The translations under genes and the position numbers were made by a program. A stretch of 46,419 bases of DNA from Candidatus Taylorbacteria bacterium (GTDB lineage: Bacteria > Patescibacteriota > Minisyncoccia > Phycocordibacterales > HO2-43-120), in contig JBDTMN010000010.1 of the NCBI GenBank assembly GCA_039934295.1, positions 1-46,419 of the forward strand. Reading direction: 5' to 3'. Shown here one piece after another: positions 1-46,419 of this stretch. The stretch's first letter is position 1. Every line of letters begins with the position of its first letter. The notes below the pieces were generated by a model. The model saw only the letters and a list, made by a program, of their open reading frames with translations, was not told where the DNA came from and ran no database searches.

Positions 1-210
1 CTCAGCGTCGACAAAAAATTACAGGGGAATTTTTTGTGCGCGATGCAGGACTCGACCCTTACAGGGTCAGTACCCCAATTGGATATTTTTCTTCGAAAGC
101 TCCAAAAATATCTCAATCGGGCTTCGAGTCCTGACGAAAGTACTCCCAGCACTTTCTCAGCGTCGACAAAAAATTACAGGGGAATTTTTTGTGCGCGATG
201 CAGGACTCGA
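1..210. repeat. 55-bp direct repeat (1-55 and 156-210) at tRNA-Val
   Basis: Bases 1-55 and 156-210 are identical. Each copy holds a perfect AT-rich inverted repeat (arms 11-20/28-37 and 166-175/183-192, 7-nt loop) followed by the last 18 nt of the tRNA-Val gene as read on the minus strand. The right copy is the true tRNA 3' end; the left one is an orphan fragment. Between them, 124-133 is the exact inverse complement of the 10-nt tRNA piece at 46-55 and 201-210. The repeat begins at the window edge and may extend further left. Confidence 0.85.
166..192 (-). terminator. AT-rich hairpin just 3' of tRNA-Val
   Basis: This is a perfect inverted repeat with 10-bp arms (166-175 and 183-192) and a 7-nt loop, directly after the tRNA 3' end on the minus strand. 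The arms are almost all A/T and end in a T run on either strand. It may terminate or help process the tRNA transcript. The same hairpin recurs at 11-37. Confidence 0.5.
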
Positions 211-264
211 ACCTGCGACCTTCGAAGTGTAAATTCGTTGCTCTACCAACTGAGCTAATCGCGC
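193..264 (-). tRNA. tRNA-Val (anticodon UAC)
   Basis: The cloverleaf reads on the minus strand: acceptor GCGCGAT pairs with ATCGCGC, the D arm is GCTC/GAGC, the anticodon loop is TTTACAC with anticodon UAC (Val), and the T arm is GCAGG-TTCGAGT-CCTGC. The anticodon stem has four pairs plus an A-A mismatch at 27-43. CCA is not encoded. The last 18 nt are repeated at 38-55. Confidence 0.93.
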
Positions 265-334
265 AATATATGAAGGAAATATAACAGGAATATACATACG
301 TCGCAAGAAAATAGCGTAATATGAGCTTTTGGCA

Positions 335-340
335 TATAAT
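335..340 (+). promoter_or_regulatory. -10 box of the acylphosphatase gene
   Basis: A perfect TATAAT ends 7 nt before the ATG at 348, so transcription would start at or next to the start codon (leaderless mRNA). No convincing -35 box is seen. Confidence 0.55.
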
Positions 341-347
341 TTTTTTA

Positions 348-623
348 ATGAAAAAAAGAATCGAGTGCAAAGTGGTTGGGCAGGTGCAGTTTGTGGGATT
401 TCGCTATTTTACCGACAGAAAAGCGAAGCAACTTGGCATCGTGGGCACCGTAGGGAATCTCGATGACGGAAGCGTCCGTGTCATCGGGGAGGGAGAGGAA
501 GATAAACTCAATGAGCTTGTTTCGTATCTCAAAAAAGGACCGGCATTTGCAAAAGTCGAAAATGTCGAAGTAGTGTCGACTGCTCCACAGGGTGTCTTCA
601 CAGATTTTCAGATTATCTTTTAA
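348..623 (+). CDS. acyP: acylphosphatase
   Basis: The 91-aa product has the usual acylphosphatase length. Such enzymes hydrolyse the carboxyl-phosphate bond of acyl phosphates in the cytoplasm. The N-terminal motif GQVQFVGFRYF carries the family's phosphate-binding loop and catalytic Arg, and VGNLDDGSVRV matches the second signature with the catalytic Asn. I chose the ATG at 348 because homology begins right there and a perfect -10 box lies 7 nt upstream; an in-frame ATG at 321 would add nine unrelated residues. The pseudouridine synthase gene starts 8 nt after the stop, so the two may be co-transcribed. Family assignment is firm. Confidence 0.93.
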   Translation: MKKRIECKVVGQVQFVGFRYFTDRKAKQLGIVGTVGNLDDGSVRVIGEGEEDKLNELVSYLKKGPAFAKVENVEVVSTAPQGVFTDFQIIF

Positions 624-631
624 GCTGTATC

Positions 632-1501
632 GTGAAAAAAATTTCACTTCTTGATTCCATCGGAATTCTTTTTGAAGATGAAAACTATCTGGTGATTAAT
701 AAGCCAGCAGGTTTAGTAGTGCACTCTGACGGCAAAACTGAGCAGGAGACATTAACTCAATGGATTCTGAAAAAATATCCCGAGATGAAAGAAGTTGGTG
801 AGCCGCTTAAAATAGAATCTAGATTCATGATTCACGATTCAAGACAAGATTCACGACAAGAGAATACAGACGATTCTTCTCCTGAATCTAAATTCATGAA
901 TCATGCGTCTACCCTTATCTACCGCCCCGGAATTGTCCACCGATTGGATAAGGAAACATCGGGGGTGTTGCTCATCGCCAAAAATCAGGAGGCGTATCTT
1001 TCGGCGAAGAAGCAGTTTCAGGGACGAGAAATAAAAAAAGTGTACAACGCCTTTATCTATGGAGAGATGAAGGAAGAAAAAGGGAAAATCGAAAGACCTA
1101 TCGGGAGAAGCAAGAATGATTTCAGAAAATGGACTGCGCAAAGGGGCGCTCGGGGTGAAATGAGGGAAGCGGTTACGAACTACCGCGTCATCAAAAAATC
1201 AAAAGGTTTTTCGTATGTCGAGGTTTCGCCCGAAACTGGAAGAACCCACCAGATCCGAGTTCACTTCAAGGCAATCAATCATCCTGTTGTTTGCGACAAA
1301 CTGTACGCGGAAGGCAAAGAATCCGCACTCGGATTTACACGGCTTGCTCTTCACGCCTGCTCTCTAGAATTTGTGCTCATGGGAGGCAAACGGCTCAAAG
1401 TGGAAGCTCAATTGCCCGAGGATTTTGTGCGTGCTCTCAATTTGCTTGATACTATGAGCCAGGAGCGTTATGCTATAGAAAATTATATTGAGAATATATA
1501 G
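632..1501 (+). CDS. RluA-family pseudouridine synthase
   Basis: The 289-aa protein isomerises uridines in RNA, probably rRNA. The catalytic motif HRLDKETSG (Asp of RLD) follows RPGIV at about residue 98, and the family's ENYLVINKPAGLVVH segment is near the N-terminus. TGRTHQIRVH near residue 205 is a further conserved block. No S4 domain is present. The start is GTG at 632, directly upstream of the conserved core. Between residues about 61 and 91 there is a low-complexity, DNA-repeat-derived insertion (815-902), which keeps the frame. The specific target (RluC, RluD or other) cannot be told. The stop overlaps the region just before the rhomboid start at 1503. Confidence 0.92.
   Translation: MKKISLLDSIGILFEDENYLVINKPAGLVVHSDGKTEQETLTQWILKKYPEMKEVGEPLKIESRFMIHDSRQDSRQENTDDSSPESKFMNHASTLIYRPGIVHRLDKETSGVLLIAKNQEAYLSAKKQFQGREIKKVYNAFIYGEMKEEKGKIERPIGRSKNDFRKWTAQRGARGEMREAVTNYRVIKKSKGFSYVEVSPETGRTHQIRVHFKAINHPVVCDKLYAEGKESALGFTRLALHACSLEFVLMGGKRLKVEAQLPEDFVRALNLLDTMSQERYAIENYIENI
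815..902 (+). repeat. imperfect direct repeat inside the pseudouridine synthase gene
   Basis: A 19-bp unit at 815-833 recurs at 884-902 with two mismatches. Both units are rich in GATTC/ATTCATGA words, and the space between holds further ATTCACGA-type copies. The whole tract stays open in the coding frame and yields a hydrophilic loop rich in Ser, Asp and Arg. Confidence 0.7.
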
Positions 1502-1502
1502 G

Positions 1503-2306
1503 ATGAGATTTTCTATCAAATCATCAATTGGAACTTTCGGATTAATTGTCGTCAACATTATTGTTTTCGTAATTTTTGGATTCACTTCATCACCTGAAAA
1601 TGACGCTCAAGTATTGGGATGCTTAAAACAAAATCATCCAGAATGTGTTGCGGTATCTTCTATTGATGATTTCTCAAAATGTGCTGTCGCCAATCCTCAT
1701 GGGAATCCAGATTTTTGCATCTATAACATTAAGAAAACGTGCCTAAACAGCCAGAAAGTTTTACATGACTGCTTTCCTCGTGAGGCAGAGGTGACGCAAA
1801 ATTTAAGTTTTGTCCCTGCTCTATTTGGACAAGGTAAGAATCTTTATACCCTGATGACATCAATGTTTATGCATGTAGGTTGGGCACATTTGCTTAGCAA
1901 TATGATATTTCTATTTTTGACGGGCATTTTCATAGAAAAAAGACTGGGCACCGTAAAATTTTTGATTTTCTATCTTCTAGTGGGAATCTGTTCAACGCTA
2001 TTCTATTACGTATTTAATGAGTCAAGCGAGGTTGCCCTCCTTGGAGCATCTGGAGCAATTTTTGGATTGATGGGTGCAAATTTAATTCTTGATTTTTTCA
2101 AACCTGGACCAGATGATATGGGCACTCCGTATTTCAAAGTTCAAACTCTTGTTCTTATGATTTTTTATCAATTCGTTTTCCAGATGTTTGATCCAGGGGG
2201 AGCCATCGCATATCTAGGACACATCGGAGGATTTATTGCTGGAGTAACTCTAATTTTTTATTTTAAGAAAAAATACGACGTTTATACACCGACTCCTTCT
2301 TATTAA
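1503..2306 (+). CDS. rhomboid-family intramembrane serine protease
   Basis: The 267-aa membrane protein cleaves transmembrane substrates within the bilayer. GASGAIFGLMG holds the catalytic Ser (about residue 183) and LGHIGGF the catalytic His (about residue 240); HLLSNM provides the conserved Asn region in the second core helix. Six hydrophobic segments are visible. Between the first helix and the core lies a stretch of about 70 residues with six or seven Cys, probably outside the membrane and disulphide-linked. Start: ATG at 1503, just after the TAG of the upstream gene; a TTG at 1488 in frame would overlap that gene. Substrate unknown. Confidence 0.93.
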   Translation: MRFSIKSSIGTFGLIVVNIIVFVIFGFTSSPENDAQVLGCLKQNHPECVAVSSIDDFSKCAVANPHGNPDFCIYNIKKTCLNSQKVLHDCFPREAEVTQNLSFVPALFGQGKNLYTLMTSMFMHVGWAHLLSNMIFLFLTGIFIEKRLGTVKFLIFYLLVGICSTLFYYVFNESSEVALLGASGAIFGLMGANLILDFFKPGPDDMGTPYFKVQTLVLMIFYQFVFQMFDPGGAIAYLGHIGGFIAGVTLIFYFKKKYDVYTPTPSY

Positions 2307-2382
2307 TTTTAGCCGAATGATTTTCAAGGAGAAATGGCATGATTTGCCCGAATGGTACATCTGTGATAGATTGTCCGAACAT

Positions 2383-2826
2383 ATGGAAACAACAATTGCA
2401 AAAATTTCTCCCATTTCTCCCATTTCTCCCGTGAATATGGAAGCAAGGAAAAAGTGGGACATCCGAGCAGGGGACACGATAAAGGTATGGCAGAAAATCA
2501 AGGAGAAGGACAAGGTCAGACTTCAGCTTTTTGAAGGCTTGGTGCTTGCCGTCAAACATGGCAAGGAAGCAGGGGGAACATTTACCGTGAGAAAAATAGC
2601 GAGCGGAGTAGGGGTTGAAAAAATTTTCCCTGTGTATTCTCCTGTCATAGACAAAATTGAAATTGTAAAAAGAGCCAAAGTGCGCCAGGCGAAGCTCTAC
2701 CACATTCGAAGAAAAGCCGCGAAAGAAATTCAGCGAGAAATGAGAAATATAAGAAGCGTGAAGGATGAGGAGCCGGTGCCGAACGAGGAGCCGAAAGAGG
2801 CCGTAACAGAAAAAAAAGCGGAATAA
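2383..2826 (+). CDS. rplS: 50S ribosomal protein bL19
   Basis: The product is a structural protein of the large ribosomal subunit at the subunit interface. RAGDTIKVWQKIKEKDKVRLQLFEG and the later FTVRKIASGVGVEKIFPVYSP and KVRQAKLYHIR blocks match L19 throughout. I chose ATG at 2383 because it leaves about 26 residues before AGDT, the usual spacing; an in-frame ATG at 2317 would add 22 unrelated residues. The N-terminus contains an ISP tandem repeat encoded by a 9-bp DNA repeat near 2406-2431. The C-terminus has a Glu/Lys-rich tail of about 30 residues beyond the usual L19 end. A strong terminator follows. Confidence 0.95.
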   Translation: METTIAKISPISPISPVNMEARKKWDIRAGDTIKVWQKIKEKDKVRLQLFEGLVLAVKHGKEAGGTFTVRKIASGVGVEKIFPVYSPVIDKIEIVKRAKVRQAKLYHIRRKAAKEIQREMRNIRSVKDEEPVPNEEPKEAVTEKKAE

Positions 2827-2828
2827 TC

Positions 2829-2853
2829 AAAAAAGAGGCATTGCCTCTTTTTT
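2829..2853 (+). terminator. intrinsic terminator after rplS
   Basis: The stem AAAAAAGAGGC/GCCTCTTTTTT has a 3-nt loop and ends in a T run. It lies just after the rplS stop. Confidence 0.9.
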
Positions 2854-2861
2854 CACAACGA

Positions 2862-2890
2862 TTGAAATTCCGATAGTCTTTCTGCATAAT
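2862..2890 (+). promoter_or_regulatory. promoter of tRNA-Leu
   Basis: TTGAAA (2862-2867) and CATAAT (2885-2890) are separated by 17 bp and end 8 nt before the tRNA 5' end. Both boxes are close to the sigma-70 consensus. Confidence 0.75.
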
Positions 2891-2898
2891 ACTCACAT

Positions 2899-2980
2899 GC
2901 CCGGGTGGAGAAATTGGTAGACTTACTACCTTGAGGTGGTAGCGCCGAAAGGCATGCAGGTTCGAGTCCTGTCCCGGGCA
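2899..2980 (+). tRNA. tRNA-Leu (anticodon GAG)
   Basis: Acceptor GCCCGGG pairs with CCCGGGC. The anticodon stem is CTACC/GGTAG with loop TTGAGGT (anticodon GAG). A long variable arm (GCC-GAAA-GGC) marks it as class II, and the T arm is GCAGG-TTCGAGT-CCTGT. CCA is not encoded. A protein gene starts only 3 nt after the discriminator base. Confidence 0.94.
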
Positions 2981-2983
2981 CAA

Positions 2984-3265
2984 ATGGAAGAGCGAATTCA
3001 AAATTTAGAAAAGGAGATTGAAACCATAAAAGAGCGAAATCTCCGCGTAGAGGCAGATAAAGCTTGGGAAACAAGCAGTTTTCGGATTTTTTCCATTACC
3101 GGAATTACGTATGTCGTTGCGACTTTTGTTTTGTATTTTTTAGGCGCAAAAAATTATTTTCTAAATGCGTTAGTTCCTACAGTCGGCTATTTTCTTTCAG
3201 TGCAAACACTGCCTGCGATAAAGCGGAAGTGGATTGAGAAATTTTTGAATAGAAAATCGCAGTAG
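2984..3265 (+). CDS. small coiled-coil membrane protein, unknown function
   Basis: I do not recognise the family. The 93-aa product begins with a charged, heptad-like stretch (residues 1-30, rich in Glu/Lys) that is likely a coiled coil, followed by two hydrophobic segments (about 33-52 and 57-75) and a basic tail. The ATG at 2984 lies 3 nt after the end of tRNA-Leu and no promoter fits between them. The message is therefore probably the 3' part of a tRNA-mRNA transcript, released nearly leaderless when the tRNA 3' end is cut. An in-frame ATG at 2936 lies inside the tRNA and is not credible. Confidence 0.7.
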   Translation: MEERIQNLEKEIETIKERNLRVEADKAWETSSFRIFSITGITYVVATFVLYFLGAKNYFLNALVPTVGYFLSVQTLPAIKRKWIEKFLNRKSQ

Positions 3266-3312
3266 TTTTTTACCTGTTGAAAACTTTTCTTTCAGAGCGT
3301 GACATCTCATGG

Positions 3313-3318
3313 TAATAT
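3313..3318 (+). promoter_or_regulatory. extended -10 box before the gene at 3326
   Basis: TGG-TAATAT ends 7 nt before the ATG at 3326, the same geometry as at several other genes here. No clear -35 box. Confidence 0.5.
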
Positions 3319-3325
3319 AGTACCT

Positions 3326-4660
3326 ATGGTTACACCAGAACTTTTAGATTATATAAAAGGAGCGAAACAGCGCGGTGTGGGCGACGACGCTATTCGAGGA
3401 GTGCTCACAAAGAACGGCTGGAAGCAAACCGACATTGAAGAAGCATACAATCTTACGCCGAAAGAAATTTTTGCAACAGAGCCACCTCCAACGTCGAGAC
3501 AGTTTCTCTCCGAGAAAAACTCTCCTCCGAAAGAGACAATCTCGCAACGGATGAATCTCGCGCCCGCGCAACCTCGCAAAAGTAGGTGGAAGGGACTTTT
3601 GATAACGCTCATCATTCTTCTTCTTTTGGCGGGAGGGGCAGTATTTGGATACTACAATTTTAGCGAATATTTTGATTTTCATCCGGAGAAAAAAATTTTT
3701 CAATCAGTTTTCAATCTAGCGGAGGTCACGGGTGCAACTGCCGACGGTTTTTTGTTGGTAAAGAGCGAGGGCACCGACGTTAAAATTTCCGTAGAAGGAG
3801 CTTTTTTCAAGCCAGCTGTCAATCAATTCAAAGAAACGGGTAAGGTGATTCTCGATGTGTTCTATACCCCTCCCGCTACTTTCGAGCCGAGTGATGTCGC
3901 TCCGAGCCCGATACAATTAACAGTTTCTCTCGATACGAGGATACTCGACAATGTTCTCTATTTGAGACTTGACCCAGTCTCCTCGCTCGGTGACCTTGGA
4001 AAAATGGGGTTCGATACTCTTAAGGGTCAGTGGATTAAGGTGCCCTTAAAGGAAGCCGAGGAGCTTTCGAAGGAAAAGGTTCTTCCGGAGGCCGATAAAT
4101 TTGCGCCCCTTAGCAATGAAGATGTGGACGCGATAAACAAAAAGTACGCAAATGTGGACAGGCTCATTATTGATAAAAAAGGCAAAGAAACGCTAAATGG
4201 TGAAAGCACGAGCTACTACGTTTTTCACCTGAATCCCGAGATGCGATCTTTTCTTAAAGAGTTGCTCGACGAGTCATTGGTCAAGAAGGGCGCGAGCGCG
4301 CAAGACACGACAGACGCAAATACGAAATTTGACGAAAGTTTTGCCTCGCTTCTCGATCACAAAGTCGAGATGTGGATTGCCAAGGACGGTCTGCCTCGCA
4401 AAATTACGTTTGAGGCGACAGTCAAATCTCCCGCGACTGAATTTTCGGAAAGTAAGGAATCGCAAGTAAACAGTGAGGCAAGTTTCAAAGATTTCAACAA
4501 AGATATTACCGTTGATGCTCCACTTGAATCAAAGACTTTCGATGAAATATTGCAGACCATATTCGCCTCACCCACGGTGCCCATATCAGCCACATCTTCT
4601 CCAACGATGACCGGCTCGACCACAATACCGGCGTCAACAACCTCTTCTCCAACTCTCTAG
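3326..4660 (+). CDS. membrane-anchored exported protein, unknown function
   Basis: The 444-aa protein is not assigned to a family. Its first 40 residues (LLDYIKGAKQRGVGDDAIR..W) form a small helical domain of a type often seen at the N-terminus of membrane proteins in this bacterial group. A Pro-rich linker follows, then one transmembrane helix (LLITLIILLLLAGGAVFGYY, about residues 92-111), and a large extracytoplasmic domain to about residue 410. The C-terminus is a Ser/Thr/Pro-rich tail. The topology suggests a surface-anchored lipoprotein-like or sensor role, but no catalytic motif is seen. The start at 3326 fits the -10 box; the in-frame ATG at 3299 does not. Confidence 0.75.
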   Translation: MVTPELLDYIKGAKQRGVGDDAIRGVLTKNGWKQTDIEEAYNLTPKEIFATEPPPTSRQFLSEKNSPPKETISQRMNLAPAQPRKSRWKGLLITLIILLLLAGGAVFGYYNFSEYFDFHPEKKIFQSVFNLAEVTGATADGFLLVKSEGTDVKISVEGAFFKPAVNQFKETGKVILDVFYTPPATFEPSDVAPSPIQLTVSLDTRILDNVLYLRLDPVSSLGDLGKMGFDTLKGQWIKVPLKEAEELSKEKVLPEADKFAPLSNEDVDAINKKYANVDRLIIDKKGKETLNGESTSYYVFHLNPEMRSFLKELLDESLVKKGASAQDTTDANTKFDESFASLLDHKVEMWIAKDGLPRKITFEATVKSPATEFSESKESQVNSEASFKDFNKDITVDAPLESKTFDEILQTIFASPTVPISATSSPTMTGSTTIPASTTSSPTL

Positions 4661-4733
4661 ATTTTCCCTAATTGCCATTTTTTTTCGACGTGGTAATCTA
4701 AATTCACGAAAGTTAACGAGTAATTTTTGATAT

Positions 4734-4808
4734 GGTGACTATGGTGTAGCGGTAGCACACGAGCTTGTGGAGCTCTTAGTTTGGGTTCAACTCCCAATAG
4801 TCACCCCA
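4734..4808 (+). tRNA. tRNA-His (anticodon GUG)
   Basis: G-1 lies at 4734 opposite C73 at 4805, the hallmark of tRNA-His. Acceptor GTGACTA pairs with TAGTCAC, the anticodon loop TTGTGGA gives GUG, and the T arm is TTGGG/CCCAA. CCA is encoded (4806-4808), unlike the other two tRNAs here. Bases 4788-4805, its 3' end, recur at 4981-4998. Confidence 0.94.
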
Positions 4809-4848
4809 AAATAATGAGATAAAGACGCTAGTGTTTAGCGATTATATT

Positions 4849-4998
4849 TTGGGAGTGAGTATTGTGAGTTGAAAGACGGAGGCGGTATACAAGAGAGCTT
4901 CTCTGCTTGTCGCCGAGTCGGGGTCGAGAGTACTTTGGCTTTTGACATTTTTCATGTCAAAAGACTTAGTAACTCGTGACCAACTCCCAATAGTCACC
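4849..4998 (+). ncRNA. candidate structured RNA ending in a tRNA-His 3'-end copy
   Basis: Closing stems 4849-4856/4983-4990 and 4866-4870/4971-4975 enclose two hairpins (4881-4914 and 4940-4962). The 3' end (4981-4998) equals the T-stem 3' strand and acceptor 3' strand of the tRNA-His next door. It may be an RNA, or the inverted repeats of a small mobile element that uses the tRNA end as target; sequence alone does not decide. Confidence 0.35.
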
Positions 4999-5089
4999 TC
5001 AATATAGCTCAACGGGGCTTTTAATTAGGGCTTATAAAAGCTTTATAAATAAGGGTTTTATGCTTATATGTCACTTTATCATCAAAAAG

Positions 5090-5122
5090 TTGACTTATTG
5101 GATGGACTATGTTAACCTAGTC
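5090..5122 (+). promoter_or_regulatory. probable promoter -35 and operator of the Fic gene
   Basis: TTGACT (5090-5095) resembles a -35 box. An 18-bp near-perfect palindrome, GACTATGTTAACCTAGTC (5105-5122, one mismatched pair), sits where the -10 would lie. The Fic protein carries a C-terminal winged helix, so self-regulation is possible. Confidence 0.4.
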
Positions 5123-5161
5123 AACATAAGATGGTTTATTGGTTAAATAAATCTATAGAAA

Positions 5162-6250
5162 ATGACATTCAATAAAAATCATCCATACGACGACTTACCC
5201 AAACTTCCCCCTACTAGCGACTTAAGAGCGGAAAGATTTTCCTCTGCCCTAGTTAAGGCTCGGGCTGAACTCGCAGAATTAAAAGGTTACCTTCATTCTA
5301 TTCCGACAAATCCCATGCTTATTATCTCACCTTCAATTTTACGTGAGTCTATTGCCAGTTCAGAGATAGAAGATATTCACACAACACTTGTTGATGTACT
5401 GCAAACTCAATTATTGTCAGATGAAATAAAAGGTTCAGGGGCAGATAAAGAAGTTTTGCGATATCGTGACGCGCTTGTTTGGGGTTTTGAAAAAATGAAC
5501 GAGACAAGTATCTCTACTCGACTTATTTTAGGTGTTCACAAAAAATTGATGCCACATCTTCCCGAGGAATATCGAAAGGACCAGAATTATATTGTTGACA
5601 GAGCCTTGGGAGAAAAGTTGTATACGCCCCCATCTCCAACTGAAATATCACGACTTATGTATAACTGGGAAAACTTTGTCAATAATTCTGTCGATCACTT
5701 AGACCCCCTTATTAAATGTGCAATTGCCCACTATCAATTTGAAGCAATCCACCCTTTTGCTGATGGGAATGGGAGAACAGGTAGAATTCTCATTGTTCTC
5801 CAGCTCATTAAGGAGGGTTTGCTTCCATTGCCCACATTGTTCATCAGCGGTTATTTAATCAAACACAGAAGTGATTACTATAAGCACCTTCGTGAAATTA
5901 CCTATTCAGGTGAGTGGGGCGGGTACATTTCTTTTATGCTTGATGCTTTTTATCATCAAGCTTTTGAGACTAAACGAGTTTTGCTCTCAGCTAAATATGC
6001 TTATGATTCATTTAAGAAAATACTCAAGATTGAACATTCATCGATTTATTCTGCTGATCTAGTTAACTCACTATTCTCTTTTCCAGTTATTAATCCAAAT
6101 AAATTAGCCAAAGAATTGGGAACCCATAGGGTTACTGCTAGTAAGTATCTGAAGGCAATGACAAAAGCTGGATTATTGCGTGAGTATAAATCAGGTACAT
6201 ATCACCTGTATTTAAATTTCCGGCTTATGGATGCCATGCAAAATAAATAA
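5162..6250 (+). CDS. Fic-family protein AMP-transferase with winged helix
   Basis: The 362-aa protein is expected to transfer AMP from ATP to a protein hydroxyl group. The active-site motif HPFADGNGRTGR is intact (about residues 197-208). The N-terminal SSEIEDIHTT segment (about 65-74) matches the inhibitory-helix motif region of class II Fic proteins, so it is likely self-inhibited. Residues about 295-345 form a winged-helix-like domain (KLAKELGTHRVTASKYLKAM). It sits in an AT-rich islet after tRNA-His, with a palindromic operator-like site upstream. Its target is unknown; roles in stress control or defence are possible. Confidence 0.92.
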   Translation: MTFNKNHPYDDLPKLPPTSDLRAERFSSALVKARAELAELKGYLHSIPTNPMLIISPSILRESIASSEIEDIHTTLVDVLQTQLLSDEIKGSGADKEVLRYRDALVWGFEKMNETSISTRLILGVHKKLMPHLPEEYRKDQNYIVDRALGEKLYTPPSPTEISRLMYNWENFVNNSVDHLDPLIKCAIAHYQFEAIHPFADGNGRTGRILIVLQLIKEGLLPLPTLFISGYLIKHRSDYYKHLREITYSGEWGGYISFMLDAFYHQAFETKRVLLSAKYAYDSFKKILKIEHSSIYSADLVNSLFSFPVINPNKLAKELGTHRVTASKYLKAMTKAGLLREYKSGTYHLYLNFRLMDAMQNK

Positions 6251-6276
6251 AAATTAAAAGTTAAATATAAAGATAT

Positions 6277-6464
6277 ATGGAAAAGAGAAATGTAAAAAGT
6301 GCGGAAGTGAAAATATTATTATGGTTGAGTACGATATGATGCACCCGGAACATTACGATGGTGTAAGCGAAATAGATTGTCAAGATTGCACGACTCGAAT
6401 TGGACGTTGGTCAGGTAAAGAATTAGATAAAGGTGAATCCGAAAAAAGAACTGGCAGGAAATAA
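6277..6464 (+). pseudogene. small zinc-ribbon protein gene, frameshifted near codon 5
   Basis: The frame 6291-6464 encodes CKKCGSEN near the start and CQDC later, two CxxC pairs typical of a small zinc ribbon, and stops at 6462. It has no start codon of its own. The ATG at 6277 is in another frame and runs only 20 codons. Adding one A to the AAA at 6288-6290 would join them into MEKRK-CKKCG, a 62-aa protein. A TATAAA box (6266-6271) ends 5 nt before this ATG. This is either a real frameshift, a sequencing or assembly error in an A run, or a weaker start at the internal ATG at 6324. It directly follows the Fic gene. Confidence 0.6.
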
Positions 6465-6539
6465 ATCATAAACAAATGACAAGCAGGAATCGCGCTTTTT
6501 CAAATTTGGAAACTTGCTCCAACACAACCTCTGATTAAC

Positions 6540-7484
6540 ATGAAAAAAATTTTGCTTGCATGTCTTTGCTTGGTGGCTGTCGTTTCATCAGTTTTGCTTT
6601 ACAAAATAAATTTTACCGAAAAAATAGTTTCGGAAACTCGTCTTGTGGCTACCGTTTCTCCCACGGCTTACGAGACACAAAAAGCAAAACCCGTAACCCA
6701 CATATCCATTAGACCAGAGAAAATTTATCCGGGCGACCCAGTTTTTATCACCATTGACTCTCCCGAGACTGTCAAAGAATTATTTTTCGACAAACAGAAA
6801 ATTTCGGTTTTTGAATATGAAGGCAAGCCTCGAGGACTCTCTGCCATAAACTTTTCCGAAACAAATTTGCTTCATGAGGTGAAAGTAATTTTCACGGATG
6901 GGCAGATTGCTACAACTTCCGTGGCGATAGCGCCCCGAGCGAAGATAGAAAGGCCGGTAGGCATTCCGGAAAAGTTGGGAGGCAATACGAAAGAGGCGGG
7001 GAAGGCGCTTGTCACAAATTTGGCGATTGAAAATGCCGTTCTTGCAGACATAGAAACGACGGAGGCAATTTTGTGGAAAAACGCTTTTCAGTTTCCTCTC
7101 GACGATGTTTTTGTTACTGACCCGTACGGCTACAATCGCGATACGGTCGGGCAAACAATAGTACACAAAGGAACGGATTTTCGCGCCGTCGAGGGCACCA
7201 AGGTGATGGCAATGAACGCAGGTGTCGTGCGTCTAGCGAGGCAGTTCACGGTATATGGGAACACTATCGTTATTGACCACGGGCTTGGTGTCGCCACTCT
7301 CTATATGCACCTCTCTAAAATCAATGTGAAGAATGGGGACACGGTCACAAGAGGACAGGTAATAGGTGCGAGCGGGGAGACTGGGTACGCAGAAGCTCCG
7401 CATTTGCATATAAGCGTAAAGATAAAAGGTATTTCTATTGACCCTATGACATTTCTCGGGTTTTTCTCAAATCAGAGCGAATAA
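6540..7484 (+). CDS. M23-family peptidoglycan endopeptidase
   Basis: The 314-aa protein should cut peptide cross-bridges of peptidoglycan outside the membrane. It starts with a signal or anchor segment (LLACLCLVAVVSSVLLY, residues 4-20). A middle domain of about 120 residues follows. The C-terminal M23 (LytM) domain has HKGTDF (first zinc His and Asp, near residue 216), YMHLSKI, and PHLHISV (HxH) near residue 294, so the zinc site is complete. The gene stands alone between the Fic islet and pyrD. No Shine-Dalgarno is visible. Confidence 0.93.
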   Translation: MKKILLACLCLVAVVSSVLLYKINFTEKIVSETRLVATVSPTAYETQKAKPVTHISIRPEKIYPGDPVFITIDSPETVKELFFDKQKISVFEYEGKPRGLSAINFSETNLLHEVKVIFTDGQIATTSVAIAPRAKIERPVGIPEKLGGNTKEAGKALVTNLAIENAVLADIETTEAILWKNAFQFPLDDVFVTDPYGYNRDTVGQTIVHKGTDFRAVEGTKVMAMNAGVVRLARQFTVYGNTIVIDHGLGVATLYMHLSKINVKNGDTVTRGQVIGASGETGYAEAPHLHISVKIKGISIDPMTFLGFFSNQSE

Positions 7485-7555
7485 AGAACGGATGAGCATA
7501 GCTCGATTGCTAGTTTTTTTCAACTGTTCACAACTGGTTTTGCTATTTGTAGTCG

Positions 7556-7564
7556 TGGTATACT
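7556..7564 (+). promoter_or_regulatory. extended -10 promoter upstream of pyrD
   Basis: TGG-TATACT at 7556-7564 is a near-consensus extended -10. Transcription from about 7571 gives a leader of about 90 nt, which begins with ACTAG-rich inverted repeats (7561-7591). Confidence 0.55.
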
Positions 7565-7660
7565 AGTTGCACTAGTTTGAAACTTACTAGTGAGGGTTGT
7601 ATTTATACAGAGAACATCCCCAACCCCTTTCTTAATACCAAACAGAGTTACTATCAATCT

Positions 7661-8800
7661 ATGAGTAACACAACTTCAATCAAAGACAGCAGTATCAAAT
7701 TGAGAAACAGTATTTCTCACACGTTGTATAAGAATGTCCTTAAGCCGGTATTTTTCCGACGGGATCCCGAAGCCGTCCACGACCGCATGACTGGGCTCGG
7801 TGTGAGTCTTGGCCATTTCGCGTTGGGAAGGAAAATTACTTCCGGGCTCTTTGGCTATGAAAATGCGATGCTGAACCAAGAAATTCTGGGAATTAAATTC
7901 AAAAATCCCGTGGGCCTCTCCGCCGGCTTTGATAAAAATGCTCAATTGACGGACATACTGCCCTCGGTTGGTTTCGGCTTTGCCGAAGTCGGCTCGATTA
8001 CGGGGGAGCCCTGCCTCGGGAATCCGAAGCCAAGACTGTGGAGGCTTCCGAAATCCGAAAGTCTCGTAGTGTACTATGGTTTGAAAAATGACGGATGCGA
8101 GGCGGTAGCAGAAAGACTCAAGGAAAAGCATTCGACAATTCCAATCGGCGTGAGTATTGCCATGACGAACTGCAAAGAAAATGTGTGCTTGAAAAATGGA
8201 GTTGAAGATTTTGCGAAGGCCTTTAAGGTAATGGAATCATTGGGGGATTACGTAACGGTAAACATCAGTTGTCCGAACACAGACGCGGGACAGCCTTTCA
8301 TTGCTCCGCATAAGCTCGACTACCTTTTTGATATTCTCGATGAGATTCCGACTCAAAAACCTATTTTCATAAAACTTTCGCCTGATTTGTCACATAGCGA
8401 GATTGGCGCTCTCCTCGATGTTGCCCGCAAGCACAGAATCCATGGAATTATTTGTACAAATTTGACAAAAAAAAGAAGCAATCCAAAAATTGTTGATGAG
8501 AATGTTCCTGAAGTCGGCGGAATAAGCGGGAAAGTGGTAAAAGATTTGTCCGATAAATTGCTCGCTTATGTCTACAAAAAAGAAGGCGCTCGGTTCGTGC
8601 TCATCGGTTCCGGTGGGGTAAGAAGCGCAGAAGACGCATACAGGAAAATTAAACTCGGCGCGTCTCTGGTGCAGATGATAACGGGAATGATTTTTGAAGG
8701 TCCGCAGGTGGTGAGCGAAATCAATCGAGGATTAGTAGAACTCTTGAAAAGAGATGGTTTCAAAAATGTTGGGGAGGCAATCGGCGCGGAAAACTGTTAA
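7661..8800 (+). CDS. pyrD: dihydroorotate dehydrogenase (class-2-like, Cys active site)
   Basis: The 379-aa flavoenzyme oxidises dihydroorotate to orotate, the fourth step of UMP synthesis. The N-terminal DPEAVH region, FKNPVGLSAGFDKNA, the GNPKPRLWRL block and GASLVQMITG all follow the membrane-linked class 2 layout. However, the catalytic position reads NISCPNT, with Cys, where class 2 enzymes have Ser (SSPNT) and class 1 enzymes Cys. The usual GLRxLQ that follows is also changed to AGQPF. The start at 7661 is chosen because homology begins soon after; a TTG at 7577 in frame would add 28 unrelated residues. The electron acceptor cannot be predicted safely. Confidence 0.92.
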   Translation: MSNTTSIKDSSIKLRNSISHTLYKNVLKPVFFRRDPEAVHDRMTGLGVSLGHFALGRKITSGLFGYENAMLNQEILGIKFKNPVGLSAGFDKNAQLTDILPSVGFGFAEVGSITGEPCLGNPKPRLWRLPKSESLVVYYGLKNDGCEAVAERLKEKHSTIPIGVSIAMTNCKENVCLKNGVEDFAKAFKVMESLGDYVTVNISCPNTDAGQPFIAPHKLDYLFDILDEIPTQKPIFIKLSPDLSHSEIGALLDVARKHRIHGIICTNLTKKRSNPKIVDENVPEVGGISGKVVKDLSDKLLAYVYKKEGARFVLIGSGGVRSAEDAYRKIKLGASLVQMITGMIFEGPQVVSEINRGLVELLKRDGFKNVGEAIGAENC

Positions 8801-8803
8801 GAT
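8795..8803 (+). promoter_or_regulatory. extended -10 box over the pyrD stop codon
   Basis: TGT-TAAGAT overlaps the pyrD stop codon and ends 8 nt before the ATG at 8812, fitting a leaderless message for the dehydrogenase gene. Confidence 0.5.
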
Positions 8804-8811
8804 GAGAGCGT

Positions 8812-9783
8812 ATGACAAAAAAAATTTTCATCACAAGAAGAATTCCCGAAATAGGAATCAATAGACTCAAAGACCGCGGATACGAAGTGGACATAGGAAA
8901 GTGGATTGACCCGCCTACCTCTAAAGAGATAATTAAGTATCTTAAATATAAGCCTTACGATGCGGTAGTCACGCTTCCCACAGACCCAATTAACCGAGAC
9001 GTGTTTGACGTCGCGCCTCAAGCGAAGATTTTTGCCAACTACGCAGTTGGTTTTGATAATATTGACCTTACAGAGGCGAAAGCGCGCGGAATTATGGTTA
9101 CTAACGCCGCCGGTTCCTCGAGCTATCCTGTCGCCGAGCATGCGATGGCGCTCATCTTCGCGCTCTCGACAAGAATCGTTGAGGGCGATCGATTTATGAG
9201 GGAAGGGAAGTTTCGTGGCTGGAGACCGGAGCTTTTTATTGGGGAGGACGTGCATGGCAAAACGCTGGGTATTGTCGGCACGGGAAAAATTGGAGAAATA
9301 GTGGCTTCGATGGCGCATAAAGGTTTCGGCATGGACATTTTGTATTATGATATAAAAAGAAATGAAGCGATTGAAAGAAATGACTCGGCCCAGTTTGTCC
9401 CCACAGTCGAGGAAATCTTAAAAAGAAGCGACGTGGTTACGCTTCACGTCCCACTCAATGATTCGACGCGCCATCTTATTAACGAAAATCATTTAAAAAT
9501 GATGAAGCCCACCGCGCTTCTCGTGAACACTTCTCGCGGGGGAGTGGTAGATGAAGTGGCACTTGTGAGAGCTCTCAAAGACAAAGTAATTAGGGGAGCG
9601 GGACTCGACGTGTTTGAATTTGAGCCGAAGCTTGCGAGGGGTTTGTCGAAACTTCAAAATGTTATTCTCACTCCGCACATCGCTTCTGCTCGACAGTCGG
9701 CAAGGGACGCTATGGCCATTTCAGTTGCGGAAAATATTGTGAGCTTTTTTGAAACGGGGAAAGCCCTCAATCCAGTGTACTGA
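8812..9783 (+). CDS. D-isomer 2-hydroxyacid dehydrogenase
   Basis: The 323-aa enzyme is expected to reduce a 2-oxo acid with NAD(P)H or the reverse. The dinucleotide-binding motif GIVGTGKIGE lies at about residue 150. The catalytic Arg is in NTSRGGVVDE, the Glu near DVFEFEP, and the His in LTPHIASA. Closest in layout to glyoxylate/hydroxypyruvate reductases; 3-phosphoglycerate dehydrogenase is possible but there is no C-terminal ACT domain. It lies 11 nt after pyrD and before the glycolytic block. Confidence 0.9.
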   Translation: MTKKIFITRRIPEIGINRLKDRGYEVDIGKWIDPPTSKEIIKYLKYKPYDAVVTLPTDPINRDVFDVAPQAKIFANYAVGFDNIDLTEAKARGIMVTNAAGSSSYPVAEHAMALIFALSTRIVEGDRFMREGKFRGWRPELFIGEDVHGKTLGIVGTGKIGEIVASMAHKGFGMDILYYDIKRNEAIERNDSAQFVPTVEEILKRSDVVTLHVPLNDSTRHLINENHLKMMKPTALLVNTSRGGVVDEVALVRALKDKVIRGAGLDVFEFEPKLARGLSKLQNVILTPHIASARQSARDAMAISVAENIVSFFETGKALNPVY

Positions 9784-9834
9784 AAAGAGTGTAACGTCTG
9801 AAAAGAGGGCAGGTGTAAGGTTTAAGGTGTTAGT

Positions 9835-11385
9835 ATGAAAAGAGAGAAGAAAAAAATGGAAAATAAAAAAATCATATGTCTCATTGTGCTTGACGGCTGG
9901 GGTTACCGCGAAGACAAGAAAAATAATGCGATTGCTTCCGCCAAGAAGCCGTTTTTTGATTCGCTGTTGCTGAAATACCCCCATGCGCTCCTCCAAGCTT
10001 CCGAAAAGTATGCCGGTTTGCCCATGGGTCAAATGGGCGACTCCGAGACCGGGCATCATGTAATCGGCGCGGGGAGGATTCCGGAATCGGACCTGTCTCG
10101 CATTTCTCGAGCGATAGCGAGCGGAGAATATGGGAGAAGCCCGAGCTTCAAACGGCTTTTTGAACATGTGAAAAAAAATAATTCAGTCTTGCATGTTCAG
10201 GGGATGCTCGGTCCCGGAGGCATTCACAGCCATACCGACCACCTCTACTCATTTTTGCGCGCCGCCAAGGAGGCAGGAATCGCAAAAGTCGCCATTCATG
10301 TTTTTACCGACGGACACGATACTCCTCCTCAATCCGCCGCAGGATATATCCGCGAGTTGCAGGATTTTCTCGACAAGCTCGGTTTAGGTTTTATCGCCAC
10401 GATTACGGGGAGATACTATGCAATGGACCGTGACAACAATTGGGACAGAGTAAAAAGGGCGGAGGAGGCGATTTTTGAATGCAAAGGCGCAGTGTGCAGT
10501 CCCAAAGATGGCGCGCTCTACATAGATGAACTGTATGAGAAAAAACATATTGATGACAATGTAATCGAGCCCATCGTCTGCCTAGATGAGAAAAATAATA
10601 CGTGTGGAATAAAAGAAAATGACGGAATCTTTTTCTTTAATTTCAGGCCGGACAGGGCGCGCATGATTTCGAAACTCATTTTGGACCGCGCGAAAAAAAG
10701 CAATATCTATTTTGCCACAATGACCGAATACGACAAAGGTTTGAAAACTGACGTGGTGTTTCCCGCAATCGCGCTTCCCAACACGTTGGGAGAGGTGATA
10801 TCGGCGCACTCTTTGAAGCAGGCGCATGTTGCCGAGTCGGAGAAATTTGCCCACGCGACCTATTTTCTAAACGGAGGGAGGGAGAAGCCGTATGAGGGTG
10901 AGGAAGATAGTTTAATTCCGAGCGTCAAGGAAGTGAAAGGCGTAAAGATTCACGGGTATGATGAGGTGCCGGAGATGCGAGCGGAAGGCGTCGCGGATGA
11001 AGCAATTCGACAGATCGAGAAAGCCACAGATTTTATTTTTGTAAATTTTGCCAATGCCGATATGGTGGGGCATACTGGGAATGTTCCTGCGATTATAAAA
11101 GCGATTGAAACTTTGGATGGGGCGCTTTCGCGAGTGATTTCCGCGCTTTTAAAAGCCGGAGGAGTAGCTTTAATTACCGCCGACCATGGCACTGCGGAAT
11201 TGAATATTGACCCGAAGACAGGCCTCAAGCACACGTCACACACACTCAATCCCGTTCCCGTCATTCTTACCAAGGAAGGCGCGAAATTAAAAGACGGGGG
11301 ATTGGCGGACGTTGCTCCGACGATTCTTTCGCTTTTTGGAATAGAGAAGCCGAAAGAAATGACGGGGGAGAATCTTATCGAGTGA
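9835..11385 (+). CDS. gpmI: 2,3-bisphosphoglycerate-independent phosphoglycerate mutase
   Basis: The 516-aa enzyme interconverts 3- and 2-phosphoglycerate with two metal ions. LIVLDGWGYRED is the first metal site and MGDSETGHHVIGAGR carries the phosphorylated Ser; the usual motif reads NSEVGH, so Asn is replaced by Asp here. The ITADHGTAE and HTSHTLNPVP blocks supply the C-terminal metal ligands. The start could also be the ATG at 9856, which opens on the usual KK..LIVLDGWG segment; the first seven residues from 9835 are all basic or polar. The gene heads a gpmI - pyruvate kinase - eno run. Confidence 0.95.
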   Translation: MKREKKKMENKKIICLIVLDGWGYREDKKNNAIASAKKPFFDSLLLKYPHALLQASEKYAGLPMGQMGDSETGHHVIGAGRIPESDLSRISRAIASGEYGRSPSFKRLFEHVKKNNSVLHVQGMLGPGGIHSHTDHLYSFLRAAKEAGIAKVAIHVFTDGHDTPPQSAAGYIRELQDFLDKLGLGFIATITGRYYAMDRDNNWDRVKRAEEAIFECKGAVCSPKDGALYIDELYEKKHIDDNVIEPIVCLDEKNNTCGIKENDGIFFFNFRPDRARMISKLILDRAKKSNIYFATMTEYDKGLKTDVVFPAIALPNTLGEVISAHSLKQAHVAESEKFAHATYFLNGGREKPYEGEEDSLIPSVKEVKGVKIHGYDEVPEMRAEGVADEAIRQIEKATDFIFVNFANADMVGHTGNVPAIIKAIETLDGALSRVISALLKAGGVALITADHGTAELNIDPKTGLKHTSHTLNPVPVILTKEGAKLKDGGLADVAPTILSLFGIEKPKEMTGENLIE

Positions 11386-11409
11386 AATTGTATCCTCACA
11401 CTACTTTTT

Positions 11410-12219
11410 ATGTCTATCTTGAAATCAAAAGCTCAAATAATTGCAACCATAGGACCTTCCTGTTCAGCCGTTCCCGTTCTTTCCGAAATGATTTCACACC
11501 AAATGGATGTTGGTCGGCTCAATTTGTCCTGGGGAGGATTTGATGAGCACACGCGATATATTGAGGCTATCCGTGAGGCAGGAAAAATCGCGGGAAGAAA
11601 GATACTGATTCTTCTTGATTTGCCGGGACCTAGGATTCAGACTGGAGGAATTCACACCTACGATAAGGAAGCGACTTCAGTTCTCACCGACGAGGACAAA
11701 AAATGTATTCAGTTTGCCGTCGACCAAAAAGTTGATTACATCGCTCTCTCTTTTGTCGGAGACGAAAAAGATGTTTTGGAGTGCAGAGACGTAATCAAAA
11801 AATGCGGGGGCAGACAACCTGTCGTGTCCAAAATCGAGCGAAAGAAGGCGCTCCAAAATCTCGATAGCATTGTCTCGATTTCCGACGCTCTCATGGTGGC
11901 GCGAGGGGACTTGGGCGGAGAAATTCCTCTTGAGCAAATTCCTTTCGCTCAAGCGGAAATAATTCAAAAAGCAAAGACGGCGGGAAAGCCCTCGATCACG
12001 GCGACGCAGATGCTTATTTCCATGATGGATAAAGTGACGCCGACGAGAGCGGACGTAACCGATGTGGCAAACGCCATACTCCAAGGCTCTGACGCGGTGA
12101 TGCTCTCGGAAGAAACCGCCGTCGGAAAGTTTCCCATAGAAGTAATCACGATGATGGAGAAAATCGTCGTTGAGGCGGAAAAACATATGAAGGGTATTTT
12201 GCATGTGAACCCTTTATAA
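11410..12219 (+). CDS. pyk: minimal pyruvate kinase (A domain only)
   Basis: Pyruvate kinase moves phosphate from PEP to ADP. At 269 aa this one is a little over half the usual length of about 470. It keeps the A-barrel landmarks: IIATIGPSC, the KIE catalytic Lys (SKIERKK), MVARGDLG, ITATQML, TPTRADVTDVANA and GSDAVMLSEETAVGK. The B lid domain, normally about 100 residues after the GPxIRTG segment, is replaced by about 15 residues, and the C-terminal regulatory domain is absent after the ETAVGKFP helix. NFSHG is changed to NLSWG. The frame is open and lies between gpmI and eno, so this looks like a real compact form rather than decay; activity is an inference. Confidence 0.88.
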   Translation: MSILKSKAQIIATIGPSCSAVPVLSEMISHQMDVGRLNLSWGGFDEHTRYIEAIREAGKIAGRKILILLDLPGPRIQTGGIHTYDKEATSVLTDEDKKCIQFAVDQKVDYIALSFVGDEKDVLECRDVIKKCGGRQPVVSKIERKKALQNLDSIVSISDALMVARGDLGGEIPLEQIPFAQAEIIQKAKTAGKPSITATQMLISMMDKVTPTRADVTDVANAILQGSDAVMLSEETAVGKFPIEVITMMEKIVVEAEKHMKGILHVNPL

Positions 12220-12233
12220 CAGGAACTATTTTT

Positions 12234-13511
12234 ATGCCTATCATTAAATCATTAGACGCTTTTGAGATTCTTGATTCAAGGGGGCATCCCACTTTAGAAG
12301 TGGTGTGCGAGTTGGAAAAGAATGTTGTAGCTCACGCATCCGTGCCGTCGGGCGCGAGCACCGGTGTGCACGAAGCGTTTGAGCTTAGAGATGGAGACGC
12401 GAAAAGATACGAGGGACTGGGAGTCTTGAAGGCAATTCTCAATGTGAAGAGCGAAATTGCGGAGAATGTTCGGGGACACGAATTTGACCAAAGAACGCTT
12501 GATGACACACTTGTGAAGCTTGATGGCACGGAGAATAAATCTCGTTTGGGAGCCAATGCTATTCTCGGTGTTTCTTTGGCATTTGCACGGGGGAACGCGC
12601 AAGAAAAGAAAATCGAGCTCTTTGAATATTTAGGCTCGCTCGCGGATAACACCCATTTTTCTTTACCCCAGCCCATGCTGAATGTCATAAATGGAGGCAA
12701 GCATGCTGACAGCGGACTTGATATTCAGGAGTTTATGATTGCTCCGCAAGGGTTCGATACCTTCCGAAGAAAAATGCAGGCGGCGGAAGAAATTGTCTCT
12801 TCGCTTAAAAAAATTCTGGAAGAAAAAGGGTATCCGACAAGTGTCGGAGATGAGGGCGGTTTTGCGCCCAAACTTTCGTCAAACGAAGAGGGGTTTGAAT
12901 TGCTTATGGGTGCGATTGAGCGAGCGGGGTATCGTAGCGATGAGACGAAACTTGCCATTGACGTCGCGGCTTCGAGCTTTTACAAAGATGAAAAATATCA
13001 TTTGAAAATTGACGGCAAGAAAAAAAGTGAAACGAGTGAAGGAATGATTCGGTGGTACGAAACATTGGTTGAAAAATACCCCTTAATTTCGATTGAGGAC
13101 GGCTTTGCCGAAGATGACTGGCAGGGGTTCACCGATCAAATGAAAAAGATGGGAGAAAAAATTCAAATCGTCGGGGACGACCTGACGACGACGAATGTGA
13201 AGAGAATACAGACTGCCATTGAGAAAAAAGCCATAAATTCCGTGCTCATAAAACTCAATCAAATCGGAACACTTTCGGAGACGTTAGATGCCATTCAATT
13301 GACTAAAAAGCAGGGCTGGACGCCTTTCGTGTCTCATCGTTCGGGTGAGACAACGGATACCTTCATCGCGGACCTCGCAGTCGGACTTTCATGCCCGTAT
13401 ATAAAATCTGGGGACTTAATCCGTGGTGAGCGGGTATGCAAATATAATCGACTGATGGAGATAGAGGATATTCTCACAAATCATCAACGCGGGGGAAGTA
13501 AAAATTTTTAG
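12234..13511 (+). CDS. eno: enolase
   Basis: The 425-aa enzyme converts 2-phosphoglycerate to PEP. All main blocks are there: SGASTGVHEA, the NGGKHADSGLDIQEFMI loop, GDEGGFAP, SIEDGFAEDDW (metal ligands), VGDDL, the catalytic Lys in LIKLNQIGT, and SHRSGETTD. Length is normal. It starts 15 nt after pyruvate kinase with an AGGA nine nt upstream of the ATG, one of the few Shine-Dalgarno-like sites in the window. Confidence 0.97.
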   Translation: MPIIKSLDAFEILDSRGHPTLEVVCELEKNVVAHASVPSGASTGVHEAFELRDGDAKRYEGLGVLKAILNVKSEIAENVRGHEFDQRTLDDTLVKLDGTENKSRLGANAILGVSLAFARGNAQEKKIELFEYLGSLADNTHFSLPQPMLNVINGGKHADSGLDIQEFMIAPQGFDTFRRKMQAAEEIVSSLKKILEEKGYPTSVGDEGGFAPKLSSNEEGFELLMGAIERAGYRSDETKLAIDVAASSFYKDEKYHLKIDGKKKSETSEGMIRWYETLVEKYPLISIEDGFAEDDWQGFTDQMKKMGEKIQIVGDDLTTTNVKRIQTAIEKKAINSVLIKLNQIGTLSETLDAIQLTKKQGWTPFVSHRSGETTDTFIADLAVGLSCPYIKSGDLIRGERVCKYNRLMEIEDILTNHQRGGSKNF

Positions 13512-13564
13512 ATTTCGAGCAAGGCGATATCGAGCAATTTTCTTTTTACTCAAAACAATATTCC

Positions 13565-14299
13565 ATGATTATTTTAATTTCATTCGCCACATTTGTCTTC
13601 ACTCTTTTGGGCGGACTGTTCGCGCTTCGGCTTAAGGACAAGCTCCATCTCATTCTCGGTTTTTCCGCCGGTGCGGTGATTGCTGTGGCTTTTTTCGACC
13701 TGATTCCCGAGGCGCTCGAACTCGGAGAAACATTTTTCGAAAACGGAACGATTCTTGCCATTACTGCTCTGGGTTTTCTCTCGTATCTTGTTCTTGACCG
13801 GTTGGTTTTTATTCACGCTCATGCTCACGATGAAGGCGATGAAAATGGACATAAGGCGCACACGCATCGGGGTATTCTCGGCGCGGGAAGTCTTTGCATC
13901 CACAGTTTTCTTGATGGCGTTGCCATTGGACTCGCCTTTCAGGTTTCGACAGCGGTGGGAGCTATTGTGGCAGTTGCCGTTTTGACGCACGATTTTTCGG
14001 ATGGAGTGAATACTGTGAACCTCATTCTCAAAAATAAAGGCGAAGGTCGTCACGCTTTTCGCTGGCTCATTGCCGATGCTGTCGCTCCTGTTTTGGGCGC
14101 CGTCTCTACGCTCTTTTTTGCCGTTCCGGAGCAGGGCTTGAGCATTATTCTCGCCCTTTTTGCGGGCTTTTTTCTCTATATCGGCGCGAGCGATCTTATT
14201 CCGGAGAGCCATCACGCGCATCCGAAATTCCTGACGACGGCTCTGACCATTGCGGGCGCTGGCGTGCTCTATGTGGCTATACATTTTGCGGGGGTCTAG
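13565..14299 (+). CDS. ZIP-family metal cation transporter
   Basis: The 244-aa membrane protein likely moves zinc or another divalent metal into the cytoplasm. About seven or eight hydrophobic segments are seen. HSFLDGVAIGLAF and HDFSDGVNTVNLIL are the paired metal-site helices of the ZIP family. A His-rich loop (HAHAHDEGDENGHKAHTHRG, about residues 92-111) lies between helices and probably binds metal. It follows eno after 53 nt and is closed by the terminator at 14544. Confidence 0.9.
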   Translation: MIILISFATFVFTLLGGLFALRLKDKLHLILGFSAGAVIAVAFFDLIPEALELGETFFENGTILAITALGFLSYLVLDRLVFIHAHAHDEGDENGHKAHTHRGILGAGSLCIHSFLDGVAIGLAFQVSTAVGAIVAVAVLTHDFSDGVNTVNLILKNKGEGRHAFRWLIADAVAPVLGAVSTLFFAVPEQGLSIILALFAGFFLYIGASDLIPESHHAHPKFLTTALTIAGAGVLYVAIHFAGV

Positions 14300-14340
14300 T
14301 CGTTGGGAGACATTCTCTGAAGCGAAGATGAATTTGGATT

Positions 14341-14525
14341 ACGCCCGCCCGTGCCGAAGCCACGTTCGGGCAGGCCCGCCCGTACCCCCGTCCGAACGGA
14401 TGTCTCCGCCAGAACCCGTCCGAACGGAATTTCGTCCGGGCGGATGACTCTGTCGGGCTGGCAGCCGGGCGGGGAAGCCACGTTCGGGCAAGCCCGCCCG
14501 TACCGAAACGGCACGTTCGGGCAGG
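14341..14525. repeat. GC-rich CCGCCCG/CGTTCGGGC repeat tract
   Basis: A 31-bp unit at 14356-14386 recurs at 14474-14504 with one mismatch, and CGTCCGAACGGA occurs twice between them. Bases 14493-14516 match the inverse complement of 32911-32934 with one mismatch, so the family is dispersed. The tract is much more GC-rich than its surroundings. Confidence 0.8.
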
Positions 14526-14543
14526 GATTATGGAATCTAAGAT

Positions 14544-14582
14544 GTCGCCTTCTTCTTTTTTAAAGAAGAAGGCGACTTTTTT
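14544..14582 (+). terminator. strong intrinsic terminator
   Basis: Perfect 15-bp arms (14544-14558 and 14562-14576) with a 3-nt T loop, followed by six T. It closes the transcript of the ZIP gene and its repeat-rich tail. Confidence 0.93.
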
Positions 14583-14609
14583 ATAAAGGATTCAGCCGAT
14601 TCTGATGTA

Positions 14610-14672
14610 CCCCGTAGTGAATTTTGGCATTGCGGGAAGCGCATGTGAGGGGTGCCAAAATCTACTACGGGG
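14610..14672 (+). repeat. 20-bp stem-loop upstream of the giant gene
   Basis: Arms 14610-14629 and 14653-14672 are complementary over 18 of 20 positions, with a loop of 23 nt. It lies between the terminator and the giant gene's -10 box and may be a regulatory site or insulator. Confidence 0.6.
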
Positions 14673-14709
14673 TTATCCCCACTTTTTTTAAGTATTGCCA
14701 ATGCTTCTA

Positions 14710-14718
14710 TGATAAAAT
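14710..14718 (+). promoter_or_regulatory. extended -10 box of the giant surface-protein gene
   Basis: TGA-TAAAAT ends 7 nt before the ATG at 14726, the leaderless geometry seen repeatedly here. Confidence 0.5.
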
Positions 14719-14725
14719 ATGGCTT

Positions 14726-17700
14726 ATGCGAAGGCGATTACAAAATACGGCCGGGGGTTTTTCAACTATTTTTTCTTTTTTAGTATTCGGAGCCACCTGT
14801 TGTATTTCTCTCTTCTCTTACTCTCTCCAAGAAGGATACCTAACAAGTGTTCTCACCGCTCTTCCTTCTCCTCTTGGCATTCATGTAGCGAATGGGGAAG
14901 GTAATTATGCCGCGTCCGTTGCGGACGCGGCCCTCTCCCCGCAATCTCTCTCGCTCTCCTCTCCTCCCATCACCCAAAACCCAATCTACGTTCCCCAATT
15001 CAATCTTGAAGAAGTCACCGAGTCTTACGCAACCTATCTCAACGCGCTCTACGTCTCTCTTCAAAATCAATTCACTACTCTCTCCCACCTCGCAATCATC
15101 GAAACAGCTCCTGTCGCAAGCTTCGTGAGCACTTTCGACAATCCGAGAGAAAAAATTAACTCCACCGTCCTCTCCGAAGACATTCCTGCCGATTCTTCAC
15201 TCGCATCTCTTCCCCTTGCAGACGCTTCACTCGCATCTGTCCCTCTTGCTCTCGCAGACATCTCACTTTCCGACACCGCTTCACAACCCGCACGCTTATC
15301 CTGGTGGCAGAAGTTTCGATGCGTCATTGACCCCTTTGTTCCCTGGGCCACTCCCTCCTATTGTCCCAAAAAGAGCGAGCCCAATGTCTCCATTACTACA
15401 ATCACGAACTCCGTAGCTTCAGTCACAAACTCTGTCGCTACAGTTACCGACTCTCTCTCGCTCACCCTGTTGAACTGGTGGCAGAAACTTCGATGTTTCG
15501 TCGACCCCTTCATGCCCGGAGCCACACCTGCATATTGTCCGAAACCAACCGTGCAAATCACGCCTGCGCCCATCTCTTCCCCCACGCCTTCTCCTCTCTT
15601 TTCTCTTTTTCAGAACAACCCGTCTACCACAAACATCACCCAAAACCCTACCTACTACACCACCTACACTACGCAAGGTGTCCCACAATCCTACGTCGAC
15701 GCTCTTTTCACGAATCTCCAGAACCAACTCTACGGTCTTGCTCTCCACGAATCCCTCCAGACCGACCGAATTTTTGACAGTATCAGACGCTCAAACTCAA
15801 GCTCTAACTCAAATTCGAATTCAAATTCAGGCGGAAGCAGTGGAAGCGGAGGCACCCTCACCTCTCTCGATGCTTCCGGAGGCACAACAGGTCTCTCCTT
15901 TACCGGAGGCCCGATTACCACTTCAGGAACGCTTACCCTAAATGGCACCCTTGCCACCACAAATGGAGGAACTGGCACCTCCACCTCTCCTTCGCAAGGA
16001 CAGCTTCTTCTCGGCAACGCTCTTGGAGGATATGACCTTGTCGCAACTTCGTCTCTCGGCATCGTCGGTGGGGGAGGAGGCATAACTGACTTGTCCACAT
16101 TCACCACCGACGATCTTTCCCAAGGCTCAACAAATCTGTATTCGCAGTGGTTGACTTCCGGCTCCAACATATTTTACAATGCGGGCAATGTTGGCATTGG
16201 CACCACTACTCCCCAATTTGATCTTGACGTAGATGGCACTGCTCGCTTCGGCTCTCTCGTTACCGGAGGACAGACGATCGGTGGAGACTTTGCCGTAACA
16301 GGGAATACTACCTTGGACACATTGAACGGACTTCTCTTTGGCACGAACGGTCTCGTGGGAGCTGTTGCAACTTCTTCTCTCAACATTAATTCTGACAATC
16401 TCGTCCAAGGTTCCACCAATCTTTTCTTTTCCAATACTCTCGTCAATTCTTTCGTGAACGGCTCAACTACTATTCCCAAGACGTACACGGCCAACACCTT
16501 CACCGGCAATCAAACGTTCAATGGTTCCAACCTTTTCGGAGGCGCGGCTACATTCAACGGAGGACTCTCCATTGATGCATTGAACGGACCTCTTCAAGCC
16601 AATAACGGCACAGTCTCTGCCACCACATCAATCGGAGTGCTCTATGGAGGCACTGGAACTTCTACTCCTCCCTCACTCGGACAGCTTCTTCTTGGAAATG
16701 CATCCGGAGGATATGACCTTGTAGCGACTTCATCGCTGAACATTACCTCGAATCTCGCTAGCGTCTCCGGAACTCTCGGTATTGCTAACGGTGGCACCGG
16801 CGCGACTTCATTCGGACAGGGTTGGCTGTTTTCAAGCGGAGGCACAGGAGCGCTCTCGGCTTCGTCTTCTCCGACCGTTGCATACTTGACGGCGACCTCT
16901 ACAACTGCGACCTCGACGTTTGCGGGAGGCATACGAGCTTCATGTTTTTCAGTCGACGGCATCACTTGTATAACTGGAGGAGGTGGAGGAGGGTCGGGCA
17001 CAGTGGGCTCTGGCACAACGGGACAGATTCCTTACTACGCGGCGAACGGAACGACTTTGACCGCGACTTCATCGATCTTTCTCGCGCAGAATGGGAGAGT
17101 TGGGATTGGAACGGTGAGTCCTCAAGCTCTTCTTGATGTAGGCGGTTATGGAAGTCCTGTGTTTTCAGGAACGGCACTTGTTGTAAAAGCCAACAACACG
17201 AGTATCGGAGGCATTGAGGTATCTAACGCGGGAATTGGTGGGTATTCCGCACTATCGCTCTATGGAAGTGGTAGTGCGAGCGTGTCTATTTTACAGGGGA
17301 CAGGGACAAATTTCGGCACGATTTTTGGCCTTAGTAACTTTGCTACTGCCCAAGTGGTCGCAACCAATAATCTGATTCTTAAAACAAACGCGGCGAACCC
17401 AATGCTTTTTGCAACCAACAACACAGAAAGGATGAGAATATTATCGAATGGCAACATTGGCATTGGCACCACGTCTCCTTGGCGCACGCTCTCCGTAAAC
17501 GGCTCATCTGATTTAGGAACAAACGCTCTCGCCGGTTCATTTACCGCAACTTCCTCTAACGCCACTTCAACATTTGCGGGAGGAATAACGTCACCTTGCT
17601 TCTCAATCGACGGCATCACTTGTATAACTGGAGGAGGTGGAGGAGGGTCGGGCACAGTGGGCTCTGGCACAACGGGACAGTTCCCTTACTTCGCTGCGAA

Positions 17701-20700
17701 TGGCACGACTTTGACGGCCACGTCATCCTTGTTTCTCGCATCATCGGGGAATGTGGGGATTGGTACTATAACTCCGAGCGGACAATTGTCCATAAATATC
17801 AATAGGGCTAACAGTGGGTATAAAACATGGGACGTTAGTAGTCAAGGTGTGTTCGATGGGTATCAAAACACTAGTGATAGCGTCAAAAGGATTTTGGATA
17901 TAGTGGCTATCGGATCACAGGACGGAACCCAAGGAGGTGGTGTAATTCGTTTTATTACAAATCCAGCAACATCTAATACAGGTGTTGAGGCGATGAGGAT
18001 TGATAGGACAGGCAACATCGGCATTGGCACCACTACTCCTCTCGCAAAACTTTCCGTGAAAGGTGCGGGTTCCACAACAGGCGTGAATTTCCAGACGACC
18101 AATTCAAGTGACACTCCTTTATTTACCATTTTAGATAGTGGCAACGTCGGGATTGGAACTTCTGCTCCTCAACAGCAACTAACTCTTTCAGGTACTTCAA
18201 GTGTAAGTATGCTTACAGAAATATTTTCAAACGATACAGCATCCGGAGGTATTTTGGGATTGAAAGCAAGAGGAACATTAGGAACTCCAGCAGTGCCACA
18301 AGCTAACGATAATCTCTTTAGTATTGGAGCGGGAGGATACAATACTGTGACTATGTACAACTACAATAAAGCATTTTTTGGTATGAAAGCTTCACAAACT
18401 TGGACTTCAACTGCTAATGGTACATATATGACTTTTGAAACAACTCCTAATGGTTCAACTACTCGAGCAGAAAGAATGAGAATTACGGATGCAGGCAACA
18501 TCGGCATAGGCACCACTACGCCATCGGCAAAACTCCAGATATCTTCTGATACTTCTATTTTGCGCCTCTCAAGCTCGGTGGGGACAAATGGTTTTGACTT
18601 TGCTAGAAGTACAGTAACAGGAGGGCTAGAAATACAGGGCAATCAAGTAGGATTTAATAATATTATTCTCGCGCCTACTTCCGGCAACGTCGGCATCGGC
18701 ACCACCTCCCCATGGCGCACGCTCTCCGTAAACGGCTCATCTGATTTAGGAACGAACGCTCTCGCGGGTTCATTTACCGCAACTTCCTCTAGCGCTACTT
18801 CAACATTTGCCGGTGGAATACGAGCTTCATGTTTTTCAATTGACGGCATCACTTGTATAACTGGAGGAGGTGGAGGAGGGTCGGGCACAGTGGGCTCTGG
18901 CACAACGGGACAGTTCCCTTACTTCGCTGCGAATGGAACAACCTTGACCGCGACTTCGTCAATCTTTTTGGCGACATCGGGGAATGTGGGGATTGGTACA
19001 ACGACACCTGGATCAAAACTAGTAGTTTCTTCCGCTTCTGGCGGTACAGCTCCATGGTTTACTCCCGATCTCTTGATTCAGGGTCCAGGGGCCGGAGTTT
19101 ATATGCAAAATACTGGTGCTGGAGGGGGCTTTGGACACGTAGGGGTTGGGGGTACCTCAGGAAGTCTTATAATGTCTTTCCCAAGCACTAAGACATTACA
19201 ATTTCAGTCTACTGACGGGTCAATCTTCAATCCGAGGATGGTAATTGATGGAGTGACCGGCAGCGTAGGGATTGGAACTTCTGCTCCTCAACAGCAGCTA
19301 ACTCTTTCAGGTACTTCAAATGTAAGTATGCTTACAGAAATATTTATAAACGATACAATATCCGGAGGTATTTTGGGATTGAAAGCAAGAGGAACATCAG
19401 GAACTCCAGCAGTGCCACAAGCTGACGATAATCTCTTTAGTATTGGAGCGGGAGGATACAATACTGTGACTATGTACAACTACAATAAAGCATTTTTTGG
19501 TATGAAAGCGTCACAAACTTGGACTTCAACTGCCAATGGTACATATATGACTTTTGAAACAACTCCTGCTGGTTCAACTACTCGAGGAGAGAGAATGAGA
19601 ATTACGGATGCAGGCAACATTGGTATCGGGACGACGAATCCCAGCACAAACAAACTCGTAGTCGTCGGAGACATTCGAGTGGGCACCTCCGGAACCAACG
19701 GATGTCTCCAAGGATTTGGTGGCGCAGCTCTAGTTGGTTCTTGTTCTTCCGACATCAGATTAAAAAAAGACATCATTCCTTTCACTAGCGTTTTGGATAA
19801 GTTTACACAATTGCAACCCGTCTCTTACTCTTGGAGAAATGATGAATTCCCTGATCGTGGTTTTGGCACAAGCAGAGTATCGGGACTCATCGCGGATGAT
19901 GTGCAAAATATCTTTCCAGAACTCGTAGGGGAAGACAGCCAAGGGTACAAGACAGTGAGCTACGGAGTTGGTTTGCAGATGCTTTCAATCGAGGCCATCA
20001 AGGAGCTAAAAGAACGCAACACCTCCCTCGCTTCTCTCGCCTCCACAACCGCAGAGTCACTTTCAACGAACGTCGGACTTTTGAATTCTTCCCTCTCTAC
20101 ATCTCACCAGACAGTTTCGAGTCTAGCTTTAGCTCTTGACGCAACTGACAAGAAAGTGAACGAAAACTTCAGCTCTCTTGACTCTAAGATTGCCGATATC
20201 GCAAGTACTACCAAAAATCTAGCATCATCACTCCTCACTCTCGACTCCGCGCTACCCTCTACGCTTGCCTCTACCCTCACCGCAAGCTCCACCTTCATAA
20301 CATCCATCGCTTCCTCAACCGCTCTCCTTATTGCTTCTTCAACTGCCGACACCCTCGCTTCATCATCCCCATCGTTCATCACTCGAGTTGCTTCTGCTGT
20401 GCAAGAGCTTGTGCAGTCGGCGGGCGAATGGGCTCTCACCAAAATCACTGCCACTTTGGCAGTCTTCACTCACGTGGAGACGCAGACCTTGAAAACCGAA
20501 ACCGCAGAGGTGACGAAGGGGCTGGAGATGACTGATGCGGCAACAGGCTCGGTGTATTGCGTCATCATCAAGAATGGAGATTGGGATAAGCGAGCGGGTT
20601 CGTGCAACTCGGCAACTTCGACCGCGCCAATTTCAATACCTCCGACAGTCGATTCTCCGGATACATCGAATTCTTCCGATTCTCTCCCAAAAGAGTCTTC

Positions 20701-20947
20701 CAATGAGTCTGCGGATGCGACTACATCGACAACTACGACCGAGATATCTGCGGAACAATCTGAGGGCGACACCTCAACTACCACGTCAGACGAGGGCGAA
20801 AATCCTTCGGCCCCTTCCGAAATTTTGACTCCATCTATTCCGCAATCGTCTGCTGAAACAGAGTCTTCTCCATCTGAAGCTATTCCTTCCGTTTCCGAAC
20901 CAGTGTCCGAAGACACAGGTCGCTCCGAAAGTGCCGAAACGTCGTGA
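14726..20947 (+). CDS. giant secreted repeat protein with S74 intramolecular chaperone
   Basis: The 2073-aa protein is probably a surface fibre. It opens with a signal-like helix (TIFSFLVFGATCCISLFSYS, residues 13-32). A Ser/Ala/Pro-rich region holds a duplicated motif WWQK-(F/L)-RC-DPF-P-ATP-YCPK (about 193-217 and 251-273). From about 489 to 1635 there are eleven (V/I)GIGT-x-x-P repeats, typical of trimeric fibre shafts, with Gly-rich linkers. SDIRLKKDI near residue 1675 opens a Peptidase_S74 chaperone domain, which in phage tail spikes trimerises the fibre and cuts itself at this Ser. About 300 Ser/Thr-rich residues follow it, including a VYCVIIKNGDW..C segment and an acidic tail. Start at 14726 matches the signal; an ATG at 14624 adds 34 unfitting residues. 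Confidence 0.85.
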   Translation: MRRRLQNTAGGFSTIFSFLVFGATCCISLFSYSLQEGYLTSVLTALPSPLGIHVANGEGNYAASVADAALSPQSLSLSSPPITQNPIYVPQFNLEEVTESYATYLNALYVSLQNQFTTLSHLAIIETAPVASFVSTFDNPREKINSTVLSEDIPADSSLASLPLADASLASVPLALADISLSDTASQPARLSWWQKFRCVIDPFVPWATPSYCPKKSEPNVSITTITNSVASVTNSVATVTDSLSLTLLNWWQKLRCFVDPFMPGATPAYCPKPTVQITPAPISSPTPSPLFSLFQNNPSTTNITQNPTYYTTYTTQGVPQSYVDALFTNLQNQLYGLALHESLQTDRIFDSIRRSNSSSNSNSNSNSGGSSGSGGTLTSLDASGGTTGLSFTGGPITTSGTLTLNGTLATTNGGTGTSTSPSQGQLLLGNALGGYDLVATSSLGIVGGGGGITDLSTFTTDDLSQGSTNLYSQWLTSGSNIFYNAGNVGIGTTTPQFDLDVDGTARFGSLVTGGQTIGGDFAVTGNTTLDTLNGLLFGTNGLVGAVATSSLNINSDNLVQGSTNLFFSNTLVNSFVNGSTTIPKTYTANTFTGNQTFNGSNLFGGAATFNGGLSIDALNGPLQANNGTVSATTSIGVLYGGTGTSTPPSLGQLLLGNASGGYDLVATSSLNITSNLASVSGTLGIANGGTGATSFGQGWLFSSGGTGALSASSSPTVAYLTATSTTATSTFAGGIRASCFSVDGITCITGGGGGGSGTVGSGTTGQIPYYAANGTTLTATSSIFLAQNGRVGIGTVSPQALLDVGGYGSPVFSGTALVVKANNTSIGGIEVSNAGIGGYSALSLYGSGSASVSILQGTGTNFGTIFGLSNFATAQVVATNNLILKTNAANPMLFATNNTERMRILSNGNIGIGTTSPWRTLSVNGSSDLGTNALAGSFTATSSNATSTFAGGITSPCFSIDGITCITGGGGGGSGTVGSGTTGQFPYFAANGTTLTATSSLFLASSGNVGIGTITPSGQLSININRANSGYKTWDVSSQGVFDGYQNTSDSVKRILDIVAIGSQDGTQGGGVIRFITNPATSNTGVEAMRIDRTGNIGIGTTTPLAKLSVKGAGSTTGVNFQTTNSSDTPLFTILDSGNVGIGTSAPQQQLTLSGTSSVSMLTEIFSNDTASGGILGLKARGTLGTPAVPQANDNLFSIGAGGYNTVTMYNYNKAFFGMKASQTWTSTANGTYMTFETTPNGSTTRAERMRITDAGNIGIGTTTPSAKLQISSDTSILRLSSSVGTNGFDFARSTVTGGLEIQGNQVGFNNIILAPTSGNVGIGTTSPWRTLSVNGSSDLGTNALAGSFTATSSSATSTFAGGIRASCFSIDGITCITGGGGGGSGTVGSGTTGQFPYFAANGTTLTATSSIFLATSGNVGIGTTTPGSKLVVSSASGGTAPWFTPDLLIQGPGAGVYMQNTGAGGGFGHVGVGGTSGSLIMSFPSTKTLQFQSTDGSIFNPRMVIDGVTGSVGIGTSAPQQQLTLSGTSNVSMLTEIFINDTISGGILGLKARGTSGTPAVPQADDNLFSIGAGGYNTVTMYNYNKAFFGMKASQTWTSTANGTYMTFETTPAGSTTRGERMRITDAGNIGIGTTNPSTNKLVVVGDIRVGTSGTNGCLQGFGGAALVGSCSSDIRLKKDIIPFTSVLDKFTQLQPVSYSWRNDEFPDRGFGTSRVSGLIADDVQNIFPELVGEDSQGYKTVSYGVGLQMLSIEAIKELKERNTSLASLASTTAESLSTNVGLLNSSLSTSHQTVSSLALALDATDKKVNENFSSLDSKIADIASTTKNLASSLLTLDSALPSTLASTLTASSTFITSIASSTALLIASSTADTLASSSPSFITRVASAVQELVQSAGEWALTKITATLAVFTHVETQTLKTETAEVTKGLEMTDAATGSVYCVIIKNGDWDKRAGSCNSATSTAPISIPPTVDSPDTSNSSDSLPKESSNESADATTSTTTTEISAEQSEGDTSTTTSDEGENPSAPSEILTPSIPQSSAETESSPSEAIPSVSEPVSEDTGRSESAETS
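18149..19619 (+). repeat. 352-bp internal duplication in the giant gene
   Basis: Bases 18149-18500 and 19268-19619 (offset 1119) are almost identical with scattered single changes, including silent ones. Each encodes one VGIGTSAPQQQ..GERMRITDAGN module. Shorter near-identical blocks lie at about 16960-17040, 17610-17690 and 18840-18920 (the Gly-rich SGTVGSGTTGQ linker) and at 17466-17580/18705-18800. Confidence 0.9.
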
Positions 20948-20951
20948 AAAA

Positions 20952-20972
20952 TGTCAAGGTTAAACCTTGACA
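20952..20972. promoter_or_regulatory. 21-bp perfect palindrome containing TTGACA
   Basis: The 10-bp arms around a central A make a perfect palindrome right after the giant gene. It ends in TTGACA (20967-20972), a consensus -35. It could be a terminator stem or an operator over the promoter of the next gene; no T run follows. Confidence 0.5.
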
Positions 20973-21007
20973 TAGCGGTTAAAAAATAAATGAGATACTA
21001 TAGCGCA

Positions 21008-21607
21008 ATGGAAAGAGATGAAAAAAAGCGTGGAAGTATCGAGGTGCAGGATATTTATTTTGGAAAAGTCGGGCATTCCATCAAGAATCCGGTTGCAAAA
21101 TGGCTGATTGATATTATTTGGAGCGACAGGGTAAGAAAGAAGGAATACGTTTTCAAATTTTTCGCGCTCTCATTTGCCGATTCCGAAGTTCCCTGGTACA
21201 CGAACTTCATGAACGAATTTTTCTCTAAGCAGAAAGTGAAATGTTACTTCAACAAGAACAACGACACTTTTATTATCTATCCAGTAATAGGAAATTCACA
21301 TCCCGAAACGTTTATAGAAATACCTAAAAAAGCGAATACGTATGTTCAGTCGAGGAAAGAAGTCTGGGAGAAAGTGAAGGGGTGGAAACTTGACCCGCTG
21401 TCGGTAAAGAAAGAAGAGGCAGGGGGGATGTTTAGTTTGGAGTTCAAAGGCGAATATGAAAAAGATGGTAAGACTTCCATGGTGCTCGAGCATACCGTAT
21501 TTAAGGGCATGAAAAAGGTTGTTTTGCAGGCGTTTGTATCAAAAGGCGCCGACCCGAGGGCGATTGCAGATATTAAAAAGGTCGCCCAGTCGATTAAACT
21601 ACTTTAG
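21008..21607 (+). CDS. conserved-type protein of unknown function
   Basis: I do not recognise this 199-aa protein. It is soluble, basic and mixed alpha/beta in appearance, with no signal peptide and no clear catalytic motif; the last 45 residues alternate as beta strands and a helix (VLEHTVFKGMKKVVLQAFV..IADIKKVAQSIKLL). I chose ATG at 21008 because TGA-GATACT ends 8 nt upstream; ATG at 20990 in frame adds six residues. It precedes uppP by 9 nt and may share its transcript. Confidence 0.7.
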   Translation: MERDEKKRGSIEVQDIYFGKVGHSIKNPVAKWLIDIIWSDRVRKKEYVFKFFALSFADSEVPWYTNFMNEFFSKQKVKCYFNKNNDTFIIYPVIGNSHPETFIEIPKKANTYVQSRKEVWEKVKGWKLDPLSVKKEEAGGMFSLEFKGEYEKDGKTSMVLEHTVFKGMKKVVLQAFVSKGADPRAIADIKKVAQSIKLL

Positions 21608-21616
21608 TGTGATTGT

Positions 21617-22390
21617 ATGGATATTTTTCAAGTAATAATTCTAAGTATAGTCGAAGGAATCACCGAATTTCTTCCGATATCTTCGACTGGTCATCTTATT
21701 TTAGCGAGTCATATCCTGGGACTTTCTCAAACCGATTTTTTAAAAAGCTTTGAGATAGCTATCCAACTTGGAGCGGTTCTCTCTGTGATTTTTCTCTATG
21801 GGAAATCGTATCTCTTGAAGCTTTCGATGATAAAAAAATTGGTTGTCGCGTTTATTCCGACCGCACTTCTCGGGCTACTCTTCTATTCCTTTATCAAAAA
21901 GAATCTCCTCGGAAATGAATCTGTCGTTCTCTTTGCACTCGGAATCGGCGGAGTTCTTATTATTATTTTTGAGCTGATATTGAAAAAAAGAGAAGAAGAG
22001 CAGAAGCAAAATCTAGAGACCCTCACATACAAACAGGCTTTTCTTGTAGGTCTCGCCCAGTCTGTCGCAATTATTCCAGGAGTTTCAAGATCGGCTACCA
22101 CGGTTTTAGGAGGGCGGTTTTTGGGGTTAAGCATGAAAAGCGCAGTCGAGTTCTCTTTTCTTCTGGCACTTCCTACAATGCTTGCCGCTACCGGACTTGA
22201 TTTGGTGAAAAATTGGAGTTTATTCACTCATTCTGAAATTGGCGTGTTGTTTTTGGGCTTCATTTTGTCATTTACGGTTGCGGTCTTCTCCATAAAATTC
22301 CTTCTGACATTTATTAAAAAATATTCGTTTATTTCTTTCGGAGTTTATAGAATTTTTATCGCGCTTTTGTTTTGGACATTTTTAATATAG
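21617..22390 (+). CDS. uppP: undecaprenyl-diphosphatase
   Basis: The 257-aa membrane enzyme removes a phosphate from undecaprenyl diphosphate, recycling the lipid carrier for cell-wall sugars. EGITEFLPISSTGHLIL and the PGVSRSATT motif are the two family signatures with the active-site Glu, Ser and Arg. Seven or eight hydrophobic helices are seen. The length is close to the family's usual 265-275. It also makes cells bacitracin-tolerant in known species. Confidence 0.95.
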   Translation: MDIFQVIILSIVEGITEFLPISSTGHLILASHILGLSQTDFLKSFEIAIQLGAVLSVIFLYGKSYLLKLSMIKKLVVAFIPTALLGLLFYSFIKKNLLGNESVVLFALGIGGVLIIIFELILKKREEEQKQNLETLTYKQAFLVGLAQSVAIIPGVSRSATTVLGGRFLGLSMKSAVEFSFLLALPTMLAATGLDLVKNWSLFTHSEIGVLFLGFILSFTVAVFSIKFLLTFIKKYSFISFGVYRIFIALLFWTFLI

Positions 22391-22436
22391 GATATATGGA
22401 ACTTACGAATTTATAACGGGAGGAATCGAGCTTTCC

Positions 22437-22490
22437 ATTGGAGTGGAGTTCAACCTCCAACTCCGCTTGTCAGCGGGGTCCTCATTTTAA
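22437..22490 (+). terminator. tandem hairpins between uppP and pyrB
   Basis: GGAGTGGA can pair with TCC-A-ACTCC (about 22439-22463, one bulge), and CCGCT/AGCGG form a second hairpin at about 22462-22476. ATTTT follows. It may end the uppP transcript or act as a leader attenuator of the pyr genes. No PyrR-binding motif was recognised. Confidence 0.4.
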
Positions 22491-22524
22491 CAGCTACTCG
22501 AAGACTCGTAGGTAAAAATGGGAC

Positions 22525-23424
22525 ATGAAGCATATCGTAGAATCACAGCAGTTTAACCCCTCGATTCTCTCGGAAATTTTCTCTTTAGCGGATAAATTGT
22601 CGGCAAAGAAAGATAATTCGATGAGGGGGAAAATAATGGCATCTGTTTTCTATGAACCGAGCACTCGCACTCGGTTTTCTTTTGAGTCAGCGATGTTGCG
22701 CCTTGGCGGCTCCGTGATAACCACCGAAAATGCCAAAGAATTTTCCTCGGCTGCAAAAGGAGAAACGCTCGAAGACTCGATTAAGGTCATCAATCATTAC
22801 GCGGACGTGATTGTGCTCCGCCATCCCGAAGCGGGTGCGGCAAAAAGAGCTTCGCTCGTCTCCTCTGTTCCCGTTGTGAATGCCGGAGATGGCGCGGGAC
22901 AACATCCGACCCAGGCGCTTCTCGACCTCTACACGATACTAAAAGAGCTCAAAAAAATAGACGGAATCACCATTGCCATGGTGGGAGACCTCAAAAACGG
23001 CCGGACGGTGCGCTCGCTTTGTTATCTGCTTCGAAAATACAAAAATGTTCGTATCTATTTTGTTTCGCCGAAAGAGCTTCGCATGATGGATGATATCAAA
23101 GACGAACTTCGCAAATACAAAGTGGATTTTGAAGAATCATCTTCCCTCGAGGGCGTCATCTCAAAGTGTGACGTGGTGTATCAGACTCGAATCCAGAAAG
23201 AACGCTTCGCGTCTCTCGAGGAATATCAGAAGTTAAAAGGACGGTTCATCATTTCAAATAAAGAAGTGAAAATGATGAAGCCGAAATCAATCATCATGCA
23301 CCCCTTGCCCCGAGTGGACGAGATTTTGCCTGAAGTGGACACATCAGAGAAGGCGGTATACTTCAAGCAGGCCTATTATGGGGTGTTGATTCGAATGGCA
23401 CTTTTGAAACTTTTGCTAAAGTAA
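22525..23424 (+). CDS. pyrB: aspartate carbamoyltransferase, catalytic subunit
   Basis: The 299-aa enzyme joins carbamoyl phosphate and aspartate, the second step of UMP synthesis. YEPSTRTRFSFE is the carbamoyl-phosphate loop, HPTQALLDL and GDLKNGRTVRSL are the conserved central blocks, and HPLPRVDEI the aspartate loop. Length matches catalytic chains without a regulatory partner; no pyrI is seen nearby. It is the first gene of pyrB-pyrC-pyrE-pyrF, which are packed tightly (pyrC starts 2 nt after its stop). Confidence 0.96.
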   Translation: MKHIVESQQFNPSILSEIFSLADKLSAKKDNSMRGKIMASVFYEPSTRTRFSFESAMLRLGGSVITTENAKEFSSAAKGETLEDSIKVINHYADVIVLRHPEAGAAKRASLVSSVPVVNAGDGAGQHPTQALLDLYTILKELKKIDGITIAMVGDLKNGRTVRSLCYLLRKYKNVRIYFVSPKELRMMDDIKDELRKYKVDFEESSSLEGVISKCDVVYQTRIQKERFASLEEYQKLKGRFIISNKEVKMMKPKSIIMHPLPRVDEILPEVDTSEKAVYFKQAYYGVLIRMALLKLLLK

Positions 23425-23425
23425 C

Positions 23426-24460
23426 ATGTTGAATAAATTTCCCAGCTTCATCGACGCTCATGTTCACCTCCGAGAACCCGGAGCGACTCACAAGGAGGAT
23501 TTTTATACGGGCTCGCGCGCGGCGATTGCGGGTGGATTCACCTATATACTGGATATGCCGAATAATCCGACTCCTACCGTGAGTCTCGAGAGGCTTCAAG
23601 AAAAAATCGCGCTTTCAAAAAAAGCTTTGTGCGAAGTCGGTTTCCATTACGGCACAAACGGGAAAAATATGGATACATTTGAATCCATAAAAAACAACCC
23701 GCGGGTTTTCGGATTGAAACTCTATTGTAATCACACGACTGGGGAAATGCTCATTGAAGATAAAAAAATTCTGAACGCTGTATTTAAGGCGTGGAATTCT
23801 CCGAAGCCAATTCTCCTTCATGCCGAAGGTAATGAGCTTGCAATAGCCATTGAACTCGGAAGAATGAACAATAAAAAAATTCATGTCTGCCACATATCGC
23901 AAAGCTACGAAGTGGAAATGGTTCGTCAAGCAAAGAAAAAAGGTCAGATGATAACCGCGGGAGTTACTCCGCACCATCTTTTTATGACAGAGAAAGATCG
24001 AGAAAAGATGAAAGGATACGCAACGATGAAGCCACCCTTGGGAAGCATTAAGGACCGGGAAGTACTCTGGAAGGGCCTAATTGAGGGTACAATAGACATT
24101 GTTGAGACCGACCATGCTCCCCACACCAAAGAAGAAAAAGAGAAAGATCCGCCCGCCTATGGCGTGCCAGGACTTGAAACCGCAGTCGGACTTCTCTTTA
24201 AAGCGGTAAAAGAAAAAAGAATCAAAGTGGGAGACGTGGTAAAATGGCTTTACGAAAATCCAAAAAATATTTTCAAAATTCCTCAAGGCGCAGACACCTA
24301 TATCGAGCTTGACCCCGAAAAACCCTACAGAATCGGCGAGAGCGGATACGAGACAAAGTGCGGCTGGTCGCCATTTGACGGGTGGGAAGCGTATGGGAAA
24401 GTCGAATCAGTCGTGATTGAAGGCAGGAAAATAATGGAGAATCATAAAATTTTGAACTAA
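23426..24460 (+). CDS. pyrC: dihydroorotase
   Basis: The 344-aa amidohydrolase closes carbamoyl aspartate to dihydroorotate. DAHVHLREPG supplies two zinc His ligands. GLKLYCN carries the Lys expected to be carboxylated, LLHAEG and HVCHIS add His ligands, and ETDHAPHT the catalytic Asp. The form resembles the compact CAD-like dihydroorotases rather than the longer type I bacterial ones. Its TAA stop overlaps the pyrE ATG (TAATG at 24458-24462), which suggests coupled translation. Confidence 0.95.
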   Translation: MLNKFPSFIDAHVHLREPGATHKEDFYTGSRAAIAGGFTYILDMPNNPTPTVSLERLQEKIALSKKALCEVGFHYGTNGKNMDTFESIKNNPRVFGLKLYCNHTTGEMLIEDKKILNAVFKAWNSPKPILLHAEGNELAIAIELGRMNNKKIHVCHISQSYEVEMVRQAKKKGQMITAGVTPHHLFMTEKDREKMKGYATMKPPLGSIKDREVLWKGLIEGTIDIVETDHAPHTKEEKEKDPPAYGVPGLETAVGLLFKAVKEKRIKVGDVVKWLYENPKNIFKIPQGADTYIELDPEKPYRIGESGYETKCGWSPFDGWEAYGKVESVVIEGRKIMENHKILN

Positions 24461-25092
24461 TGCAAGACATCATTTCAATTTTAAAAAAAGTGGGAGCAAT
24501 TTTGCCGAACGGTCACTTTGTGGGGACTTCAGGAAGACACATGGATACTTACATTACAAAAGATGCTCTTTTTCCGCATACGCAGGTTGTTTCCATGATA
24601 GGAAAAATGTTTGCAGAAAAATATAGAGACACAGATGTCGAGGTAGTTGTTGGTCCGGCAATCGGGGGAATTATTCTTTCCCAATGGGTGGCCTTCCACC
24701 TCTCCGAGTTGAAAAAGAAAGAAGTGTTAAGCGTGTATACCGAAAAAACGGCGGACAATAACCAGGTTTTCAATCGCGGATACGGCTCTCTCGTAAAAGG
24801 AAAAAAAATTCTCGTAATTGAAGACACAGTGACAACGGGAGGATCGGTAAAAAAATCAATTGAGAGCGCAAAGAGGGACGGCGGAGATGTTATTGGAGTT
24901 TGTGTAATGGTCAACAAAGATCCTGACCAAATAAATGAGGTGGCTCTTGGAGCGCCTTTTTCTGCACTCGGAGAACTTGAAGTGAAAACCTATGAAGCAA
25001 AAGATTGCCCTCTATGCAAAGCAGGCGTGCCTATAAATACGACGTTTGGCCACGGTAAGAAGTTTTTAGAGTTAAGAACTTTCCACAAATAG
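24460..25092 (+). CDS. pyrE: orotate phosphoribosyltransferase
   Basis: The 210-aa enzyme attaches orotate to PRPP, giving OMP. The PRPP-binding motif ILVIEDTVTTGGSV is intact (about residues 123-136), and GPAIGGIILS is the upstream conserved loop. A CPLC pair near the C-terminus, between residues about 185 and 190, is an extra feature. The gene overlaps pyrC by one base. Confidence 0.95.
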   Translation: MQDIISILKKVGAILPNGHFVGTSGRHMDTYITKDALFPHTQVVSMIGKMFAEKYRDTDVEVVVGPAIGGIILSQWVAFHLSELKKKEVLSVYTEKTADNNQVFNRGYGSLVKGKKILVIEDTVTTGGSVKKSIESAKRDGGDVIGVCVMVNKDPDQINEVALGAPFSALGELEVKTYEAKDCPLCKAGVPINTTFGHGKKFLELRTFHK

Positions 25093-25126
25093 AGCATTCG
25101 AATAAGAGAAATTTATTTGTGGCATT

Positions 25127-25166
25127 CGCCCGCCCGGATGGCTCGGTCGGACGGGGTACGGGTGGG
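25127..25166. repeat. GC-rich repeat copy between pyrE and pyrF
   Basis: This short tract (CGCCCGCCCGGA...GGTACGGGTGGGC) belongs to the same GC-rich family as 14341-14525 and 32886-32934, and its ends can pair (GCCCGCCC with GGGTGGGC, allowing G-T). Confidence 0.55.
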
Positions 25167-25194
25167 CATTCATTCGTGGATTTGCATTATATTT

Positions 25195-25998
25195 ATGAAC
25201 CCTATCGATAAATACAGTAGAAGAGCCGATACGGTTAACTCGCTTCTTTGCGTCGGGCTTGATGCCGATTTTGAAAAAATTCCAGAAAAATTTAAAAAGT
25301 TTGAATTCCCCCAGTTTGAATTTAACAAATTTGTGATTGAAGAAACTCATGAATATACCGCGGCCTACAAACCGAACAGCGCTTTTTATGAGGCGAGGGG
25401 AGACAAGGGGATGAGGGAGCTCAAGATGACCTCGGACTATATTATCCAAAAATACCCTGAAATTTTTACTATTTTGGATGCAAAGCGGGCGGATATCGGA
25501 AACACAAACGAAGGATATGTATCTTCGATTTTCGATTGGCTCGGATTCGATGCGGTAACCCTGCATCCGTATCTTGGAAGAGAAGCCCTTTTGCCATTTC
25601 TTCAAAGGGAAGATAAGTGTTCTATCATTCTTTGCCGGACTTCAAACAAGGGCGCGGGAGAAATTCAAGACTTAAAAATTGATGGCAAACCAATTTGGCA
25701 AATTGTTGCGGAAAAAGTGAGCGCAGAGTGGAATGGAAATGAAAACTGCATGTTAGTCGTTGGTGCAACCTATCCCGAAGAGATGAAGTCAATTCGGGGC
25801 ATCGTGGGAGACATGACATTTCTTGTGCCTGGAGTCGGCGCGCAGGGAGGAGATGTAGAGCGCGCAGTCAAAGTAGGCTTAAACTCAAAGAAACAAGGCA
25901 TGATTATAAACTCTGCTCGAGGAATCATTTTTTCAGAAAATCCTAAGGGGGAGGCTAAAAAACTTCGGGACGAGATCAATGCATGCAGAAGAATGTAA
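25195..25998 (+). CDS. pyrF: orotidine 5'-phosphate decarboxylase
   Basis: The 267-aa barrel enzyme makes UMP from OMP. LCVGLDADFEKIP opens the barrel, LDAKRADIGNT holds the catalytic Lys and Asp network, and LVPGVGAQGG is the phosphate loop. The size and AKRADIGNT motif fit the longer (type 2) form. I chose ATG at 25195; an in-frame TTG at 25117 would read through the GC-rich repeat. It ends the pyrimidine block. Confidence 0.94.
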   Translation: MNPIDKYSRRADTVNSLLCVGLDADFEKIPEKFKKFEFPQFEFNKFVIEETHEYTAAYKPNSAFYEARGDKGMRELKMTSDYIIQKYPEIFTILDAKRADIGNTNEGYVSSIFDWLGFDAVTLHPYLGREALLPFLQREDKCSIILCRTSNKGAGEIQDLKIDGKPIWQIVAEKVSAEWNGNENCMLVVGATYPEEMKSIRGIVGDMTFLVPGVGAQGGDVERAVKVGLNSKKQGMIINSARGIIFSENPKGEAKKLRDEINACRRM

Positions 25999-26092
25999 CA
26001 TATAACATGTAACACAAAGAAGGGGAATTCTCCTTTCAAATGTTACATGTTGTATGTTATATGTTACATGTTGTATGTTATATGTTACAAAA
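25998..26092. repeat. inverted and tandem AT-rich repeats before the alkyltransferase gene
   Basis: ACATATAACATGTAACA (26000-26016 area) faces several copies of TGTTACATGTTGTATGTTATA, repeated about every 31 bases at 26040-26090. Between them lies AAGAAGGGGAATTCTCCTTT, a palindrome-like core. The right end supplies a -35 (TTGTAT) for the next gene. Confidence 0.75.
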
Positions 26093-26099
26093 ATATTAT
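26071..26099 (+). promoter_or_regulatory. promoter of the alkyltransferase gene
   Basis: TTGTAT (26071-26076) and TATTAT (26094-26099) are spaced by exactly 17 bp. The -10 ends 6 nt before the ATG at 26106, so the message should be leaderless. The -35 is part of the repeat tract. Confidence 0.6.
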
Positions 26100-26105
26100 A
26101 GAATT

Positions 26106-26375
26106 ATGAGAGCCAATTTTACGCAAAAAGTATTTGAAGTCGTGAAGGGGATTCCACGCGGAGGGACCTTATCTTACGGCGAAGTGGCAAAGAGGGCAGG
26201 AAGCGCGAGAGCGTATAGAGCAGTCGGAAATATTTTGAATAAAAATTATGACCCGAAAATTCCGTGTCATCGGGTTGTAAAAAGCAATGGAGAAATTGGT
26301 GGATACAACAGAGGCGTGGAGAAGAAGATGCGAATATTAAAGGCAGAGAAATCAAAATTTTTGCAACTGACTTAA
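26106..26375 (+). CDS. methylated-DNA--protein-cysteine methyltransferase, DNA-binding domain only
   Basis: The 89-aa protein corresponds to the C-terminal half of O6-alkylguanine-DNA alkyltransferase. The active-site motif [10 protein letters not shown] with the acceptor Cys is present, so it may move alkyl groups from DNA to itself rather than be an alkyltransferase-like protein (which have Trp there). [13 protein letters not shown] and ARAVG-type helices ([12 protein letters not shown]) form the helix-turn-helix. The N-terminal domain of the full-length enzyme is absent. The ATG at 26106 fits the promoter; upstream in-frame ATGs lie inside the repeats. Confidence 0.88.
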
Positions 26376-26385
26376 ACCTACTAGT

Positions 26386-26826
26386 ATGAAAATCTTCAAG
26401 GAATTCAAAGAATTTGCGGTTAAAGGTAGTGCCATGGATCTTGCCGTAGGCATTATCATAGGTTCAGCGTTCAATAAAATTGTTTCGTCTCTTGTGACTG
26501 ACATTCTGATGCCCCCGGTGGGCCTCATTCTGCATAGGGTTGATTTTTCCAACCTATATATTAATCTAGGGGGGGTGAAGTACGAGAGTTTGAAAATGGC
26601 GCAAGATGCCGGGGCTCCAACATTAAATTTTGGTCTTTTTATAAACAACCTTTTGGCATTCCTTATCACTGCTTTCGCGGTGTTTCTTATCGTGAAGCAG
26701 GTTAATCGAATGAAAAGGAAAGAGGAGAAAGAGGTCAAACAAGATACTTTCAAGTGTCCTTTTTGCGACAGTGATATTTCTCTTAAAGCGACTCGGTGTC
26801 CCCATTGCACATCAGCTTTGGGATAG
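26386..26826 (+). CDS. mscL: large-conductance mechanosensitive channel with C-terminal zinc ribbon
   Basis: The 146-aa protein opens a large pore when membrane tension rises. The N-terminal helix ([20 protein letters not shown]), the first pore helix and the [20 protein letters not shown] second helix match MscL. After a charged linker ([11 protein letters not shown]) the usual C-terminal bundle is replaced by a zinc ribbon with CPFC and CPHC pairs (about residues 124-142). The zinc ribbon would be cytoplasmic. It starts 10 nt after the alkyltransferase stop. Confidence 0.93.
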
Positions 26827-26837
26827 GAAGGAAAGCT

Positions 26838-26930
26838 ATTAGCTGTTAGCTTTTAGCTTGCAGAGATACTAGAAGATTTTTTAAAAACATTATTAGAAGC
26901 TAACAGCTAACAGCTGAAAGCTAATAGCTT
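26838..26930. repeat. inverted repeat between mscL and the DUF1761 gene
   Basis: GCTATTAGCTGTTAGCTTTTAGCTT (26835-26860 area) is nearly complementary to AAGCTAACAGCTAACAGCTGAAAGCTAATAGC (26900-26930 area). Both arms are built from AGCT-containing short repeats, around an AT-rich loop of about 40 nt. It may end the mscL transcript. Confidence 0.75.
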
Positions 26931-26938
26931 AAAAACAC

Positions 26939-27352
26939 ATGATAGCTCTTAACTGGTTTGCGATAATCGTTGCGGCAATTATTAACATGGCACTTGGATT
27001 TTTTTGGTACTCCCAGATACTTTTCGGAAAAAAATGGATGACACTCATGGGAGTAAAGGAAGTAGACATGAAAAAGGGGATGAGCAGTAATGACATGTGG
27101 AAGAACTACGGCTTAACTTTTGTGGGCGCAGTTATCACCGCTTTTGTTCTTTCCCTTTTTGCCTATTACAAGTCTGCTGACACCCTTCTCGAGGGGGCGC
27201 TTCTCGGAGCTTTGCTTTGGATTGGATTAGTCATTCCCACGAGCTTAAGTGGAGTTCTCTTTGAGAAAAAACCCGTAAATCTCTACTTCATCAATATGGG
27301 ATTTTATTTGGTGAGTCTCATTGTTATGGGAGGCATTGTTGCAGTCTGGTGA
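26939..27352 (+). CDS. DUF1761-family membrane protein
   Basis: The 137-aa protein has four hydrophobic helices and the DUF1761 pattern: an N-terminal ALNWFAIIVAAIINMALGFFWYS with the FWYS motif, followed by KKWM, and GALLWIGLVIP in the third helix. The family's function is unknown. It stands alone between repeat-rich gaps. Confidence 0.82.
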   Translation: MIALNWFAIIVAAIINMALGFFWYSQILFGKKWMTLMGVKEVDMKKGMSSNDMWKNYGLTFVGAVITAFVLSLFAYYKSADTLLEGALLGALLWIGLVIPTSLSGVLFEKKPVNLYFINMGFYLVSLIVMGGIVAVW

Positions 27353-27606
27353 TTTTTGCACCACAAAAATCACGTCGAAATAGTTTCAATAGCGAAGCTA
27401 TTAAAACTATTTCGACGCAGGAAAGTGTAACATGTAGCCTAAAAAAGGAAGCAATTCTTTCTTCTCACGCTACATGCTTTGTGTTACAAGTTACATTTGT
27501 GTGGCTCTGCCATTATACGTTTGCTGTGTTTGGGTGGTATTATTACCATTGAAGGTAGAAAAATACGGGGGCCGGTAAGGAATGCCGGTCTTAAACGTCT
27601 ATATGC
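27353..27606 (+). other. intergenic region with two inverted repeats
   Basis: No gene is seen. A strong stem-loop lies at 27373-27417 (21-bp arms with one mismatch, GAA loop). A second inverted repeat joins TAACATGTAGC (27428-27438 area) with GCTACATG...GTTAC (27470-27486 area) around AAAAAAGGAAGCAATTCTTTCTTC, like the element at 25998-26060. The last 60 nt before the sigma gene hold TGGTA-TTAT-TACCA (27536-27551 area). Confidence 0.7.
27373..27417 (+). terminator. long stem-loop after the DUF1761 gene
   Basis: Arms 27373-27393 and 27397-27417 pair perfectly except one C-A, with a 3-nt loop GAA. No long T run follows, so termination is likely but not certain. Confidence 0.5.
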
Positions 27607-28125
27607 ATGGTACATAATTTAGATAAAAATGACGAGTTTTTAAGGGTTTATGACGAGTTAAGCGACGCTTTATTTCGACGTTTTTATTTTAAACTGTCGG
27701 ACAGAGAACGGGCTACGGACCTCGTTCAAGAGACTTTTACCAAAGCTTGGCAGTACATTCGCGAGGGTAAAGAAGTCAGAAATTTGAAGTCTTTTCTCTA
27801 TACCATTGCCAATCACATGATTATCGATGAGTATCGGAAAAAGAAGTCCGTTTCGCTTGACGCCCTGTCAGAGTCGGGGTTTGATCCTGGCGAAGAATCG
27901 CAATACAAGAAAATGATGCTAGACATCGAGCTGGGGACGGTGCTTCAGAGTATCGAAAAGCTTCCGCCGAAATATCACGAGGTTATAACGATGCGATATG
28001 TTGATGGGCTTACTCCGGGAAAGATAGCCGAAATTACCGGCGAGACCGAAAATGTCATTTCGGTCAGGCTGAACAGGGCTATCAAAAAGATTCAGGAATT
28101 GTTGCATATCGATTTGGACGAGTAA
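27607..28125 (+). CDS. ECF-like RNA polymerase sigma factor
   Basis: The 172-aa protein has region 2 (DLVQETFTKAWQYIREG, about residues 38-54) and region 4 (LPPKYHEVITMRYVDGLTPGKIAEITGE, about 119-146) of sigma-70 family ECF factors. It should direct polymerase to a special promoter set. The DUF5667 membrane protein gene follows after 12 nt and may be its anti-sigma partner. An extended hairpin-like GC patch precedes the start. Which genes it controls cannot be read from the window. Confidence 0.9.
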   Translation: MVHNLDKNDEFLRVYDELSDALFRRFYFKLSDRERATDLVQETFTKAWQYIREGKEVRNLKSFLYTIANHMIIDEYRKKKSVSLDALSESGFDPGEESQYKKMMLDIELGTVLQSIEKLPPKYHEVITMRYVDGLTPGKIAEITGETENVISVRLNRAIKKIQELLHIDLDE

Positions 28126-28137
28126 CAGAACATTTTG

Positions 28138-29331
28138 ATGATTAAAGAAAAATTAGAACAACTTCACACAGAAATCACTCTTCACTCGAAGTCATTTGGA
28201 GGTGAACGAAAACAGGGGATACGGGAGAATATCCGTTCCTTTATGGAGGCGTATCCCATTTCTTTGGATAGAGAGGGAGCGGTTGCTTCGCCTTTTTCCT
28301 CGGATATAGTTACTTCTCACAATCGCTTCAGACTTTCTTTTTTAGGAAGGATGAGGGTCATGACCGGAATTCTCATAGTAGCTCTAACTTTGGGAGGTAG
28401 TGTTTCCTATGCGGCTCAAGATTCAGTGCCGGGGGATTCTCTCTATGGGGTGAAGACAAATGTGAACGAAAACTTGAGGTCTCTTCTCACATTCTCATCG
28501 AAGCAGGAGGCATCGCTCCATCTCGAATTTGCAGAGGAGAGAATAAAAGAAACAGAGAAATTGCTTGCGCGGGGTGCCATTGAACCGAAAATTGCCGAAG
28601 AACTTAATGTTAATTTTAAAAAGCAGGCAGAAGCTGTCGATGCAAAAATAGAAGAACTTGCATCAGAGAACAAACACGAAGACGCTCTTGAAATCAGTTC
28701 CAAATTTGAGTCTTCTCTCAAAGCTCATGAGTCTGTCTTGGGCGAGCTTAATGACAAGAATGCCTCAACCACGAATGCCACGAGCACGGTGGGCACGCTT
28801 CTGGGCTCTGTCGAGAATCAAATTGACTCTACCGAAGAGGCCCGGGCGACTGCGGAAAAAAGAATTAAAACTGACGCGATTATTGAAAAAGAAACGGCGC
28901 AGGCAAAAATGCAGTTAGCGAAAGATGCGATCAGTGAAGTATCCACCTTGATTGAACAATTGGAAGAATCGAAACTTATCGAAAAATCGAACAATGAAGC
29001 TGAAACGAGATTGAAAAAAGCACAGCGATCTTATTCTTCCGGCAGAGGTAGATACTTAAGAGAAAGCTTCAGCTACTCCTATGTTCTTTTTGAACAAGCC
29101 AACCAGGAGGCGGAACAGGCAAAAACATATCTCACAACGATTGTGTCTCTCGACACGTTGAACAAAGAGGCAACCGACAGTTCGGTTGCCACATCGACGC
29201 CATCTATGGCCACAACAACTGAAGCGATTGCGACCTCGACGGAGGCGCTGATAAACGCCACATCGACTACCGCGACCACGACAGATTCGTCTTCAAATGA
29301 AGCTACGACCTCTTCGAAGGTGAGTATTTAA
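28138..29331 (+). CDS. DUF5667-type membrane protein, possible anti-sigma factor
   Basis: The 397-aa protein has a cytoplasmic N-terminus (about 80 residues), one transmembrane helix (VMTGILIVALTLGGSVSYAAQ, about 78-98), then the DUF5667 signature QDSVPGDSLYGVK..NENLRSLLTFSSKQEASLHLEFAEERIKE. Long charged helices follow, then a Thr/Ser/Ala-rich C-terminal tail, probably outside the cell. Position right after a sigma factor and the membrane topology suggest a sensor or anti-sigma role; this is inference. The ATG at 28138 is preferred to the TTG at 28135. Confidence 0.8.
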   Translation: MIKEKLEQLHTEITLHSKSFGGERKQGIRENIRSFMEAYPISLDREGAVASPFSSDIVTSHNRFRLSFLGRMRVMTGILIVALTLGGSVSYAAQDSVPGDSLYGVKTNVNENLRSLLTFSSKQEASLHLEFAEERIKETEKLLARGAIEPKIAEELNVNFKKQAEAVDAKIEELASENKHEDALEISSKFESSLKAHESVLGELNDKNASTTNATSTVGTLLGSVENQIDSTEEARATAEKRIKTDAIIEKETAQAKMQLAKDAISEVSTLIEQLEESKLIEKSNNEAETRLKKAQRSYSSGRGRYLRESFSYSYVLFEQANQEAEQAKTYLTTIVSLDTLNKEATDSSVATSTPSMATTTEAIATSTEALINATSTTATTTDSSSNEATTSSKVSI

Positions 29332-29559
29332 AAAAAAAAGAATCAAGAGACGGTCCTTGACATGATTTTCTTGAGACGTGGGAGGGAGTACTTTCTTTTT
29401 CAAATCCTCTTTTAGCGCGCCGTCTACAGGTGTCGACTTCTATCTCGTCGACACGACGCGAGCGGAGCAAATTTAAGTAAAACTGTATGCGTGCTTTAAA
29501 AGGAAACGCACGAATGCTCCATTCTCGCTTTTTTGTTCTCGTACTGCTAAGATTTCCTT
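29332..29559 (+). other. intergenic region with a repeat-like structured tract
   Basis: No gene is seen. From about 29385 to 29518 the sequence resembles the 102-bp repeats at 42467 and 43062: it opens with GAGTACTTTCTTTTT and closes with TATGCGTGCTTTAAAAGGAAACGCACGAATGCTCC. Its centre is a perfect 8-bp hairpin (29430-29437/29447-29454). The folD -10 box lies at 29545-29553. Confidence 0.65.
29545..29553 (+). promoter_or_regulatory. extended -10 box of folD
   Basis: TGC-TAAGAT ends 6 nt before the folD ATG at 29560; leaderless geometry. Confidence 0.5.
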
Positions 29560-30444
29560 ATGCATATTCTTGATGGAAAAAAACTTCGAGACGATATGAA
29601 AGAGAGACTCAAAAAAGAGATTGGAGGCTTAAAGAAGAAGCCCGCACTTCTCATTATCCAGATTGGGGACAGACCGGAATCAAATTCATATATTGAATCG
29701 AAGAAAAAGTTCGGGAAAGCTATCGGCGTTGGCGTCATTCATGAAAAATTTGATGAGAAAGTTACTGAGGAAGAAATTATCCGAAAAATTGGAGAAGCAA
29801 ATGCCGACAAGGAGATTTCCGGTATCATTGTTCAGCTTCCCATTCCTAAATCGCTTGACCGAGAAAAAATAATGAACGAGATAGCGCCGGAGAAGGACGT
29901 TGACGGGTTGGGTGCAGTGAATGTAGGGAGGCTTTGGGAAGGGAGGAGTGACGCATTTGTTCCAGCGACAACCAAGGGAATTCTCACTCTTTTAGAAAAA
30001 AACGGAATTTTACTTTCCGGAAAGCATGTTTTGGTAATTGGCAGGTCTTCCCTTGTTGGGAAGCCGACTGTATTTCTCTGTCTCTCGAAAGACGCTACGG
30101 TCACGATAGCTCACAGTAAAACAAAGGATTTAGAAAAATACACAAAGTCCGCGGATGTTCTTATTGTCGCGACGGGTCATCCGAAGCTTATCGGCGTGTC
30201 TCATGTCCTGCCCCGACATGTCATCGTTGATGTTGGGATCAATCCGCAATCAAAAGCGAAAGAGAAAGATAGTAGTATGGCTCTTCAGGATGAAATTCTG
30301 GGGAGCACATTGGTGGGAGACGTTGATTTCGAAAACGTGAAAAATATTGTTCAGGCCATTTCTCCCGTGCCCGGTGGCGTCGGTCCTATGACCGTTGCGT
30401 CGCTCTTTGAAAATGTTGTGACAGCGTATCGACGGCAGGCATAG
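29560..30444 (+). CDS. folD: methylenetetrahydrofolate dehydrogenase/cyclohydrolase
   Basis: The 294-aa bifunctional enzyme interconverts methylene-, methenyl- and formyl-tetrahydrofolate. SYIESKKKFG holds the catalytic Tyr and Lys, VQLPIP and KDVDGLGAVNVGRL form the substrate site, GRSSLVGKP the NADP loop, and PGGVGPMT the C-terminal signature. Length is normal. It supplies one-carbon units together with GlyA and ThyA further along. Confidence 0.96.
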   Translation: MHILDGKKLRDDMKERLKKEIGGLKKKPALLIIQIGDRPESNSYIESKKKFGKAIGVGVIHEKFDEKVTEEEIIRKIGEANADKEISGIIVQLPIPKSLDREKIMNEIAPEKDVDGLGAVNVGRLWEGRSDAFVPATTKGILTLLEKNGILLSGKHVLVIGRSSLVGKPTVFLCLSKDATVTIAHSKTKDLEKYTKSADVLIVATGHPKLIGVSHVLPRHVIVDVGINPQSKAKEKDSSMALQDEILGSTLVGDVDFENVKNIVQAISPVPGGVGPMTVASLFENVVTAYRRQA

Positions 30445-30583
30445 TTTACAATTGTGGGGTTTTTGATAGAGTAGAAGTATTAATAGTTACATATAATCCT
30501 TTACTTAGAATCAAATAACCTATGAGGGAGAAGTTTTTCCTGGTTATTCAGTGATTCAGTTATTGGTTATTAGTTAAAAAATT

Positions 30584-31399
30584 ATGGACAATCAAACAAA
30601 CGAAAGCGGATGGAGCGGAATGTATAGCGGAAATGCCAAGTGGCTCTTTATTTCGGTCGCTGCTTTTCTCTCGCTATTCCTATTGGCGAAAGCTCTGCAT
30701 GAGTTCAGACAATTTGGAAATGAAGGGAGAACCGTTTACCCTTCAAATACTATTTCGGTGACAGGAGAAGGTAAAGCCAATGCGACTCCGAACATTGCAT
30801 CGTTCAGCTTCTCTGTCATTGAAGAGGGAGCAACAGTTCCCGAAGCGCAGAAGCTGGCCACGGACAAAGGCAATAAAGCTATAAGTTTTCTCAAGTCAAA
30901 TGGTATCGAGGATAAAGACATAAAAACTACCGGATATTCAATTAATCCGAATTACGAGTTTGAGCGATTTCCTTGTAATACTATTTCCTGCCCTCCCGAA
31001 AAAAAGACTCTAAAAGGATATGAAGTGAGTCAAAGCGTGAACGTGAAAGTTAGAAAAACGGAAGATGCGGGCAAAATCCTTTCCGGAATCGGATCTCTCT
31101 CGGTTCAAAACGTCAGCGGTCTTCAGTTTACTTTGGACGACGAGGATGCTCTTAAAACTGAAGCTCGCATAGCTGCGATTGGGAATGCCCAAACGAAAGT
31201 AGACGAGCTTTCAAAAGCTCTTCATGTGAAAGTGGTTCGAGTTGTGAGTTTCACTGAAGGAAGTCAGCCAATACCTTATTACGCGAAAGCGCAAATGGCT
31301 AACGATGAACGGTCAACCATGTCTGCTCCTGCGCCGGCGATACCCTCGGGCGAAAATACGATAACATCAAGCGTAACAATTACCTACGAGATAAAGTAA
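30584..31399 (+). CDS. SIMPL-domain (DUF541) exported protein
   Basis: The 271-aa protein has one N-terminal membrane anchor (WLFISVAAFLSLFLLAKAL, about residues 15-33). The SIMPL domain follows, with ISVTGEGKANATPNIASFSF at its start and repeated pairs of helix and strand up to the TSSVTITYEIK end. Its biochemical role is unclear in the family; some members protect or localise outside the cell. It is followed by a strong terminator and flanked on both sides by GTTATTCAG repeats. Confidence 0.88.
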   Translation: MDNQTNESGWSGMYSGNAKWLFISVAAFLSLFLLAKALHEFRQFGNEGRTVYPSNTISVTGEGKANATPNIASFSFSVIEEGATVPEAQKLATDKGNKAISFLKSNGIEDKDIKTTGYSINPNYEFERFPCNTISCPPEKKTLKGYEVSQSVNVKVRKTEDAGKILSGIGSLSVQNVSGLQFTLDDEDALKTEARIAAIGNAQTKVDELSKALHVKVVRVVSFTEGSQPIPYYAKAQMANDERSTMSAPAPAIPSGENTITSSVTITYEIK

Positions 31400-31405
31400 A
31401 TAGAG

Positions 31406-31432
31406 AAAATCCCCGAGCAGTCGGGGATTTTT
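31406..31432 (+). terminator. intrinsic terminator after the SIMPL gene
   Basis: Arms AAAATCCCCGA and TCGGGGATTTT with a 4-nt loop GCAG, ending in T5. Confidence 0.92.
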
Positions 31433-31450
31433 GCTAATTATGGAGTGACA

Positions 31451-31482
31451 TTGACTTTTTTTTGTCAGGGGTGTACTATAAT
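31451..31482 (+). promoter_or_regulatory. promoter upstream of secE-nusG-rplK
   Basis: TTGACT (31451-31456) is followed by TACTATAAT, offering TACTAT (17-bp spacer) or TATAAT (31477-31482, 20-bp spacer). It lies ahead of a CCCC-GGAA-GGGG-T6 hairpin and the secE gene. Confidence 0.6.
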
Positions 31483-31490
31483 TGATGAGT

Positions 31491-31508
31491 CCCCGGAAGG
31501 GGTTTTTT
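31491..31508 (+). terminator. early terminator or attenuator before secE
   Basis: CCCC-GGAA-GGGG followed by six T lies only about 10 nt after the expected transcription start. It could yield a tiny RNA or attenuate the secE operon. Confidence 0.6.
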
Positions 31509-31519
31509 AGTAAAAAACT

Positions 31520-31618
31520 TATAACCTATTACAAATAACTGAATGACCAATAACCAAGAGGTTAAAGATTATTTTTTTTCGTTATTCAGTAATTTGTTAT
31601 TCAGTTATCAGTTATAGG
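31520..31618. repeat. AT-rich GTTATTCAG/CTGAATAAC repeats before secE
   Basis: AATAACTGAATGACCAATAACC (from about 31535) and GTTATTCAGTAATTTGTTATTCAGTTAT (from 31581) form an imperfect inverted repeat. A related tract, GGTTATTCAGTGATTCAGTTATTGGTTAT, lies at 30541-30570 before the SIMPL gene. Confidence 0.7.
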
Positions 31619-31625
31619 TATACCT

Positions 31626-31802
31626 ATGAACCTATCAAACTACATAAAGGAAACGCGGGTAGAAATGAAGCATGTGAGCTGGCCCACTAAAAAGCAGGCC
31701 ATTCTTTACACCATATTCGTCATAATCATTTCTTTGGGTGTCGGGGTGCTTTTGGGTCTCTTTGATTACCTCTTTACTCTTCTTTTGAAACAGATCATAT
31801 AA
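31626..31802 (+). CDS. secE: preprotein translocase subunit SecE
   Basis: The 58-aa protein is a single-helix part of the SecYEG channel. ETRVEMKHVSWPTKKQ is the conserved amphipathic segment with the invariant W-P, followed by one membrane helix (ILYTIFVIIISLGVGVLLGL). It is typical in length for minimal SecE. It precedes nusG and rplK, the common bacterial order. The palindrome TAGGTATACCTA (31615-31626) overlaps the start. Confidence 0.93.
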   Translation: MNLSNYIKETRVEMKHVSWPTKKQAILYTIFVIIISLGVGVLLGLFDYLFTLLLKQII

Positions 31803-31894
31803 CCCGATGCAAATCCACGAATGTATGCGAATGACACGAATAAAATCAGATTCTTCTTATTCGCATGCCCTATTCGTTAAGGGTTCTTAACATT

Positions 31895-32437
31895 ATGAAG
31901 CAAAAATTAAAAGAAGAAAGAAATTGGTACGCAATCCACACCTATGCAGGGTATGAGAATGCCGTGTCGCGCAATCTGAAACAGCGCATCGAATCCTTAG
32001 GCATGGAAGACAAAATTTTCAATGTCCTTGTTCCTACGGAAAAAAAGATTAAGATAAAAGGCGGAAAGCGCATCGAGGAGGAGGAGAAAATCTATCCCGG
32101 GTATATCCTTGTCGATATGATTGTGACAGACGACTCATGGTATGTGGTAAGAAATACCCCAAGAGTTACTGGGTTCGTCGGCTCCGGAGTGTATCCGGTA
32201 CCCCTAGATAAGGCGGAGGTGGAAACCTTATTTAAACGGATGAATTCCGATACGGTGAAGCACACGATTGACCTTAAAATCGAAGACTCTATCGTCATTG
32301 TGGATGGACCGTTTAAGGAGCTTGAAGGCAAGGTAAGCGAAGTTGACGAAGAGCGAGGCAAGGTCAAAGTGTTAGTCTCGATGTTCGGGAGAGAAACACC
32401 TGTGGAGTTGGACTATCTGCAGGTAAAGAAAAGCTAA
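31895..32437 (+). CDS. nusG: transcription termination/antitermination protein NusG
   Basis: The 180-aa protein binds RNA polymerase and links it to Rho or ribosomes. The N-terminal NGN domain starts at [12 protein letters not shown], with YPGYILVDM and [12 protein letters not shown] blocks. The C-terminal KOW domain has [27 protein letters not shown] chose ATG at 31895; the ATG at 31865 in frame adds ten unrelated residues. Confidence 0.96.
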
Positions 32438-32450
32438 ATTAGAAAAAAAT

Positions 32451-32873
32451 ATGGCAAAGAAAATCACAAAAAAACTAAAGCTCATTATTCCCGCAGGCAA
32501 GGCTAACCCTGCTCCGCCTATCGGTCCTACTTTGGGTCAGGCAAAAGTGAATATTGGAGAATTTGTCACCAGATTTAATGAAGGCACAAAATCCATGATG
32601 GGAGACTTGGTGCCTGTGGAGGTTACCGTTTTTGAAGACAAAACCTTCACACTGACTTTCAAGACCCCGCCAGCAACAGACTTGATTCTGAAAGCCATCG
32701 GCAAAGAAAAAGGATCGGGTAAAAATGCAGTAGAAAAAGTTGGAACTCTTTCTCGCGCCCAAGTAAAAATGATTGCGGAGAAGAAGCTCAAAGATTTGAA
32801 TGCGAACGACGTTGAGGCCGCGATGAAAATCATTGAAGGCTCGGCAAGATCGATGGGAGTGGACGTCAAGTAA
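32451..32873 (+). CDS. rplK: 50S ribosomal protein uL11
   Basis: The 140-aa protein builds the GTPase-associated centre of the large subunit. [29 protein letters not shown] and [11 protein letters not shown] are diagnostic. It lies 13 nt after nusG. The usual next gene, rplA (uL1), is absent; a GC-rich repeat, a terminator and the opposing folA follow. Confidence 0.97.
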
Positions 32874-32885
32874 GTTGAAAGTGTA

Positions 32886-32934
32886 ACCCGCCCGAACGTG
32901 ACCCGCCCGAACGTGCCGTTTCGGAACGGGCGGG
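32886..32934. repeat. GC-rich repeat after rplK
   Basis: ACCCGCCCGAACGTG occurs twice in tandem (32886-32900 and 32901-32915). The 3' part pairs with CGGGCGGG, and 32911-32934 matches the inverse complement of 14493-14516 at 23 of 24 bases. Confidence 0.85.
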
Positions 32935-32959
32935 AGTAAAAAGTGAAAAGTTGAAGCAA

Positions 32960-32990
32960 AAAACTGTCCGCCTTAGGCGGGCAGTTTTTT
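32960..32990 (+). terminator. intrinsic terminator of the secE-nusG-rplK transcript
   Basis: ACTGTCCGCC (32963-32972) pairs with GGCGGGCAGT (32976-32985) including one G-T, loop TTA, then T5. Confidence 0.9.
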
Positions 32991-33029
32991 CTAACTTACT
33001 AACTTACTAGCATACTAACTTACACTCTC

Positions 33030-33548
33030 TTATCTCTCCAAATCAATCCAGGTGTAATGGAGACCGGTTTTAAGGTCGGAGCGGTTTTCTCTGAACGTTT
33101 CTTTTTTAAAATCACTGTGGTCGGGGAAAAAGACATCGCCCTCTGCATCAGATTCGACAAGCGTAAGGTACAATTTGTCGACGAAAGGGAGAGCCTCTTT
33201 GTATATCTCTCCTCCGCCTATGACGAAGATCTCTCTTCTCCCGTTGTCATTTCCGGATTGATTCTCAATTTCTCTGGCTTTTTCAATCGCTTCTTCGATC
33301 GAATGGAGGACAATAACTCCCTCCGGGTGGTAATCCTTGTTTCTGGTGACCACCAGATTTTCTCTTTCCGGAAGCGGTCTGCCGATGGATTCGAAAGTTT
33401 TTCTTCCCATGATGATGGGGTGGCCTCGAGTAATCGCCTTGAATCGCTTCAAGTCGTCGGGAATTCTGAAAAGGAGCTTGCCTCCCTGTCCAATGGCCGC
33501 ATTTTTTCTGGTGATTGCAACTACGATACTGATTTTAGGTTTTGTCAT
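33030..33548 (-). CDS. folA: dihydrofolate reductase
   Basis: The 172-aa enzyme restores tetrahydrofolate from dihydrofolate made by ThyA. ISIVVAITRKNAAIGQGGKLLFRIPDDLKRFK contains the catalytic Asp (PDD). MGRKTFESIGRPLP and VIGGGEIYKEALP are the NADPH-binding blocks. It is the only minus-strand protein gene here. A TATAAT at about 33569-33574 (minus strand) serves it, with a 20-nt leader. It faces away from the CYTH gene and converges on rplK. Confidence 0.96.
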   Translation of the reverse strand: MTKPKISIVVAITRKNAAIGQGGKLLFRIPDDLKRFKAITRGHPIIMGRKTFESIGRPLPERENLVVTRNKDYHPEGVIVLHSIEEAIEKAREIENQSGNDNGRREIFVIGGGEIYKEALPFVDKLYLTLVESDAEGDVFFPDHSDFKKETFRENRSDLKTGLHYTWIDLER

Positions 33549-33568
33549 GTTGATTTGACTTACGGGTC

Positions 33569-33574
33569 TATTAT
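33569..33574 (-). promoter_or_regulatory. -10 box of folA
   Basis: Read on the minus strand, TATAAT lies about 20 nt upstream of the folA ATG. The gap to the diverging CYTH gene is only 49 bp. Confidence 0.5.
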
Positions 33575-33597
33575 ACTTACAACAATTATAAAAAACC

Positions 33598-34272
33598 ATG
33601 GGACACCAATACGAAATAGAAATAAAAACCCTCCTCGGAGAGAAAAAGAATGCCGATGATTTTCGAGCGAAGCTTGAAGCTAAGGGAGCAGTTCCAGGTA
33701 AAAAAGGAAGACAACTTAACCATTACTTTGTGGGGAGAGATCTTTCCAGTTTTCGTGACAGACTTTTTCCTTTTATTGAGTCGGACAAAAAATCTCTTTT
33801 TACAGATATCGTAACTCGCGCTAAGGATTTTTCTATCCGCACAAGACAGACGGATGATACATTGCTTTTGGTAGTGAAGGCATCGGTTGGCGAGGGGTCA
33901 AGCGCGAATGCAGTTTCTAGAATGGAATTTGAATCTGTTATACTTGACAAAACGCTCGATGAACTCGACAAAATTATTTTAGTCTCTGGTTTGGAATACC
34001 AAGCGAAATGGTCCAGGGAGAGGGAAGAATTTACCGTGGGAGATATTACCGTGTGTCTTGACCGCAATGCAGGATATGGCTACCTTGCCGAATTTGAAAA
34101 AGTTGTAGATGATGAAAAAAAGAAAGACAGCGTTCGGTCTAATCTCGAGCTTCTTATGAAAGAACTAGGTGTAGAGGAATTAAAACAGGATCGCCTAGAG
34201 CGGATGTTTTCGCATTATAATCGGAACTGGCGGGATTATTACGGAACTGATAAAGTATTTAACATAGAGTGA
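33598..34272 (+). CDS. CYTH-domain protein
   Basis: The 224-aa protein belongs to the CYTH fold (triphosphate tunnel enzymes: class IV adenylate cyclase, thiamine triphosphatase, triphosphatases). YEIEIKTLL near the start holds the ExExK metal motif. SIRTRQTDDTLLLVVK, SRMEFESV, AKWSREREEFTV and YLAEFEKVV carry the alternating basic and acidic residues that line the tunnel. Substrate is not predictable. It may be a polyphosphate- or nucleotide-related enzyme; neighbours concern dTMP synthesis but need not be linked. Confidence 0.85.
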   Translation: MGHQYEIEIKTLLGEKKNADDFRAKLEAKGAVPGKKGRQLNHYFVGRDLSSFRDRLFPFIESDKKSLFTDIVTRAKDFSIRTRQTDDTLLLVVKASVGEGSSANAVSRMEFESVILDKTLDELDKIILVSGLEYQAKWSREREEFTVGDITVCLDRNAGYGYLAEFEKVVDDEKKKDSVRSNLELLMKELGVEELKQDRLERMFSHYNRNWRDYYGTDKVFNIE

Positions 34273-34393
34273 GGTCTGCATATTTGGCGCTCTTCTTCGT
34301 TGCTTTCTCCGCATGTTCCCGCAGAGTAGCATTAACTACACTTTGGTCACATTGCTCGAAAGCGCCTCGAATAGCATCCAAATATGCAGACCT
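34272..34393. repeat. 122-bp element with 16-bp perfect terminal inverted repeats
   Basis: AGGTCTGCATATTTGG (34272-34287) is exactly complementary to CCAAATATGCAGACCT (34378-34393). Inside, GGCGCT (34286-34291) is also complementary to AGCGCC (34361-34366). There is no ORF inside. It could be a MITE-like insertion or a folded RNA; it fills most of the gap between the CYTH gene and dcd. Confidence 0.8.
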
Positions 34394-34421
34394 AAAAATA
34401 TTAGCTTAACAAATCATTACG

Positions 34422-35000
34422 ATGTTTCTCTCCGACGTTGACATAAAAAAAGCAATCAAAGATGGTTCAATAACCATTCGGCCTTTTCATTTGAAGCAAC
34501 TTCAACTTGCAAGCTACGATGTGAAGCTTGGGAATGAGTTTGAAGTCACCAATCGCCATTCCACAACTGCCGTGGACCCTTCCAAAAAATTGTTTCCCAT
34601 GACGCGCACAATTCGCATCAAGGACGGGGAGCCTTTCATTCTTCACCCCGGAGAAAGCGTCTTGGGGAAACAGAAAGAGTTTATCGGAGTAGATAATCAT
34701 CATCTCATTTTACTCTCCGGGAAAAGCTCTCTGGCTCGGGCGGGGCTTGTTGTGCACAATACCGCGATGCTTTTTAATCCCGGGCACTATTTTTACCCGA
34801 CATTTGAGCTTGTAAACACCAACAATGTTCCCTTGATTCTTCGACCGGGAATGGAAGTGGCCCAGCTTTTATTTGCCCGCCTAACGAGCCCGACCAGCAA
34901 GGACTATAAAAAAGTGGGAAGATACGATCTCATTAATTCTGCGCATTTTGCGCCTAAAGGGGCGAATTCAAAAAAACCTTCTCAAAAAAGAAAGAAGTAA
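34422..35000 (+). CDS. dcd: dCTP deaminase
   Basis: The 192-aa enzyme makes dUTP (or directly dUMP in bifunctional forms) from dCTP. ASYDVKLGNEF, LHPGESVLGKQKE, GKSSLARAGLVVHNTA and FELVNTNNVPLILRPGMEVAQLLF follow the family, with the catalytic Glu in FELVN. Whether it is bifunctional cannot be told, but no separate dUTPase lies in the window. It starts the dcd-thyA-tmk run, with 11-12 nt gaps. Confidence 0.92.
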   Translation: MFLSDVDIKKAIKDGSITIRPFHLKQLQLASYDVKLGNEFEVTNRHSTTAVDPSKKLFPMTRTIRIKDGEPFILHPGESVLGKQKEFIGVDNHHLILLSGKSSLARAGLVVHNTAMLFNPGHYFYPTFELVNTNNVPLILRPGMEVAQLLFARLTSPTSKDYKKVGRYDLINSAHFAPKGANSKKPSQKRKK

Positions 35001-35011
35001 CTCTTAAAATT

Positions 35012-35986
35012 ATGGAGCATCCAGAATACCAATATTTAAATCTTTTAAAAGAGATTCTCAAGAAAGGAGATCGGCAAGTTGATGCAGGGCATGGTCGCGC
35101 AACCTACGGAGTTTTCGGACGACAAATCCGCTTCGATCTATCGAAGGGCTTTCCGCTCATTACAACAAAAAAAGTATATTGGAATGGAGTTCTGCACGAG
35201 CTTAATTGGTTTCTTAAGGGGATGTCGAATATTCGCTACCTGGTGGAGAACAATGTCCATATTTGGGATGACTACCCCTTTCAAATGTATTCTGAACTGT
35301 CAAAAAAAGGAAAATTACCGGAATTGACTAAAGAGGAATTTATTTCAAAAATAAAAGGCGATGCTGTGTTTGCAAAGAAATACGGTGAGTTGCCACACAT
35401 TTACGGTGAGCTATGGCGCAGGTGGCCGGCAAAAGACGGAAGAGTAATAGACCAACTTAATTTTGCGGTTGACGAATTGCGCAATGACCCTGGGTGCCAC
35501 AACGCCATTGTTTCTTCTTGGAATCCGGAGTATCTCTATTCCATGGCAAAGCCGGAGGAGGTGAACCATTTTCCCATCTGCCACAATATGTTTCAGTTTA
35601 ATATTAAGAACGAAAAGCTCTCGCTCCAGCTCTATCAGCGCTCGGCGGATATATTTTTAGGAGTGCCGTTCAATATCGCAAGCTACGCGCTTTTGTGCCA
35701 CATCGTCGCGCGAATTCTTGGACGGGAGGTGGGCGAATACGTGCACACCTTCGGAGATGTCCATATTTACGAAAATCATTTTGACGCGGTCCGTGAACAA
35801 CTTTTAAGGAAACCGAAAAAATTTCCAACTCTTTCCATTTCGAAAGAGGCCAAAAGTTTAGCCAATTTCAAGACTGAACACGTGGTGCTTACGGGATATA
35901 ACCCACATCCGACAATCAAGGCGGAACTGACGGTTGCAGGATTGCGAAATCTCGACAACAAGCCGAGTGGCATAAGAAATGCATAA
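35012..35986 (+). CDS. thyA: thymidylate synthase
   Basis: The 324-aa enzyme methylates dUMP to dTMP with methylenetetrahydrofolate. HFPICHNMFQF has the active-site Cys, QLYQRSADIFLGVPFNIASYALL is the folate/nucleotide block, and HTFGDVHIYENH the C-terminal landmark. It is longer than the usual 264 aa, mainly by a mid-part insertion typical of some bacterial forms. It sits between dcd and tmk. Confidence 0.97.
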   Translation: MEHPEYQYLNLLKEILKKGDRQVDAGHGRATYGVFGRQIRFDLSKGFPLITTKKVYWNGVLHELNWFLKGMSNIRYLVENNVHIWDDYPFQMYSELSKKGKLPELTKEEFISKIKGDAVFAKKYGELPHIYGELWRRWPAKDGRVIDQLNFAVDELRNDPGCHNAIVSSWNPEYLYSMAKPEEVNHFPICHNMFQFNIKNEKLSLQLYQRSADIFLGVPFNIASYALLCHIVARILGREVGEYVHTFGDVHIYENHFDAVREQLLRKPKKFPTLSISKEAKSLANFKTEHVVLTGYNPHPTIKAELTVAGLRNLDNKPSGIRNA

Positions 35987-35998
35987 TTTCATTATTGG

Positions 35999-36667
35999 AT
36001 GAAAAAAGGGAAACTCATTGTCATTGAGGGCACCGATGGGTCGGGAAAGGCGACACAGGTTGCGCTTCTTCTAAAAAGACTTAAAAAAGAAGGAAAAAAA
36101 GTTAGTGCTCTCGACTTTCCTAGATACGAAAAGCCGTCCTCATATTTTGTGGGAAAATATTTAAGAGGGGAGTATGGAAAAGTCGGTCCCTACAAAGCAT
36201 CTCTTTTTTATGCGCTCGACCGCTATGACGCGTCTTTCGAGATTAAAAAAAAGCTTGAACAAGGTTACACGGTACTCTCTGACCGATACGTGTCCGCCAA
36301 TATGGGACATCAAGGAAGTAAGATAAGCAATCGAAAAAAGCGCGAGCATTTTTTGCGTTGGCTCGATAATTTGGAATATGAAATTTTCGGCATTCCTCGG
36401 CCCTCTCTTACCATATTGCTTAACATTCCTCCTCTCTTGGGACAAAAATTAGTGGACGGCAAGAAACGAAGGGCATATCTTGGAAAAAGGAAAAGGGATA
36501 TCCACGAGGATGATATAGGGCATCTAAAAAAAACGTCCATGATGTACCTCTCCTTAGCGAGGAAATATCGCTGGACCGTAATCAATTGCACATCTGGAGA
36601 CACTCTTCTTTCTCGCGAATTTATTCACGAAAAAATTTTTCAAGAAGTAAAAAAACTTCTTCCATAA
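35999..36667 (+). CDS. tmk: thymidylate kinase
   Basis: The 222-aa kinase turns dTMP into dTDP. IVIEGTDGSGKATQ is the P-loop, ALDFPRYE the DR(Y/H)-type substrate motif region, and SDRYVSANMGHQG the conserved DRY block. It is 12 nt after thyA and completes the dCTP-to-dTDP route of this cluster. Confidence 0.94.
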   Translation: MKKGKLIVIEGTDGSGKATQVALLLKRLKKEGKKVSALDFPRYEKPSSYFVGKYLRGEYGKVGPYKASLFYALDRYDASFEIKKKLEQGYTVLSDRYVSANMGHQGSKISNRKKREHFLRWLDNLEYEIFGIPRPSLTILLNIPPLLGQKLVDGKKRRAYLGKRKRDIHEDDIGHLKKTSMMYLSLARKYRWTVINCTSGDTLLSREFIHEKIFQEVKKLLP

Positions 36668-36778
36668 TTCTTGAGCATCTTGTTTCAAGGATTCCCTGCT
36701 ACTAGCGACATATTGTTAGCGGCTTTTCTTTTTGGCGCGGATTGCTACAATACCTCCACTAGCCAACATATAGCTCCA

Positions 36779-37984
36779 ATGAAGGATTTACAAGTCAAAA
36801 AGCTCATAGAGGCCGAGAAAAAAAGGCAGAAAAAAGTGATTAACTTAATCGCTTCGGAGAACTATGTGTCGAAGGATGTGCTTGAAGCTCTCGGCTCCGA
36901 GCTTACCAACAAGTATGGAGAGGGGTATCCGGGCAAGCGGTATTATCGCGGGACAAAAATCGTTGATGAAGTGGAAAAATTGGCGCAAAATCGAGCGCTT
37001 GAACTTTTTGGCCTAAAAGCAGAGGAATGGGCGGTAAATGTTCAGGCATTGTCCGGTTCTCCAGCAAATCTCGCGGTGTACTTGGCCCTCGTTCCCCAGG
37101 GCAATTCTTCTTCACAGGGAGCAAAGACCGCGCGCGGAAAAATAATGGGCATGAGCTTGAGCCACGGAGGCCATCTGACTCATGGGCAAAAAGTTTCAAT
37201 GACGGGAAAATTTTGGGACTCCGTGCTTTACGGTGTTTCCGCAAAAACGGAGCTCCTTGAGTATGAGGAGGTGAAAAGGATGGCGATTGCCGAAAAGCCA
37301 ACTATTATTGTTGCCGGTTTTACCGCTTACGCGCACATTGTTGATTTTAAAAAATTTCGCGAAATTGCCGACGCTTCCAAGGCACTGCTTATGGTTGATA
37401 TGTCTCACTTTGCCGGGCTTGTTGCTGGCGGGGCGTACCCCTCTCCTTTTCCGTTCGCGGATATTGTCACCACGACTACCCACAAAACACTTCGTGGTCC
37501 TCGCTCGGCCCTTATTTTTTCTCGAAGGGACGCTCGAGAATTGTATAAAAAAATAGATAAGGCGATTATCCCGGGGCTTCAAGGCGGACCGCATTTCAAC
37601 CAGATAGCGGCTGTGGCTGTCGCTTTAAAAGAGGCAAAAACTCCTGCTTTCAAAAAATATGCCGTCCAAGTAAAAAAGAATGCGAAAGCGCTTTCCGACA
37701 AACTTATGAGCCTCGGCTGGAGAATAGTGGAGGGTGGAACGGAGAGTCACCTTCTTCGCGTGGATGTTTGGAAAGGGGGAGAGGGAATCGGAGGCAAAGA
37801 AGCGGCGGAAAAACTTGAGGCGGAGGGCATTATTGTAAACGAAAACATGATTCCTTTTGACACTCGGAAACCTTGGGACCCTTCTGGCATCCGCCTCGGT
37901 TCTCCTGCCGAAACGACGCGGGGACTCAAGGAAAAAGATTTTATTGCGATTGCAAAAAGAATAGATACAATTCTCCGCAAATAA
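36779..37984 (+). CDS. glyA: serine hydroxymethyltransferase
   Basis: The 401-aa PLP enzyme makes glycine and methylenetetrahydrofolate from serine. LIASENYVS, NKYGEGYPGKRYYRG, the PLP Lys in TTTHKTLRGPRSAL and GGPHFNQIAAVAVAL are all intact. I chose ATG at 36779, right before KDLQVKKLIEAEKKRQ; the ATG at 36671 would add 36 unfitting residues. An extended -10 (TGC-TACAAT, 36743-36751) gives a leader of about 20 nt. Confidence 0.95.
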   Translation: MKDLQVKKLIEAEKKRQKKVINLIASENYVSKDVLEALGSELTNKYGEGYPGKRYYRGTKIVDEVEKLAQNRALELFGLKAEEWAVNVQALSGSPANLAVYLALVPQGNSSSQGAKTARGKIMGMSLSHGGHLTHGQKVSMTGKFWDSVLYGVSAKTELLEYEEVKRMAIAEKPTIIVAGFTAYAHIVDFKKFREIADASKALLMVDMSHFAGLVAGGAYPSPFPFADIVTTTTHKTLRGPRSALIFSRRDARELYKKIDKAIIPGLQGGPHFNQIAAVAVALKEAKTPAFKKYAVQVKKNAKALSDKLMSLGWRIVEGGTESHLLRVDVWKGGEGIGGKEAAEKLEAEGIIVNENMIPFDTRKPWDPSGIRLGSPAETTRGLKEKDFIAIAKRIDTILRK

Positions 37985-37991
37985 TTCTTGT

Positions 37992-38954
37992 ATGACAGCT
38001 CAACAGAAACAAAGAAAGGTTGTGGTTATTGGAGGCGGAACGGGGAATTCAAGCGTCCTTCGGGGCCTGAAGCGATATCCATTTGCAATTACTGCAATCG
38101 TTACGATGTTTGATTCTGGAAGTTCAAGCGGGATTCTAAGGGACGAGTTCGGCATTCTTCCTCCGGGTGATGTCAGGCAGTGTCTCATCGCTCTCGCGGA
38201 GGAAAAAAAAGAGCCTATGTTGAGGGAGCTGTTCGCATATCGGTTTAAAAATGGCGGAACATTGAATGGGCATAGTTTCGGCAATCTGTTCTTGACCGCC
38301 CTCACTCACATACTCAAAGACGACGCGAAAGCGATCAAGAAAGCGGGGGAACTTTTGAATATTAACGGCCAAGTCCTTCCTGTTTCTCTCGATAATGCCC
38401 ATGTGCACGCCAGGCTTGAGGACGGCACAATCATTGAAGGCGAGACCAATATTTCCGTTCCCAAACATGATGGTAATCTCAAAGTGAAAGAGGTGTTTCT
38501 CGCACCGAGTGCCAAGCTATTTCTCGAAGCGAAAAAGGCAATCGTCGGCGCCGACTTGGTTATCATCGGTCCCGGGGGGTTGTATTCTTCTCTTATTCCC
38601 AATCTTTTGGTGGAAGGCATGAAGGAAGCGCTTCGGAAAAGCAGGGCAAAGAAGATTTACATCATGAATCTTATGACTCGATGGGGAGAAACGAACAATC
38701 TTTCCGCTTCCGATTGCGCAAGAGAAATTCTTTCTTACGCTCGCATCGAAAAGTTTGACTTCATTATCTGCAATAGCAAGAAAGTTTCCAAAAAAGTTAT
38801 GGGCGCGTACGCCAAGGAGAAAAAATATCCAGTTGTCTTGGATGATGATTTGGCAAAATACGGAAAAAAAATTGTTGCCTCGTCGCTTTACAAAGGCGAT
38901 GACCTCCTGCGACACGATTCCGACGCTCTCGCCAAAATTATCGCCTCTCTATAA
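37992..38954 (+). CDS. YvcK/CofD-like protein (gluconeogenesis factor family)
   Basis: The 320-aa protein has KVVVIGGGTGNSSVLRGLKRYP at the N-terminus, then the MFDSGSSSGILRDEFGILPPGDVRQCL block and GHSFGNLFLTAL, as in YvcK. In other bacteria YvcK binds UDP-sugars and supports cell-wall synthesis and cell shape on gluconeogenic substrates. The usual ADDGGSSG motif reads FDSGSSSG here. It lies 7 nt after glyA. Confidence 0.9.
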   Translation: MTAQQKQRKVVVIGGGTGNSSVLRGLKRYPFAITAIVTMFDSGSSSGILRDEFGILPPGDVRQCLIALAEEKKEPMLRELFAYRFKNGGTLNGHSFGNLFLTALTHILKDDAKAIKKAGELLNINGQVLPVSLDNAHVHARLEDGTIIEGETNISVPKHDGNLKVKEVFLAPSAKLFLEAKKAIVGADLVIIGPGGLYSSLIPNLLVEGMKEALRKSRAKKIYIMNLMTRWGETNNLSASDCAREILSYARIEKFDFIICNSKKVSKKVMGAYAKEKKYPVVLDDDLAKYGKKIVASSLYKGDDLLRHDSDALAKIIASL

Positions 38955-38958
38955 CGAT

Positions 38959-39447
38959 ATGAAGTCCACGAAACTCTACATTTTTGACCTTGACGACACA
39001 CTCTATGACACGTCCTTCCGGCTTGACGAAGTCACGCCCAATTTTGAGACTATGAAATTATTTCCCGACGCTTTGGAAATTCTCAAAAAAAAGGAGCCGG
39101 AAAAAATCTTGGTCACGCATGGGGAGAGAAAGAGGCAGGAGAAAAAAATAAAAACATTGGGAATCCGCGGGTATTTTAAGGAAATTTACATCTGTGCAGA
39201 CGGGACGGAGAAACTGGAACTTTTTAAAAAAATAGTGAAGGAGTATGGAGTAGAAAATCCCAAGAATTGTGTCATCATCGGTGATCGCGTTGATACCGAA
39301 ATTCGGTTTGGGAACATGCTCGGGTGCGTAACCGTGTATCTTCCACGGGGGAAATACTCGAAGCTCTCGCCTGTGGACGCAATCGAAATCCCCACATATA
39401 CTATCCATTCCTTTGCTGAATTGGAGTCTGCAATCGGTCGAGGCTAA
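38959..39447 (+). CDS. HAD-superfamily hydrolase
   Basis: The 162-aa protein has motif I YIFDLDDTLYD with the nucleophile Asp, a LVTHGER segment as motif II region, and GDRVDTEIRFGN as motif IV. The cap is very small. It should be a phosphatase of a small metabolite, substrate unknown. I chose ATG at 38959, only 4 nt after the previous stop; the long in-frame extension upstream overlaps that gene. Confidence 0.85.
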   Translation: MKSTKLYIFDLDDTLYDTSFRLDEVTPNFETMKLFPDALEILKKKEPEKILVTHGERKRQEKKIKTLGIRGYFKEIYICADGTEKLELFKKIVKEYGVENPKNCVIIGDRVDTEIRFGNMLGCVTVYLPRGKYSKLSPVDAIEIPTYTIHSFAELESAIGRG

Positions 39448-39451
39448 TTTG

Positions 39452-39460
39452 TGCTAAAAT
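39452..39460 (+). promoter_or_regulatory. extended -10 box before the gene at 39467
   Basis: TGC-TAAAAT ends 6 nt before the ATG at 39467; leaderless geometry again. Confidence 0.5.
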
Positions 39461-39466
39461 TACATA

Positions 39467-39973
39467 ATGAAACAGGACATAAAATTCGTTCTCTTTTCCG
39501 TCATTTTTATAGGTGTTTGTGTGTCGGTATGGGCATCGGTATTTGTGATAAAAGGCGGACAGTGGAACCAAGCACCGGTGTCCTCCTTTACTCCCGTTCC
39601 TACTGTTCTTCCCGAGCCAAAAGCGGAGTCGACGGCTTCATCTCCGATTTCTATCGATATAAAAGCTGAAGAAAGTGATTTTGAAATATGTATGGATGAG
39701 GAGCAGAAGAAGGTCCAGGGCGTGGACTACGAAAAGGGGTCGCTTCTTGTTTCGTTTACAAGTAGCGCGACTTTTCAAAAAGCGCGCGCGGTTATCGAGT
39801 CCAACAAATTAACCTACCAGTCTCGAGAAAATATGGAAGAGGATTTTAAAACTAATCATTGGCTTGGAGTTGTCGTCCCGAAGAAGGAAGAGATAAAATG
39901 GATTTGTGTATTGAAAGGAAATACTGCCGTTAAAAATGCTATTTTAAACAGGACATTCGAGTTGCACGAGTAA
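39467..39973 (+). CDS. small exported protein, unknown function
   Basis: I do not recognise this 168-aa protein. An N-terminal membrane helix (FVLFSVIFIGVCVSVWASVFVI, about residues 7-28) is followed by a Pro/Ser/Thr-rich linker (about 35-65). A folded domain with two Cys (ICMDEEQKK, WICVLKG) ends the protein. The Cys pair may form a disulphide outside the membrane. Confidence 0.7.
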   Translation: MKQDIKFVLFSVIFIGVCVSVWASVFVIKGGQWNQAPVSSFTPVPTVLPEPKAESTASSPISIDIKAEESDFEICMDEEQKKVQGVDYEKGSLLVSFTSSATFQKARAVIESNKLTYQSRENMEEDFKTNHWLGVVVPKKEEIKWICVLKGNTAVKNAILNRTFELHE

Positions 39974-40172
39974 AAACCACTCGCTCACGTTAAAAAAGAA
40001 AGCGCTCGTTTTTTCCAGCGAAAAACTCGCTAGTCCTCGCCCGCCGAAGAACCAAGCCGGCGGGCTGTGGACAATCTTTTTTAAAGAGAGCTCGCTCTCT
40101 CGAAAAAAACGCAGACTCTCGATCTCTTTTCATTAGGTTTTTCAGTGTTAAAATGGAAACCTGATAATAAAT
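39974..40172 (+). other. intergenic region with GC-rich and GAGAGC hairpins
   Basis: No gene is seen. GCCCGCCG (40039-40046) pairs with CGGCGGGC (40058-40065). AGAGAGC-TC-GCTCTCT forms a palindrome near 40086-40101, flanked by T and A runs, which could terminate transcripts in both directions. An extended -10 (TGT-TAAAAT, 40146-40154) precedes argS. Confidence 0.65.
40146..40154 (+). promoter_or_regulatory. extended -10 box of argS
   Basis: TGT-TAAAAT ends 18 nt before the ATG at 40173, so argS would have a short leader of about 12 nt. No Shine-Dalgarno is visible in it. Confidence 0.45.
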
Positions 40173-41867
40173 ATGATCTACAAAGACCTAAAAAAACACA
40201 TAGAAGAAGCTTTAAGAGAACTTGGAATTCCTGAAGGAGATTTTGTTTTGGAGCACTCGGACAATCTTCAAAACGGCGATTACTCGACAAACGTCGCGCT
40301 AGTGTTCGCCAAAGAGCTCAAAGCCAAACCGCGAGATTTGGCGGAGAAAATCGCCTCAAAATTGAAAGAGAAGAGAATTCCACATGTTGAAAAAATTGAG
40401 GTCGCGGGCGCAGGGTTTGTAAATTTCTTCCTTTCGAAAGATTTCTTTGCCGAGTCAGTGGACGAAATTATTAAAGCCAAAAAAAGTTTCGGCAAGGGTT
40501 TTTCGGGGAAAGGCAAGTGTGTACTTGTCGAGTATTCATCTCCGAACATCGCAAAGCCTTTCACTGTGGGACACCTTCGTTCCACCATTATCGGTGACGC
40601 CATTGCGAACATTTTGGATTTTTCCGGATACAAGGTCATTCGGGACAATCATGTGGGCGACTGGGGCACGCAATTTGGCAAGCAAATCGTCGCTTTTCAA
40701 AAATGGGGAAGCCAGACAGAGCTTGAGAAAAGCAGAAACAAAATGAAGTATCTTGTCGACCTTTACGTCAAATTTCACGCCGAAGCGGAAAAAGACCCGA
40801 CACTCGAAGATGAAGCAAGAGAAGCGTTTCAAAAGCTTGAAAAAGGAGACAAGACTGCACGGAAGCTCTATAGCGAACTTGTCTCAATTTCAAAAGATTA
40901 TTTTAGAGAAATATACTCGCGACTCGCTATTCGCCCGTTTGACACCGAACAAGGAGAATCATTTTATGAAAAAATGATTCCGGAGGTTCTCAAAGACCTC
41001 GAGAAGGCGGGAATAGTAAAAGAGAGCGAAGGGGCTCGGCTCGTATTTTTTGAAAATGAAAAATATCCCCCTTTAATGATTCAGAAAAAGGACGGAGCCA
41101 CTCTTTACTCCACCCGCGATTTGGCCACAGACAAGTGGAGGAAGAAAAAATATGGCGACAAGATAATGATAGTAAACGAAACGGGAGTCGAGCAGTCTCT
41201 CTATTTCTCGCAGTTGTATGAAGTTGAGGAGATGCTCGGGTATTTTAAGAATGGAGAAAGGGTGCATGTTATGCACGGGTTTATTCGGCTTCCGGAAGGG
41301 AAAATGGCCACTCGAAAGGGCAATGTTATCTGGCTCGAAGAAGTTCTCGACGAGGCGGAGGTTCGAGCAGGTGAGATAAACAAAGAGACTGCAAAAGTGG
41401 TTGCTATGGGAGCGATTAAATTTAATGATTTGAAGCGCGAGAGTAGACAGGACATTGTTTTCAATTGGGATGAGATTATCAATTTGAAAGGGGACTCGGG
41501 TCCGTATCTTCAGTATTCTTGCGTCCGGGCAAAATCGATTTTGAAAAAGGCCGATGAAGAAAAGATAGACTACGGATCCAACTTGGAGGCGAGGCCTCCA
41601 AGTGGTTGGCGGAGTGTCGTTTTAGAAAAAATGCTCTATCGGTTTCCTGAAGTCGTTGAGCGAGCGGGGCGGGAATATGCTCCAAACTATATTGCAACCT
41701 ACCTCATCGAGCTCGCATCGTCTTTCAACACGTTCTATGCGGAGGGTCAAATTGTCTCAAAAAGTGACTCATCTTCACTTTACAAAATCGCTTTGACTAA
41801 AGCGTTCTCGATTGTTATCGAAAACGGCCTGAATCTTCTTGGAATTCAGGTTCCGCCAAAGATGTAG
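40173..41867 (+). CDS. argS: arginyl-tRNA synthetase
   Basis: The 564-aa class I synthetase charges tRNA-Arg. The HIGH-type motif is TVGHLRSTIIGDA and the KMSKS region reads GKMATRKGNVIWLEEV. The N-terminal tRNA-binding domain (first ~110 residues) and C-terminal anticodon-binding helices are present (YATYLIELASSFNTFY). Length is normal for bacterial ArgRS. Confidence 0.97.
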   Translation: MIYKDLKKHIEEALRELGIPEGDFVLEHSDNLQNGDYSTNVALVFAKELKAKPRDLAEKIASKLKEKRIPHVEKIEVAGAGFVNFFLSKDFFAESVDEIIKAKKSFGKGFSGKGKCVLVEYSSPNIAKPFTVGHLRSTIIGDAIANILDFSGYKVIRDNHVGDWGTQFGKQIVAFQKWGSQTELEKSRNKMKYLVDLYVKFHAEAEKDPTLEDEAREAFQKLEKGDKTARKLYSELVSISKDYFREIYSRLAIRPFDTEQGESFYEKMIPEVLKDLEKAGIVKESEGARLVFFENEKYPPLMIQKKDGATLYSTRDLATDKWRKKKYGDKIMIVNETGVEQSLYFSQLYEVEEMLGYFKNGERVHVMHGFIRLPEGKMATRKGNVIWLEEVLDEAEVRAGEINKETAKVVAMGAIKFNDLKRESRQDIVFNWDEIINLKGDSGPYLQYSCVRAKSILKKADEEKIDYGSNLEARPPSGWRSVVLEKMLYRFPEVVERAGREYAPNYIATYLIELASSFNTFYAEGQIVSKSDSSSLYKIALTKAFSIVIENGLNLLGIQVPPKM

Positions 41868-41874
41868 CAGTGAC

Positions 41875-41911
41875 TTGACATAAAAGCCATTTTGGCTATA
41901 GTAGCTACTAT
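41875..41911 (+). promoter_or_regulatory. promoter and operator palindrome of the toxin-antitoxin pair
   Basis: TTGACA (41875-41880) and TATAGT (41897-41902) are spaced 16 bp, the -10 ending 7 nt before the ATG. A perfect 14-bp palindrome, ATAGTAGCTACTAT (41898-41911), covers the -10 end and the start codon. A second inverted repeat, AGCC-ATTTT-GGCT, lies in the spacer (41885-41897 area). Confidence 0.75.
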
Positions 41912-42170
41912 GAATAAAACAATTTTTACAGCTAAAGAGGCTAAAAACAATTTTGGGCGCCTACTCGATGAAGCCAGAGAGTATCCGATTTCTATAGAAA
42001 AGCACGGCCGAGAGGTAGCAGTTCTTTTGTCTGCTCGCGCATATCAGGAATTTAAAATGACACAAGATGCATACTGGGGAAAATTGGCATCTCTTTCTAA
42101 TAAAAAAGGATATATTGGAACTGCAGGAAGCTCTAAGATTCTTAAAAAAATTATTGATGCTCGAGATTAA
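41910..42170 (+). CDS. Phd/YefM-family antitoxin
   Basis: The 86-aa protein starts TIFTAKEAKNNFGRLLDEA, the typical Phd/YefM DNA-binding fold, followed by PISIEKHGREVAVLLSARAYQEFK. It should neutralise the toxin encoded next and repress the promoter. The ATG at 41910 fits the -10 box; the TTG at 41892 lies inside the promoter. The toxin gene overlaps its end by 14 nt. Confidence 0.88.
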   Translation: MNKTIFTAKEAKNNFGRLLDEAREYPISIEKHGREVAVLLSARAYQEFKMTQDAYWGKLASLSNKKGYIGTAGSSKILKKIIDARD

Positions 42171-42432
42171 TCTCTCTCGTGATTCCGCAAAGTTTCTTAA
42201 GAAATTGGTGCCAAAGCATCGGCGCCAAATAGCGGGAAAAATTTTACTGCTTGCTCATAATCCCCAAGTTTCTGATACACAGAAATTACACGGATACGAG
42301 AAATTTTATCGATCAGATATTGGGGAGTATCGAGTCATTCTTCGCTTATCTCCGAAAGTCTTGTTCATTGTCTTAATAGGGAAGAGAAATGACGATGAAG
42401 TCTATCGGAAATTCGATAAGCGACAGAGGTAA
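42157..42432 (+). CDS. RelE/ParE-family toxin
   Basis: The 91-aa protein has the family's basic first helices (SAKFLKKLVPKHRRQIAGKI), then KLHGYEKFYRSDIGEYRVILRL and VLIGKRNDDEVYRKF. RelE-type members cut mRNA on the ribosome, ParE-type ones block gyrase; the strand-rich core with R-DIGEYR fits RelE better. The overlap with the antitoxin gene suggests coupled translation. ATG at 42157 is chosen because homology starts there. Confidence 0.88.
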   Translation: MLEINLSRDSAKFLKKLVPKHRRQIAGKILLLAHNPQVSDTQKLHGYEKFYRSDIGEYRVILRLSPKVLFIVLIGKRNDDEVYRKFDKRQR

Positions 42433-42466
42433 CTGTTTGGGAGTTTTCTTTTCTTAAAACGATAGA

Positions 42467-42568
42467 GCGAGTACTTTCTTTTTAAAAGCCTTGCGCAGGC
42501 TGACGAGCCGAGCAGAGAATCCGCCAGCAGGCGGATATGCGTGCTTTTAAAAAAGAAATGTACGAGCG
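42467..42568 (+). repeat. 102-bp structured repeat, copy A
   Basis: The ends are inverted: GTACTTTCTTTTTAAAAGC faces GCTTTTAAAAAAGAAATGTAC. Inside are ATCCGCC-AGCA-GGCGGAT (42519-42536) and a second hairpin. The last 59 nt (42510-42568) are identical to 43105-43163. Confidence 0.85.
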
Positions 42569-42572
42569 GCAC

Positions 42573-42600
42573 TTGCATTTTTTTGTAGATGTGATATAAT
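42573..42600 (+). promoter_or_regulatory. strong promoter upstream of the small exported-protein gene
   Basis: TTGCAT (42573-42578), 16 bp, then TGA-TATAAT (42592-42600) with perfect -10 and extended TG. Transcription from about 42607 gives a 150-nt leader. Confidence 0.8.
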
Positions 42601-42758
42601 GCAGTCAGGTAGATTTTGACAGGCGAAACAACCCTTTTCCTCTCTTTTCGCGTCCACTATTGTGAGGTAGAAAGTGAAGAGGAGGGTTGTCTTAATTACT
42701 AGGCACATTGCGGGATAGTCTTCCGCAGTGCATTCCACTCTCCTTAATTTTCACCAAA

Positions 42759-42947
42759 ATGAGAATTAACCGAGCCATTGGATTAGCTTTAGTAATTCTG
42801 CTCTTCCAATTTTTAGTTCCTAGAATTTTCAATGCGATGGAAGACGCAACAGTTTCATTCTTCCACACTTCCGGGACTTCGTTTGAAGTTTTAGAATCTT
42901 CTGTTCTTAAAGGAAGTGAGAAACTGCCTATTCCCACAATCAAATAG
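42759..42947 (+). CDS. small membrane or exported protein, unknown function
   Basis: The 62-aa protein begins RINRAIGLALVILLFQFLVPRIF, a single hydrophobic helix that may be a signal peptide or anchor, then a short polar tail without Cys. I do not recognise it. It has its own strong promoter with a long structured leader and an own terminator, so it is a stand-alone unit; the RNA itself might be the functional product. Confidence 0.55.
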   Translation: MRINRAIGLALVILLFQFLVPRIFNAMEDATVSFFHTSGTSFEVLESSVLKGSEKLPIPTIK

Positions 42948-42948
42948 G

Positions 42949-42986
42949 CAAAGGGCTGATGCACACGCGTCAGCCTTTGTTTTTTT
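42949..42986 (+). terminator. intrinsic terminator after the small exported-protein gene
   Basis: CAAAGGGCTGA (42949-42959) pairs with TCAGCCTTTG (42970-42979), one bulged G, followed by seven T. Confidence 0.88.
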
Positions 42987-43003
42987 AATAAAATTCACCC
43001 CAG

Positions 43004-43033
43004 TTGACATTATGGTTTATTATAGTGTATAAT
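43004..43033 (+). promoter_or_regulatory. very strong promoter before repeat copy B
   Basis: A perfect TTGACA (43004-43009) and perfect TATAAT (43028-43033) are spaced 18 bp. Transcription would start near 43040, 20 nt before copy B. Confidence 0.85.
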
Positions 43034-43061
43034 ATCATGAGAGTTTTTCTTAGACGATGAA

Positions 43062-43163
43062 GCGAGTACTTTCTTTTTTAAAGCCTCGCGTAGCGCGCCG
43101 GCGCGAGCAGAGAATCCGCCAGCAGGCGGATATGCGTGCTTTTAAAAAAGAAATGTACGAGCG
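43062..43163 (+). repeat. 102-bp structured repeat, copy B
   Basis: It has the same length and ends as copy A. The left inner part differs in sequence, yet both copies keep a hairpin there (CTCGCG/CGCGAG in B, GCCT/AGGC in A). The remaining 59 nt are identical to copy A. Confidence 0.85.
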
Positions 43164-43190
43164 CTTGCCAGTTCTTTAAGCTAACTTGTA

Positions 43191-43240
43191 ATCGCCACAA
43201 CGGAGAATTGCCTTAGAAGGCAATTCTCCGTTGTGGCGAT
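43191..43240 (+). repeat. 24-bp perfect hairpin
   Basis: Bases 43191-43214 are perfectly complementary to 43217-43240 with a 2-nt AG loop. There is no T run after it. It lies in the leader of the gene at 43300 and could block or shape translation, be an RNase III site, or mark a small insertion. Confidence 0.9.
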
Positions 43241-43299
43241 GCGCTCGACACTCAAACCACCGCCCGTTAAAAAACAGGGCAAAACAAAAGAAAGGCCGT

Positions 43300-43890
43300 A
43301 TGGCGAAACGCCTAGCCGACACAAATCAGAATCAGATACCAGCCGCAGAGCAGATAGATGCTTTTACAAGACTCACTCACGAACTTCATCAGAGTTTTTT
43401 TAATGATGAGGTGAATCGCGACCGAGTTCTCGACGGATTACGAAAGCTCAACAGAAAAAAGCTTCACCTCGACTGCGGCGTCGAGCCGGAGATTCCCGGC
43501 TGGGCTCACAAAGGGGAGTCAATCAAAACACATTCTTCTTGCGGGATTGTTGATCTATCGATGATTGCCGCCGAAAGCGTCTTTCGTGGAGAGGTCAGTC
43601 TCTCTGGCGATGAGTATCTCGCAAGAGTGCAGGAAGAACTTCCTTCCTTTCTTCCCTTGAATGCCTGCGCCCGCGATTTCTTCGTGAAGTCCGAAAACTG
43701 GAAGTTCCTGGCGCACCTTCCGACCCGGATAGATTTCCTGATCTTTCCAGGGACTGTTTTTAACGGTGCGGATAAAAACCTCTACGTGCCGGATCTCCGT
43801 CGCATTGGGCTTGAGTGGCGTGAGGGTGAGAGCCGAATCAAAAATGCGTTGATGTACCCTCGCTTTCTAGTGGCCGTGGTCCCAAAGTAG
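43300..43890 (+). CDS. soluble protein of unknown function
   Basis: I do not recognise this 196-aa protein. It has no signal peptide or membrane helix. A Cys/His-containing stretch, HLDCGVEPEIPGWAHKG followed by KTHSSCGIVDLS (about residues 51-85), might bind metal. The C-terminal third is Arg/Phe-rich. I chose ATG at 43300, preceded by AAAGG; starts further upstream fall inside the hairpin at 43191-43240. Its strong promoter with a long structured leader suggests post-transcriptional control. Confidence 0.65.
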   Translation: MAKRLADTNQNQIPAAEQIDAFTRLTHELHQSFFNDEVNRDRVLDGLRKLNRKKLHLDCGVEPEIPGWAHKGESIKTHSSCGIVDLSMIAAESVFRGEVSLSGDEYLARVQEELPSFLPLNACARDFFVKSENWKFLAHLPTRIDFLIFPGTVFNGADKNLYVPDLRRIGLEWREGESRIKNALMYPRFLVAVVPK

Positions 43891-43919
43891 GAAAGCGGGC
43901 ATTCTGTTTTCTTTTTTTA

Positions 43920-43966
43920 ACGCTCTTGAGCGTTCAATTCCAGCCCTGCACACGCGGGGTTTTTTC
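43920..43966 (+). terminator. terminator after the gene at 43300
   Basis: AACGCTC-TT-GAGCGTT is followed by a GC hairpin CCCTGC-ACAC-GCGGGG (43944-43959) and six T. Confidence 0.85.
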
Positions 43967-44011
43967 ATGTAAACACCTCGCTTCGCCCCTTTTCATTGGC
44001 GGTAATCACTA

Positions 44012-44037
44012 TATAATTAAAGCATTATTATTATCCT
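44012..44037 (+). promoter_or_regulatory. -10 candidates before the DUF2339 gene
   Basis: A perfect TATAAT lies at 44012-44017, and TATCCT (44032-44037) ends 8 nt before the ATG at 44046. Either could serve the gene. Confidence 0.4.
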
Positions 44038-44045
44038 CTAAAAAT

Positions 44046-46259
44046 ATGAGTGCTCTACTAATAGTGATTCTCTTCATAATGTTCTTTTACTTATTAAGCC
44101 GGGTGAAAGAAGTCGAAAGGAGAATGGGCGAGATAGGTAATGTAAAAAGCGCGCCTCGGGAATCATCGGGAGAGACTCAGTCACAGGTGCCTCAGCAGGT
44201 TATTTCGTCGACTCCTTCTCCAATGTCGAGTCCGACACCTGTCGTTTCGCAAACAATGCAAGGACAGCCAGCTTCTGCTGTACTTCCCACAAAGAAAAAG
44301 GAAGGCGATGGAAATACCGAATTCGCCCTCGGAAGCAAGGTGATGACGGGTGTGGGTGCGCTCGCGCTTCTTCTCGGAATTGGTTTCTTTTTGCGATACG
44401 CATTTGAAAATAATCTTATTTCAGAGTTGAATCGGGTAATCTTCGGAGTTATTTTCGGCATTGTTGTGGTTGGGCTCGGACATTTTTTGAGGAAAAAATA
44501 TGCAACCTATGGCTACACTTTGGTGGGGGCAGGACTTGGCATTCTATACCTTTCACTCTACGCGGCATATAGTTTCTATTCGTTATTGTCTATGCCTGTT
44601 GCGTTCACTCTTCTCTTTGTGGTTACGGCTCTCGGAGTTGGCGGGTCGCTTCTCTATGACTCCAAGGTTCTCGTTTCCTACTCCTTCTTGGGCGCATTTA
44701 TTATTCCTTTTATCCTACCTCTTTCTCTCTCCGTCCACGTCCTCTTTGTCTATCTTCTGGTCATAAACTCGGGAGTGCTTCTTGTCGCTCGATTCAAGGT
44801 TTGGCCCGAGCTTACGCTCGGCAGTCTCTTGGGGACGAGTCTGATTTACCTTCGATGGGTGATAGGTCCTTATACCGATGCTCTCTTTGCGATTACGCTT
44901 TTTTACTCCACCCTTCTTTTTCTCATTTACTTTACAACCAGCCTCCTGAATTTCGTGTTTCGCGATAGGCAATACAAAGGCATAGACGGCTTTCTTCTCT
45001 ATGGAATCCCAATTATTTATTTTCTTCTCAATCTCACTATCATTCGTGGCAATAACGACACGGCGCTTTTTGCCCTCCTTATCGGTATTTTCTACATAGC
45101 AATTTCGCTTGGGGTGCGAGCGGGTTTTTCGGCTGTGGGAGAGCTGACGCGATTTTCGAATGCAATGCTTTTTATTGCCACTCCTTTTATTGCTCTCGCA
45201 ACTGCGATTCATTTTGACGGCTCGACTGTAACGGTAGTGTGGGCAATCGAGGCCGTGGTCATGGTGCTGGTGGGATATCTTCTTAAAACTTCCTCGAACA
45301 GAGTGGGCGGAATAATTCTCGCCATACTTACAGGAATGAAGATGGTATTGTTCGATTTCGGAATGCCCTTAAATGCGGTCGCTATTTTTAATTCCCGCTC
45401 TGCGACAGTGGCCATCGTTGCTCTTATGTTCGCGACTTTGATGTGGGTGTATATGAAAATCGAGAATATCGGCGGAGATGAAAAAACAGCGGGGAGGTTT
45501 GTAGGTTCGATTGGTCTTTTTGCGACCCTATTTCTCTGGTTGAGCTTCGAAGCTCACGATTTTCTCCCGGATTATCTTCTCTATCTCCCGCTTATCTATA
45601 TTATTTTCGGAACGCTTGCCCTAAGTTTCTCTTTCGTCGTCCGGGAGAAAATAATACGCTTCTTGTCTTACCTAGTCGTATTTCTGGCGTTTAGTTTTGC
45701 TCTCGCATTTCAGTCCGACCTCGATCTTTCAAGATTTTCCTCTCTCTTCAATATCCGAGTTCTGACGGGGCTCGCGGCCGCGCTTTTCACCGCATTTCTC
45801 ATGTGGCTTTTCAAAGCAAATGCAGTTGACGTGTCAAATGATGAAAGGAAAATCGTAAAGGTGTTTCTTACCGCGGCAAACCTTCTTGTTCTTTGGGCGT
45901 TCACTTCTGAAATTCTCGGATACTATAATATGAAATTTCAGGTATTAAATGATGTGGGCATCGAGAACACGAAGAGGGTAGTGTTGTCTGGATTCTGGCT
46001 CGTGTATGCGCTCTCCGCGATGGCAGTCGGCATTTTCCGCCGGTCGATTTTTGCCCGATACCTCTCTATCATTCTTTTTGCTGTCACCATTTTCAAGATT
46101 TTCCTCTACGACACGGCGAATCTAAGCGACGTCTACCGCTTCGTATCCTTCATCTCACTTGGCGTGATATTGCTCATCACCGGTTTTGCTTACTATAAAT
46201 TTAAAGATAGAATCACAGAGTTCGTGAGAATTCCCAATGAGCCGGCAAACAAAGTCTAG
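44046..46259 (+). CDS. DUF2339-family polytopic membrane protein
   Basis: The 737-aa protein starts with one helix, a short coiled-coil-like segment (RVKEVERRMGEIG) and a Pro/Ser-rich linker. The DUF2339 core begins at FALGSKVMTGVGALALLLGIGFFLRYAFENNLI, and KYATYGYTLVGAGLGILYLSLYAAY is also diagnostic. More than 20 hydrophobic helices follow to the end. The function of this family is not established; membrane location is certain. I chose ATG at 44046 because the first helix starts there; a GTG/ATG extension from 43926 would cross the terminator. Confidence 0.88.
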   Translation: MSALLIVILFIMFFYLLSRVKEVERRMGEIGNVKSAPRESSGETQSQVPQQVISSTPSPMSSPTPVVSQTMQGQPASAVLPTKKKEGDGNTEFALGSKVMTGVGALALLLGIGFFLRYAFENNLISELNRVIFGVIFGIVVVGLGHFLRKKYATYGYTLVGAGLGILYLSLYAAYSFYSLLSMPVAFTLLFVVTALGVGGSLLYDSKVLVSYSFLGAFIIPFILPLSLSVHVLFVYLLVINSGVLLVARFKVWPELTLGSLLGTSLIYLRWVIGPYTDALFAITLFYSTLLFLIYFTTSLLNFVFRDRQYKGIDGFLLYGIPIIYFLLNLTIIRGNNDTALFALLIGIFYIAISLGVRAGFSAVGELTRFSNAMLFIATPFIALATAIHFDGSTVTVVWAIEAVVMVLVGYLLKTSSNRVGGIILAILTGMKMVLFDFGMPLNAVAIFNSRSATVAIVALMFATLMWVYMKIENIGGDEKTAGRFVGSIGLFATLFLWLSFEAHDFLPDYLLYLPLIYIIFGTLALSFSFVVREKIIRFLSYLVVFLAFSFALAFQSDLDLSRFSSLFNIRVLTGLAAALFTAFLMWLFKANAVDVSNDERKIVKVFLTAANLLVLWAFTSEILGYYNMKFQVLNDVGIENTKRVVLSGFWLVYALSAMAVGIFRRSIFARYLSIILFAVTIFKIFLYDTANLSDVYRFVSFISLGVILLITGFAYYKFKDRITEFVRIPNEPANKV

Positions 46260-46419
46260 TTAAAATTCATAACTTTCTCTCAATTTACAACTCCTCGCAG
46301 TCAAGGTTTAGCCTGACAGTGCAGGGCTGTTTTTTGGTTGAGGAGTGACAAGGTCATCTCTCGCGACTGCATAAGGCCAGATACATATTGCACTCTTTGG
46401 TCTCTCCAAAGCAGTGAGA
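46260..46419 (+). other. end of window: terminator-like stem, no gene
   Basis: ACTCCTC (46290-46296 area) pairs with GAGGAGT (46340-46346 area). Inside, AGCCTG...CAGGGCT followed by six T (about 46311-46337) looks like a terminator for the DUF2339 gene. Nothing else is recognised up to the edge. Confidence 0.55.

What the first reader, a model, noticed from the sequence alone, without database searches (positions are those of the whole stretch)
4734..4998. tRNA-His followed by a structured element that ends in a copy of the tRNA's own 3' end
The 18 nt at 4788-4805 recur exactly at 4981-4998. Between them, TTGGGAGT (4849-4856) is an inverted copy that can pair with the second one (4983-4990), GAGTT/AACTC nest inside, and two strong hairpins fill the interior. 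The same order (tRNA, trailing hairpin, inverted copy, hairpins, copied 3' end) is found at tRNA-Val at the other end of the region. This could be a family of tRNA-targeting mini-elements, or tRNA-derived RNAs that share the 3' end processing of the tRNA. I know of no described element with this layout.
Basis: partly seen in the sequence, partly recalled or inferred. Interest (0 to 1): 0.75.

Follow-up and report, generated by a model that had tools for sequence, protein, structure and literature searches.

The report
Target-matching mini-elements behind tRNA genes
In a large group of tiny uncultured bacteria (Candidatus Taylorbacteria and relatives), many tRNA genes, and also the tmRNA and topA genes, are followed by a short non-coding folded DNA unit that carries a reverse-complement copy and a direct copy of that gene's own end; this looks like an undescribed family of miniature mobile elements that adapt themselves to each target.

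Summary
In this genome 19 of about 38 tRNA genes are followed by 1-3 copies of their own 3' end. A full unit reads: hairpin A, inverted acceptor strand, hairpin B (absent in the His unit), inverted T-arm strand, folded core, direct copy. Class-2 cores (His unit) occur in 295 of 397 sampled genomes of the order, class-1 cores (Val unit) in 196; a phylum-wide class-1 search hit only this order. Of 168 class-1 hits, 113 lie within 130 nt downstream of a tRNA; their inverted arm is the exact complement of that tRNA in 74 cases (2.3 expected). Class-2 units also sit behind tmRNA and topA. Near-identical cores occur at different tRNAs of one genome, each with arms matching its own tRNA. One same-genus pair shows an empty site. 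I read this as miniature non-autonomous mobile elements whose arms are written from, and probably pair with, the target. No enzyme was identified, movement was not observed, and no RNA function was shown. Neither Rfam nor the papers searched describe it.

The parts
4735..4808 (+). tRNA-His (GTG), the target gene; CCA encoded at 4806-4808
   Evidence: ARAGORN and Rfam RF00005
4806..4852 (+). hairpin A (CCAAAATAAT...ATTATATTTTGG), start of the His unit
   Evidence: fold
4848..4873 (+). inverted copy of the tRNA T-arm and acceptor 3' strand (the arm); hairpin B is absent in this unit
   Evidence: inverted repeat I1, 26 nt, 85%
4872..4983 (+). class-2 core; first hairpin about 4875-4919, second about 4922-4981 (three-way junction)
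   Evidence: R2 match 51.5 bits (this sequence was one of those R2 was built from); alignment A6; covariation
4981..4998 (+). exact direct copy of the tRNA-His 3' end (4788-4805)
191..264 (-). tRNA-Val (TAC), target of the second unit
36..190 (-). complete class-1 unit behind tRNA-Val: hairpin A about 168-190, hairpin B, inverted T-arm at about 123-133, core, copy at 36-53
   Evidence: R1 match at 45-134 (minus), 80.4 bits (it was one of the sequences R1 was built from); unit and fold
1..35 (-). first 35 nt of a further tandem unit, cut by the contig end
   Evidence: sequence identical to the start of the first unit

Best explanation
The His and Val features are two copies of a family of miniature (mostly 115-210 bp), non-coding, non-autonomous mobile DNA elements. 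A unit sits immediately behind the 3' end of a gene (tRNA, tmRNA, topA) and carries a folded core whose left arm is the reverse complement of the target's last part and whose right end is a direct copy of it, so the target gene stays intact. Shown here: the anatomy, the arm-to-target match at 36 tRNA types, the patchy distribution, one empty site, tandem arrays, and sharing of cores between different tRNAs of one genome. Inferred: the unit moves as folded single-stranded DNA and finds its target by base pairing between its arms and the target, much as an IS200/IS605 guide sequence pairs with its cleavage site; a host-encoded enzyme acts in trans; the arms become matched to a new target by copying from it (template switching).
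For: Arms: inverted T-arm exact in 74/113 (expected 2.3), inverted acceptor exact in 29/113 (expected 0.7), 20-31 nt apart with hairpin B between. Covariation: 23/26 pairs in class 2 and 25/30 in class 1 with changes on both sides, above all 500 shuffles. Patchy: sister genome G001 has a copy at 5 of 30 tRNAs against 19 of about 38 in G000. Empty site: tRNA-Arg-TCG ...GGTAGGCGCA|TAAAA in G129, same junction with about 130 nt inserted in G364, same genus. Spread: the nearest neighbour of the variable hairpin lies in the same genome at another tRNA in 32/83 (0.386; shuffled mean 0.095, maximum 0.241), while tRNA type gives no signal; G142 Gly-CCC and Val-TAC share the core including an extra C but differ in arms. 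Targets beyond tRNA: tmRNA and topA.
Against: No enzyme was tied to the units: no R1 match lies in the loci around Y1 or tyrosine recombinase genes, Y1 genes are absent from G011, G031, G142 and G183 although these have units, and the Xer-type recombinase is also in genomes without class-1 units. No excision product or circle was seen. Genomes are one per species, so insertion was not seen between close strains. Gene conversion between resident units could also spread cores. Some class-2 units at Lys and Val-CAC tRNAs have arms that do not match the T-arm.
Confidence: 0.5

Rival explanations
1. Not mobile: double template switching during replication at hairpin-prone gene ends made the direct-inverted-direct structure at each locus, and gene conversion between units homogenised the cores.
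For: Template switching is known to create and repair reverse-complement arms (PMC8794818). Homology between units ends at the core edges, as gene conversion would give. No enzyme was found.
Against: Two specific conserved cores of 80-110 nt are present at more than 36 targets over an order; a mutational process does not supply them. Patchy presence and an empty site.
Confidence: 0.2
2. Integron-like folded attachment site: the arms form a folded att site that a tyrosine recombinase (the Xer-type one) joins to the double-stranded 3' end of a gene; units are empty or gene-bearing cassettes.
For: Imperfect hairpin with a bulged side hairpin, tandem arrays anchored at one site, one array with genes between units (G000 tRNA-Leu-TAG); one or two tyrosine recombinase genes in nine of the ten genomes with units that were tested.
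Against: No attC R box (GTTRRRY) at the arm ends; targets such as topA share no sequence with tRNA, so recognition by sequence fails; the recombinase is also in genomes without class-1 units; G183 has units but no hit (89% complete).
Confidence: 0.17
3. A structured RNA or regulatory element transcribed with the gene, for example one that controls folding or processing of the tRNA.
For: Same strand as the tRNA in the great majority; class-2 stems lean to G-T over A-C (15 against 4 sporadic, plus one near-invariant G-T pair).
Against: Patchy within a genus, up to three tandem copies, also behind a protein gene; class-1 stems show no G-T preference (44 against 57; control tRNA 36 against 2); no Rfam relative.
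Confidence: 0.13

Closest known systems
IS200/IS605 (IS608) transposons and their single-stranded DNA guides (PMC5934647)
   Same: Insertion 3' to a target sequence that pairs with a guide placed 5' to the base of a hairpin; here the inverted acceptor lies 5' of hairpin B and the inverted T-arm 5' of the core hairpin.
   Different: Arms are about 10-25 nt rather than 4, differ at every target, and the right end is a copy of the target; no transposase gene in the unit or, for class 1, in its vicinity.
Integron attC sites (PMC2727003)
   Same: Folded imperfect hairpin, tandem arrays, rare gene cargo.
   Different: No R boxes; no integron integrase shown; arms match the target gene.
tRNA and tmRNA targeting genomic islands (Islander, PMC4383910)
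   Same: 3' ends of tRNA, tmRNA and protein genes, with a direct repeat of the gene's end that keeps the gene intact.
   Different: No integrase gene, mostly 115-210 bp, many tRNA types served by one core, plus an inverted copy of the target.
REP/REPIN repeats with TnpA-REP (PMC3116915, PMC8266576)
   Same: Short, non-autonomous, hairpin-forming intergenic repeats; Y1 (IS200-like) genes occur in G000.
   Different: Target-specific arms, fixed place behind gene ends, Y1 genes missing from several genomes with units.

Membership tests
Integron attC site | R'' and R' boxes (RYYYAAC / GTTRRRY) at the ends of the folded site | tested here: not met
   Arm ends are the acceptor strand of the target, e.g. 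GTGCGCCGG / CCGGCGCAC; read by eye, no attC model was run
Integron | Integron integrase gene in the genome or next to the array | tested here: inconclusive
   One or two tyrosine recombinases in nearly all tested genomes; that of G000 has PF00589 with a SAM-like N-terminus; not typed as IntI or Xer by a tree
IS200/IS605 family (including non-autonomous copies) | Y1 HUH transposase available in genomes with units | tested here: inconclusive
   Present in 6 of 10 tested genomes, absent at E 0.001 in G011, G031, G142, G183; no class-1 unit in the Y1 loci examined
IS200/IS605 family | Target sequence pairs with a guide in the element, insertion 3' of it | tested here: inconclusive
   Arm-target complementarity shown; insertion next to the 3' end inferred from one empty site
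tRNA-targeting integrative element | Direct repeat of the tRNA 3' end flanking the insert, absent from the empty site | tested here: met
   69 against 1 copies; empty site G129 against G364
tRNA-targeting integrative element | Own integrase gene | tested here: not met
   Units are 116-286 nt in most cases (one 410 nt), too short for an integrase gene
Known structured RNA family (Rfam 15) | Match to a covariance model | tested here: not met
   Only the tRNAs match at gathering score in the window; loose searches of two unit regions gave chance-level matches
IS110 bridge RNA system | DEDD recombinase with a bispecific RNA | not tested
   No search for PF01548/PF02371 was made

The most novel reading that the evidence does not exclude
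A mobile DNA element that rewrites its own targeting sequence: one core can settle behind almost any tRNA gene, tmRNA or topA because each copy carries an inverted copy of its target as a DNA guide, made from the target at or after insertion, with one system serving a whole order of ultra-small bacteria.
Probability: 0.35. Interest if true: 0.92.

Novelty: categorically new. Interest (0 to 1): 0.8.

Why it matters
If it is mobile, it is a compact DNA-guided insertion system with a readable, rewritten guide, found (class 2) in 74% of sampled genomes of an order of ultra-small uncultured bacteria whose mobile elements are little known. It would make the question of how an element can be re-aimed at new sites directly testable. 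Even if it is not mobile, it is a widespread structured feature at tRNA, tmRNA and topA gene ends that Rfam does not hold and that can break assemblies (this contig ends inside an array). If the enzyme proves to be a known HUH or Xer type, the rating would fall to a new variant of a known kind.

Tried and rejected
Rfam search of the window, of twelve class-2 loci and, loosely, of two unit regions: no family for the units. Viral contigs: class-1 pattern 0 hits; class-2 pattern 2 hits, both inside coding sequence of GC-rich viral contigs with no tRNA nearby, judged chance. Plasmid and phage records: no match for one class-2 unit. Reverse transcriptase as a general enzyme: absent from G000 and six others of 12 genomes. 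Recombinase genes next to class-1 units: none in the loci examined. Gene cargo as the rule: only one array had it. An early reading that all stems lack a G-T preference was withdrawn after class 2 was counted. Alignment A5 held a mistyped tail for one sequence and was discarded. Units without a tRNA upstream (22) were inspected; several follow tRNAs that ARAGORN missed, the rest did not settle the element boundaries. Seven paper searches found no description of these units; the library holds open-licence papers only.

Full report
Observation. The window is a whole contig (G000:C10) of a 1.05-Mb, 99%-complete genome in 25 contigs. tRNA-His and the exact 18-nt copy of its 3' end are as described, and tRNA-Val carries the same arrangement, with a second unit cut by the contig end.

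Genome-wide pattern. ARAGORN and a search for the 3' end of every tRNA gave copies downstream of 19 of about 38 tRNAs, usually 100-200 nt away and up to three in tandem. Over all loci of 5 kb or more, 15-nt copies (at most one mismatch) number 69 downstream and 1 upstream. The fuller units share one plan: hairpin A, inverted acceptor strand, hairpin B, inverted T-arm strand, folded core, copy of T-arm and acceptor. The His unit lacks hairpin B.

Two modelled cores. Class 1 (the Val unit) has a stem of the type GCCCGATTG...CAATCGGG, then GTACT and a small hairpin; 13 cores aligned with 22 of 29 predicted pairs showing compensatory changes. Class 2 (the His unit) has GACGGAG...CGAGTCGGGGTCG...CGTGACC and is also a three-way junction. 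Counts on larger alignments, which are fitted to the models and so lean towards them, gave 98.9% paired cells and 23 of 26 pairs with changes on both sides for class 2, and 93.7% and 25 of 30 for class 1; no shuffle of 500 reached these values. A third, less regular core was seen but not modelled.

Distribution. The class-1 model matches 196 of 397 sampled genomes of the order, the class-2 model 295 of 397. A phylum sample of 380 genomes gave class-1 matches only in the same order (9 genomes); class 2 was not tested outside the order. A strict class-1 pattern over 84,980 species genomes gave 42 stretches, from records titled Candidatus Taylorbacteria, Paceibacterota, Parcubacteria or Patescibacteria group, with four stretches titled only uncultured bacterium. 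Twelve genomes searched in depth hold 7-37 class-1 matches each.

Arms follow the neighbouring gene. Of 168 non-redundant class-1 hits, 113 lie within 130 nt downstream of a tRNA on the same strand, at 36 tRNA types. The first 10 nt are the exact complement of that tRNA in 74 cases (2.3 expected against another tRNA), at most one mismatch in 100 (8.9 expected). The inverted acceptor is exact in 29 (0.7 expected) and lies 20-31 nt before the T-arm complement in most cases. The class-1 model does include the T-arm stem as a pairing, but not its match to the tRNA, and it does not include the acceptor. The class-2 model has no arms, yet 32 of about 49 hits lie within 130 nt of a tRNA (counted by eye), and others lie behind tmRNA (L258, L276) or behind topA, where 62-69 nt of the gene's end are repeated in two loci (L275, L045). 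The topA assignment rests on the C-terminal zinc-finger sequence, recognised from knowledge and not searched. The inverted arm tracks the tRNA more strictly than the right-hand copy does.

Mobility. Within the genus, G001 has a copy at 5 of 30 tRNAs. At tRNA-Arg-TCG, G129 has an empty site where G364 of the same genus has a unit of about 130 nt with the same right junction. The most similar variable hairpin lies in the same genome at a different tRNA in 32 of 83 cases, four times the shuffled rate, while tRNA type has no effect; shared ancestry inside arrays contributes to this, but clear pairs at different tRNAs exist (G142 Gly-CCC and Val-TAC; G023 Pro-TGG and Gly-GCC; G000 Tyr and Ile-GAT). 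At tRNA-Leu-TAG of G000 a 159-nt stretch spanning the first unit recurs exactly 3.3 kb away with genes between; those tested had no Pfam family above cut-off.

Strand. Class-1 stems have as many sporadic A-C as G-T cells (57 and 44), unlike tRNA acceptor stems of the same loci (2 and 36), which speaks for structure at the DNA level or for copying between arms. Class-2 stems lean to G-T (15 and 4) with one near-invariant G-T pair; that sample was mostly of top-scoring hits. The question is open.

Enzyme. Not identified. One or two tyrosine recombinases are present in nearly all tested genomes, with and without class-1 units; that of G000 has the domains of a Xer-type protein. Y1 transposases are in 6 of 10, reverse transcriptases in 5 of 12 and not in G000. 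No class-1 unit lies in the Y1 and tyrosine-recombinase loci examined (reverse-transcriptase loci were not tested).

Mechanism. Targets as different as a tRNA T-arm and topA codons make recognition by a fixed sequence unlikely, so I favour pairing between the unit's arms and the target, by analogy with IS608 guides (PMC5934647), with arms made to match by template switching (PMC8794818). The analogy is not membership: the enzyme was not found and movement was not shown.

Noticed in passing
G001 loci L151, L153, L166: A palindrome of the type AAGAATGTCAACRCTTAGTGTTGACATTCTT interrupts or ends units behind tRNA-Gly-CCC, Val-GAC and Val-TAC; perhaps another repeat that lands in these hairpins.
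   Followed up: no
G000:C3:4160-9069 (L032): Array at tRNA-Leu-TAG with minus-strand genes between unit copies; the only gene-bearing array seen.
   Followed up: partly
L006, L008, L019, L028 (G000) and L150 (G001): A third, longer core type (GGGAAGGGGTCGGG...GAGTCTTCGAGG) at Gly-TCC, Arg-TCT, Pro-TGG and Arg-GCG in G000 and at Thr-TGT in G001; not modelled.
   Followed up: no
L254, L255, L257, L268, L269, L207: Class-2 units behind Lys tRNAs have arms of the type ACTTGTG...CACAA that do not match the T-arm; they may use a target at the very end of the tRNA.
   Followed up: partly
L118, L134, L140: Units whose inverted arm matches the adjacent tRNA but whose right copy resembles another tRNA's end, as if two units had recombined.
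   Followed up: no
window 5162-6250: A Fic-family gene (SoFic-like) starts about 160 nt after the His unit.
   Followed up: no
window 14624-20947: A single open reading frame of 2107 aa, not examined.
   Followed up: no
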